Shown: positions 1 to 64,000 of the stretch, in pieces
Position numbering within the stretch: the stretch's first letter is position 1
Layout of the letters: each line of letters starts with the position of its first letter
Assembly: GCA_963082975.1 (NCBI GenBank)
Contig: OY720344.1
Span: 73,250,546 to 73,314,545, forward strand
Source of the DNA: Labia minor
Lineage: Eukaryota > Arthropoda > Insecta > Dermaptera > Spongiphoridae
Reading direction: 5' to 3'
Length of the DNA stretch: 64,000 nt
The notes under the pieces: generated by a model
What the model saw: the letters and a program-made list of their open reading frames with translations, nothing else
Told to the model about the DNA's origin: nothing
Databases searched by the model: none
Position numbers and translations under genes: made by a program

Positions 1-548
1 CTTTTAAACAACCGTTTTTCAATTTAACTTAAACTACATCCTTATTGACCAGTCTCATTAAAATCTGCTTTACCTCTGAGTATAGCATGGCGCCCATTTA
101 ACCTTCATCTCTGCTGGACCATTGGAGGAAAGGTAGTTTGTTCTCTGCAGCTGCGGGTAATATTTTCCCCCTTCAAGAAGATATCCACCTGTTTACCTGT
201 GGAGACCTTAAACTCCTTTTTTTCCCTCTCCACATAAGATCCATTTTTTTCCCTCTCCCATTTCCGCTCTTCTCTCTTCTATCACATTTTCCCTCCCTTC
301 TCTCCCCCTTCTTCCCTCCTCCTTGTAAGGGGCCTGTTGGCATCCACTGTGGGCCTCCCCCCTTACAATCTATAATTTTTAAGTTCATTAAATATTAATA
401 TTATATAATATACAAGTGTATAATAATAAGATAATATTTACTGGTTAAATCAATATATATTTTAATATATTTTATTTATTACATTTTATATTATTTATAT
501 ATTTTATTTAATATATATATATATATATATATATATTATTTATTACAG
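1..548. other. Intron of the prominin-like gene with a long pyrimidine-rich tract
   Basis: No exon is supported here; the first recognisable exon starts after the TTACAG acceptor ending at 548. Positions about 205-345 are strongly pyrimidine-rich on the + strand (runs of CCCTCTCC and TTCTCTC), followed by GC-richer DNA to about 370 and then AT repeats. The ORFs on both strands in this tract are low-complexity translations and are not called. Confidence 0.5.
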
Positions 549-3078
549 AGAATGTGCATCTGGTAAGGCAGCCATTCCTGTTCTTCGTTTGGAAGCGTTG
601 TACAATCCAAAAGAGTGGAGTTCAGCAACCAGAGCCTCTTGGGCCCCTCATCTCGCTGATTTACAATTCAATGCCTCTCGTATTAAACAACAACTGACTC
701 CCTGTGTTCTCCGGGAACTTAAGGCTTTAATACAGGATGCGCTCACCGCCAACATCACCCAACTTAGATTTCAAGTGTGTTTAATTTTATCTTTAATGTG
801 CTATATAAATAGGTTAATATATTCAATAGAAATATTTTCATAAAAAATTGTTATTTTTTTCTATTTCATGAAAAAAAATTTATTTAAAATATTTTAATTG
901 TATTAAATGAATGTTCTGAAGTTTCATACATCGAATTGATTTATATTGTTATGCATATACCTCAAAATTTAATAATACAAATTTTCATTTTGGTTTATTT
1001 TTAATTTTTGTATTTACTGAGAGAGACATTATTATTAATAATATTTAGATAATCATTTTAAATAATAATTGAAATGAATTTTATGTATTGCTAATACATA
1101 TATATTATATATATAATATAATAGGCAACATTTTAACCAGCTTTAAGAATGTCATCAAACATGTATATAATTTAAATTATATACGATATATTGAATCTAA
1201 ATTGAGCCTCCAAAATGTTATAACATGTTTCATGTCATTATCTCATTATGTATGATATAGATTTATTGAATTTTAATGTTTGATAAATAAATATTATAAT
1301 ATAGACTAGCTGCTCAGGAAGCCTTCGAATAAATAAATTTAATTTAGAATTGTCATTTTTAATTATTTTATTTAATTAACAATTTATCTAAATTAATTTT
1401 TATTAACTCTACATAAATATTAATATTTTTATAAATAAAATAAGCTGGAGTGTCTCCACTGGACTATCTCGCAAATTTGAATTGGATTTAATAACATATT
1501 ATATTTAAATTAAATTTAATTAATTATAAATTATAAATTAAAATTAATAAATATATATTAAACCAGCGCGTGTTTGGCTCATTGTTGACGGCACCACATT
1601 ACGTACTGGCGCGTGATTTGCAGTCGGGTTAAAAAATTAATTCCGACACTTTCAGCGATTCAATCAAGCTGAAATTCTATATATATATATAAGTTTTATA
1701 CAATTTTTAATCATGTGAAAAACTATCAAACAAATATCTTTATTTTTAGGACCAGTTTAGAGAAAAAAAAATGAAAAAGTGGTAGATAATGACCCTCTTC
1801 CGACTGAGCTACATTTCTCAAAAGTTGTTAGAAAACTACGAATTTTGAATATTGCCGTATACCAAATTTCATTATTCTAACTCAAACCGTTTTTGCGTAA
1901 TCTTGTCTACATACACACACACACACACACACAGAGAGACATTTTTCTAAACTTTATTGTTAGTGAAAATGACTTAGGGACCTTCAAAACGTATAAAAGC
2001 AAAAAATCTCGACATCGAAAATTTTCGTGATCGCAATAGTATCTCTGGCGAGATAGTAAAAAATAGTTACATGAACGTATTAACAACTATATTTTCTTGA
2101 ATACTTGTATGCAATGCTTATTGTTTGATATAAAATTTGGTGAATATATGAAATATATATTATTATGTATATTTAAATTATTTTATTTGTATTTTATTTA
2201 ATAAGAAATCAGAGGAGTAAGATGATCATTATGCAGTAACCCTTGTTGCCTATAATTAAGGAGTTTTAAAAAAATCAAATTCACAACTTATTTTAAAGTT
2301 TAAGTTAAAACAATGCTTGCTCCTATGAGACCATTAAAATATATTAATAGATTTTTCATAATTTGAGCAAATTTTATTAGTATTTATAACATTAGACGAT
2401 TAGGATTATCTGTTATATGAATGCAATAATAATATTAAAATAGATAGAATAAAATAACCTACTTAGAAAAAATAAATTGTTCATATAATCATTGTGCATT
2501 ATTCAGTATAATAGATGTACATTTTCTAAGTATAACTATAAATAAATAGATATAGTTATATATTTAGTATTTTTAATAAATTATCTAATACAAATTATAA
2601 GCTATCTGTTAAATAATATTTAATATTTTAAATTAAAATATGATTATAATATAATGATATGGTATATAAATCTTCATAAATGATCAAATACGTCTTTATA
2701 TCAAAAATACTACTGATGACGATATTTTCTTAATATTTTTTTTTATATTTCAGTAAAAAATAAGTTCCTAGAAATAAATACTTTTATTATCATCAATAAT
2801 TTTTAATAGGTCTAAGAAAATTCTAGATCGAAAAATGCTTTAAATGGACGATCGGACAATATAAAATCATAAAAAGGAGATTAAGAAAAATTAATGACTA
2901 CCACACCAATATTATGTTTGCATATTTCTGATCTATACTTCTTTAATTATTGTTAATTTTTTTACTATCTCGCCAGAGATAGTATTGCGATCACGAAAAT
3001 TTTCGATGTTGAGATTTTGATGTTTTTATACGTTTTGAAGGTTCCTGAATCATTTTCACTAAGGTTGAGAAAAATGTC

Positions 3079-3140
<62 letters not shown>

Positions 3141-6100
3141 TGTGTATGTATGTAGGCAAGATTACGCAAAAACGGTTTGAGCTAGAATGATGAAATTTGG
3201 TACATGGACATTATTCAAAATTCATAGTTTTCTATCAACTTTTGAGAAATGTAGGTCAACCGGAAGAGGGTCATTACCTACAACGTTTTGATTTTTTTTC
3301 CTCTAAAGTGACCGTAAAAATAAAGATATATGTTTGATAATTTTTCACATGATTAATAATTGTATAAAACTGCTATATATAGAATTTCAGCTTGATTGAT
3401 TCGCTAAAATTACCAGAATTAATTTTTTAACACTGCAAATCTCACGCGCCAACACGTAACGTGGTGCCATCAACAAAAAGCCAAACATGCGCTGGTTTAA
3501 TATTTATTATTTATTATTTATAATTTATAATTAATTAAATTTAATTTAAATATAATATATTATGTTATTTAATCCAATTCAAATTGCGAGATAGTCGAGT
3601 GGAGACACTCCAGCTAATTTTAATAAGTAATATAATTTTTTAATTATTTTCTCATAAAAATGTTTAAAGAAGTATTAATCACCTTTTGTTTGTTTTTTTT
3701 TTTGCAGATTTCCTTTCCGAATCACGGGCTTGGAAGTGTTGCCCGTCAATTAGAATCCATCTCCTTCCGGTTGACGGACGCGGAAGCCAAACATCGGTTG
3801 GAGGCTTTTATTGAAAGGGCACGAACACTAGATCAATCATATGCCAAATCTCTTCGTGAAGACAGGGTAACAATTACTAAACACACACCCTTCATTAATT
3901 TCCAAATAACAAACAATAGCAATACGGCCAAATTCAGCACGAAAACGTCACATTTATTTACCCCCGGCCAATAAAATGATTTTCCAATGAAATGGAAAAT
4001 TTTAACATATGTCTTTATTCCATTCTCTAATTCAGTTATTGTCCATTATTCATTGTTTTAAATTATAAAATAGTTTTTTGTTTTATTTTTCTCATTTATC
4101 TTTATTCATATCATATAAAATAATTTATTTATTGAACCAAATCGAATGAAGTAAATATGGATATATGTATGTATATTCAATAATTTGGCACCCAATATAA
4201 TTTATACAAATAATTACATTTAGTTGGTTTCAGAATAGCATCCAATTACTCTAGTTAAATTAAAATCAATGTATGACAATCATAGTATTCGGATCAATTC
4301 AGTGATGAGTATAAATGAAATAAGCAATCCATGAAATCAGAAAAACAAAATACAAATAAATTGAAATAATAAAGTAATCATTATATATATATATATATAA
4401 AGAATAATTAAATCTTATTATTATTTAAAATTTTACTTAAATATAATTACAATCAAAAAACAAAAGATTTTAATAATTAAAATACTATTATTTTTAAATT
4501 AAATATTATTTAGTTAACTATATTAAAAGCTTTAAAGAATTACTTTAGATCTGAGTTTCTAAAAATATAATCTTTAAGCTGAATTTGTTTATCTATAAAA
4601 TAAAAAAAATATAAAAAAACTTTTTAAAAATACGCTTTGATTTAAATGCACTAAAAAGGAGAAAATAATTTATCCACACACCAAGATTTCTTTACAATTA
4701 ATCATATCTAAAAAATGCGTGGGCGCAAAACATGTAGGGAAAGGAAAAAGAATACGAAGGACATTTATATGTACAAACATTTCTGTTTTTTTTTTTATAT
4801 ATAATTAATTGTAAAGAAATCGTGGTGTAGGGATAAATTATTTTCTCCTTTTTAGTGCATTTAAATCAAAGCGTGTTTTTAAAAAGTTTTTTTTATATTT
4901 TTTTATTTCCTAATTTTTAAGTCTAGACAGAAATTTTGCCCTATTTATGATTTCAGGTTATAGTAGTTAGGTCAATAAGTCAGTGACTTATTGAATGAAA
5001 CCCAGGTTTTTTGATAAAAAATTAAATTAGTTCTTATTAATATACTCATATATATTTATAGATAATTACTATTTTTCAATATTATGCATTATGTAATTAC
5101 TAATTGATAAAAATAATACCTCCTAGAACACCTATGACCTTGGATGAACGTGAATATTGCATTGTCACCGGAGTTACATATGTATGCAAAATTTCAGCTC
5201 ATTTGAACATTGGGAAGTTGGTCAAATTTACCTTGCAAGATTTGACGACAGGACATGATGTGGAACTAAATAAAAGCTAAACTAAATACAATATTATTTA
5301 TAATATTATAAAGATTTAAACCTTTAAGGTAATCGTTTTGTAAAGTATTTAATACATTTAACTAATTAAAGTTTTCAACAAAATAATTAATAATAATTTA
5401 ATAAAAGAAATATAACTATAATACAAATTATAAATTATATATATATATGGTCTAAAGCGCAGCTGAATGGTGAAATTCTGAATAACTAAACTTGAAAATA
5501 CGGGTGCAAACCTCACCAAGTTTATAAAAATTTTAATTTAATTCTTAATGAGAATAATTATCAAATATATTTGAAAATTGGATAAATTTAAATAAAATAA
5601 AAGATAAAAATAATTTATTATACAGTAGCGTAACGAGGGGAGGTGGTACTTGCACCGGGCGGTACTCGGATAGGGGCGGCAGAGTTTAGAAAAAGATTAT
5701 AAATAGTTTTATAAGTTTGTGCTTGTAAACACTTCTTTATCTTAAGATCAAAAAAAAAAATTAAAACAATATTTATAGAGAAAGAAACTAAAGTAATTTC
5801 GATTATTTATTCTAAAAGGTCATATTTCAAACGATTCATTTCAATAATAAAGTATGATTCAACAGCCTTTTGCGTATGTTTTTTTTCTTTCTGCTTTCCA
5901 CCTTATAAATGGCAATGTCTGAAAAATGTCAAGAGTGAGAACATTAATTTTCCAAAGAGAAGTGGAAACCAATTCCAATTAGAGTCTATTTTTCTATTCT
6001 ATTTCTTTTTGTCATCTAACCTGATAATAATACACTAAATTAAAAATGTTTTGATTGTTTTAGGATGAACTGCTTTATCGACTGGCGTCCCTTGAAATTC

Positions 6101-9100
6101 AGTTGACACCCCTACGAAGAAGAGCCAATCAATCGCTTAGTCAATGGGAAGCCATTCAATTCTATCTGGACATCCAAGCTGACAGCATCGCTGCCCAAGT
6201 ATATTTATGTCTCCCCTTCACACGCACCCTCCTATCTCTCATCCTCCCTTTTCGTACACCATTGAAGATTGAATCCTCACCAAAAACTAATATAAAAAAT
6301 ATTTTTCACTTTTATTGAGCCCTTTTATTTCTTAATGAACACTAAAGAAGGAGGGTAGGTGATTTTTATATTTGAAATACTAATAACCACTGATAATATC
6401 CCTTAATTAAAAGAAAAAATTAAATTTATAAATTTTATTTATAATTATAATATATCGCTTTGGTTTATTGAAACGATGAAAACTTATTTGATAACAGAAG
6501 TCAAAAAATAAAAAAACAAATCTAGTAGATTTCTTATTCATATTTTTTTTTGTTTAGTTTAAAGGAAGTTTAATCACTTTCATAACAATTAAACAATTAT
6601 AAATTATCTATTTTATTTTTTTATTATAATAATCTCAAAAATTATTAATTATATATTAATTACTTTTTTGACTCTTAAAAAACTCACATTAAGATATTTT
6701 TAAATAATGATTTCTAATTTTATAATAATTATATTAATGATTCTTTTTTATTTATTTAATTCATTTATAAAGTTAGATTATTAATTCTCTTTTTATAATT
6801 TCTTTTTAATTTTTCGCATTATTTAGTAATTTTTATTACAAATTTTGTCATCAATCATCAATTTTTTTAATTAAAATATTTAATTAATTAATAAATGAAA
6901 CATTTAGTCTTTGTCTGTCTGATGCAATTCACTCTTTGAGCCATTTTTTGATTTCTTTGCGGTTTCTGAAGTGCATTGATCGGAACTTGTGGTAATTTGA
7001 TGGAGCACAATCTGGCGAATAGGGAACATGATGAAAAAAATTTCCATTTAAGCAGTTCTAATATATTTTTTACTTGTTTTGCAATATGTGGTCGACTGTT
7101 ATAAAGCAAAATAATTTTACTCTGTTTGTTGCCTAGAATATAACGTTTGCCGTTATTCGTTGTTCTACAGGAGTCTTGTTTAAATTTAGCATAATACAGT
7201 ACTCCTTTATGATCCCACTAAATGCACAACATAACACAGCTTCTATGAATGTTTCATTTGGCTATTGATGTAGATGGCCTGGATGACTCATGATTTTTTG
7301 AGATTAAGGTTATCGTAGTATATCTATTTTCATCGCCTGTTATGATTTGATGCAATAAGTGTCATCTTCTGTGTCTTGTAAGCAAAGAATTGCAAGCATT
7401 AAATGGTCAGTCAGTTCATGTGTTACTTATTTTCCTTTTTTTATTCATTTCCATGGCATGTAAGCGTTTGCTTATGGCTGCTTGAGGGACATTTAACTGA
7501 TCTGCAAATACTTTTTCTGTTTGAGTTGAGTTTTTCTTCAATAGTGCTTCCAATTTCTCTTCTTCGATATTTTTGATTAACCATAAATTTTTTTGTCGAT
7601 GACATTAAAATCTCCACTTTTGAATCGTTTAAACCAGTGTATTGTTGTGGTGCATTTTCAACATGTTTCTCAAAATAAGCGAAAACTTTCAGCAGCTTTA
7701 TTCTTTTGATTAAGGCAAAAAAGTAAAATGCTGTTTTGTTGGTACGAAATTCGACATGTTTAAACGCGATAAAAATATATTGTTTACCTTTAACGAATAA
7801 TATACTAAATTTTATTATGGAATATTAACAATTTAAAATACCGTAAAAGAATGTTTAGTCCATAAGATACGCCATCTCTAAGAAAATCCAAATGACTAAG
7901 TTATACATCGAATATAGATCAAAATTCGCATCCTGAATAAAAAAAATATTAATCTTTGAAATTAAAAATTTATTAAAAAAATGTAAAAAGAGATTTTTAT
8001 TTTCGATTAACGAAAAACATCTTAAAAATTAAAATAATAAATAAATTAAAATAATAAATAAAACTGTGTGTGATAAATATTTATATTATAATTTTATAGT
8101 TAATTCGCCTCATTTTAATTATATTAAAATTATTAAATAATTAGTTAAATAAGTTGGATACCTCTTCGCGAAATAAATTTATATACAAACTTGCATCTGT
8201 AAATTTTAATAAATAATTAAATTAAATAAATAGATAAAATTAAAATTTGTCTGAAATGGATCACGATTCAACATTTCAAATCATTTTGTTTTTCTCAACA
8301 CGATATTGATCTAACCTTTATTTTTTAATTGAATTATATATATATATATAAATTAATGAATAAAATCTTAAACATTTTATAAATATTATTGGTAGGTAAT
8401 AATAAATTCTTTTTATTGGCACATTTTTTTAAGTTCCTCACAATGTTGTCATTTATACTTACTATATAAATAAATCGTTCCTATATTCTCATCAAAAAAA
8501 ATTTTAATTATAATTATTAAATAATAAATAATGCATGAACTTGAAACATTTCAAACTGAAATTTCTCTAGTGTAGTGATTCACGAAATTAACAAGGTCCA
8601 TTTTTCAAAATCACTAGCACTTGATTAAATTTCCATTTGTGTTAAGAGTAAATAAATAAATAAAGAATTCCATTAAATTCAATGACTAGTTTGAATGTTG
8701 AATAAATTTCCAATAAAAAAAAACATTAAATTCCTTGACATAAAAAAAAATTACATACCCTCTCAAAAAGACATCCCAATTTCAATAGAGAAGTAAATAA
8801 TTATCCCTTTAGAAAATGACCAGCTTATCTTCGCCATTGAACTGGACGTCTTTCTTATCTCCCCTGGTGGCCAATAGGCCAATGGTTCTTTAACCCTTTT
8901 CATCTCGTTACAATTTAATAGCTGTAATGAAACTGTAAATACCTCCAGTCAATATCCTAAAAAAAAGATAAGAGAAACCCCAGTAACCAGTAGGTAGAAC
9001 CTCATTTTTCTGGATTAAAATGAAAGAAAAACCGGATTCCTGTAAATTTTTGTTAATTTTAAATTCAATGAAATTTTGTTATAAATTCAACTCACAAGCA

Positions 9101-12100
9101 ATCTTTAAAAAAATAACATATTTTTTTCTAATTACTTTCCTCAATATTATTATCTATTAATTTTGTTTTTCATTTTAAATTTAAATTAATTAAAAATGAT
9201 TGCATTGTAATAAAAAAAAATGCTATATTAGTAAATTTAGAGATAAACATCTTCATATAATTAATGAAAGAAGAAAGAACCAACCACAATTATTTGTATT
9301 TTGCAATTTTTTTTTTAATTTAAAAAACAAATTTTAGTTGTATGAAATATAATTTTGCCTCTATTTCAAAAATTATTTTTACATATACTTTGCAAATTAT
9401 CCACTGTTTAATAATTTTCACTTTTGTTTATATAATATTATATATAATATATTATTATTATTATTATTTATAGCACGAGGTACCTCATCAACAAAGGCCA
9501 TTCGTGCCTAAATATCTCGTATATATATTGAAATGTTTACTGATTAATAAATACTAATATTGAAGAAAAAATCTGAAAATCCATTGATTATTTTGTTTTA
9601 CAAATCAATTTTAGTATAATTTTTTTTTACCATTTCTTATAGAAACTAATCTTATATGGTAGATGCCAAATGATTAAACATTTTATTTAGATTATTTAGA
9701 TTAAATTCATTTTTATAAATATTTTTATAATTTCCAATATTTGATTTTTTTATTTATTTTCTTTTTTTTTGTTTGTGTATTAGAAAGAAAAACTTTTGTT
9801 TCTATTATTTAAGATGTATTCTCAATTTGTTGAAAATAAAAATGGTTCGTTTGATTAACTGAAGCTCTAGATTGGTTCTTGTCTTAGAGTGTGAGAATGG
9901 TGTCTGCCGCAGAAATCGACAGAATACCAGACGCGATTGCGAGCCTATCTGGAACAGCATCATGCATGGGTGGGTCTTGCGGCCTCTCGCCTCATTGCGC
10001 CCTGCAGACCTCTCTACGAAGCTTTCGATCTCGCCAGAAACACCCTGTGCAGAAAATTCTTAACACCACATGTACGTGCCTTGAATTACCTAACATACAA
10101 TCATATCATATTATACGCTTGCATACACACACACACTGACACACAGCAAGAGAAAGAGAGGGAGAAAGGAAGAGAGAAAGAGAAACCACCATTCAAAATA
10201 AATCGAGTCATAATTATTGAACACTTCAGATGTTTATTCTCTATAAAAGAAAAAGCTTTATAAAAAAGAAATACTAAATGATGAATATAAATTGTATTAA
10301 ATATATTTTTAAATAAATATTCATTGACTTTTTGAAAAAACATTTCAATATCCTGTGTCTAAATATTCTTAATTTTTTTAATTTAATTTTCCTATGGTTA
10401 TTTGACATTTTGTACATCCTACACAAGGACAACGCCTATCAAGTCGGTTATATCAAATAGGTGTTCTACGATCAGTAGAACGGGTTCTATCAACCTTTAC
10501 CTTGATTTTCTTGATCGGAGGCACTATCAAGTAGCTTTCTCAATGTTGATGCCGGAGGCTGGGTTGACTCCGTCCCATAGACCCCAGCCAGAGAAATTCC
10601 CTTGCCACTCCCGGGACTTGAACCCGGGACCACGAGAATTTGAGCCAGCTACGCTAACCTCTCACCCTATGGCGCCTTTTCAATTATATTTCAATTATAA
10701 AATATTATTGTATCTGATTCAACATATTTATAAATATCATTTATTGTACATTATTACCGACCGACGATATAAAGGAAAGATATTGTTTTCACACCAAATT
10801 TCACTTAAATTTTTACATATCCCCACTAATTATCATGCTTGTTAAGAGAAAAAATAATTTTTAGCATGTTGTCTGTTCGTCTGTTCATTGTGTGTCCGTA
10901 TAGACGTGTATAGCTTGAACGGCTCAACGGATTTTTATAAAATTTAATATAAATATTTACTTAATACATCAGAAAAATGAATTAATCAACTTTTGGTGTA
11001 TATCCGCAAACCGGAAGTAGTAGTTTACATAGTCTTAATTTTATATACATTGTCGGAAATTTTTCACTTAAAATATAGTAGTAATTAATAATTAAATAAT
11101 TAAACTAAAAATAAAAATCAAGATAAAAAATATTTTTAAAACTTGAATTAAAATGACTAAATTATATTATTTTGGTTAATTGAGTCCTATGCTTTACTAA
11201 AGTTTACAAATAATTGGTAAACAGAAATATTGAATTCGCATTTTTTTCTAATATCTGCCTTAATTAAAATATTTGATCTAATGTTATTTGATTCGGTCTG
11301 AATCTACATTGATATTCTCTTAAGATTAGGAAACTTATAAATTAACTCTTTTTCCAACCCAATTGCATGAGGCATCTAAATTTCTTAATATGGCTAGAAT
11401 ACTTTCCGTTTTTTACCGACCGACGATAGTAAGGGAGGTATTGTTTTCACATCAAATTTCACATGTGGAGATTTTTACATATCTACACGAATCAAGCATT
11501 TTCTTAACAGAAAAAAGTATTTTTAGCATGATGTCTGTCCGTCCGTCCGTCCGTCCGTATAGATGTGTACAGCTTGAACGGCTCAACGGATTTTGATGAA
11601 ATTTGGTATATTTACTTAATGCATCAGTATGATGAATTGATCAACTTTTGGTGCAAATCCGGAAACCGGAAGTGGTAGTATTAGCGATCGACGATAGGAA
11701 GGGAAGGGTTATTGTTATATAATTTGATATTAATATTACTTATTAATTTTAATTTTTTATTAATATCGCACCATAAAAGAGAATTTATGAAATATAATAA
11801 ATATAAAAAAAAGCTAAAAATAAATAATAATAATAAAATAATATTATCATTTGGATTTTTAAAACAAATTTAAAAAATTACCCAATCTTAAAGGAAAAAT
11901 TTAAAACAACTCCTTTAAATTATTTGTCTAAAAATTCATATTTTAATTTTTATATGTTTATATAATTAATAAATCGAACTTTTAGAATAAATTATAGAAT
12001 TGAGATGATATTTGGTTTAAAATTAAAATTTAAATATTATAAACATTCTTTCTATTCTAGAATTATTATTTTTATGTCGGGGTTCAAACACGACCGAATA

Positions 12101-15100
12101 AAGATCTGTTGTTCAATAAAGATCTGTATCAAGAATAACTTGTTTTATTTAAACTCCGATTATCTATAAACTCAACAGTTTTTTTAAATTTTTTTTAAGG
12201 AAATATTTTGATTTAGGTTTCGGTGAGCCCCTCGGGCTGGTGGGGCCCGGGCGGCTGCCCGGTCCGCCCGGCGTTTAATCCGCCTCTGATTTTTCCCACT
12301 GAAATCTGGAAAAACTTAAAATACGAAATTGGGGATAATAATAATGATAAAAATAATTTTGATTTAAATTATTTAATGTTTTTTAAAGTCATCTTGAATT
12401 ATTTTAATGTTTTGATTTATTGACACGTTATTATTTAGTTTAGTTTAATTTAATAATTAAAATTATTTTTCATGTAAATGAGACGATTCTTTATTTGATA
12501 AATAGCTTGTGCACAGTTTTCAAGACAGATATAATTTTCGCTCTAGTAGAAGCTTATCATGTTTAATTTATTATACTAAATTTATACTATTTTTTATTAA
12601 TATGGGTAATCAGAAATATTTTCTTTAAGAACTTCATTTAAATTTTATAAACACATTTTAGGTAAATTGGTTTTAAATTATATATGAAATTGCTGAATAT
12701 ATTTTAATTCGATTGAATTTATTTAATTTTTGATTTAAAAAATAATAGATTTTATAATAACTCAAAATGGGGATTTAAATTCAAATTTTAAAATTTTCTA
12801 TTTTTTTAAACATTTCTTCTTTTTTGTACAGATTTACGTAATAAGATTTTTTTATAGTTAATACAATTTTATTTTTGTTTTCAGTTATGGTTCTGGGCCT
12901 CAAGTTTTATTACACTTCTTCTCTTCACTTTTGCCCTTGGGATTGCTTTACGTTTAGGACGAGTTTGGAGAACATCGTCCGAGTAAGATGAAATTTATTT
13001 TGTTCCTTTTGAAAGTTCGAAACAAATTTTATTTATTTTTCCATCTGTTTTCTAATAGAATTGACTTGAATTGAGATTATCTGGTTACATAAATGATCAG
13101 GAACTGGTGTTTTGAATAGAATTTATATAATTTAATTTTTAATAAAATAAACTTCAAAATTGTAAACTTACCAGAATTTTTGAATTTGAAATTTATCTTT
13201 AGATTTTATTATTTTTATTTATCAACATGTAAAAAATAAATTTTTCTTCAAAAATTATTCGATAAGATGCCTTGAAAACAGGGAAGGTAAAATTGGGTTC
13301 TAAATAACCCCATTCAAAATATTAAAATTTATTTTCATAAAATAATCCTTAACGAATATTTCATGAATTTTGCAATTCTTTTTATATCCGATTATCAAAT
13401 ACAATACAAAGACTATAAAAGTTTTTACAATTTGTATTAACTATTGAATCCAGAAATATATATAGTTATATTTTATTATGTTTTAAAATAAAATACATTC
13501 ATAAATCAATCCTTTTTTTTAATTAGGGAAAAATTAACGAAAATAAAATAAAGATGTGGTAATTGGATAATAATAATACAAATATTTATTGATAGAATAT
13601 TAAAATATAATAATATACAGTTATTATATATTTGTTTAAATATTATTATTAATATTAATTATCCACTTAATTACTTAATTATTCTAATATGATATGTATT
13701 TTTTTATTAATAATTTTTAAATAATTACGTACTTATTTGTTTTAATAATCGGTATAATTAGTCCTAATGAATATATATATATTTATTTATTTTTAATTTC
13801 TTTTAATATATATATATATATACGAGGGCAGGTCAATAAGTCCGTGACTTTTTGAATACCTCGTCTCTTAAATGAAATGACAACACTGCTCCTGTCGTAA
13901 TTTGAACCAGCTGGGTCTTTTAGTTTTTGTTTATTATTTACTAATAGCTTACTACCTCGTAATTTGAGAAGAAAATGGAAAAAAGTGAATTTTCATGAAA
14001 ATTCTTAATTGTTCCCTCATCCGCTCAATTCTTCGGATTTAGTCCAAAGTGACTATTTCTTGTTTCCAAAAATGAAGAAATGACTCGGCGGAAAGAGATT
14101 TGAAGGTTTACGTTGGATGATTTATTATGATTTTAAAAAAGGTCTTACTCAGCAACATTGCATAGAATCGCTTTGTGCAACTTAACAAAGCACCATCAGA
14201 GAAAACTGTTTACAACTGGTTTGCAGAATTTCGTCGTGATCGTGAGTCCGTCAGTGATGAATTTCGAGAAGATCGTCTAAAATCGGTAGTCATTCCGAGA
14301 AAATCGATGCTCTGAGCAATATGATAAAAGATCAGCATGTGACTTACAGTTTCTTATGATATCGCAGACTGCAATACAATCAATTATGCATGATCATGGG
14401 TGTGAGAAAGATATATTCCAGATTGATTGCTCATAAATTCACCGAAATGCAAAAAAAGGCTCGTGTTGATTTGTGTCCCGAAATGTTAAAAAAATTCGTC
14501 CGAGGGGATTGTTACAGGATTGGAAATTGGATATATTCGTATGGACCTGCAAGCAAACAACCTACTGTTTAGATGTTTAACGATGAATGATATCGCAGAC
14601 TGCAATACAATCAATTTTGCATTAACATGGGTGTGGAAAGATATATTCCAGAAAATGATCACTTGTATCTTCGGTTGTACTTAACGTGCAGTTAATGCTG
14701 AATTAATTTGTTTGCCAACAGTCTTCGAAGAAATAAGAAAAAACAACAAAAAACGACGCATCATTCTTAATCACGACAATGCCAACTCCCATAAAGCATG
14801 TCAAACAAATGAATATTTAAAGAAGAAAAACATCATCATCAACAATTAATGTTTCATTGCCCGTATTCACCCGATTTATCCCCTAATGACTTTTTCTTGT
14901 TTCTCACTGTCAAACAAAAGATGCGTGGAAAGCGATTTTCATCACCTCAAGAAGCTGTTGTAGACTTTCAGAACTATGTTTCTACGATATCAGCTTTAGA
15001 GTCGAGAAAATGTTTGAAAGAATGCAAAAATGTATAGCCCTTTAAAGGCGAATATTTTGAGAAACAATAAAGCACTTTTTTTTCCAACTTATTTGTTTCA

Positions 15101-16011
15101 GTTTCACTTTTTGTAAAAACTTAAAAGGCAACCCTCGTATATATGATTTCCAAACTTACTTTTTGTCTCTTTTAGTGTCTTCAAAAGTGCCTTAATGAAA
15201 ATAAGGTTTAATTTGGTTTCTGTCTTACGAGCAAATGACTACCTATATATTATAATGTCGAGTAACATTTTTTTTAATTGTAAAGGGAATAAAACTTTCT
15301 TTAAACTTTTTTTTGATTGTTTTATTGACTTTCAAGAGTTTTATTTTACTCAATCTTTGAAATAATTAGAATATAATTAATTCATCATAAAACTAATTTG
15401 GAGAGACGATGGCTTCACGTTCGTTAGACCAAGATCATAATCACTTTTTTGAGCCTCTTAATAATAAAATATAGTGAAATTATCATATTATTTCTTATAT
15501 TTCTCTGAGGAAGGGAGATTTTTAAATATTATAATAATAATAATTTTTTACCAAAAAAAAATGTATTATTAATTAATGATCTATTCTTCCATTTTTCTTT
15601 TAGAAATATTACTCATCAATCTTTGGAACAAACTACTTGGTTAGAGCCAGGGTAAGTTAAATAATGTTTTTTAATTTTAATAATAATAATAATAATATTT
15701 ATAGTAATAATAATAAAAATCAATATCAGTTGTTTTCATTTTTGTTTGTTCAAAAATTTAAAAATAAAGAAAGCCTTTTTTTAATGATGGGGAAGTGAAT
15801 AAATAACTTAGTATAATTAATAAAAATATGCAGTTAATTAAAAATGTAAACCTTTACTTATCTTATACGTAAGTATACCCACCTATTTTTATTTCTATAT
15901 TGACAACAAATAAATCTTACATAACATATTGAAAACAAATCGTAAAAATGAAATTGAGGTGATGATAACTTTGAAAGTTAGTTTTTAAAAAAAGTTCAGA
16001 TTTATACTTTA

Positions 16012-16051
<40 letters not shown>

Positions 16052-19000
16052 CCTACCTTCTCCTTCATCCATCCCCTTCTTCTCGTCGTTTTCTGAATTT
16101 TATTTTTAAGATCCTTAGATTTTGATAAATAATGAAATTTTTATATTTTTATTTGATTTTACTCTTTTATAATGCTGCTTAGTTTTTTATTCATTAATAG
16201 TTTTTTTATATTTTTCATAAATATATTGGTTAATAATATTTTTTTATTTCGCCCTTTTAAGGCCATATTTTTTATTTCTCTTTTTTCTTTTATGCTTCGG
16301 AGGTTAATAATGTTGAAAGGTATCGTATAAAGATATCAATCAAGTCATTCCATAAAAATATTTATATTTTTTTTATTTATAATTATTTATAATCTTTGTT
16401 TAATGTTTATAGGGAGTGAAACCCATTTAAACCTAATATACATTCTAGACACATTTACTCGTAATAGTGTTTTATTTTTAAATCAATTTTTTTTTTAACT
16501 TGATAAGTGTTATGAACCCTCGACTTCAAGTTTAGAAAATAATTAGACATAACCATTTGAACTACATTTGGATAATTTATAATTTTAAAATTATATTTAT
16601 TTTTAAATTGGTGATATTTTTATAGTTAATAAAAAGTTAGAACAGCCTTTATCCTAACTTCATCTTAACTAATAAATTTTTTCAGTACCTCTCAAATTGT
16701 AAATGTTTTTAAATATAACTTAACATATATTGTTATTGAATTTTCGATTCTTTTTAATTTAATTTTTTTTATTATTAACATATAGAAAGAATATGAAATA
16801 AACTTATAAATAAGTTTATACATAGGGATAGAGATATAACGCGGTTAGGGTTAGAGTGCGTTTTCTAAATGTCCAAAACTAACCCTTTTGGTATGGGAGA
16901 GATATAGTAACCACCTAATCGACCAAATGAATCGTGTCTACCTTAGTTTAAAGCAAACCGTCTTGCAAGGATGATTTGTTTTATCGGCTATCTTGAAGAT
17001 CAACACATGCCAAATTTTATCATATGTATTTCAAAGGCTCGTAATTTCTTTTCTTTTGCAATTTTTTATAAGTATTCTGTATTCTACGTTTTTGCACATT
17101 TTTTAAAATTAATATTAAGACTTATTTATTCACATATCCTTCATTACTTATTTCCTTGTTTAATATTTAATATCTAAAATTGTGTTGAAGTAGTGGTAAG
17201 ACCCATTGTGTGTACGAGGGATATGGCGTGCATTTACTTTTGTTTAACAGTGAGAAATATTCTTAGTCCCAGACTTGTGTAAATATATTATTTAGGTTAT
17301 ATACTTTTTCTTAATCTTACCTAATTAAATAATTAAATATTTCAACTTCATGACTTTTTTATTTTTGCAATTTTTAGTAGTTTTTATTTTAAGAATTAAG
17401 CTTCAATTTTTGCTATGAATACCTAATTTTTCTAGGTACCATTAACGCCAATACTCATATCATAAGTCGTATTAGCGTTTAAGATTTAGCAAAAACCCGG
17501 TGCGTCATATCTGTCGAGTTTATCTTAAGTAATTTATTTCAATTACTGTTTGAAAATATGATAATATGAGGATAAAAAACTATTTATCTTCATTTTAATT
17601 ATTAATTAATTAAGTTTCAAATTCTGGAACATTAAAGAATTTATTTGGAAAATTCAATTCTCAAATAATCAAATCAGCCTGTTTGGGATCATCCCGCACC
17701 TAAGCTTTGAAAATTTATATTATGTTTCCTCATATAATATTATATATTTATAATTTTAAATATTCAATATTTTATAATTGTTTGCTAAGTAGCTTAAATA
17801 ATGGATTTTAGGAAGAATAAAATAGAAGTTATTTAACAAGCATAATCATTCAAGCAAACATAATAATATTCATGTATTTAAATCAAAAATAATTTCGATA
17901 TAACAATTTTCTATACTTTTTTAATTTTTACTTAGTGATGATTATTTATTAATTAAATTTAATTAAATCCCGGTTATAAAGAGACTTAGGTTAGGTACCA
18001 ATTTTGTTAAATTTAGTGCATATCTCCCCATTTTGTTATATCCAGCCATTTTCTTATTTAAATCAGAAAATTAGATATAGAATCAAAACCACCTTCATGA
18101 AAATATATTTGTGTGTGTGTGTGTGTGTGTATGTAGACAAGATTACGAAAAAACTAGAATCATGAAATTTGGTAAACCGGAATTATTCAAAATACGTAGT
18201 TTTCTATCAACTTTTGAGAGTTCAACCGGAAGAGGGTTATTACTTACAACGTTTTAATTTTTTTTTCCTCTAAAGAGACCATAAAAATAAAGATATATGT
18301 TTGATAGTTTTTCACATGATTAAAAATTGTATAAAATTGCTAAATATAGAATTTCAGCTTGATTGAATCGCTGAAAGTACCAGAATTAATTTTTTAACAC
18401 TACAAATCTCACGCGCCAACACGTGACGTGGATAAAGAGCCAAACATGCGCTGGTTTAATAAATATTATTAATTAATTTTAGTTTATAATTTATAATTTA
18501 ATTTAAATATAATATATGTTGTTTAATCCAATTCAAATCGCGAGATAGTCGAGTGGAGACACTCCAGCTTATTTATGATTAAAAGTTAGTTTCTATCATT
18601 TACTAGTTTAATGTTATAAAATTACACAAATAAGACCCTAGTTCATATTTACATAATAATAAAAATAACTTCAATAACAATAGTATTGTCAATAAATAAT
18701 TTTAGTGCAAAACACAGATAAAAATAAATAATAACACCACCCATCATTAAACCTAGATTTTCCACTTTATCTTAAAAATAAATATTTTCACAACTTCTCA
18801 CAAACTATTGTTTGTCTCACTCATAAACAAAGATTATTCACAATTGATGTGCTATACACGACACTCCCCTATAATCCACAACATAGATTTTCTAAATCCA
18901 TTTAATTTTATTAATTCATTTAATTAACATGCGATCCAGATCTTCGTTTGCCAACCCGCATAAACAAATTGTTGGGGAATTCTTTATTTAAATTGTATGG

Positions 19001-22000
19001 AGATGATTATATATAAATGATATAATGAATACTAGCTGCTCAGACCTATTCTGGCGCTCTTCGCATCTAGAAAGGGGCAGAGTCCCCTGTATTCCCGAAG
19101 TAATACGTATTATTTGGTTCAAAATGTAAAAGGTTGTCAATTATTTGATTTATAAAACTTTTTTTAACTTATTTGATCCCCTTAAATTGAAATAAATTAA
19201 AAAATTTATTTTTTTCAATTTAAATACAATTAATTTAAACTTGTTAGCCATTATATAATTATTGATGTATAGAAATATTGAATGTTCTTAGAGATATTAG
19301 ATTTGATAGTGTTATCCGATTTGGCCTTAATCCGCATTGACATTCTCCTAAGATTAAAAATAAACTCATAAGTTGAGTCCCCTACTAGTCCAATTCATTT
19401 AGAAATATTTACAAGTTGCATAAGAAATAAGAGAAAATAATAATCAAATAATACTAATAAATGATATTATAACTAAATATTAAAGTATATTCAAGTTCAT
19501 TAAACTTATAAACAAATGAATATTATTTTTTATTAATATCATATTAATAAAGAAAATTTATTAAACATAATAAATAATAAGTTGACCTGTGGCCAGGTCC
19601 GAACCGACCGACGGTTTGAAGTAAATTAATTTCCAGCTACAGAAACAATTTCAAATAATTTTAAGATATCTATTAATGTAATAAAAAACAGATAGGGATA
19701 TAACATAAATATTTTTAATTTTATTTTATTTTATTTATAATATATATGCAAGACCAGGCTGTGACGTCATGAATGGCTGGATGACGTCATATAATTTTAA
19801 ATCAAGAAAAAACTAATAAATATGATTTTTCTCGAGGATAAAACCAATACAAAGTGCATGATTCGTGGTGATATATAAAATAAGTTGACCTGTGGCCAGG
19901 TCCGAACCGACCGACGGTTTGAAGTAAATTAATTTCCAGCTACAGAAACAATTTCAAATAATTTTAATATATCTATACATTAATATACAAATAGGCATAT
20001 AACGTAAATATTTTTAATTTTATTTTATTTATAATATATATGTAAGACCAGGTTGTGACGTCATGAATGGCTGGATGACGTCATATAATTTTAAATCAAG
20101 AAAAAACTAATAAATATGATTTTCCCGAGGATAAAACCAATACAAAGTGCATGATTCGTGGTGATAAATAAAAAAATCTCCTCATGTGAAATTTGGTGTG
20201 AAAATAACCCTTCCTTCCTATCGTCGATCGCTAATACTACCACTTCCGGTTTCCGGATTTGCACCAAAAGTTGATCAATTCATCCCAGTGATGCATTAAG
20301 TAAATATACCAAATTTCATCAAAATCGGTTGAGCCGTTCAGGCTGTACACATCTATACGGACGGACAGACGGACAGACGGACGGACAGACGGACAGACGG
20401 ACGGACAGACATCATGCTAAAAATACTTTTTTCTGTTTAGAAAATGCATGATTCGTGGAGATATGTAAAAATCTCCACATGTGAAATTTGGTGTGAAAAC
20501 AATACCTCCCTTACTATCGTCGGTCGGTAAAAATCTCCTTTAGTGTGAAAATAACCCTTCCCTTCCTATCGTCGATCGCTAATACTACCACTTTCGGTTT
20601 CCGGATTTGCACCAAAAGTTGATCAATTCATCCCACTGATGCATTAAGTAAATATACCAAATTTCATCAAAATCCGTTCAGCCGTTCAGGTTGTACACAT
20701 CTATACGGACGGACAGACGGACAGACGGACAGGCGGACGGACGGACAGACATCATGCTAAAAATACTTTTTTTCTGTTAAGAAAATGCATGATTCGTGGA
20801 GATATGTAAAAATCTCCACATGTGAAATTTGGTGTGAAAACAATACCTCCCTTACTATCTTCGGTCGGTAAAAAAGTGAAGTCTGCCCCAATTTAGGAAA
20901 TGCTGTTTTATTTATTATTTATAATATTTTAAAAATCTCTTTTGATAGAGAAAAAGAAAAAACAACAATTGGTAAAATAAAACTGAATTTTTTTTAGAGA
21001 GATTTTAATTAATTCTTGTTTTAAATATTACTAACCAATGCTAGAAATTTCCATTACTATTGGATTATGCATTGAAAGGGTAAATAGTCATTGAATTGAT
21101 TTTTGTTGTAAAAAAAACACTCCATAGTGTAAATACACAATTCCCACTTTTTTACCTTAAAAAAACTTCCTGAATTTGATCGTTGATGTACTTTAAACAT
21201 TTATAAACATCAAAAATGACTTATTTTTAGAATCACTTGTTAACGACCACAGAATTATGGCATCTCTATGATAACACTAAAGATCCTATCTTTGTGATTA
21301 AAAGCGAAAGAAAGTTTTTTTTTTTTTTTTTTTGTGGTTAAAAAAATTTATCAAGCTTTCACATAAAAGCTATATTTTTATGTTTATACATATAATTAAT
21401 TTTTCAAGCGAGTAGATTTTAATACAATCATGATAAAAACATAAAAAATCTTTCGTTTAGTCTTCTTTATTAGCGTCTTATTTAATGTTAATTTATTAGA
21501 ATACAAAAAATGGCTGCTAAAGGTAAAAATTTCAATTAATACATTGCTTTTATACTATTTCCAATTACATGTCTATTTCAAAGTTGCCCACACAAAGCGC
21601 ATTCCTCTAAACATTCCAAACTCACGTGATTTACATCCATTCTCGTCTTTCTCTCTCTCTCTCAAAGTCACTAATTATAATGTTTACAGTATCCCTTACT
21701 GTAATTAGTCAATAATTTTCATTTATATATAATTAAAGTTTAACATAAACCTGTAGGAATCTGTAAATATATATCATACTTGATGGAGAGGGGAAAATCA
21801 TTTTTAAATTGAATTCGAATATTGTGAGGGGAATGTTTCTCAATTTTATCATAATAAAACTAATTAATTGGTATTAATAGCATATATACATCAACTCAAC
21901 TCATGAAGCATTGTAAATCTGTATTCAAAAGTGAAATTAAAAGAAATCCTACAATTTTATATCATAAATGTGTGGGGGGGGTCTACTATTATTGTATTTA

Positions 22001-25000
22001 TATATATATATATTTCATTTTTAAGCCATTTTCTACAACTGGATTCTAGAAATTATTTTTTAAATTAACTTGAATTATAGATAATATTCAGTTAATATAG
22101 AAAATAAAATATTTCAAATGAAAAAAATGCCCCCATCATTGCCATCATTTCTATAAGAAAAAATTTTATTTCTTTGAATCTATATTTCCTAAAAAATTTA
22201 AATTAATTGAATAAACGGTGTAGATTCGTCAAGAGTTATCCTTTTTCTATCATCTCAAAAATGTCAGAAACTATTCTGATATTGAAAATTAAAGAAAACC
22301 AACATCTCTTGATTTTTTACCATAATTGAATTTTTCTTTTTATAATGAAATAAATTAATATTTCTTGCTATTTTTTATATTTATTTATAAAAATGTTTAT
22401 AAAGGAATTTTTTTTTATTTTTTTTAAAAAGCACGAGCTGTTAATAATTGATTGTTCTAAAGATGGAAGTACCATTTAAAGACCTCTATAAGTTTGATAA
22501 ATTATCAAAGGACTTAAGAAATTATTGCACATCACAGACCATCCCATTCGGACATAGTAACTCAATGCTATTTTTTGATATTTTAAAAACATGCAGAATG
22601 CCCGCAGATTGGGCTTGTGTGTGCGTTTTTACCAACCGACGATAGTAGGGAGGTATTTTTAAATTTTTTTTCTTTTTTTTTTTGAATGAATATTGGGAAT
22701 TTAAAAATTATTTATTGAGATATAAAATAAGCAATCAAATATGCTTTTTTCAAAAATGTTAGTTTTATATCCAAATAAATAATTTTTAAATTAACAGCAA
22801 ACTCCACCATCTTTTATGTAATTTACATAAATAAAATAAACGAATAATGTTCTTGTTAATATTTAATATTTATGGATTAAAAATTTCCTCCAATGTAAAT
22901 ATTTGAAACGAGAGAAACACATACGAATTGTTCTTAGTGAGAAGGAAATTTATAAATAAATAAATAATCATTTCTATTTCCATAAAGATATTATTTATAA
23001 AGATCACAAGAAATCCATTAATCATTGATTAACCAAGAATAATTAATCAAACGCATTTTTAATCATCTAAGTTTATCAAACAAACAACTGATTTACTTAC
23101 ATTTAAGTTAATTTATAAATGAAAAAAATGTGGAATGTCTCCGCTCTGCTTTCTTGCAAATTCGAATTGGATTAATTAACACATAGAAGAGAGATTATAT
23201 TTAAATTAAATAATAAATTAAAATTAATAAAAAATATTTATTAAACCAGCGCGAGTTTGGCTCTTTGTTGATGGCACCACGTCACGTGCTGGCGCGTGAT
23301 TGTCAGTAAACGTGTTAAAATATTAATACCGGTACTTTCGATTCAACCAAGCTGAAATTCTATATATACCAGTTTTATACAATATTTAATCATGTGAAAA
23401 ACTATCGAAGATATACTGAGAGGAGTACGTGAATATATTTGATTTAATAGTGCTTATTGTGAGTTCCTATATTGGGGTGAAATTTCTATTTATTTATCAA
23501 ATAATAAATCATTTAACTTTGATATTTGATCGATAGTGTGAAGTGTTACAATGTAATTTATATTAATTATCAAACAATAAACAATAAATTTTCTAATTTT
23601 ATTGGTGTTAAGTGTTAAATAAAATTTATATTTATTTTTATCAAATAATAAATAATATAAATTCATAAGTTAAATAGTGGTAAAGTGAAAAATATAAATT
23701 AGTCAAGAAATCAAGTTATTTGGATTGGTGTCATTGATGAACAAGTTCTATTTATATAATTTAAACTATTGTGTATTATATTAATAGTAAATATTTAAAG
23801 TTATACATTTTGGTGGTATATTAGATAATAGAATATCTTTTTATATAAACAATATAAAATTATATATAAGTGTAACATTTTAATCTTAAGGATTACAAAC
23901 AAAATGTTATTATTTTGTTTATTTATTTATTGTACATTATGTATTGTACAATATAACACTTAAAATAAAATGTGTTTTTTCATATAAAATTAATTTCTAA
24001 ATATATCGACATATAAAAAATAATTCCTAATTAAATAATAAAATAATTTCAATAATAAAAAATTTACTTACATTTACTACCATGTTTGCTGGGTTTGTTA
24101 CGGATAGTATGGACACGGATGGTCTGTGGGTGTAATAGTCTGCGATTTTGTTATTCAAATAATTACAGGGAATTCGGAAGGCCTGTGGGGGGACGTACTA
24201 TGTCAGTGTTTCTCAACCTTTTTGGACCAAACGCCCCCTTTGTAAGACCTGCTTCTTAATTCGCCCCCCCCCCCCTATAGATTTTTACAGATAAAAATTT
24301 CATGATAATCCCTAATATAAGGTAGGTACACTAGGTGATACTTAGAGCCATATTGAAAAATCGAGTTTCAGAACATGATTGCAAAATCATCTGACCTTTT
24401 TTTTATTTTTATTTTTAAGAACCATATTGAAAAAAATTGAAAAAAGAGGAAATGTTTAAAAAGTCTGTTCGCAAAATCATCTTACCTTTTTTTAGAGTTG
24501 AAAATGATTTCGCCCCCCAAAAATAACTTATCGCCCCCCAAAATCGTACAATCAAATAATCGCCCCCTTTAAGATGTCCGGGTTGAGAATCACTGTACTA
24601 TGTGATCTGCGGTGCCATCTATTGGGCGCCTGAAGAGTCAACCGTTGACGCCTACAACGTCACCTTGCGGCTGCGGGCATTCCAGGATTAAAAAAAGGCT
24701 ATAGAGTTACTACCCCTCCTGTTGCACATTTCAATCGAACAAAAATTTTCTATGGTCCAATGTTTGGACCTTTTTATTCAAATTTTACATTTTATTATTA
24801 TCTGAGTTGATTATTTTTACCAATTATATTTGTAATTAATTATTTTTCAATCGATATAAATTAGAAACATTTATAAACTATATAAATATACAAAATTAAT
24901 TAAATTTTGCTATTTGGCTCGAGTGATTTATTAATTGAATGCAAAAACCCTTCTCTCCCCAATGTAAAATCGGTTTATAAAATAATTTTAAAAGATAATG

Positions 25001-25122
25001 TGTAGATTATATTAATTATAGTTGCAAAAAATTTAAGTAAATTGATTGATTTATATCTTAATATATATTTTTATTTTAGTTGTTGGTCTACAGCCGGAGG
25101 TTTGGGCTCCAACTGGAGATAA
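549..25122 (+). CDS. Prominin-like pentaspan membrane glycoprotein, 3' part (5' end outside window)
   Basis: Seven exons join in phase: 549-774, 3708-3866, 6064-6198, 9913-10071, 12885-12982, 15604-15651 and 25080-25122 (TAA 25120-25122). Each has a GT donor and an AG acceptor. The encoded C-terminal part has a long extracellular region with potential N-glycosylation sites (NAS, NIT, NQS) and spaced cysteines (TPCV, APCRP, TLCRK). The segment YLEQHHAWVGLAAS through CRPLYEAFDLARNTLC is followed by a hydrophobic helix (LWFWASSFITLLLFTFALGI) and a basic stop-transfer stretch RLGRVWR. This order matches the last loop, last membrane span and cytoplasmic tail of prominins, as I know the family. Prominins sit in plasma-membrane protrusions and bind cholesterol. 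The tail is short and ends in SNWR. The join over the 9.4-kb last intron is phase-consistent but rests on two small exons, so the last exon is the least certain. The family call is from recalled resemblance, not from an alignment. Confidence 0.8.
1443..2057 (-). repeat. DINE-like dispersed element, family A copy 1
   Basis: This is an inverted copy of 2964-3615. Read on the minus strand it begins with the palindrome AGTATCTCTGGCGAGATAGT (one mismatch), has a short AC/GT microsatellite in the middle (1912-1932), and ends with a small hairpin, TGGAG-loop-CTCCA, followed by GCT. Palindromic start, central microsatellite and 3' hairpin are the layout described for DINE-1/Helentron-associated non-autonomous elements. 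Assignment to that class is inference; no Rep/helicase is present. Confidence 0.6.
2058..2963. other. AT-rich spacer between inverted family A copies
   Basis: This 906-bp AT-rich intronic spacer lies between two head-to-head family A elements. I see no coding exon, RNA gene or terminal repeat of its own. Confidence 0.4.
2964..3615 (+). repeat. DINE-like dispersed element, family A copy 2 (best preserved)
   Basis: It begins with the perfect palindrome ACTATCTCGCCAGAGATAGT (2964-2983). The centre holds a (TG)n microsatellite at about 3080-3135. The 3' part contains CGAGATAGT, an inverted copy of the start, and then the hairpin TGGAGACACTCCA before AGCT at 3612-3615. Copies are at 1443-2057 (-), about 18105-18569 (+) and about 23129-23410 (-). 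The ORF across the TG run is only a His/Thr artefact. Confidence 0.65.
4140..4590. other. AT-rich intron, nothing recognised
   Basis: AT-rich intronic DNA with simple AT runs (for example around 4383). I see no coding or RNA signal. Confidence 0.3.
4595..4915. mobile_element. Palindromic MITE with long terminal inverted repeats
   Basis: A segment at about 4613-4702 (containing GCACTAAAAAGGAGAAAATA) recurs inverted at about 4803-4893 (TATTTTCTCCTTTTTAGTGC). The arms are about 90 bp and highly similar. The central 100 bp holds GCGTGGGCGCAAAACATG and no ORF. The size and structure fit a foldback-type MITE. The ends run into poly-A/T, so the outer borders and target duplication cannot be fixed. 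Confidence 0.65.
4970..5290. repeat. Mariner end fragment and unclassified repeat
   Basis: The start (GGTCAATAAGTCAGTGACTT) closely resembles the left terminus of the mariner at 13821. The following 150 bp (about 5130-5280) is GC-richer than its surroundings and looks like a repeat fragment, but I cannot classify it. Confidence 0.4.
5623..5695 (+). mobile_element. hAT-type terminus, fragment
   Basis: CAGTAGCGTAACGAGG followed by a GGGCGG-rich stretch has the style of hAT ends (CAGTGGCGTA in the element at 26293). No matching opposite end (CTACTG) was found nearby, so this is a solo or degraded end. Confidence 0.4.
6890..7770 (-). pseudogene. Degenerate mariner transposase
   Basis: Minus-strand translation in shifting frames gives scattered mariner transposase pieces. 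The N-terminal piece is SNFVPTKQHF-like near 7765. Further on come HYDN-like and KKSW-like bits near 7300, and the clearest piece, NSRPHIAKQVKNILELLKW, near 7090-7030. The last matches the mariner motif around the second catalytic Asp, here mutated to Ser. There are many stops and frameshifts, so it is inactive. It lies in a prominin intron, and its divergence suggests an old insertion from a mariner lineage different from the copy at 13821. Confidence 0.65.
7771..8810. other. AT-rich intron, nothing recognised
   Basis: About 1 kb of AT-rich intronic sequence without a recognisable exon, RNA gene or terminal repeat. Confidence 0.3.
8815..9000. promoter_or_regulatory. Possible intronic regulatory patch with GATA-type motifs
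   Basis: This patch is GC-richer than the surrounding intron and matches none of the repeat families seen here. It contains CTTATCT at about 8825 and 8855, AAGATAAGAG near 8965, and the near-repeated GGTGGCCAATAGGCCAATGG. Three GATA-type motifs within 150 bp suggest a possible enhancer. This is inference from motif clustering only, in a genome where GATA-like words are common. Confidence 0.25.
10395..10676 (-). repeat. tRNA-derived SINE
   Basis: On the minus strand, starting near 10676, GGCGCCATAGGGTGAGAGG resembles a tRNA 5' end and A box. About 50 bp on, CCCGGGTTCAAGTCCCGGG is a perfect T-arm stem-loop with a canonical B box (GGTTCAAGTCC). A non-tRNA body follows (TCTCTGGCTGGGGTCTATGG and beyond) to about 10400. 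The internal pol III promoter plus unrelated tail defines a tRNA-derived SINE. The ORF that crosses it on the + strand is spurious. Target duplications could not be resolved. Confidence 0.75.
10750..11035 (+). repeat. Family B dispersed repeat, degraded copy
   Basis: It begins with ACCGACCGACGATA and runs through a decayed GTCTGTTCG tract, CTTGAACGGCTCAACGG and CTTTTGGTGTATATCCGC to CCGGAAGTAG. It has the same module order as 11410-11730 and as two reverse copies at 20177-20875. No coding capacity is seen. Confidence 0.6.
11410..11730 (+). repeat. Family B dispersed repeat with (GTCC)n microsatellite
   Basis: This is a well preserved copy. The order is ACCGACCGACGATAGTAAGG, AATTTCACATGTGGAGAT, AGCATGATGTCTGTCC with (GTCC)n, CTTGAACGGCTCAACGG, GGAAACCGGAAGTGG and GCGATCGACGATAGGAAGG. 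The two ends carry related CGACGATAG words. A central tetranucleotide array inside a conserved frame points to a non-autonomous mobile element; its class is unknown to me. Confidence 0.6.
12214..12287 (-). mobile_element. hAT-type terminus, fragment
   Basis: Read on the minus strand, CAGAGGCGGATTAAACG is followed by a GC-rich hairpin-like stretch (GGGCGG, CCGGGC, GCCCGG). CAGAGGCGGAT is a common style of hAT terminus. No opposite end was found, so I call a solo end or an old deletion. Confidence 0.4.
13821..15139 (+). mobile_element. Full-length but broken, chimeric mariner element
   Basis: The left end is TACGAGGGCAGGTCAATAAG; the right end reads inverted as TACGAGGGTTGCC. Both lie in TA-rich DNA, consistent with a TA target. 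The length of about 1.3 kb is normal for mariner. Translation in several frames gives a helix-turn-helix piece (GLTQQHCIESLCA), then QKKARVDLCPEMLKKF, GNWIYSYGP (catalytic region, with the usual DETWIY changed to GNWIY), VFEEIRKN, LNHDN and CPYSPDLSPNDFFLF. A second C-terminal-type piece (SDYFLFPKMKK) sits before the N-terminal part, and a block around GATATCGCAGACTGCAATAC is present twice (about 14356 and 14588). It is inactive. Confidence 0.8.
16060..18090. other. Intronic AT-rich DNA, nothing firm
   Basis: This is part of the last prominin intron. A weak pair of related ends (AGATATAACGCGGTTAGG near 16830 and the inverse of AGATATGACGCACC near 17515) may mark an old transposon about 700 bp long. 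No exon or RNA gene is recognised. Confidence 0.25.
18105..18569 (+). repeat. DINE-like family A copy 3, 5'-truncated
   Basis: It starts at the GT microsatellite and continues with the family A 3' half (ATGAAATTTGGTAAACCGG, AGAATTTCAGCTTGATTGAA) to CGAGATAGTCGAGTGGAGAC and the terminal hairpin ending in AGCT. The 5' palindrome is missing, and a short deletion removes part of the GTGGTGCCATCAACA segment. Confidence 0.6.
19575..20170 (+). repeat. Family D repeat, tandem pair with TGACGTCA palindromes
   Basis: A unit of about 300 bp occurs twice in tandem (about 19581-19880 and 19881-20168). Each begins AAGTTGACCTGTGGCCAGGT, contains ACCGACCGACGGTTTGAAG and TCCAGCTACAGAAACAATTT, carries two TGACGTCA palindromes about 20 bp apart, and ends near GTGCATGATTCGTGGTGATA. 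Relatives are at 37060-37260 (-) and 37690-37775 (+). No ORF is present. Confidence 0.65.
20177..20875 (-). repeat. Family B repeat, two tandem reverse copies
   Basis: Two nearly identical reverse-oriented units (about 20177-20525 and 20530-20875) each contain ACTTCCGGTTTCCGGATT or a variant, CAAAAGTTGATCAATTCATC, a (GGAC/AGAC)n array and ACATCATGCTAAAAATAC. They directly abut the family D pair, so the whole 19575-20875 block is a composite of two duplicated repeats. Confidence 0.6.
20876..22620. other. Intronic AT-rich DNA, nothing firm
   Basis: No exon recognised. It contains a poly-T run near 21317, a CT microsatellite near 21652 and a short G run near 21973. The 65-codon ORF at 22448-22645 has no recognisable motif and runs into a family B fragment (22629-22655), so it is not called. 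Confidence 0.3.
23129..23410 (-). repeat. DINE-like family A copy 4, truncated
   Basis: A reverse copy of the 3' half of family A: TGTCTCCGC at the terminal hairpin, GGCACCACGTCACGTGCTGG, and the segment shared with 1660-1735. The terminal hairpin is mutated, and the microsatellite and palindromic halves are absent. Confidence 0.5.
24196..24603. mobile_element. hAT MITE with perfect 8-bp target duplication
   Basis: The element is 24204-24595 (392 bp). The left end CAGTGTTTCTCAACC and the right end, read inverted as CAGTGATTCTCAACC, differ at one of 15 positions. It is flanked on both sides by TACTATGT (24196-24203 and 24596-24603). The interior has C-rich blocks (CGCCCCCC) and repeated AGAGCCATATTGAAAAA-type segments also found at 43140 and 51872. 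There is no ORF, so it is non-autonomous. Confidence 0.9.
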
Positions 25123-26059
25123 GTGAATAATCAGAAAAACAAATATTTTCTCCATTAATCTCACAATAATCATAATTAATTATTTAATTTCATTATATAT
25201 ATCTTTATATTAAACATGTATTATTATTTATTTATTTAACTATTAACAATTATAATCATTTTTCTTTAACTTTTATACCAATTACTTCCACTTAGAATTA
25301 TGAACATTTTTAAGGACCTGTATTTCTTTAAATTTCATTAATCATTGTTATATTTTATTAAATAAAAAAAATACTTAAAATTAATATTATTTGATATGTT
25401 TGTATTTTATATACATTATTAAGTATTTTTATATGTATTAATAAATAATTATTTTAAAAGTTTTATTCTTTAATCTGAGAATAACGAAAACACCCTTAAT
25501 GGAATTGTTTATTCAGAGTCAAAAATTTAATAATTTAAATTCGAATTGATCAATTCAGGAGAAAAATTCCTTAAACAATATCATGAGCACATAAATTTAT
25601 TCAATTAAATTTAAAGCTTAAAAATAAGAGTTTTGACAAATTAAGGCACGGACACTCAATGTTAATTTTTGAAACAGAGTTCTCTCTGACGCTGCACAGG
25701 AGAATTAATTTTAAAAAAATGGCGGGCTTGGCAGGGTTTTTAAAATAAAATATTTTTATTTATAAGGAATATATAATAGTAAAAATTGTAGAATTTTCAG
25801 TTAAGAGAAAAATTATTTATTTGCAGATAAAACTGATATTTCACCAATCGATTATGCTTTTTTCAGAGAATTGATGAAATGTTGATTTATACTTATTACC
25901 AAAATAAATAATTTTTCATTTAACTGAAAATTCCACTTTTTTTATGTAATTTACACATCTAAATAAAACGAATAATATTCATGTATTATATTTATTATAA
26001 AAAATTTATTAAAATTATAAAATTTCATTTACAAATTAGTGATCACATCCTTTTTACAT
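25123..26059. other. Intergenic, AT-rich, with a dispersed repeat
   Basis: Downstream of the prominin stop. About 25740-26000 is related to 22680-22860 and 38690-38900 (shared words AAATTATTTTTCA and AACTGAAAATTC), an unnamed dispersed repeat. I see no gene. Confidence 0.35.
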
Positions 26060-26305
26060 ATTGTATTGTATTCTTCTAGGGAGTAATCTTTTTTTTCTGC
26101 TGTATAAAAATCGTGGTCTTCAAAGTGAAGACGACATACACGGTATTTCTTCATTTTATTATATGTCAGGCCAATAATTCATTCCGGCCCAATTGCTTGA
26201 TCCAACTTCTGCGTAAATTATCATCCCTGGGGATATAAAACATGGGTCCACATTCTCCTGCAGGAATGAATTTGTTATGCAAGCAATATGAGCAGTGGCG
26301 TACCT

Positions 26306-29300
26306 CAGTGGTTCTTAAACTGTGGTCCGCGGACCCCTGGGGGTCCGCGAAGCCTTTACTGGGGGTCCGCGGTCCTCGGAAAAAAATCATCGTAAAAATA
26401 TATACATATATAAATATTTAAAGTTCATTGTTTAACTATATCCTCCTAGAGAATTACGGCTATAATTTAATACTATTAATAATACTATTTTATTTTATTA
26501 AATTGATAATTATGTCAATTAATTTTTTGTGAATAAATAAACATATATAAAAAACTATATATAAAATTTGAATTTTCATCCATTCATTCATTTAAAATCA
26601 TTTTTCGATTGTTCCTTTAAAATAACCCCTCTTAGGGGCTCGGAAGGGGAGGCATATAAGGGAATTTTCTTTCACTTTGTTATTGGGGAAAACCAGGGGA
26701 GGGGACAGTCTTACCCGGAAAAACCCAAATTGTCAGCGTCCACTCTGGGGTTTTAAACAGTTTTAAAGCAAATGTTAATTATAAGTTCATTTCTCAACGA
26801 GTTGTATCTTTAAATTATTTTTATTAATGTTAATTATAAGTTCATTTCTCAACGAGTTGTATCTTTAAATTATTTTTATTAATTTAATTAATTATAATTA
26901 AATTATAGCTAATAATAGTTTATTATAGCTAATAATTTTTTTTAATTTTTAGTGTAATTTGCATGATCATTATTTTATAAAAACACTAAACACATTTTGC
27001 AATTTCCCAGAAAGGCTGTTTTTGAGAGTAAGTATAAGTTAGTTTTATGAATAAAAAATATTTATTTTAATAATATTTTAGAATCAAATTACGAAATTAA
27101 TAATATTTTAGAATCAAATTACGAAATTAATAATATTTTAGAATCAAATTACGAAATATATTTATTATATAAATTAATATTCATTTAAAATGATATTAAA
27201 TCATTTATTTAAAATGATTTAAAACATTTATTAAAATGATTTAAAACATTCATTTAAAATGATATTAAAACATTCATTTAAAATCATATTAAAACATAGC
27301 TAGTAAATAATAATTCGTTATATTTATATTATATTTATATTATATTTATATTATTGTAGTTCAATGTTAATAAATTACTCCATAAAATGGATCGTTGGCT
27401 ACAAACTGGTTCAACACAGAAACGGAAAGAATCAGATGATGAGGCATCAACAGCAAACTCTACCAAGAAACGCAAAACTAGAAAATATTCGGATGATTAT
27501 TTATCATTTGGATTTACTTATATTTGCAACAATGATGTGGAAAGACCAGTCTGCGTTCTATGTCAGGAAAGTTTATCCAATGAAAGTATGAAACCTGCTA
27601 ATCTCAGACGTCATTTACAAACAAAGCACAGCGAGCATGTTAGTAAGTCTATCGAATTTTTTAAAATGAAAAAAGAAGAACTTAATTCAAGTCAGAAATT
27701 GATGGTAAAGACGGGATCTGGTGGTATGAGTAAGAAAGCAGTAATGGCATCATATGAAGTAGCTCTACTTATTGCTAAAGCAGGAAAGCCGCATAATATA
27801 GCAGAGCAATTAATTCTTCCTGCTACAAAAGTAATTACAAATATAATGTTAGGAACTAAAGCAGCAAACGATATAAATTTGATTTCATTATCAAATGATA
27901 CGGTTAAGAATAGGATTGAAGACATGTCATGTAATATAAAAGAAGAATTAATATCGAGAGTGCGCAAAAGTCACTATTACTCATTACAATTGGATGAAAG
28001 TACTGATGTCACTAATAATGCCAATTTGTTAGCTTTCATTAGATATGAGTTTGAAAATCAAATACAAGAAGATGTATTGTTTTGTGATTCACTACCTTCA
28101 CGAACGACAGCTAATGACATATTTAACAGTTTGAATAATTTTATAACCGAAAATGAAATAGAGTGGCCAAAATGTGTTGGAATTTGCACTGATGGTGCTC
28201 GTGCAATGTCAGGTACAAGAACTGGATTGATTGCTCTTATTAAAAATGTTGCGCCTCAGGTTGTTTGGAATCATTGCTGCATTCACAGAGAATCATTAGC
28301 AGCCAAAAATATGTCACCAGATTTGAAAAGAACATTAGACGAAGTAGTTAAAATTGTCAATTTCATTAAGGCTCGTCCACTTAATTCCAGAGTTTTTAAA
28401 ATTTTGTGTGAGGAAATGGGTAGTCAACATACACATTTATTATTACATACAGATGTACGTTGGTTGTCCCGCGGGAAAGTACTCATTCGCCTTTTTGAGC
28501 TTCGAGATGAAATACGATTGTTTTTAATAGATGCGCATTTTGAACTGACCGAATGTTTCAATGATTTTATCTGGTTAGCTAAGGTGGCTTACTTGACTGA
28601 TATTTTTACAAAATTGAACGAACTTAATTTGAGCCTGCAAGGTACTGTTGTAAATATATTTAAAGTTGAAGATAAAATCGAAGCAATGATTAAAAAAATC
28701 GACTTGTGGTCGAAACGCATCCAGAACGATGTATATGAGTCTTTTCCAACTCTCAATGATTTCATAGAAAGCTCCAGTGAAAAATTGCTTAATCAAACGC
28801 GTCAATTATTTGTTGAACATTTAATTACTTTGAAAAGCAACTTCAGGAAGTATTTTTCTACTCCTGATCCTTGCAATAACTGGATCAGAGATCCATTTAA
28901 TATGGAAATTACAAATGCTAAACATTTATCTGCACCTGAACAAGATATTCTCGTGGAATTATCATGTGATACAACTTATAAACTAAAATTTAACAAAACT
29001 GAATTGAGCAACTTTTGGTTACTTCTCAGGTCAGATTATCCTGCGCTTGCAAATAAAGCACTTCAACACTTGATTCCATTCTGCACAACATATTTATGCG
29101 AACAAGCTTTTTCGGTACTATTTTATATTAAGTCTAAATATAGAAACAAATTAAATGTAGAGCCGGATCTTAGATTAAAAGTTTCCAATATTAAGCCAGA
29201 TATTGAGATTCTTGTTTCAAGAAAACAACTGCATACATCTCATTAAATATGTAAGTTATATTTAATGAGATAGATGCAGTTATTTTTTAAAATATTTCTT

Positions 29301-29632
29301 ATTTAATATTTTCTGAAAAAAATTATAAAATATTTATATGAATTTAATGTAAGTACCCATTATAATTTGTGAGATTTGTTGCTATGACAATGTTTGTATT
29401 TTCTTTCTTCAATATTATAATTTCTAATAAAATGTGTTCTACAATATGCAAAAAAATCGTTATTCACCAATCACTGTTAGAAATATTCATCATATATCCT
29501 TGTCCTTATGAGATCGTAAGCCAGAAATTAATTAATAAAATGACGAAAAGTACCTAAAGTTGTGATGGGGGTCCGTCAAAAAAAATTTTTTCAAGTGGGG
29601 GTCCGTGGAGTACATAAGTTTAAGAACCTATG
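26306..29632 (+). mobile_element. Inner autonomous-type hAT transposon
   Basis: The left end CAGTGGTTCTTAAAC and the right end, inverted as CATAGGTTCTTAAAC, match at 13 of 15 positions. GCGTACCT flanks at 26298-26305 and 29633-29640; this octamer lies in the left terminus of the outer element. Length is 3327 bp. Subterminal GTCCGCGG and GGGGGTCCGCG blocks recur at the far end. The 5' part carries a 55-bp tandem duplication (about 26772-26882) and three copies of a unit of about 30 bp (about 27068-27158). One intact transposase ORF lies inside. Confidence 0.92.
27387..29246 (+). CDS. hAT-family transposase, ZBED5/SCAND3-like, intact
   Basis: A single-exon ORF of 619 aa. Residues about 45-85 form a BED-type zinc finger (CVLCQESL, then HLQTKH). 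The RNase H-like core follows with LDESTDVT and ICTDGARAMSG (candidate acidic catalytic residues), the CCIHRE motif and TDVRWLSRG. The C-terminus has the hAT dimerisation region (YPALANKALQHLIPF, CEQAFSVL with the candidate Glu). Length and motif order match complete hAT transposases of the ZBED5/FAM200-like group. The enclosing terminal repeats and target duplications show it is a transposon gene, not a domesticated single-copy gene. Start: the Met opening DRWLQTG; an in-frame alternative is not obvious. The lack of stops suggests recent activity, which is inference. Confidence 0.92.
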   Translation: MDRWLQTGSTQKRKESDDEASTANSTKKRKTRKYSDDYLSFGFTYICNNDVERPVCVLCQESLSNESMKPANLRRHLQTKHSEHVSKSIEFFKMKKEELNSSQKLMVKTGSGGMSKKAVMASYEVALLIAKAGKPHNIAEQLILPATKVITNIMLGTKAANDINLISLSNDTVKNRIEDMSCNIKEELISRVRKSHYYSLQLDESTDVTNNANLLAFIRYEFENQIQEDVLFCDSLPSRTTANDIFNSLNNFITENEIEWPKCVGICTDGARAMSGTRTGLIALIKNVAPQVVWNHCCIHRESLAAKNMSPDLKRTLDEVVKIVNFIKARPLNSRVFKILCEEMGSQHTHLLLHTDVRWLSRGKVLIRLFELRDEIRLFLIDAHFELTECFNDFIWLAKVAYLTDIFTKLNELNLSLQGTVVNIFKVEDKIEAMIKKIDLWSKRIQNDVYESFPTLNDFIESSSEKLLNQTRQLFVEHLITLKSNFRKYFSTPDPCNNWIRDPFNMEITNAKHLSAPEQDILVELSCDTTYKLKFNKTELSNFWLLLRSDYPALANKALQHLIPFCTTYLCEQAFSVLFYIKSKYRNKLNVEPDLRLKVSNIKPDIEILVSRKQLHTSH

Positions 29633-30442
29633 GCGTACCTAGAACTTTTGCCGCCCGGGGCGATCTCCAGTTTGCCGCCCTTTTTATTATAAGTCGATCA
29701 AATAGTGGTTTTTATAAATTAATACACATAAATAAATTATTAAGTTATTTAATCAATATTAATTAATACACAGAGAGTAAATTTTTTCACATATTTGTAT
29801 GCACTCGTAAACATATTTATATAATATTTACTCTTCTAGCTTTCATACTAGAAAAATCGTGTATAATGCTCTCAAAATGTATATTTATATTGTTTCCGCC
29901 GGCCCTGCTTTTCAAAAGAAAAATAGATGATTTAGAAAAATATTGGTATATCACTTCAAAGTAATCATCTAATCATATAAACTTTTCAAAAGAAATGACA
30001 TTTATAAACTGATATGAAATAATTTTGGTTAGGAAAAATTGCCGAACAAAATCGTAAAGATGCGTTTACGAATTCAACGAATTTAATGAATACAATAAAA
30101 TAAAATTATTGTCCTGTTCTTGGAATTAGAATTCAAAATTTACACTAAAATGCATTTATTTACACCGAGGAATAATATTCGAAATCATATAGTTAATCAT
30201 AATTTATATAAATCAAATAATAAACTTATAATAATCAAAATAATAATCATTTATTATTCAAGAAAGAAAAAAAAATAAATATGAAATGAATAAGTTGCTT
30301 TTTACAACTATAACTAAATATAAAAAATGCCGCCCCAAGATAAGTGCCGCCCGGTGCGGACCGCACCCCCCCCCCCCCAGGTACGCCACTGAATATGAGC
30401 ACAACCAGGAATCTTCAAAAAACAAAATTTTAAACATCTTAT

Positions 30443-30818
30443 ATTATATTAATTTATATACATGTACATAAACCAAATAAATCTATATTAAATAATTATA
30501 CTTGCATGCTTAATAATATCTGAGAAAAAATTCCAAATAATTTTAAAATAGTTTAAGATATATGTTTAAAAATATAATAGTTATAAGTTATAAGCATTTT
30601 ATAATTTTTCAAACAATGAATATAAACATGGCTTCGAAGAATAAACAATATATATAACTTCACATATATTCATATATGAAGTTTTTTTAAACATATTATA
30701 TTATATTAATTTATAAATACATGTACATATACCAAATAATTCTATATTAAATAATAAAATAATTTAAATAATAATAAATTTTAATTACATCATATCCCAT
30801 GTTGATTGAGGTTTGATA
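30443..30818. other. Intergenic, nothing recognised
   Basis: AT-rich DNA between the THAP fragment and the TTAA-flanked element. No coding or RNA signal is seen. Confidence 0.3.
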
Positions 30819-31510
30819 TTAACCCCTCAAGCCGGGAATTAAATGAGCGAAAAATGTACTTTCTTACACTCGTACCTAAAATAATTAATATCTCATAAAC
30901 TACTCAACATCAATTTGTGAAATTTTCAAGAGTTGTCAAGGGAAGATGTTTCTTTGTATACAAAATATTTAATCAGCTTAGCTAGAAATTGAGTTTTGAA
31001 GACTCGAAGAAACAAAGTTTTTTCTTATTTGAAAAACATGTGTTCGAAAAAAAATCAATAAAAAAGTGGAAAAAAGAGAAAGTGTAATTATTGTAGTTTT
31101 AAAAAGTGTAAAAATTTTCAAATTTGATCGAGAAATGGCAGAGAAATGCATATTTATATAAACGCTGGAAGCTGGCGAGTACGGACTCAGGGTATTTTAT
31201 TTATGAAAGTCGTGATTATTTCTTTTGAAACTGTATCCTTCCTGGATAAAATTCTGTTACAATTTTGTAAAATGGTGTATTAAATTATTATACATTTGAT
31301 AATTTTATATAATATAATATATGTATATAATTATAATAAGGTAAATAGTATTTTATTTATATTGAAAAATATATATTGGTATATATATAAAATATATAAT
31401 TAATTAAAATACATAAGTAATTAAAATATATATACATAATTTATATAATAATAAAATTATACTTATATTATAACCCCCCTGGTACTCGGGTTCCCGGCTT
31501 GAGGGATTAA
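30819..31510. mobile_element. piggyBac-like MITE flanked by TTAA
   Basis: The element is 30823-31506 (684 bp) between TTAA at 30819-30822 and 31507-31510. The left end CCCCTCAAGCCGGGAA and the right end, inverted as TCCCTCAAGCCGGGAA, match at 15 of 16 positions. A TTAA target and CCC-type ends are typical of piggyBac; Kolobok also uses TTAA. No transposase ORF is present. It lies about 200 bp upstream of the SOCS6 start codon. Confidence 0.8.
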
Positions 31511-31709
31511 AATAATTACAGGACTTGTCTGTGTAGCTATCCTTCTCATTCATATTTCCACACATTGCCGTGCGCCTGCAGCGCGATCTTAAGGTGCACA
31601 GGAGAATGAAAACTCGGTTTCAACTCTCCCCTTTAAGTGTCCCCCTGGTCTGTGGAGCCGAGGCTTTGGGCTTTGGGAGGACAGTTGAAGAATTTTCTTC
31701 TCAAGTAAC

Positions 31710-34700
31710 ATGACAGGGAGTGCTGAAGAGCTCAGCACATGTCTTGGCAACACACAAGGTCAAGATTGTATGATAGCAAGAGATCACCTTCAAACGAACT
31801 CTCCTTTTACCAGGTAATAACTCGAAGACAGAATAATGTGTCAAAATAATGTCAAACTCAAATCTTTCAATCAAAATTGAACAACAAAATTTTTTAAAAA
31901 TATGTCATCTTTACTTATCATTTCATCATATATATATAAAGTGAATGAATTTTATATTAAAATAATAATTATTTTACAAGTAAGTGTATTATAAATAAAT
32001 TATCGATAAATTAATAAATTTAGATCAAAATAGAAATCAAGAAAAAAGATTTAATCGTATATTTTTATCAATTTAATTGCTTATTTATTTTTATTCATTC
32101 TTATTGAGATCATTATAAATTCCAATATTTTTACTGTCGAAGATTCACCCAAAATGACAGCTATAGGATCATTAAGATCGCTAAAAATCAAAACAAAATG
32201 CATTTAAGAATAATTTTATTAAAACATTGAATATAATTATTTTGTTTTCAATGAATAAATATATTTTTAGAGTAATGCTTAATTTTTTTTTGGTATTTAT
32301 TACCTAAACAATAATTTGTTACACTTTTAGATCACAGATAATTATATTTTTAAATAAAAATTTATTTAAAAAAAGATGAGATTTGCATCCTCAAGCTTTT
32401 GTTATCAATTGGTTTTATTATTTTTATTATTCATAGATACATGATTACATGTACTCATAATATATATGAGTCATAAAATATGTGATAACTTAGTAGAATT
32501 ATTTTTCCACTACAATGAGAATTTAATACTTAATGTCAAAAAAATATATTAGGGTAAACTTATCAGTGCTGGACCACTTTGACAGTAATTGACCATTTGT
32601 TAGATTTTTGATCAAAATACTTTTTAATTTCAAATTAAACTCGAGATATCGATAAATATATCAAGAAGTAGTCTCTTCCGAATTGCTTAACAATGAAACA
32701 GAGACCAATCGTTGCATATTTATCTATCTTTTAAAAACACGAGGTAAGAGTTATTGCAGTTTAAGGTTAGATTCTTATATGCAAAATGTTAAGGATATGC
32801 TTCACTTTATTTTCAATATATAATGTTTTATTTAATAATAATTTCAATCCAAAAGTTCAATTCAATAATTGATACTACAAATTATATTAATCAATTTAAA
32901 ATATTTTCTTAATGTGAACATAAACAATTATCAAAGGGGTGGTCCATTTCATAAACATTCGTATTAATATAATAATAAATAATAAATATCTTTTATTAAA
33001 TTTATGTATTATTTAAATAAGAAAAAAGAAAGAATAATTAGAAAAGATTAGCAACTTTAGAGAAGCAAAGGAAAAAGTTGGATAGCAAAAAAAAATAAAG
33101 GGAGGAAAGACAGTTTGTAAGGGAAGAGCTAATAGTTCTGAATATTCTGACTTTTCAGCTTGAAAATATCACACTGATGAAAATAATTGTCTTGAAGTCA
33201 GTTATGAGGTTACATGTATTTATTTTTAAATTCATAGAATTAATTTTGATATTTATTGTTTAGTATTATTGAATTAAAATTAATTTAACAATCTTATAGA
33301 AAAATATTTTTCCAAATATCTGATTAATAATTATTTTTTTGTTTCAAGAATATTAATGAGGTTCCGTTATTTTGCTCTCGATATGAAATTCATATTATTC
33401 ATTGAACAATATTTTATATATTTCTAAATATGGTATATTCATACTCTGATATATTAATGAATGAGAAATAATTTTGAAATTCTTATAATAAGTCGATATT
33501 TAACATAAGTTCACTTTATATTTTTTAATTAAATTAAAATTTTCTAATCTATATAAACAAATTTTAAAATAAAATTATCTTTATTTATATTTCGTTTAAA
33601 ATTATCATTGAGTTACTATTACAGATCGAAGAAAGACAATCATATCATATTCAACTCTTACTCTTCTATTTATTTATTGATTTAAATATGTTTAAACTAT
33701 TTTTAATTTAAAAAGTATAATATTAAAACATTCTTAAATTCAAGATTGAAATAAATATATAATTATTGCCGATGTTATTTATTATTTATTATTAAATTAT
33801 TTTTAAATCATAATCATTAAAAATAAAATAAAACATAAGAAATTTACAATTATTTTTCCAATATGATTATCTTAAAAATTTATAATTGTAAGTTTTATTT
33901 ATATTAATTTTTATGTTTTTATGATGTTAATAATGTATTAATTTAATTATATATTTCTATTGTGCTCGCTCATAATTTCTTTTTTTTTAATTATTATTTT
34001 ACAGATTTTTTTGCTGTGGAAAAGTTGATTATCTTGATAATATAGATAGACTTTCAACAAACAGAGAAGTTTACTCATCGAAAATGTCCAAACCAAATTT
34101 GCTCAAACGTATTAAAAATAAACTTCAACCACGATCCAAGTAAAATAAATTATTCCTACACCTATAAATAATAATATTAATAAAATTATTAATATTATTA
34201 TTGTTATTTTGATATAAGAATAAAATTAATGTTTTTACCATTGATACAAACAAACTTCTTTAAGATTTTTTCATACAAAATTCAACACATAAATTTTAAA
34301 ATTGCATACCATTAAAAGAAATAAAACTATATAAATTTACTTTTTCCTAAACTTTTACTTATACTTTTGCCTACCATACCATACGAACATCCTTCAAATT
34401 AATTTAATATATAATAAGAATTTATCTGTTTCAGAACAAAATTACCTTATGTCAGCCGAGAGTCAAAGGATATGAGAATGTCAACCTCTTCTTGCCAAGC
34501 TGTTGGATATTCAGACAATATAGAAACACCATATGATATATATGATGATGTAAAAGTAAGTTTTAGTGAAAAAAGAAATATATGTAAACAATTGATAACA
34601 TAATTAAGAGATTCTTTTAAAATAAACATTGTTTACCATTTAATGTGGAAATGAATCAAGTTGATTCTAAGTTAACAGCCAAAAAATAATGTTTATATAA

Positions 34701-35015
34701 TTAATATTATTTATTATTTAAAAGTAAAATTTGTTGTTCAGAAATATTATTTATTTAAATTCAATTATTTTTAAAATTTGAATAAATACATAATATATTA
34801 TAAGAACAAAATCAATTTCAATTTATTTAAATATATTTAGTTAATATATTATTTCTTATAGCCTGCTCTAACAAATGAATTAAACCAATTGGCTCATCAT
34901 GGTTGGTATTGGGGTCCTATTACAAGGGATGAGGCTGATGAAAAACTCAGAGATCAACCTGATGGTTCATTTCTAGTCAGAGACTCATCTTCGGCATGTC
35001 ATATACTCTCGGTAA

Positions 35016-35046
<31 letters not shown>

Positions 35047-35518
35047 TTTTTAAAATAATACAATTTCCTGATATTTAATACATAATTGTTTTTTAATTGT
35101 TAATTATGAAAAATATAATATATCGGTTACAATTTTTTAAATTAATAATTTTAAAAATATATTTCAGCTGAGCTTCCGATGTCTTGGTATTACGATGCAT
35201 ACTCGAATAGAGCATAATCAAGGGCACTTTTTCTTCTATTCCAATCCAAATCGGGAAGGTTTTAAAACAATCGCTGAATTAGTTCAAAACGCATTGGCCT
35301 CCTCCCATTCTAAAGTTGCTTTTTATTCAAAATCTCTATTACCTGGATCTGCAGCTTTTCCAGTAAGGCTATCTAAACCTGTATCTCGTTTTACTCAGGT
35401 CCGTTCTTTACAATATCTATGTCGATTTGTGATTCGTCAAAATATATGTGTTGATAATATTCGTAAATTGCCACTTCCTATACCAATTAAAGAATATATA
35501 TTAGAAGGACATTACTAG
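31710..35518 (+). CDS. SOCS6: Suppressor of cytokine signalling 6-like protein
   Basis: Five exons join in phase: 31710-31813, 34005-34139, 34435-34555, 34862-35011 and 35168-35518, giving 286 aa. An SH2 domain runs from about residue 132 ([12 protein letters not shown], then [10 protein letters not shown] with the phosphotyrosine-binding Arg) to about 230 ([14 protein letters not shown]). A C-terminal SOCS box ([13 protein letters not shown], then [11 protein letters not shown]) ends in the HY seen in vertebrate SOCS6. Such proteins bind phosphotyrosine partners by SH2 and recruit Elongin B/C-Cullin 5 through the box to restrain receptor tyrosine kinase signalling. The N-terminus is short and basic ([10 protein letters not shown]) compared with the roughly 535-aa vertebrate protein. 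Exon 1 is the weakest call: it fits by phase and a good donor, but other 5' exons could exist. SOCS7 is the main alternative; the SOCS box favours SOCS6. Confidence 0.88.
31814..34004 (+). other. First intron of the SOCS6-like gene
   Basis: A 2.2-kb AT-rich intron bounded by AG/GTAATA and TTTACAG. No repeat family or nested gene is recognised. Confidence 0.5.
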
Positions 35519-35557
<39 letters not shown>

Positions 35558-36200
35558 CCTTCATGGTAACTATTGACATTCAAAATAACCTATTAAAATT
35601 TATTGATTTTCATATTTTTATATATTTCTCCTATAAAGAATTAGTTTTAGATTTCATTATCATTTATTTAAACAAATTGAATACTTATATTTAATTTTGA
35701 AATTAAGATCCGTCCACAGATTGAATTAACAAAATTTTAAATTAACAATAAATTTATGAATGTTATAAGTTATCATTAATAAAAGGCTATCCCTACTTGA
35801 AAATCTATTTTTATAGAGTTTTAATTAATAGTTCTGAGAATATATATTGCCAAATAAGGATTTTTTAAATCATATTTCTATATTTCTTTCCAAAGTATCT
35901 AGAGTTTAAAGAATTTATTTTATCATAGATTTTTACCAAAAAAAGAATAAAAATATTTTATATGTTTATATTGTTGACAAATTAAGTAAAAATATTTTAT
36001 AATCAATTTTAGAAAATTTAAATTTCAAAATAAAATGATTTTGTTAAATAATTAAATAAATAAAAATTTATTTAAATTTAAACTTAAGTTCATTATTTTT
36101 GATTATAGATGTTTATATTTCTTTATAAATAATGTAAGAAAATTGTGTTTTATTTAGTAGAATAGTAAGTAGTATATAATATATTTATCTATTACTTAAG
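35519..36200. other. SOCS6 3' region, AT-rich
   Basis: A TA microsatellite (about 35521-35553) directly follows the SOCS6 stop. The rest is AT-rich with no gene seen; it probably includes the 3' UTR. Confidence 0.35.
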
Positions 36201-36849
36201 TTATGTTATTAAACAAATATACCCATATAATGGTTGCACAATTATAGAATGACTGATTTTTATTCTAGTAAAAAAAGTCCAAAATTGTTTAAAGAGTAGC
36301 AATAAACTGTGATTATGAGTTACTTAATATAATAAATAATAGATTAAGAAAATATATATATTTAAAAAATAATTTGTTTTAATAGAAAATAAGTTATAAT
36401 TATACAAATCAATATATATGTATATATTTAGACTAAAATAATAAAAGTAATATATTGTCATCCTAGCCAGAACGCTAACGTCGATTAGACGTTTAATCGA
36501 CCTCTAGGAGATCTAGATTACGTCTAGAAATATAACAACTTAGACGTCAATATAGACATCTAGAAATTTCAATTTAGACGTCTATATAGACATCTTGAAA
36601 TTTCAATTTAGACGTCTATATAGACATCTTGAAATTTCAATTTAGACATCTATATAGACATCTTGAAATTTCAATTTAGACGTCTATATAGACATCTAGA
36701 AATATCAATTTAGACGTCTATATAGACATCTAGATTATGTTATTAAACAAATATACCCATATAATGGTTGCACAATTATAGAATGACTGATTTTTATTCT
36801 AGTAAAAAAAAGTCCGAAATTGTTTAAACAGTAGCAATAAACTGTGATT
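36201..36849. repeat. Direct repeats of about 114 bp flanking the 34-bp array region
   Basis: Positions 36201-36314 and 36735-36849 are near-identical direct repeats (both contain ATACCCATATAATGGTTGCA). Between them lie the inverted-repeat terminus at 36462 and the 34-bp array. Either a duplication brought in the array, or replication slippage copied the flank. Confidence 0.75.
36541..36734. repeat. 34-bp tandem array built on TAGACGTCTA
   Basis: About 5.7 tandem copies of a 34-bp unit that contains TTTAGACGTCTATATAGACA and ends in a TTGAAATTTCAA palindrome. Copies differ by one or two bases (for example GACGTC to GACATC). Each unit is nearly self-complementary in two parts, so each can fold. 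Confidence 0.85.
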
Positions 36850-36886
36850 CTATATAGACTATATATGCTAGCTAAAATTGTTTGTT

Positions 36887-36920
<34 letters not shown>

Positions 36921-37059
36921 AATGGGTTCTCAGAAACCGCTCCTACGATTTTTTTTGAAATTCACTCCAGAGATAGTATTTATAAAGAAAAATTGAATTT
37001 TATTGATCACACCTCTGGAAAAAATCATCTTCATTAGTTTTTTATTGATTTAAATAGAT

Positions 37060-37775
37060 ATGACGTCACAGCCACCGCCTGTAAGATATATCTATACTTA
37101 AAATAAAATTAAAAATATTTATATTATATTCATATTTGTTTTTTATTTCATTAATAGATACATTTAAATTATTTGAAATTGTTTCACAACGTTTAGAAGA
37201 TTTATCTTTATTCAATTCGATATAGGAGAATTAAATGACGTCATCAAATTATTATACAGCGACTCCGTAAATACAAAATATTATACTATACTAGCTGACA
37301 ATCAGTATATTAGATAAAACATTTATTTGTTTTTGTGTTCTTACTTTTAATATATTTTAATTTAATCAGTAAATTAATTATATATTATGATTGTAAATGT
37401 TATATCTATCTATCTCTGTACTCTCCTAGAAGTGTCCCTTCATACATTGTGAATCCACCCATAATAATATCTTACTTGAAAATGAAAATCCAATTATGAG
37501 ATCAATTATTTAAAATTATTTATTCACACACATATAATCTTGAATGTTTTCAGTGTTTTATAAATAATTTAAAAAGGCCAATATTAAAAAAATAAAATTA
37601 AAAATATAATAAAATATAAATATAAATATAACATAAAAAATAAAAATATAAACATTCTTTGAATGACAACATGTAGATATCAAATTTTAAATAAGTTGAC
37701 ATGAAACCGACCGACGGTTTGAAATAAATTAATTTCCAGCTACAGAAACAATTTCAAATAATTTAAATGTATCTG
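37060..37775. repeat. Family D relatives with TGACGTCA motifs
   Basis: A reverse relative at about 37060-37260 (TGACGTCA twice, and AATTATTTGAAATTGTTTCA) and a forward relative at about 37690-37775 (ACCGACCGACGGTTTGAAAT) correspond to the units at 19575-20170. Both lie inside the candidate large element. Confidence 0.5.
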
Positions 37776-39182
37776 TTAACGTTTGAGGGGTGTATGTTTT
37801 ATGGCTATTTTTTTTTTAATTTATGTTCTTTTAAATTATTTGAATGGCGATTTGGTGAATCGGGTATTAATATTACCAGCCAAACCCAATTGTAATAAAT
37901 AATTAAAACATCTGGGAATGCTATTAAACATTACTATCAACGAACTTTTATTCATATTTATCACAAAATTGCATTAATAATTCCAATTTATATCATCTTA
38001 ATATATTGTGAGAATTAGATAAATAATGTAGAGAGCAAAAAATATTTAAAAATAGATATTTATTTAAATGAAATAAAATTATTTAATTTACAGAATGAAA
38101 ATGTCTACAATAATGTCTAAACATTTTTTCTTTATAATTTTACATTATAATAACATTAATTAAAGTAGTTATAATATATGGGAAATTTTCAACTTTGACC
38201 GCCGATTTGACCATGTTCCCAATCAAATTTTAAAAAACCAAGACCACTTTACATTTACACTTTTTTAAGCTAAGCTCTATTCGAATCCAAAATCAAAATT
38301 TAAAAAATCAAAATTTTTGGCGACAGACACACAGATATATAGATTTTATAAACGAACTAAAAGTTGAAAATTGTAAAATTTTTAAAGTATATAATAATAA
38401 ATTGTATAAATTTGTTAAAGGGTCGAGCGATAGCTGGTCTCCCAGGTATTGAAATGAAAATCAATTTATTTTAATTAATTTGAAACATTTTAGGAAACAA
38501 ATTTTTAATGGGTCATTTTTAGAAATCCCATTTAACAATTATAATAAATAATTAAACAATTGTAAAATTTTTAAAATATATAATAATAAATTGTATAAAT
38601 TTGTTAAAGGGTCAATTTAGACGTCTATATAGACATCTAGAAACAACAACTTAGACGTCTGCTCTAATTTGTAGAATTTGTAAAATAAGAAGTATTTGTT
38701 TAAAATTGTTGATATAAAACCAATATTTTGGGAATATTCTGAGATTAAGCATAATTGATTTCTGAAATATCATTTTTATCTCCAAATAAATTATTTTTCA
38801 CTTAACTAAAAATTCTACAATTTTTAATATCTAATATTCCTTCTAAATAAAAATAAATTTCTAAGTCGTGCCATAATTCTACAATTTTTAATTTCCAATA
38901 TTCCTTTTATCTAAAAATAAAAATAAAATAAGAAAACGTGTTGCACAAGCCCCAACCCCCTTTTTTTAAGTTTCTTCCCGTAAGCCTGCAGGTGGCACAA
39001 AATGCGTTTTCAAAAATTGATTTTGTGGAGCCCAGAGACCAGTCTGCCATTTAGTGTCACAGACTATCTATTGCTATCTATTTGTCAAGGACTGATATAT
39101 AACGGAACGTCTGTGAAATATATTGTATCTCTTTACCGTTCAAGTTAATTAACGAAAAAGAAGAAAATATATACACATTAGT

Positions 39183-40185
39183 ATGGCTGATCTTCAAGTA
39201 AGTATAGCTGTACTTTATTTATTACATTTTTTTATTGTAAGACAAAATATGCTATATTGCTATGCCTTTACTATATATAGCAGGTCTGGCCAACACAAAT
39301 GACTTCATGCTTAATGTTTAATGTTTTTATTTATTATTTTTCTGCTACTTTTTTTAAATAAAAATAATAATAACAATTTAAAATAAAAAAAATATATTCT
39401 CTATTAATTATACTATTATTTCTAACTTTTTTCTTCCTTTTTATGGAATCAAATATGTAGTTTAAAAATTTTAGGACATATTTTAAATACAAAAATTAAT
39501 TATAATTATTTCAATAATATATATATTCTGTTTTTGAATATAGAGTGAGAAATGAAAGTTACAAAAGAAATATAAAAATTAACTGGCGGGCCCTAGTGCC
39601 GTGGGTTGGCCAGGCCTGATATGTATTGACAGCTTGTAAATGAAGGTCTGTTGAATACATACTTTTAGTCTTATTGTCTTGGCTCTCAGGCAAACAAGGA
39701 AATATAATAGAATAGTTAAAATCAATAGAAAATCTTTCATAATTTTAAAAGGTCAATGAATATGATATATTTTCGAAATTGTCCTTTTTGGAAAAACTAT
39801 TAAAAAAAATTTTTTTATATTTTTTTTTATAAAATTAATTTTTAAATAATGCATATAAATGTTATAAAAAAGCATAAAATAATAAATTATATAAGCATTC
39901 AAAGCTTCTTTTTTATATTATTATTATTATATATTTTCTTGTTGCAAATATATTCTATAATTTTTTTCTGTTTATTATATAAATGTTCTTATTATCTTGT
40001 AATAATTTCATTATTTGTTTTCCAGGTACTTTGGCAATAAAATTCCCGGACAGCGAACATGATACAGCACATCAAACCATAAAGTCATGGCTACGAAATG
40101 CCAGAGAAAACAGGAGGATGACAATAATTAGAAAAAGCATTAAATATTTTATATTTTATATATTACGTATTTTATATTTATATTA
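39183..40185 (+). other. Exon-like sequence inside the large repeat element
   Basis: ATGGCTGATCTTCAAG followed by a good GTAAGT donor (near 39183-39198) lies downstream of a GC-richer, promoter-like stretch. A TTTTCCAG acceptor at about 40024 opens an ORF with TLAIKFPDSEHDTAHQTIK, SWLRNARENRRM and a basic tail. The intron phases do not join in this frame, so I do not call a gene. The ORF looks like a helical basic domain, but I recognise no family. It may be a captured host exon or part of the element's own protein. Confidence 0.3.
39281..39618. mobile_element. hAT MITE
   Basis: The left end CAGGTCTGGCCAAC and the right end, inverted as CAGGCCTGGCCAAC, match at 13 of 14 positions. The flanks ATATATAG and ATATGTAT agree at 6 of 8 positions, as for an aged target duplication. 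No ORF is present. Confidence 0.7.
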
Positions 40186-40880
40186 AAAGTATTTAAAAGC
40201 ATATATATATGCTAGTATTCATAAGTAATATATAAATACAATTCATAAGAAATATATAAGACTATAATTATAACTAAAATATTTAGTTATAATTTATGTC
40301 AAACTGACTTATATATTAAATTATTTTTGACTGAGAATGTTAAATTATTTTTGTTATATGAATATTTTATTAAATAAACCAAATAATGTTTTGTTTTTGT
40401 ATTAATATAATAAGAGAGATATATTATTAAAGAAATTATATAAAAATCTCATATATTCACTTATTTTTCTCTCGATCTTTCTTTTTTTAAATATATATAT
40501 ATATTAATTATCTATTTTAGAGAAAAAGACGAACTATATTATTACGCATTTTTGGGCCAGTAATTTATCTTATATTTATATTTTATCAATGAGACTTAAA
40601 TATATGTATCTGTATTTATATTTATTTAGAAAAAGAAAGATAAAGATGAAGATATATTAAATTATTTTTGACAAAGAATTTGACATCTAACAGACGGACG
40701 GATAGGCACGTCGATTAGACGTCTAAACGTTGGACGTTTTTAGGTCGATGTCGACCTTAATCTAGACATCTAGTAGATGGTAGATAGATTTTTTTAGACG
40801 TGGTTTAGACGTCTAATCGACGCCGACGTTCTGGCTTGGATATTTATAAATAAGTTCAATATTTATTTAAATTTAATATA

Positions 40881-43800
40881 TTATTTATTTAATCCTAATA
40901 AGTTCCTTAACTGAAAAAAATAAGTTGCATGATATATTAGTATTATTTAGTTTTATACAACAAAATATGAGAAAAGAGAAAAAATATACCGTTATTCCTC
41001 CAACTGATATTACATCTCCAATGATATTAATTTTTTCTGCCTTAAGATCCACTCTTTTTTCAATTTCAAATCCACATTCGGTTAACTTTTTAAGAAATTT
41101 CCAGGTCTTTTCAAAATCTTGACTACTATCCTGAAGCATGTATATTTCCGTTGCTTGATAAAGTGTTATAACTAAAATTCTTTTATTATACCAACTCCAC
41201 TAAAATATATAAATGTATTTAATTTAAATATATATATTTATATTATCAATGATTAAAACTTTTAACTTTTAAAAGGTCAAGATGTCAATGGTAACTAACT
41301 TGGCTATGATATTTAATGAATATTTTAAAAATAATAATTTATATTTGAATTATTGATTGAAGAAAATTTAGAGAAATAATTTTACTTAAATATTATTATC
41401 TTTAAAGGTATATTAAAAAAATTATTACATTCACGGAATTATCTTTCATTGCTTTATAAACAATTATATCTGCTATTTCAGCTTGATTCTTCAGCCATAA
41501 TGGTACATTTTCTGGTTTAATAGTCATTGCTAAAGCATCTGACCAAATCTTGATATATGGTAACAACATTTCCAATCTATTTTGGATAGCATTGAAAGTA
41601 GATTCCTCTCTGAAAAATTAATTTAATGTTAAATTTTTAATTATAATTCTTTCAATTTTTAATGATATCAAGCAAATTATAAGTTTGAATAAGTGCAAGA
41701 AGACATTATTATCCAAGACTACGATTCCTCCATGATAAGTGATAGGGCGGGGGAGATGGAGCATACTATGCCAGAAACTGGATTGTGTTGTATTATGATA
41801 AGACCTGTAACTAATGTAATGGACGAAATGTTCTAGAGACATATACCAATAAATAAATCAAATAAATAGCGATTGGTTAAAAAGTATAATTTATTTTGGA
41901 AATTCCTATCCTAGCAGTTGATTTCTTCGTTTTGAAAATTCAACTTTGTTTACATAATTAATTATTAAATAAAGATGAAGGTATTTATACTTAAGAAAAA
42001 TTAAATAATTAAAAGAAAAATGTGAAAAAATTATTTTAGTTTTTAAAAAAATGTAAATGAATTCTCCTACTACCTTTTAAAAAGAGAATTATTAATAAGA
42101 TTAATACATTTATAAAACTTAATTAAATATTTAATTTTAAATATTCATTGATATTTTATTAAAAGATAATTATTTATACACATCTAATTAAAAACAAAAA
42201 ACTAATATTTGGCAATTTTGTCAGCTAGAGAATCCATTCAATAATTAAAATTAATTTAATTTTATAATTAAAAAAAATCAGAATTTATTTTTAATAATTA
42301 AAAATGATTTAATTTTGGAATAAATTCATAATATATATTAAACGTTATATAAAATGTGAAAGTCCTTATAGCTCTATTTAATCAATATTCAAACTTTTAT
42401 TAATAGGAATAATAACATTCCGATATCCGTTGAAATCTTGATTATAATATATATATATAATTTATAAAGACAATTTTTTTAATGAAAGATATATTTATAT
42501 CTTCTCAATCTTGTATTATTGTAATTGTATCTTTTGTATCAAGTGATTTCTTAACTCTCCTAAGAAAAAACTATTCACTATTACGTTAGATTGAATAACT
42601 AATTAAAAAGATTTGTAAGAATTTTAAGATATACATATATATTTTGTAAAACGATTTTTTTATATACCCATTTGTAATGACAAAACAAAAAATCGTTTCT
42701 TGACTTTGTACCAATTTTGGATCAAGGCTCAGACATGCTTCGTGAGAAACCTTTGCCCAAAGTCTTGTTTCAAATAAAAATGAAATACAAATTAAATTAT
42801 AAATATGCAATTATGAATAAATTTCTTTTTTTAGAATAGTAAAATAATAGGAATATAGCAAAATCTATCAAAATAAAATTGTTCATCGATTGTTTTTAAA
42901 TTTTAACAGAATTGAATTTTGATTCTGTCTGTTTCTATTATTATAATGTTAAGTTTTTAAATTTAATCATTGAGAGAAAGAGAGAGAGACAAATCTTGGT
43001 TATCAGATTTTCGTGAACTCTAGGTTCTAGTGCATAGGTTCCCAAACTTTTTTGGGTCGTAGACACCTTGTCATGTTTTTCGATTTTGGATAGATCCCCT
43101 AAATTGATTTTTTGTAAAAAAAATTACTTTTTTTTTAAAGAGCCTTATTGAAAAATCAAAAATGTTTTAAGAGCCATGTCAGAAAAACAATTTACCTTTT
43201 TTTTTAGAGCCATATTGAATTGTAGGTATAATGTAAGTAAATAGGCTTGAGATCCACTATCGAGACCCCAATTTTAATTTCATAGGCCCCCAAATTTTTT
43301 ATCCGCTGCCATAGTCGTATAGAGGTCGATATAGACCACTTTGTGAACCTCTGTTCTATTGGGATAAAATTAAACCTGAATAATTTAACTTTAATATTAT
43401 TGTTTCAATATAATTAATTTAAATAATTTGATTCATAAATTTTCAAATTTATTTGTATATATAAAACTTCTTGAAATCTAATTTAAGAAACACAAAAAAA
43501 TATAACTCTCTTGGTTAATATTAAATAAATCTCATTAAATACACAGAATAAAAATTAATAAAAAAAAATATATATTTAATAAAATACTTTTTTTTATATT
43601 ACATTTAGAAAATCATTTTGCTTGCAATATTTTTAAATTTTAATGACATTTGTAATTTTATCTTTCTGACGAATTAAATATATTGTTTTAATTTATTTGA
43701 TGATGAAATGTATATTATTTTTCATTCAAATTGATAATATTCTACTTAAGAAAAATTACAAGATTTAATTTAAAGAAATGTCATCTTAATTTGCACAATG

Positions 43801-45465
43801 AATAATTTAGTTTTTTTCTTAGGGGAGAGGAGAAAAATTAACACAATAATATTATAAAATACAAAACAAATTCTTTTTGAGGAGTAGAGGGCGCCACCCC
43901 CTCAAATTTGCGTTACATTAATTTAATTTTTTTCTTGATAACAAAAGAATACTAGATTCAAAATGTTTAAAATATAAGTAAACATGTGCAAGTGGGGATA
44001 GATTCTTGAGTCTATGTTTAAAGTTCATTTTTTTTTGTCTAAGGTCGATTTCAAAAATTTTTTAGCTTTAATTTCTACATATTTTTATTTTATTTTATAT
44101 TTTTTGAGAAAATTGTTTTTTAAAATATAATTATTTATAAAAAAATGGCCAAATAAAAAAAAACCAATGAATATTTTTCGTAATAGCATAAAAAGGATTT
44201 AAGGGAAAGAATAGGAAGAAGTTGAAATATGTGGAACGGGAAGAAATCCTTCTTCAGTAAATATATAATAAAGTAATTGCTAAATCTACATTTCTCTTCA
44301 AAAATAATTAATCAAAGTGAATCAAAAGATTTTTTCAGATCAATCAACCTTTTCATATTAAATAACAATATATTAATATATAAATATTTTAAAGAAATCA
44401 TAGATAGATGGGATAGAGAAATTAGAAAAAGACAATTAAACACTACCCTATTATCGTCGGTCGGTAATAGATATAAAGAAGAATCTAAACCTTTTTTTAT
44501 GTTTATATTAATTAGATTTAATAATAATATTTTATAAAAAACTATCTTCTTAAGATAGTATTTTTGGTTTGTTTGCTTCATGAAATTATAATCTGATAAT
44601 ATCGTTGGGTGTCAAATTAGTATTTTAAAAAGAAATAATATTTCACTCAATAGTGAACAAATTTAAAATATATTATCCTGATGATCAGGATCATAATCAT
44701 CCTATTGTTTTATTATTTATCCTTTCAATATTATAAAAAAATGGTTGTTTTGTGATTGCTTAGTGTCATCTGTTAGTGCACTTATCTTAAGAGCTGGCTT
44801 TTATTAAATAACTTTATTAATCTTCAAAATTACTACTTTTTAATAAACTAATATATTAGTAATAGTATAATAAAAATGTCTTCTATTTTTATTAAATTAT
44901 TTAAATAAAGATAATCAACATAATAGAAATCTTACGGAGTAGATATTGAGCTAGTATCAAGAATTTCATGAAGCCGTTGATTGCAATTGTTGGAAAAATA
45001 ATCTACTAAAGCAAAACCGCCTGAATGAAAAATACCTTGGGCAGCTGAAGATAGCCCAAGCGTTTCTGCACCTATTAAAAAAATAATCTAAGTACAGTTA
45101 TACTTATTAAATATATATTATTAGAATATGATGCACCTTTTGACAAAGCTTTTGTTGACCATCCAAATTCATGAACAAATGGTAAAGATGCTTCTAAAAT
45201 TTGCTTTTTAACATCGTCATTAGACTTTTTCTCGACAGTGGGATTTAATTTATCTGCATTAAAATCGTTTTTGTAAGTCGTAGGTGAGGTTGATGAACAT
45301 CTTAAAATCCCTATTTCATAAATAATCATAATTATATCAGTTTTGTTTTACGAAAATAACTCATTAATTAGATATTCTAAAGAATAAATTTGACATTGGA
45401 GCTAATATAAGATAAATAATTTAAATCAATGGAAATAATTTTTTTGTTTACCTAAGTAAACACAT
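40881..45465 (-). CDS. COQ9: Ubiquinone biosynthesis protein COQ9
   Basis: Minus-strand exons 45465-45452, 45300-45137, 45071-44936, 41609-41429, 41199-40990 and 40910-40881 join in phase to 244 aa. The middle and C-terminal parts carry COQ9 hallmarks: ILEASLPFVHEFGWSTKAL, GAETLGLSSAAQGIF with FSNNCNQRL, LEMLLPYIKIW, WSWYNKRILVIT, YMLQDSSQDFEKTWKFL and a final LRNLLGLNK. COQ9 is a mitochondrial TetR-fold lipid-binding protein that presents the ubiquinone intermediate to the hydroxylase COQ7. The first exon (14 nt, M-C-L-L) is the weakest part: it fits the phase and gives a short Arg/Ser/Thr-rich presequence, but its acceptor has a poor pyrimidine tract. The 3.3-kb third intron contains a hAT MITE. 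The stop lies 41 bp from the end of the neighbouring inverted-repeat element. Confidence 0.9.
43025..43361. mobile_element. hAT MITE in a COQ9 intron
   Basis: The element is 43033-43353. The left end CATAGGTTCCCAAAC and the right end, inverted as CAGAGGTTCACAAAG, are related. Flanks TTCTAGTG and TTCTATTG agree at 7 of 8 positions. The interior AGAGCCATATTGAA repeats relate it to the element at 24204. Confidence 0.8.
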
Positions 45466-45767
45466 AAATCTAACTAACTTAAAATTATTAGTTTATTCAA
45501 TTTTTGCTGTGATTGAAGGCTGTCAAATAAAAGAGAAAACTAAACGGTATTTGTTTTTTTTACTAATCATTAATTCTTGAATCGATTTTGTTTTAAATAT
45601 AAATTATTTATTACAGAAAAAAGTATGATAAATTACAAAAAAGAAATGATAAACAGTTTTCGCTTGTAGATACTAATAATAATGTAAATACATAAAAATG
45701 TATTTTTACTTATAATAATGAGTTAAATTCAAATAATTATTTTTTAAGTAGTTGGATTTCAAAAGTT
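45466..45767 (-). promoter_or_regulatory. COQ9 upstream region and glomulin 3' region
   Basis: Only 302 bp separate the glomulin stop from the proposed COQ9 start, in tandem orientation. The region must hold the glomulin 3' end and the COQ9 promoter. No TATA box or other firm motif is identified. Confidence 0.4.
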
Positions 45768-47578
45768 TTATTCGAATTTAGAATATTCATCGATGCATTC
45801 TTCAACTCTTACAAGTAAGCTTTCAATTAAATCTAGGGCATTTAGTGCTGAAGTTATGACATTCATTTTATCTTGTTGAGGAATATTAGGTAACATTTCA
45901 TTACCAACTTTTACTTCGAGTTCAATGTGTTTCCAACCACCATCCTTTGGTTCCTTTTTAATTTCTTCCAGCCGAGCTTTATAATGAGCTCTTGAAATAG
46001 AAATTCCTGTACGAAGAGGATCAAGAAATCGACTTTTTAAAAGAGGCAGTGAGTTCCATATTCCAGATACATTTGTATTTTTGTCTCTCAAAACTAAATA
46101 ACGTAAAATATTGATACTAGCAACCACTTGTTCAAAATTGTCTACTAAATCCGATTTCTCTTGATTAGGTAATTCACACCATTTAATAATAAGATCAAAG
46201 AGGAGTTTTCCTTTATATTTGGTGTGTTCAACAAACCATTGATGATTTATTATATCTTTTATATAAGTTATAATATATCCACATAATCCTGCATGAGAAA
46301 TTGAAGAACGAAAATTCATTAAAAGCCAATATCGAGTCGATAAACTAAACTTGTCTAAATAACTTTTAAAAATGTCCAATGATTGTTTTCTTGTTTTTTT
46401 TGTTTGTGAATAAATCATTACATTAATTAAGTGTTCAACAAAATCTCGATTAAAATAATGGTCTAGAAAATCCAAACCTAAACTTTCATTTTTAATAAGT
46501 TGTAAAGATTTTTCTGCTAGAATAATTCCTTTCTGAAATACATATTCTCCAGAATGATTTAATAAATGGGCTGATAATATTAAACCAATTCGTGCAATAT
46601 ATTGCCGATCATAAACACATGGTAAATGATTTAATTTCATTTCCTCGCCAAAAATTAAATAAAAAAATGTTGAAAGTCCAAATAAAGGAACTTTATCTTC
46701 ACATGCATAACAATCCTCATAAAATACATCGTCCTCTTTTTGGAAATCATACTTTTCTCTTTCTTCTGCATACTGTAGGAATATAAGTAAATTTGGATTA
46801 TAAGCATGAATAATGTTAATAATTCTATTTGCAAATGCTCGTGCAGGAGGTGTGGTAGAAGATTCAGCCATATCAAGAAAACTTAAAGGTTGACCTAGAA
46901 GTTCCATCATAAAACAACTTAAATTTTTTTTATAATTTTCGTTTTCAATTTCATTGGGAAGCTTTAGAAATGGTGTTAAAAATTCAAAAACACATTCATA
47001 TATTGTTAAAATTCTAATTGCTTTAGGATCAGAATCCATTAAGGGTGCTTCATCATCATCAAGAGCATAATTTTCTGGTGCAGGAAGTGATGTGAGATGT
47101 AACTAAAAAAAAATGATTTTTATTACTATTAAAAAATACATTCTACAATATTAAAAATGTGAAATACCTGAATTGTATTCAAAGTCCATTCCAAATTTCT
47201 TGAATTCTCTATTGGTTTTTGTAATAAAATTTTTTGTAAAGGTTTTAGTAATGTTGTTATTACAACATCATTATTTGCCTGTTCAAATTGTTCCAAGTAT
47301 TCAAACAAACTGTCATCGGGATCTGTAATATCTGCTATATATATAAGGAGGTCCTCAATGTACTTTTGTGTTTCAGGATTTATTTCATCATTTAATCGGC
47401 GTACTAATAAAGGCATTAAATCCCAACGAATATGATGAAATACAACTTTATTTCTTGGGTGCTTAGAAAATTCAACAACTCTTTCAAAATTATGTTCTTT
47501 ACAAGCTATTTGTATCTCGACATTTACATTATGGATATAAGTGTTTAATTTATCACCGGTTAATTCTGTTTCTTCCAT
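45768..47578 (-). CDS. GLMN: Glomulin (RBX1-binding inhibitor of cullin-RING ligases)
   Basis: Two exons, 47578-47168 and 47102-45768, joined across a 65-bp intron in phase 0, give 581 aa (human about 594). The protein is an all-helical HEAT-like repeat protein, without membrane segments. Recognisable glomulin segments are FAVNRIINII-style helices in the middle, SGIWNSLPLLKSRFLDPLR, GISISRAHYKARLEEIKK, and the C-terminal NVITSALNALDLIESLLVRV followed by EECIDEYS. In vertebrates the C-terminal half binds RBX1 and blocks E2 recruitment to SCF-type ligases. The start codon is the first Met (MEETELTGD), close to the divergent SGSM3 gene. The stop codon overlaps a perfect AATAAA (GAATAAAA). Family identity is based on the ordered conserved segments and length, from memory. 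Confidence 0.9.
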
Positions 47579-48163
47579 TTTTATTTATTATTAAACTAGT
47601 TAATGTAGAATTCAAATATGAATTTCAAAAATAATTTATATATTATAGTTATTTAAAACTACACACATATATATATAAGAAATATGTGTTTTTTTAATAC
47701 ATACCAAAGAAAATATTTTTGGGAGGCAATATATATGTTCTAATTAACATATTATATTAATTTTAATTAATTTATGAATATTTAAAATGTCACTTGTTGT
47801 TATAGTAATTTATATTGATAATGAAATTAGCCTTATATAATAGTTGGCAAAATTATTAAGGATTAAAAAATATAAATACATAAATTATTATAATTTAACA
47901 ATTATAAAATATAATTAATCAAAATTAGTTAATTATATCAAATTGTATTTAATAATAAAAAATTAGTGTAATATTTAGATGCAAAATGTGTATTGAAAAT
48001 TAGTTGATTGATTCTATCTTCAAATCTGTTCGAAACTGGATAAAATGTCAGAAAATGATAACATATGTCATTAAATCAATCTTTATTCTATTAGACTATA
48101 AATAATATATATTCTAAATTAAATAAGGATAAAATTGTTTGATATTTTATTTTTAATACAATT
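47579..48163. promoter_or_regulatory. Shared divergent promoter region of glomulin and SGSM3
   Basis: The start codons of two divergent genes are 585 bp apart, with only AT-rich DNA between and no repeat insertion. Both 5' UTRs and both promoters must lie here. No TATA box is convincing given the AT content. Confidence 0.55.
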
Positions 48164-51100
48164 ATGGAAATTGCTAAATCACTGTTCGGCTCAAGACATG
48201 AAGGATATGCTGGAAAAGAGGATTATAATGTAATTTAAATTATTTTATTATTTTTTTTAAATTTAATTTAAAATGGAATACTTTAAATTAATTTTAAATG
48301 TTTAAAAAATTAAATTTAAAATATTTAATATATAATTAAATGTCAATAGTAATTATTTAATATAATATATTTATTTTATCTAGTATATTCAATTCAATTA
48401 CATTCCAGGACGTGGTAGAAACAGCTCTGTCTGAGGATGAGGCTGAAATGTCTTTAAATCTTGGTGGAGAAATTGCAGATGGAATCAGTTTATTAGCTGA
48501 TGGTGTAAGTCCTTCTCCTGGAGGACCATTTTCTGCTCTAACTCCATCAATGTGGCCACAAGATATTCTCACAAAACTTACACAACAACCTGATGATCCA
48601 AATTCACAGCCTGATTATAGGTCAGTTAAATATTAATTTTTTAAAAATTTATTCTAAGTTTCAATAGTGAAAAGGAAATAATTATAAAACATTTATAGAT
48701 AAATAGAGAACTCTATGTCTATTTTGCTGATATGATTTATATTATTATTTAGTTTATAAGAATTTATTATTATAATCATGTTGAGTCTGGAAGCTATACG
48801 TTTTTTCAAACTACATTAGATTCTTTGAAGAATCTTGTATATTTTTCATATATTTTTATAGGTTTGATGAATTTGGTTTTCGAGTAGAGGAAGAAGATGG
48901 CCCTGAACAGAGCTCTAATAAACTTCTAGGAATTCCATTTGTAGAAGATCCTCAACAAAGGTACAAATTTATTTTTTATAATTAATATCTTGCTTAACCA
49001 ACATTTTTTTTACTTAGATTGCAATGGATAGCACATCTAGAGTTTTCTCTCAATAAGGAAGTATGTGAACTCACCTGGGATCATGTAGAAGTAGTTCTCC
49101 CTAGAACAGAACGTTTGCGTACCATGGTTCATGCAGGAATTCCTCATTCCCTTCGACCTCAATTATGGATGAGACTTTCAGGTTTTATTGTTATCTTAAT
49201 TATTTTGATAAATATTTTCTGATGAAAAATTGATTAGAAAATAATTACATTTTTTCTATATACATATTTTATTTGTACTACTTTTGACTAATAGAAAAAA
49301 ATATTTTTTGAAAAGAGTATTTTCTTCTATCTGATGCTTGTGATAAGAATTTTTAAAAACGATATAAACAAATTTATTTTAATTTTTTAAAAGCATATTT
49401 TCAGAATATTTTCTTAATTTCTAAATATTTAAAAAAAAAATTAAAATAAATTTAAAAGAAGAAATAAAATTATAAAATGAAATCAACATCCAAATATTTC
49501 TTTTAATTATTTTCTTTTATAATTCAAAAATTTCTGTTTTAATTTTTTTTTTTAATCATAATGCTTATTTTTCTATATGTTAATTTAGGTGCTTTGAAAA
49601 AGAAATTAACCTCAGAAATTTCTTATAAAGAAATTGTCAAGGCTTCCAGTAATGACAATTTGATGACTTCAAAACAAATTGAAAAAGATTTACTTCGTAC
49701 AATGCCTGGTAATGCCTGTTTTAGTCATGCGTCTAGCACTGGTATTCCAAGGCTTCGGAGAGTTTTACGAGGCATTGCTTGGCTTTATCCTGATATTGGG
49801 TAACTTTATACATGTTTATTATATTAAAGATTATTATATTTATAAATTCATAATTATAAATTTTAGATATTGCCAAGGGACAGGCATGACAGCTGCTTCT
49901 TTGTTATTATTGATGGAGGAGGAAGATGCTTTTTGGATGTTAGCTGCAATTGTTGAAGATCTTTTACCTGCATCATATTATTCAGCTACACTTTTGGGTA
50001 TTAAGCACTTATCAAAAATTGTTTGTAATTAATTTAAAATATATTATAATAAACATCCTTTTTATTCAATTAAGGTATTCAAGCTGATCAACGAGTTTTA
50101 CGGACATTCGTTACCAGCCTACTTCCGGAAGTCGATCGAGTTCTTCTAGAGCATGATATTGAATTAAGTCTTATTACCCTTCACTGGTTCCTTACTCTTT
50201 TTGCTTCCGTTGTACATATGAAAATCTTATTAAGAGTTTGGGATCTCTTCTTTTTTCATGGCTCCATTATTCTTTTTCAAATCACATTGGGAATGCTCAA
50301 AATAAAAGGTATATGAAAAAAAAACGTTATAAAAATGATATTAACGATTAAATCCTTATTAATCTTTAATGTTTTTAAATAGAGCCTGATTTACAAAAGT
50401 TAGAAAATTCTGCTCAAATATTTAATGCTCTTTCTGATATTCCTGGATCTATTGATGATGTTGATCAACTTCTTAAGGTAATCGATGTTTGTTTTTTTTC
50501 TAGTTTACTTTTTTTAATATAATTAAATCATTTAATTTATATGGCACTAGAAAATTTAAAATTCCTTGACCGTAACTATTACATTTCTCCAACTATTCCA
50601 ACATTAACATTCGGTTCTTTTATATTTTTTCATAACTAACTTTATATTATTTTCAAATCATGGTAATTTTCCAATTTGTTTTCTCATAAATCATTATCTT
50701 TTTTCAAGTTAAATTTCCTGCTTATTAACCTTCTCGATGTATGTATAACTATATGAGGATGCATATAATTTTTCATTATGTATTCTTTTGTAATATCATA
50801 TATTATTTTATTTGAAAAAAACTCTAAATTTATTAATATTTTCTAAAGTCATGGACCAAGTCCCACATTCATTGATAATATAACTTGGAAAATAATAGTT
50901 TTATTGTATTTAAAATAGTTCTTTTTATTTCAGTTTTCCTTGGAGACTGCATCTTCACTTAATGATGTTTCTATTGAAACCCATCGAAGGCGTCATTTAG
51001 CATATCTAATGGCTGATCAAGGAGCTCTTGTAGGGAATCCAGAGGCCGCTAATAACCTCCCTAAACAACATTTAAGCAGGTAAAACTTTCAAATTTAAAT

Positions 51101-53224
51101 AGTTTTTAACTTTTTTTAAACACTTTTTCTAAACTTTTTTAGACGTCAAATGAAAAGATCTAAATCAATGCTTCAAATGATTCTGTTTGGAGACGAAACA
51201 AGTGCAGAAGATGCACGAGCAAAAAATATTCGACAAACAGGTAAATATTAAAATTAAGTAATTATTTGATATTAATATGAAAATTAATTAAATGTGTATT
51301 CATTATTACAATATTATTTTATTATTTTCAATTTTTTATTATATAAATATTGTTCTTATTGTTTTATTTATTTTATTTTTTAATTTTAGAATTATTAGTT
51401 GATCTTCGAGAAGCAATTCTTCAAGTAGCTCGCCACTTCTTGAGTGTTGAACCTGGTTTAGCAAAAAATATAGGACTTATCGCCGATTATTCCATGGAAA
51501 GTCATTCGCGAGATCATGAAAATTATGTCAGCGTCAGTAGAACTCGTCGTCGTAGAGCTAAAGCTGTTTTAGGTAAATAATAGAAAACGAAAGAAAAATA
51601 AATATTTTTGCTTACCTTAAATCCGCTTTATTCTTTTTTAAGATTTTGAACGACATGATGATGATGAACTTGGGTTCCGTAAAAATGATGTTATTGATAT
51701 AATTAGTCAAAAAGATGAACATTGCTGGGTTGGTGAATTAAATGGATTAAGAGGTAAATGGAATTTGAAAATATTAAATAAAAAATCATAATTAGTCATT
51801 TAGTTTGAATCGATCTTGAATTTAACTTGAATAAAAATATAGATACTATATAACACTTGGTGATACCTAGAGCCATATTGAAAAATTGACAATGTTTAAG
51901 AGCCAAATCGGAAAAAATTTTACTTTTTTTTTTTGGGCATGACTTTAAATTTTTTAATTGAGCCATAATAAACTCAAAAAGACCCACGGTTTGGCCACCA
52001 TGGCTATATAATATTATATTTTGAAATAACTAAAGTTTATTCAAAGTTTCTAATTAAAATAAATATAAATTGGTTATTTTAGGATGGTTTCCTGCAAAAT
52101 TTGTAGAATTACTTGATGAACGAAGTAAACTGTATTCGTGTGCGGGTGATGATGCAGTGACAGAAACTGTTACTGATCTAGTACGAGGTACTCTTTGTCC
52201 AGCAATTAAACAAATTCTTGAACATGGTATGCGCCGACCTAGTTTCCTAGGTAAGCTGTTGTTTAATAATAATTTATTTTAAAAAAATAACGATCTATTT
52301 AATATAAATTGAATTCTTTAAGGTGCACCATGTCATCCTTGGCAATTTATTGAAGAAGCAGCCTGTAAAGAAGTTGAACGAGATTTTAATTCTGTCTATT
52401 CCCGTTTAGTTCTTTGTAAAACTTATCGATTGGATGAAGATGGTAAAGTTCTGACACCCGAAGAGGTATCTATTATACTATTTCAGTCTAATTTAATTTT
52501 TCTTTTTTAATTTAATATTAAGTAAATTATTTTTTTAGTTGCTTTATCGATGTGTTCAAGCTGTTAATGCCTCACATGATACTGCTCATGCACAAATGGA
52601 TGTGAAATTACGAAGTTTAGTTTGTCTTGGACTTAATGAACAAGTTTTACATCTTTGGCTGGAAGTTCTTTGTTCTTGTTTAGAAGTTGTTAGGAAATGG
52701 TAAGAAATTTAATTACATTTCAAAAACATTCCAAGCCTCTTGATTAAAACAATGTAATTATATTTTTTAATAATTTTCAATTTGAATCTCTTTGCAAACA
52801 AAATATTTAATCATAAAACTATTCAGAGATTAAAATTTCAATTTATTATAAATTAAAACAATCATATCATTTCTTGCTTACAATAAATTAAAGTGTGTAA
52901 GCCACATATTTAAAAACTTTAGAGAATTATAAAATAAAAATATTTATTTATCTGTTTACTTATTATTAAAGAATATAATTTAATTTAATGTTTTATTAAC
53001 ACTTATATTTTCATCATAAATTATTTTTTAGGTATCAGCCTTGGAGTTATTTATATAGTCCTGGATGGGTCCAAATAAAATGCGAATTAAGGATCTTGTC
53101 GCAGTTTTCTTTTAATTTAAATCCTGATTGGGAGTTGCCTCCACGTCGGGAACAATCCCAACCTTTAAAAGATGGTGTTCGAGATATGCTTGTAAAACAT
53201 CATCTTTTTTCATGGGATCTTTAA
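48164..53224 (+). CDS. SGSM3: Small G protein signalling modulator 3 (RUN-TBC protein)
   Basis: Sixteen exons join in phase to 804 aa: 48164-48229, 48409-48620, 48862-48960, 49018-49181, 49589-49799, 49867-49997, 50075-50308, 50383-50477, 50934-51079, 51143-51240, 51390-51572, 51643-51753, 52083-52250, 52323-52465, 52539-52699 and 53032-53224. The TBC domain (about residues 165-370) starts at [16 protein letters not shown]. It has both catalytic fingers: IEKDLLR (Arg) and YCQGTG (Gln). An SH3 domain spans about 546-600 ([34 protein letters not shown]). A RUN domain follows to the C-terminus ([17 protein letters not shown], then [12 protein letters not shown]). Domain order and length match SGSM3/RUTBC3, a Rab-directed GAP-type modulator acting on membranes. 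The N-terminal 50 residues are an extension relative to the human protein. Intron 12 holds a hAT MITE fragment. Confidence 0.95.
51853..52002. mobile_element. hAT MITE fragment in an SGSM3 intron
   Basis: It shares AGAGCCATATTGAAAAAT and the preceding GGTGATACCTAG-type words with 24204-24595. The right end, inverted as CATGGTGGCCAAACC, is hAT-like. A target duplication (CTATATA-type flanks) is only approximate. Confidence 0.5.
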
Positions 53225-54336
53225 GACCTTAAATTCTTTTAAAAAAATGTAATTTATTTAAAGAAGTTATCATTTTATATTCATTCCAAATCAGATAATA
53301 GTATTACATATCTAATTATTAGCATCAATTGCTATTTTTATAAGAATCATTATTTGAATGGAAAATATCTATTAAAATTTTGGTCAATGTTGCTTAAAAG
53401 GGCCATAATGTCACTTTTATTTCCAATATATGTAAATTTGGCCTTACTACTTATCGATAGAAACATTCAATTATTTTTTTCTTATATATACTATCAATCC
53501 GATCCAATTAAAAAAAAATTAGTTGATTTTTCCAAAACAGCAGAGATTACACTTTTAGTAATATATGCCAATGTGCTCTTTTAATGTTATTATCTGATAT
53601 GAAAAGACTTAATTCTCTAAAGTGATAGATTTTAATGCCATTTGTTATATCTGTTAACTCTAATATTTTAAATTATTATAATTTTTATTAATTATTTAAT
53701 TAACAGATTTAACTCTATATATATCTTGTAATAATATATATTCCATAGATTTCATTTTATAAAATATATTTTACTATTTGCAAATTTCACTTATTGTACT
53801 TATAGTAAGGTAATCATGATTAGAATATGTGTATATTAATATTAATTTATTTATTAAAAAATATTTATTATTTATTATATATATATATATATATATTATA
53901 TATTTAATAAATGTTAAGCTCACTGAATGCCTGAGTCTTTGACTTAATATTCCTAATTATTATTTTTTTCTTTATAAAAATTCAAAATATATATTCTGAT
54001 TAAATAGGATCTCCTGGATCTAGCTAATTTGCAGACCTTTAAATTAGTTAAATGCCTATCACATACAATTTGCTATAAAATAATTTTTCAATTAAAAAAA
54101 AACTAGGATTTTTTAAATATTTAATAGAACTAATTGTATGACAAATAACTTATATTTCATTTTCTATTGAATACCTTTTCTATATAAATTATTTATAGTA
54201 CTTTTATTTAAACAAGATCTCATTTAATTTTTGAATGAAAATTTATATATTTAATTATCGTGCTTGTGGTTGGACATGCTCACAGAGCCCAGTGGGTTTG
54301 ATTGAACAAAACGGAGCATTACATAAATTTTTAAAA
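53225..54336. other. SGSM3 3' region, AT-rich
   Basis: This follows the SGSM3 stop and probably includes its 3' UTR; a TA microsatellite lies near 53876. The ORFs here have no recognisable domain and are not called. Confidence 0.4.
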
Positions 54337-54540
54337 ATTATTGTCTGCGGTTATTGAATAGATATTGATATAATATATAGCCTATGTTCAAATAGAGGAA
54401 TATAAGAATATTGTTATGTAATTTCATAGTAATCGGTTCAGCCATTTGTAAGTCTATAACGTCAGACATATAGACATGAAAAATTCTAAAGTCAATTTGG
54501 ATTCTACAGGTCATGAAACGTGAAGATATGCAAACATATG
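54337..54540 (+). repeat. Family C dispersed repeat copy 1
   Basis: It contains TGCGGTTATTGAATAGATAT, ATCGGTTCAGCCATTTG, TATAACGTCA, and GGTCATGAAACGTGAAGATA. Related copies are at about 59935-60140 (+), 62340-62600 (-) and 62880-63030 (+). No ORF is present. The 62340 copy also has a (GTCT)n array, so the architecture parallels families A and B. Confidence 0.55.
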
Positions 54541-55360
54541 CCCTAGAACAGAGGTTCTTAAACTGTGGTCCGCGGACCCCTGGGGGTCCGCGAAGACTTT
54601 ACTGAGGGTCCGCAAAGCCATCGTACAGGTGCATGAGAAAATGACGGAAATATGAAGGGATTAGATCAGAGGTTCTTAAACTGTGGTCCGCGAAGACTTT
54701 ACTGGGGGTCCGCAAAGCCATCGTACAGGTGCACGAGAAAATGACGGAAATATGAAGGGTTTAGATGGTTAACTTAAAATAGGAAGGGTTGGAGGAATGT
54801 GGTTGCTGCAACCAAGAACTTTCGAATTTAGTAACGTCAGAATGATAGAAAAAGAAAAATGTAGAGTTTTAGTAATTATACAAATTTATTTATTTAGAAT
54901 TCTTTAAATCAGAGTTTCTTAAACTGTGGTCCGCGGACCCCTGGGGGTTCGCGAAGCCATCGTACAGGTGCAAGAGAAAATGATGAGTCAGTTAAAACTT
55001 TATTTAATATAAAAGGAGCGATGGCATGGCTTTGTGAGGAAACAGAGATCAAATACCCAAATTCAACGAAATGTGCAAGAAAACTATTGCTACCGTTTCC
55101 ATCTTCATATTTAGCTGAATTTTCTTTCTTCAATATTATAATTTCTAATAAAATGTGTTCTACAATATGCAAAAAAATCGTTATTCACCAATCACTGTTA
55201 GAAATATTCAACATATATCCTTGTTCTTATGAGATCGTAAGCCAGAAATTAACTAATAAAATGATGTAAAGTACCTAAAGTTGGGATGGGGTCCGTCAAA
55301 AAAAATTTCTCCAAGTGGGGGTCCGCGGAGTACATAAGTTTAAGAACCTCTGCCCTAGAA
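54541..55360. mobile_element. Non-autonomous derivative of the inner hAT family, with three left ends
   Basis: The element is 54549-55352 with CCCTAGAA on both sides (54541-54548, 55353-55360). The left end CAGAGGTTCTTAAAC and the right end, inverted as CAGAGGTTCTTAAAC, are perfect inverses. Two further left-terminus copies lie inside (about 54667 and 54911). About 55122-55350 is nearly identical to 29395-29632 of the autonomous element, including CAATATTATAATTTCTAATA. The transposase is deleted. The region 54780-54840 inside it resembles 61655-61690. Confidence 0.88.
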
Positions 55361-55673
55361 CAGTGCTCCGCAACTGTTGTGCCTTAAAAGTGATACAGAT
55401 GTGACGCCGCGAACAAAGGGCACTTTTAGAAATCCGCATAATTTTATATGTAAGTTTATTGTCATTTCTATAAGTGTCATTTTTCTGAGGTTAATAATAC
55501 AAGCGCTTGTGTCACCTTTATATACGCGCCCTCGCGCAAACAAACTTAGTCAATTAATTTCTACCTACAAATCTACATATATATATATATATATTTCAAC
55601 TTTTGATATGCCGCAAAATTCTAGAAACAATTTTTGTGTGTCGTAGAAAAGGTAGCGGAGCACTGCCATAGAA
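55353..55673. mobile_element. hAT MITE sharing its target duplication with the neighbour
   Basis: The element is 55361-55665. The left end CAGTGCTCCGCAAC and the right end, inverted as CAGTGCTCCGCTAC, match at 13 of 14 positions. Flanks CCCTAGAA (55353-55360) and CCATAGAA (55666-55673) agree at 7 of 8. The left flank is also the right flank of the preceding element, so that element inserted into this one's target duplication. Confidence 0.85.
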
Positions 55674-56429
55674 AAATGAATAATAATGAAAAGCCATGAA
55701 AAAAATAAATAAACCAATTAATTTAAATTAATATTTTTATTGAATGCTTATATTTTAAGTTTATCTTTAGTTTTATATACGTTAAAAAAGTTAATTTTAT
55801 TTTAATAAAATGCCTCAAGTCTCCGACTTTAGATTTCCTTAAATTTCATTATAATAAAAATTATTCAATTAATGAATTATAATAAAAAAAGTATATCAAA
55901 ATGAATATCTATATAAAGTAATATTATACATTCAATTATAAAATATATAATAAAATAATTATATTAATTAATTTACTGATTAAATTAAAAAAAGAACATG
56001 AAGGTATTAATATACTAATTGAAATAAAATAAATGAAAAGCTTCTATATATACATAGTCTTTCAATAAATATTGAGTATTACTTTGGGGGTATAGGGGGC
56101 TGACTGCCGAAGGCGGTCTAATAAATACATATTTAAAGTAGATCAAAGAAAAGTTCTTATAAAACAGTAAGAAATGTTTTTAATGATACTGATTAATGAT
56201 TCGATTTTAAGTAAAAAAATATAATTATAAATTAATCTATTAAATTTGATTCAATAAAAAAAAAAAAATGTGATAAAAAGATATTGAAAATAAATTATTT
56301 TTATAATATTCAAGGATTTTTATAATAAATTACACATAATAAATTATTTTTTCATATTTTATTTAATAAATAAATAGATACAAGAAAGAATTTGAAGAGT
56401 GGTTGAAGAATTATTGTCTAGGAAGGAAT
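55674..56429. other. Intergenic and cuticle gene 3' region
   Basis: AT-rich DNA. On the minus strand, AATAAA-type signals near 56365 could serve the cuticle gene. A short GC-richer patch near 56085-56125 is unexplained. Confidence 0.35.
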
Positions 56430-58323
56430 TTACCAGGCGTAGGAAAGACCAAGACCGTTGGAGTAGGTCATGTGGGAGACAACGGGGGCAGCGGAGTAAG
56501 CGACTCCGAGGAGACCGTGTCCGGCAACGGCGGCGGTGGAGGTCTTGACGACACCAGCGGGGGCGGCGGCGTAAGCGACGGGGGCAGCATGGGCAATAGC
56601 TGGGGCGGCATAGGTGTGAGCGAGGGCTGGAGCAGCGTAGGTGTGGGCGTAGGCGGGGGCGGCATAGGTAGCAATGGGGGCATGGGCAATACCAACAGCA
56701 TCGTTGCTTACTCGGGTGTCATATTTGCGGACACTGGAGAAGGCGGTATCAACCTGGAAATCATCAATATATATATATTATTGAAGAAAGAATTTATATA
56801 ATTTTATTCTATTTATAATTATAAATTCTATTCTAGTTTCAATAATTTATTAAAAAAAAATTTTGTTTTATTGGATCTTGAGTTCTAAATACATATAAGG
56901 CAGATCACACATTTATTTATTTCCCCCCTCAAGTTATATATTATATTTTAAATTTTAATGAACTTGGGGAGTCTTTAATCTTCCTGCTCAATATTAGTAG
57001 TACAACATTTTATCACTGATTGTGAGTATACTCTTGAATAATTTTAGTTTATTTTTGAAGTTATATTTCTTTAAATTAATATATATATATTTATTAATCT
57101 TTTTTATAAATTTTTTTTTTAATTAATCAAAATATTTGATCTATTTTTATTTAAATGGTCAAATTTGTAAATAATTCGATTGTTTTTATTAGATATAATA
57201 GGTGGTTTAAATTGATTTAAAATAAAAAAAAAATATTAAATGTTAAGGCATTTCTTAATATATTTAAAGATTCTTATAAAAGTCCAATTTTTTGTTTTTC
57301 AATGATATAAAGTAAAAAAATAAGGAATTTTTTTTTGTGTATTTAATACAAGCAATGACTTATTTTTTCTAAATATTTTATTTATTTTAAAATCCTCAAA
57401 TTTATTTAAAATTTATTTCTATTAAAATTTCACTAATTAATAGATAATGTAAAAAAAGGCAAACATTTTTTATATTATGGATTAGTAAATAAATACCTGT
57501 TTGGCATAAGTGCTGACGGCGTGGTTTCCATCAAGAGATCGGACCACACTTTGTTGGGAGGCTCCGATGGCGGGAGCGTGGACGGCCACGGGGGCAGCAT
57601 AAGCAGAGTATGCAGGGGCGCCGATGATTCCGGCGTTGGCAGCAGCCACGGCGCAGAGGAGGATAACAATCTTAAATGAAATATTATTATTATTATAACA
57701 AATTAATGCACAACTATAATTTAAAATTACAGACCTTCAAATTTTGGTAATGGATTAGATAATGGATTAAATTTTTAAATAATAATTCAAGAATAATTTC
57801 AAGTTAAAAATTTTTTTTATTATTGTCATAAATTTAAAATTTTTCATGTCAAACTCTGCCTCTTAATCTGTGTTAACCATTTTTTCAATTTTAAAGATAA
57901 AATTCAAATTGACTAAACTCTTTCAAAGAGAATTTTATTTAACAACTGCTATTTGATCAACTTATATATATTAAATAGTAATTTAAAAAAACTAAGAATT
58001 AACAATATTTTAAACTGTTATTAATTTTATTTATGTTGTTTATGATTTTGGCCGTAAAATTTTAAAGTTAAATTAAAGGATAACTACAAAATAATAGTTG
58101 TATAATACAAATTAAAATAAAAATAAATAAAAATTTTAAACTAATAAATAAATGAATAAATAAAAAATATTACACCTATTATATAATACCTATACCTTTT
58201 AAGAATATAAAAATAAAATAAATTACTCAAATGAAAAGTTAATATTTTCTAGAACCGAATTAAATTATTGAAAATTGTTCTTTTTGATGGTAAATCTTCG
58301 AGAACACCCACCTTGAAGGCCAT
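56430..58323 (-). CDS. Secreted Ala/Pro/Tyr-rich cuticle protein
   Basis: Three minus-strand exons, 58323-58312, 57670-57497 and 56753-56430, join in phase 0 to 169 aa. Exon 1 encodes only MAFK; the intron interrupts the signal peptide, a layout common in arthropod cuticle genes. The signal peptide reads [18 protein letters not shown]. It is followed by an [17 protein letters not shown] stretch, a conserved-looking centre ([18 protein letters not shown], then [13 protein letters not shown]), tandem AHTYAAPA repeats and a Gly/Ser/Tyr tail ending YAW. There is no Rebers-Riddiford chitin-binding motif, so it belongs to a low-complexity cuticle class, most like chelicerate proteins named cuticle protein 16-type. 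Codons end mostly in C, in strong contrast to the AT-rich flanks and other genes here, suggesting high expression. It is a structural exoskeleton component by inference. Confidence 0.85.
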
Positions 58324-58344
58324 TGTAGTTTCTCGTTGAATGTC

Positions 58345-58390
58345 TGGTAACGAATGTCTAGTTAAAATTCAATCGCACATTATATACGTT
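58345..58390 (-). promoter_or_regulatory. TATA box and leader of the cuticle gene
   Basis: On the minus strand GTATATAATG (about 58378-58387) lies about 60 bp upstream of the ATG at 58323. That leaves a normal 25-30 bp to a start site near 58355 and a leader of about 30 nt. A TATA promoter fits a tightly timed, strongly expressed cuticle gene. The next 200 bp upstream (58400-58620) is clearly GC-richer than background and may hold control elements. Confidence 0.55.
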
Positions 58391-58619
58391 AAGCCTAACA
58401 ACCCCCCTTTCCCCGCCAAGGTCTTGGACGAAATCCCTTCCATCCGAAAGTTCTTGAGGAGTACAAAAATTACATCAGAGGCCATAGATTCATAGACCAC
58501 ACCTTCCCTACTATTTTACAAACAAATTTTGTCACTCCTATTAATTCACTGATCCAAATGATGGTGATTAATGGTAGCTCCAAGCAAATCCGGCTTGATT
58601 TTAACCTCAAGTCATAATA

Positions 58620-59322
58620 AAATAAAAAAAATCTTCAAATAATACAATTTAGATTTAAAATAATGAAATGAATAAATACAATAGATCACCTAAATTATAT
58701 TCATTTTAACTTTGAAGGTAGTGAAAAATAATTATGTATAATGCTCATTTTCTTAATTTATATATCCAAAATTAAATTATTTTTATATACTTATATATTA
58801 TTTTATAAAAATATTGAAATATTAAATTGTATTATTTTATTTTTAAATATTTTTAAGAATCTACTACATTCGATTTATAAGAAAAATAACTATTGAATAT
58901 TGGGTAACCAAGATTTAATTTAAAAATAATAAAAGGGAATAAATAAAATATTGCTAATATTTATAACCAAGTGATTATTTTTTTAAAAATTTCAATATCT
59001 ATAATAATTAATTTAAATTATAATAAGTTTGTTGGTATGAATTGGGATTATAACATTTAAGTTTTAATGCATAAATAACATTTTCTTTAAATGAAATATT
59101 TTGTGTTTTTTTTATAATTTTTCATTTTGAAATTTAATTAGAAAAATAGGAAATAAATTTATATTAAATAGAAAAAATAAAATAAAAATATATTTAAATT
59201 TAAATTCACAATCTTTTTTGTTCAATTCAAAAATTATAAAAAATGTTCTGATCCTGTCAATACAGTTTCACATTATTCAATCATAATTCAAATTTACATG
59301 GATTGTCTTTCAATCTAAATAG
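58620..59322. other. AT-rich intergenic, nothing recognised
   Basis: Very AT-rich sequence without ORF, repeat family or RNA signal that I can support. Confidence 0.3.
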
Positions 59323-59439
59323 ATCTTTCGTGATTTAATACAAGGTTTGGAAATGGAAGCTGGTTCAGAATCTTTTGATATGGCTGATATACTTTTCCGG
59401 AAAGTCGTGATTAATGAATGTTTGCCACTTTTGAGATAG
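59323..59439 (+). other. Orphan terminal-exon-like ORF
   Basis: After an AAATAG acceptor, 38 clean codons read IFRDLIQGLEMEAGSESF, then DMADILFRKVVINECLPLLR and TAG (59437-59439). The composition is that of an ordinary globular protein and stands out from the flanks. I do not recognise the family and find no partner exon nearby. It could be the last exon of an unseen gene, a retained pseudogene piece, or chance. Confidence 0.3.
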
Positions 59440-59559
59440 CTATTACATTTTATTTTTGGTTGTAAAAAATACTTATATTTATTGCATTTAAGGTATATAA
59501 TTAGAAGACAGGCTATTTAATCTAATCTTATTATGCTAGCTAAAATTGTATATATATAT

Positions 59560-59900
59560 ATATATATATATTTATTTATTATTACTATCAGATTTATCAG
59601 GGATATAATCCACAGAGCATCCTAAAATCACGTATTTTTGTGAGATTGTTTTCTCGACGTTTCGGCACCCATTTTCGCGCCATTTTCAAGAGATTATTTA
59701 GGTGGAAATATTTTTGGGATTCTGGGTCTTAGTCTGTGTGACCAAGGGTTAATATCGGGATTTTAGCTTGATAGGTTGGATGGTTTTGTACTCACTACGT
59801 TGCTGTGGTGCTCCAAAGAATCCTGGGCAATCCTGAGTCTGGCACAATAGTCCGAGGCTAACTGTAGTACGGACTCCAGTTATAGTTACAGATTATTTAC
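59560..59900 (-). repeat. Family E repeat, possible Penelope-like terminal region
   Basis: The minus strand reads CTCTTGAAAATGGCGCGAAA, then GGGTGCCGAAACGTCGAGAA. A GGC/GCC pair before CGAAACGTCGAG resembles the hammerhead-ribozyme-like segment known from Penelope-like element ends, here degenerate. A diverged relative is at 61400-61740. No reverse transcriptase is seen, so the class is tentative. Confidence 0.4.
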
Positions 59901-59934
59901 AATCTGTACAATTTTGAGTCTATATCGTCAAAAT

Positions 59935-60140
59935 TTCCCTACAGAAAGACTTAATTTCTGCGGTTATTGAATATATATCGAAAAAATAGAAGTATGTAAT
60001 TTGATCGAAATCGGTTCAGCCAATTTTGACTCTATAACGTCAAAATTTCCAGACAGAAAGTCACTTTTGGATTCTAGAGGCCATGAAACGCGAAGATATG
60101 CAAAAATTTTAAATTCACAGCAATGTGCAAAGAAAAACTT
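59935..60140 (+). repeat. Family C dispersed repeat copy 2
   Basis: It carries TTTCTGCGGTTATTGAATAT, GAAATCGGTTCAGCCAATTT, TATAACGTCA and GGCCATGAAACGCGAAGATA, colinear with 54337-54540. Confidence 0.55.
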
Positions 60141-60207
60141 ATTTATCTATATATACATATAAATAAATCAAATTTACGAAAATATATATATTTTATATCA
60201 ATAGGTA

Positions 60208-60850
60208 TACTTTTCTGTCTTTCAGTGCATTAATACATACATTTAAGGAGTATATGTTTTATTAGTCATTTAAGTTTTTTTAAATTATTGGAACGGTGAT
60301 TCGATGAACCAGTTATTAGTATTACCAGCCAAATTCGATAATTAGGAATCATTTTTTTTTAATGATCGGTGAACCATGTATGATCTAATAATGTACCAGG
60401 TATGATCTAAGGAAAGTATAAAAGCAGCATAGCCATAGGCAGAAAAGGCCATTCTTTTCTGTCTTCCAGTGCATTAATACGTACGTTTAAGGAGTGTATA
60501 ATTTATCACTAATTTTTTTTAATTTATGTTCTTTAAAATTATTTGAATGGTGAGTCGGTGAATCAGGTATTAATAATACCAGCCAAATCCGATAATAAAG
60601 AATCATTTTTTTTTATTGACCGAGTGGTGGCTCGGTAAACCAGTTCCATTCATTTTAATCATATTGATGCAATGATGCAACATTTAATAATTGTAATAAA
60701 TAATTAAAGGATGTATATCAAGATATTTTAAAGGATCGAGCGGGAGCTCGGTGTCCCAGGTATTAATATTACCATCCAAACCCTTTAATAATTAATCATT
60801 TTGTTTTAACTTAATTACCGAGACGAGGCTCGGGGTCCCGGTACTACAAT
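60208..60850 (+). repeat. Tandem cassette repeat (family G) with TATAAAAG
   Basis: A cassette beginning CTTTTCTGTCTTTCAGTGCA recurs with a spacing of about 242 bp (60213 and 60455). Each contains AAGGAGTGTATA-type, GGTATTAATAATACC-type and ACCAGCCAAAT words. Partial modules follow near 60735 (GAGCGGGAGCTCGGTGTCCC) and 60815 (GAGACGAGGCTCGGGGTCCC). Relatives are at about 37785-37900 and 38420. AAAGTATAAAAGCAGC at about 60413 sits about 40 bp before the second cassette start, like a core promoter. The mobile-element class is unknown. Confidence 0.5.
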
Positions 60851-61395
60851 TTATAAGTATAATCAATTTTTGAAATGTACATTAAATATAAATTAATTAT
60901 TGATATCCAATTTGACAGATGCCTTTAAAATGTTTATCAATAACTAAATCTCAGGGTCAAATGCTTCATTGATCTGTGAATAATACTTGTTAAAGGAATT
61001 ATTTATACATGTTCAACCCCATTTGGTCTTTTCTAGGGTCACTTTAATCAAACAATATTTTTGTTTCGTTTATCGAAAAATTAAATTACTCTATATCAAA
61101 TAAAGTTTATATAAAAATATTATCTACTTTTATTATATTTGGTCTGTTATATTTGTTTTTAAATATACTTTATTAAATATTTTATTATAACAAATAAATT
61201 TTATTAGACTAATCATTTTGTTTTTTTGTAAAAAGCTTTAAATTTTCAGTTAAGATTCAGCAAAACCATTGATTATTCAATAACAAAGAGGAAAGAGGAG
61301 ACAGTCGCCCAATTTAATATATTTTTTTAAATATTAATAAAAATATTTTTTTAGTAATTTTATAATTTTCTTTTAATTGTACAAAATAGTAATAT
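60851..61395. other. AT-rich intergenic, nothing recognised
   Basis: No ORF, RNA gene or repeat family identified. Confidence 0.3.
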
Positions 61396-61399
61396 ATAT

Positions 61400-61740
61400 A
61401 TATAGGTTCTTTCCGAGTTGTTTACTTGATGGTTTGTAGTAAGATTTGATTTTCGTCTTTTCGGGGCTTATTTTGGTGCCATTTTCAAGAGAGTTTTTAA
61501 AGGGAATTTTGAAATTCTGAGTCTTGTTTGTGTGACCAAAAGTTATAGTTGGTAATAGATTATTTGTTTTGATTTTAATGAAACGTGAGAGAGATGGAAG
61601 AGAGTGGGATTGAATGGTTGTGTGACTCGGGATAGAGATACTTGGAGAAGTGTGATTGCTGCGGCCAAGAACTTTCGAGTTCCTTACAGCCACAGAGAGA
61701 GATTTGAATAAATATGGTTTAACCAATAGTATATTTTCGG
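61400..61740 (-). repeat. Family E repeat, second copy
   Basis: It shares TTTTGGTGCCATTTTCAAGA-type, CTGAGTCTTG and GTGTGACCAA words, in order, with 59560-59900. The minus-strand ORF over it (125 codons) has no recognisable domain and is not called as a gene. Its distal part (GCTGCGGCCAAGAACTTTCG) recurs inside the hAT derivative near 54810. Confidence 0.45.
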
Positions 61741-61749
61741 TGCGAAGCA

Positions 61750-62339
61750 AAATAACAATTTGTAAGACGGCCTGTTAATTAATTTTTTATTTTATATTTT
61801 ATTTTTTTAGAGAATAAATTATTAAATATTTCTAAATTTTCAGGAACAAAAGTAAAATAAATTAAAATTATAATTATTATTATAAAAAAACATATTCTTT
61901 TTAAATGACCCATTTCCCTCTGACCCCAGAAAGATCAAATTCTCTGAGCCTTTCTTCATCTTATGTATTTAAAATATTTAGAAAATCTGGCGAGAGACAA
62001 TAAAATAAACCAGATAAAGAATGTTTGTTTCAGCCGTGAACTTACGACATCAGCAAGGAGAGAAAAGAAAATGTTTTGTATTCTACTACTTTTATACTTT
62101 TCATAAAATATTACATTTTTATAATTATTTAGAAATTCTTGGAAGTTATTTATCTAATTCATAAGATTCTAGTTCATAAATTTTTCATTCTTATTAACCT
62201 TAAAAAATTACACATTAATCTTAATTAAAATAAACTTATATATATATAATATAATAGATACATATTATTATATTAGAGAAACCCATAAATAATTTTAATT
62301 AAAAATTGAATTTATTATTTCAAATAATCTATATATATA
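61750..62339. other. AT-rich intergenic, nothing recognised
   Basis: AT-rich; a slightly GC-richer patch at 61905-62050 has no ORF or motif I can name. Confidence 0.3.
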
Positions 62340-62600
62340 AAAAGGTTTTTGTATGCACATTGCTCATTTTTTGCAAATTTTTGCATATCTTCGCGTTTCA
62401 TGATCTCTAAAATCCAAAAGTGACTTTAGAATTTTTCATGTTTGTTTGTCTGTCTGTCTGTCCAGAAATTGTGACCATATAGACTCAAAATTGGCAGAAC
62501 CGATTTCGATGAAATTATATCACAATATTCTTGCATATCTCTATTTGAACATAGGCTATAAACTTTATTAATATCTAATCAATAACCTCAGAAATTAATT
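62340..62600 (-). repeat. Family C dispersed repeat copy 3, with (GTCT)n
   Basis: A reverse copy: TATCTTCGCGTTTCATGATC, a (GTCT)n run near 62446-62461, AACCGATTTCGATGAAATTA and an AACATAGGCTATA word shared with 54377-54393. This is the most complete copy. Confidence 0.55.
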
Positions 62601-62879
62601 TTTTAATATTTTATTTTACTTTTTAGACACGTTCTTTTTATTGTATTCTTTTCGCACAACATGTACATATAATCTTAAAAATTTCAAGAGTAAATGAAGT
62701 CACAATGTTAAAGTTTTCAGTGTGTTAAATAAGTTAAAAAAGCCAATATGATTAATTGAAAATGTTAGAAAAATGTTAGATAAATAAAAATAAAAATATA
62801 AATATTATAAACATTCTTTTTTTTGTATTCTTTGCGTTGCTGAATGACAATATGTTTATATCAAATTTTTAAAAATTAA

Positions 62880-63030
62880 TTTCTGCGATTAATAAAATTT
62901 ATAGCCAATGAACAGACATGAAAAATTCTAAAGTCACTTTTGGATTCTAGAAGTCATGAAACGCGAATATATGGAAAAAATTTTAAATTCTGAACAATGT
63001 GCAGATAAAAATCTTTTTATATATATATTG
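62880..63030 (+). repeat. Family C dispersed repeat copy 4, internally deleted
   Basis: TTTCTGCGATTAATAAAATT joins directly to GAACAGACATGAAAAATTCT and GTCATGAAACGCGAATATAT; the central part present in other copies is missing. Confidence 0.5.
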
Positions 63031-64000
63031 ATATTTACAATATCTCAATTGATCATATTGGCCTTTTAAACTTTGAAACATTCACATTACGATTATATTA
63101 TCTCTAATAATTTTTAAGATTATATGAATAAATAATTTTAATTAAGAGAAAATTTGATCTCATAATTAGATTTTCACGTAAGATTTTAATATATATATAT
63201 TTTTTTTAATATTATTTTAATATTAATTTAGTATTATTCTAATTTCTTTAAATTTTATTTTTATTTTTGTTTACTGAAAATGTATAGTTATTATTTATTT
63301 CATTCACAAAATAAAAATAAAATTATCAAAATAATAAGTGTTTAAAGAATTCATATATATGCTTAATTTTACAATAGAGAAACCAGTTTTTCTTTAAAAA
63401 AGACCTTTGAAATTATTTTTTTTTTATATGATACAGATTTCTTTAACCAAAAATTGTCCTTGACCTAAATAAATAAATATTTTAATTAAATAAATTGAAA
63501 TGGTTCTCGAGAAATGTTTAAATCACATTTATGGATTTTATTATATGCATTTATGTTATAATATTTTACAAGTAATAAGAATTAATTAACAATGCTTTTT
63601 TAATAAAATAATAATAAATTATATTAATTCAAAATTCCTAAATGAAACCTTTTGGAAAATTTAAAACGAACATGTAAAATAGTGAAAATTTAACAAAAAA
63701 TTATTTATTTAATAATTTCTCAATTCGGATGACAGATGACAAGGTCAAGGTTTGAAAGTTATTTCAACTTTAACAATACTATAAGTGGGTATGTCAACAA
63801 TGGTCAATTTATTTGTATTAAGCCTAATTTGTTTATTTTTATTATTATTATTATTATTTCAATATTTTTTTCATTAAATGTCTAACAATAAGTACGAATC
63901 TTGTATTTTGATTTATAGATTTTTTTAATTTTTTTTTATATCTAGATATTTTGTTATGCATTTTTTCACCACAAATAAATTTTTTTTATACAAATGATAA
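63031..64000. other. AT-rich end of window, nothing recognised
   Basis: No exon recognised. A less AT-rich patch at 63720-63800 contains GACAAGGTCAAGGTTTG, resembling a nuclear-receptor half-site, but this is too little to call. Confidence 0.3.

Follow-up and report, generated by a model that had tools for sequence, protein, structure and literature searches.

A Buster-like hAT transposon nested in the terminus of an earlier hAT-like MITE, in a genome with thousands of related insertions

The window, that is, the whole 64-kb stretch of DNA analysed here, has a GC content of 25.5%. Its host looks like an insect, given a pupal cuticle protein domain (E 4.5e-8) in the window as well as a glomulin-like gene, the larger part of which matches at E 2.8e-15. 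It was found that an inner element of 3327 bp (26306..29632, + strand) is nested inside an outer element (26293..30391). The outer element starts with 13 bp (CAGTGGCGTACCT, 26293..26305, + strand) that pair with its right terminal inverted repeat (AGGTACGCCACTG, 30379..30391, − strand); all 13 bases agree, whereas the 14th base is A at the left end, with the insert skipped, and G at the right end. An exact target duplication, AATATGAG, stands on both sides (26285..26292 and 30392..30399). The inner element has an exact 8-bp duplication of its own, GCGTACCT. Its left copy (26298..26305) fits nnnTAnnn and is a part of the outer left terminus, 5 bp inside the end, where CAGTG precedes it, and its right copy (29633..29640) is followed by the remaining 751 bp of the outer element (29641..30391, + strand). 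Once the insert and one duplication are subtracted, 764 bp of outer element remain. The inner ends are not perfect, since positions 3 and 4 differ (14 of 16 bases agree). A blastn comparison of the inner element with the 751-bp right part of the outer one (E 1e-3) gave no similarity; the two are different types of element. Because the inner target lies in the outer terminus, the outer element inserted before the inner one, and the nesting is the result of two successive insertions. The initial annotation had described this arrangement, including both perfect duplications, the order of events and the two element types, and its coordinates proved exact to the base.

The inner element looks like a Buster-type hAT, judged from its sequence features. 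It has the 8-bp duplication (GCGTACCT twice) and the short inverted ends of the hAT superfamily, and nnnTAnnn is given as the Buster target consensus in PMC3517528 and PMC3499496. A 619-aa open frame (27387..29246, + strand) probably encodes a hAT transposase. Its Pfam match to Dimer_Tnp_hAT (PF05699, E 0.00084) scores 19.5 bits, below the cut-off of 21.4, and the matches to BED-like fingers (E 0.003, and E 0.0074 for zf-BED) are also under the curated cut-offs. The frame includes LDESTD, CTDGA and CEQAFS stretches, which I take to resemble hAT catalytic regions. A sequence search of the PDB gave no matches at up to E 1 or E 10. Relatives of the protein were confirmed neither among viral contigs (1 pattern match) nor among genome contigs (18 pattern matches; records close to the genome of the window may be absent from that set). 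Two NCBIfam matches, far under the cut-off, were rejected. The element shares with the Buster family (TcBuster, Mar, and ZBED5-like) the nnnTAnnn duplication, the short inverted ends, and weak BED-finger and hAT C-terminal matches; it differs in that its Pfam matches stay under the curated cut-offs and the PDB, searched up to E 10, holds no match to it. The targets of its family in this genome lean to TCTAGA. In its 5′ non-coding region, the inner element has exact tandem repeats of two 55-bp units (26771-26880) and three 30-bp units (27067-27157), and a 29-bp inverted repeat (90%, 7-bp loop, 29222-29286) spans the end of the open frame.

The outer element looks like a non-autonomous Pegasus-like hAT MITE, which may be mobilised by a hAT transposase. 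No listed frame of at least 80 aa was found in the 751-bp remainder. The element has a Pegasus-like terminus resembling CAGTGGCGTACCTA together with an 8-bp duplication, and matching 8-bp flanks were also seen around three other copies (loci L002, L004 and L005). In a table of PMC2997013, the 14-letter terminus of BmMITE-15, a Pegasus-like hAT MITE of the silkworm, is printed as CAGTGGCGTACCTA. This is the outer left end as read across the insert (13 letters plus the A at 29641), and an 8-bp duplication of any sequence is also shared according to the same table. In contrast, the outer right end carries G at the 14th base, and what is presumably the length column of that table gives 300 for BmMITE-15 versus 764 bp for the outer element; the comparison covers the ends alone. 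The outer target AATATGAG departs from nnnTAnnn, whereas the targets of the other five accepted hAT-like elements of the window fit it.

These elements come from a scan for hAT-like pairs, which gave 14 pairs in the window, of which six were accepted. As a chance control, the same scan was performed on six second-order Markov windows. They yielded 18 pairs in all, 17 with 11/14 terminal bases and one with 12/14 terminal and 7/8 duplication bases; no pair in the six reached the grade of the outer (13/14, 8/8) or inner (12/14, 8/8) element. The eight remaining window pairs were set aside, all of them having 11/14 terminal bases like the 17 Markov pairs (2.8 per window), although their number exceeds chance and some may be real. 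An accepted hAT-like MITE of 392 bp (24204-24595) has a perfect duplication, TACTATGT, and 14/16 matching terminal bases. Another, of 321 bp (43033-43353, flanks TTCTAGTG/TTCTATTG), was accepted though one Markov window yielded a pair of equal grade; its interior resembles that of 24204-24595 and a fragment near 51853-51933. The targets of the four accepted elements other than the nested pair are TA-centred, which is consistent with a shared target taste.

A second copy with inner-family ends lies at 54549..55352 (+ strand, 804 bp), flanked by the duplication CCCTAGAA (54541-54548 and 55353-55360), which like GCGTACCT fits nnnTAnnn. Its terminal bases match at 16/16 positions, and it shares 95% identity with the inner element over its first 65 and last 238 bp, but its middle is different (tblastn against the inner protein, E 2.4). 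In that middle (54983-55128), one frame reads LLLPFPSSYLAE, which resembles the C-terminal part of a further hAT transposase. Inside the copy (within 54549-54983), two additional left ends of the inner family occur at 54667 and 54910, preceded by the nnnTAnnn 8-mers GATTAGAT and CTTTAAAT; they are either relics of self-insertion or tandem duplications. The second copy directly adjoins element X, a 305-bp hAT-like MITE (55361..55665, + strand) with flanks CCCTAGAA/CCATAGAA, in which 13/16 terminal and 7/8 duplication bases match. Thus, both inner-family copies of the window touch a hAT-like end.

Are the two families common in the genome? The assembly (604 Mb in 71 contigs) was searched for exact ends. 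Perfect inner-family ends preceded by a TA target, to which the count is confined, occur 5406 times (2683 + 2723), against 2 (0 + 2) in a backward control, and the exact 13-base outer terminus occurs 3479 times (1772 + 1707), against 0. A first look at the outer family gave 1996 candidates genome-wide, and all 40 that were scored have 94-100% identity. Among the first 100 listed inner-family ends, read by hand, 13 pairs are 3316 apart, which is the spacing of the inner element of the window, and others are about 450 apart. Since both spacings recur in the list, the 3.3-kb form and the short form are both common. Both families are large, and both are proposed to be recently active. Neither was found in a 200-kb sample at 20.0-20.2 Mb of C1 (L011-L030), which was left out of the counts; this sample has a GC content of 20.6% and 1020 CTAG versus 36 GTAC, and is possibly a satellite array.

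The targets of the same 100 listed ends have G at position 6 in 38% (background 9.4%), C at position 6 in 12% (background 9.3%) and A at position 7 in 56% (background 42%). Thus, the inner family favours CTAG-like cores and is about neutral to GTAC; earlier window counts had pooled the two. An explanation by a GTAC core was dropped, G being favoured over C after TA. The preference given for Hermes of the Ac family in PMC10368747 is nTnnnnAn. The nested site has C at positions 2 and 7, yet A stands at position 7 in 56 of the 100 listed ends; the TA centre is a stronger target feature of the inner family than this A. For TcBuster in human cells, PMC3499496 gives TA at 26,871 of 27,985 sites.

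It was then assessed whether the compound recurs. The exact junction, in which an inner-family end comes after GCGTACCT, exists at two places genome-wide, in the window and at C2:14980461 (L010). In the latter, a 464-bp inner-family element, whose middle resembles that of the second inner-family copy of the window, lies between two GCGTACCT in another outer copy, which has its own duplication CGACCCAG on either side. This outer copy is 91.5% identical to that of the window, to which seven other outer copies stand closer (95.9-96.8% identity); thus, neither compound is a sister copy of the other. Had the nested pair been found at several loci with one shared flank, it would have been, according to the initial annotation, a single composite unit. 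The search, which covered exact junctions, revealed no such recurrence. The perfect outer duplication does surround everything, as expected for a 4.1-kb element moving as a whole. However, the inner element carries its own perfect duplication, the junction occurs at two places only, the C2 compound differs in its inner element and its flanks and has an outer copy that is more distant, and the exact-junction search found no loci that combine this inner with this outer copy inside different outer duplications. Since the other junction differs in inner element, outer copy and flanks, the compound is, as far as exact junctions show, not one mobile unit, and I give this possibility hardly any credence. 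It could also be imagined that both cases go back to one event, the inner element having later been exchanged through gene conversion for a different family member, which then reached a second locus. The outer end, the orientation and the 8 bp are identical in the two cases, but the window outer copy is closer to seven others than to the C2 copy, so this is a very improbable account. Most likely, the same 8-bp site was struck twice independently, judged by the divergence of the two copies.

The initial annotation had suggested that the insertion may reflect a preference for hAT ends and proposed plotting inner-family copies against hAT termini; this was carried out in part, as a count of exact ends. 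With the TA sites put at about 73.5 million, the 5406 inner-family ends and 3479 outer termini lead one to expect 0.13 nested junctions if any TA site serves, or 0.27 if sites are weighted by the target composition of the family; two were seen. These expectations rest on the TA density of the window and on 100 ends, all within the first 12 Mb of a single contig, and the junction count covers exact, undecayed ends at one of the two possible junctions, the opposite one being AGGTACGC before an inner end. The observed number is 7.5 to 16 times the expected one, with intervals of 0.9-27 (weighted) and 1.9-56 (TA only). The chance of at least two junctions is 0.0075 (TA only) or 0.030 (weighted). 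As the window junction was known beforehand, the excess is partly after-the-fact, and the chance of at least one junction beyond the given case is 0.12 or 0.24, respectively. Thus, outer ends can be dismissed as a major target of the inner family, and the suggested preference is at most weak for these ends (2/5406). For hAT-like ends lying beside the target, a several-fold excess was found. CAGNG, a hAT-like end sign of five letters, stands directly past the 8-bp target at 29 of the 5406 inner-family ends, whereas 6.3 (from the window frequency of CAGNG) or 8.7 (from window CAGNG after NNNTANNN) are expected, giving an excess of 3.3 to 4.6-fold; the element behind the sign was examined in one of the 29, namely X. 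The 29 abutting targets are mostly TCTAGA-like (T at position 2 in 23, C at 3 in 23, G at 6 in 20, and A at 7 in 23), more so than the 100 listed targets at large. As listed, 8 of the 29 cases are forward and 21 reverse. This abutting pattern is stronger than the excess of nested junctions and is the more interesting lead.

These results can be read in two ways. The inner transposase may be drawn to other hAT ends beyond what the target letters explain, either by its DNA-binding domain contacting terminus-like DNA or by a bound foreign transposase opening the site. Two independent hits within one 8-bp stretch of the outer terminus, the excess of CAGNG-abutting ends, and the contact of both window copies with a hAT-like end speak for such an attraction. 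On the other hand, 2 out of 5406 is a very small share and the question itself arose from one of these cases, CAGNG comprises five letters only, and the abutting targets are TCTAGA-like beyond the targets at large, as the reuse of duplications predicts. The relative TcBuster, moreover, showed an affinity for Ac-hobo repeats no greater than that of two unrelated transposons (PMC3499496). I therefore consider an attraction of the transposase unlikely, and equally doubtful is the wider idea that a Buster-type hAT leans several-fold to hAT ends beyond its TCTAGA taste, with hAT families piling onto and inactivating each other as a result. Among the literature matches listed, titles and abstract openings showed none on a hAT preference for hAT ends. 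It is considerably more probable, and is regarded here with good confidence, that two abundant families made successive, independent cut-and-paste insertions with ordinary target choice. That both nested hits struck the same outer end (the one continuing AGAACTTTTG) in the same orientation counts against this preferred reading, as do the surplus of nested junctions and that of CAGNG-abutting ends over their expected numbers.

According to the reading of two ordinary insertions, a 764-bp non-autonomous hAT-like MITE with Pegasus/BmMITE-15-like ends first entered AATATGAG, and a 3.3-kb Buster-type hAT later entered GCGTACCT in its left terminus. The nested site is a permissible TA-centred target and about average in quality; the weights relative to an average TA site are 2.1 for GCGTACCT and 87 for CCCTAGAA. 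Since the MITE is present in thousands of copies, so is the site, and with thousands of insertions an occasional hit on a terminus would be rare without being remarkable. The insert separates the outer 13 bp of the MITE by 3.3 kb from the remainder; thus, the outer left end is probably disabled. As for stacking, both kinds of element may like TCTAGA-like targets, and a first insertion duplicates one. If the taste is shared, each insertion would leave two favoured sites beside a hAT end, on which the next element could land. Because the abutting targets are mostly TCTAGA-like, reuse of favoured duplications is likely, and the excess beside hAT-like ends likely stems from the shared taste together with this reuse.

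The locus thus offers a clean, dated case of nested transposons in a genome that, with its thousands of insertions, is a natural experiment, one in which terminus hits on other hATs are rare and stacking on shared duplications may be several times above expectation. Like a bacterial transposon-end-targeting element, the inner element inserted into the terminal repeat of another transposon, but the bacterial element aims at such ends, whereas the inner family did so at only 2 of 5406 ends. Should the excess beside hAT-like ends survive target-letter matching, bacterial elements of this kind would have a eukaryotic counterpart.
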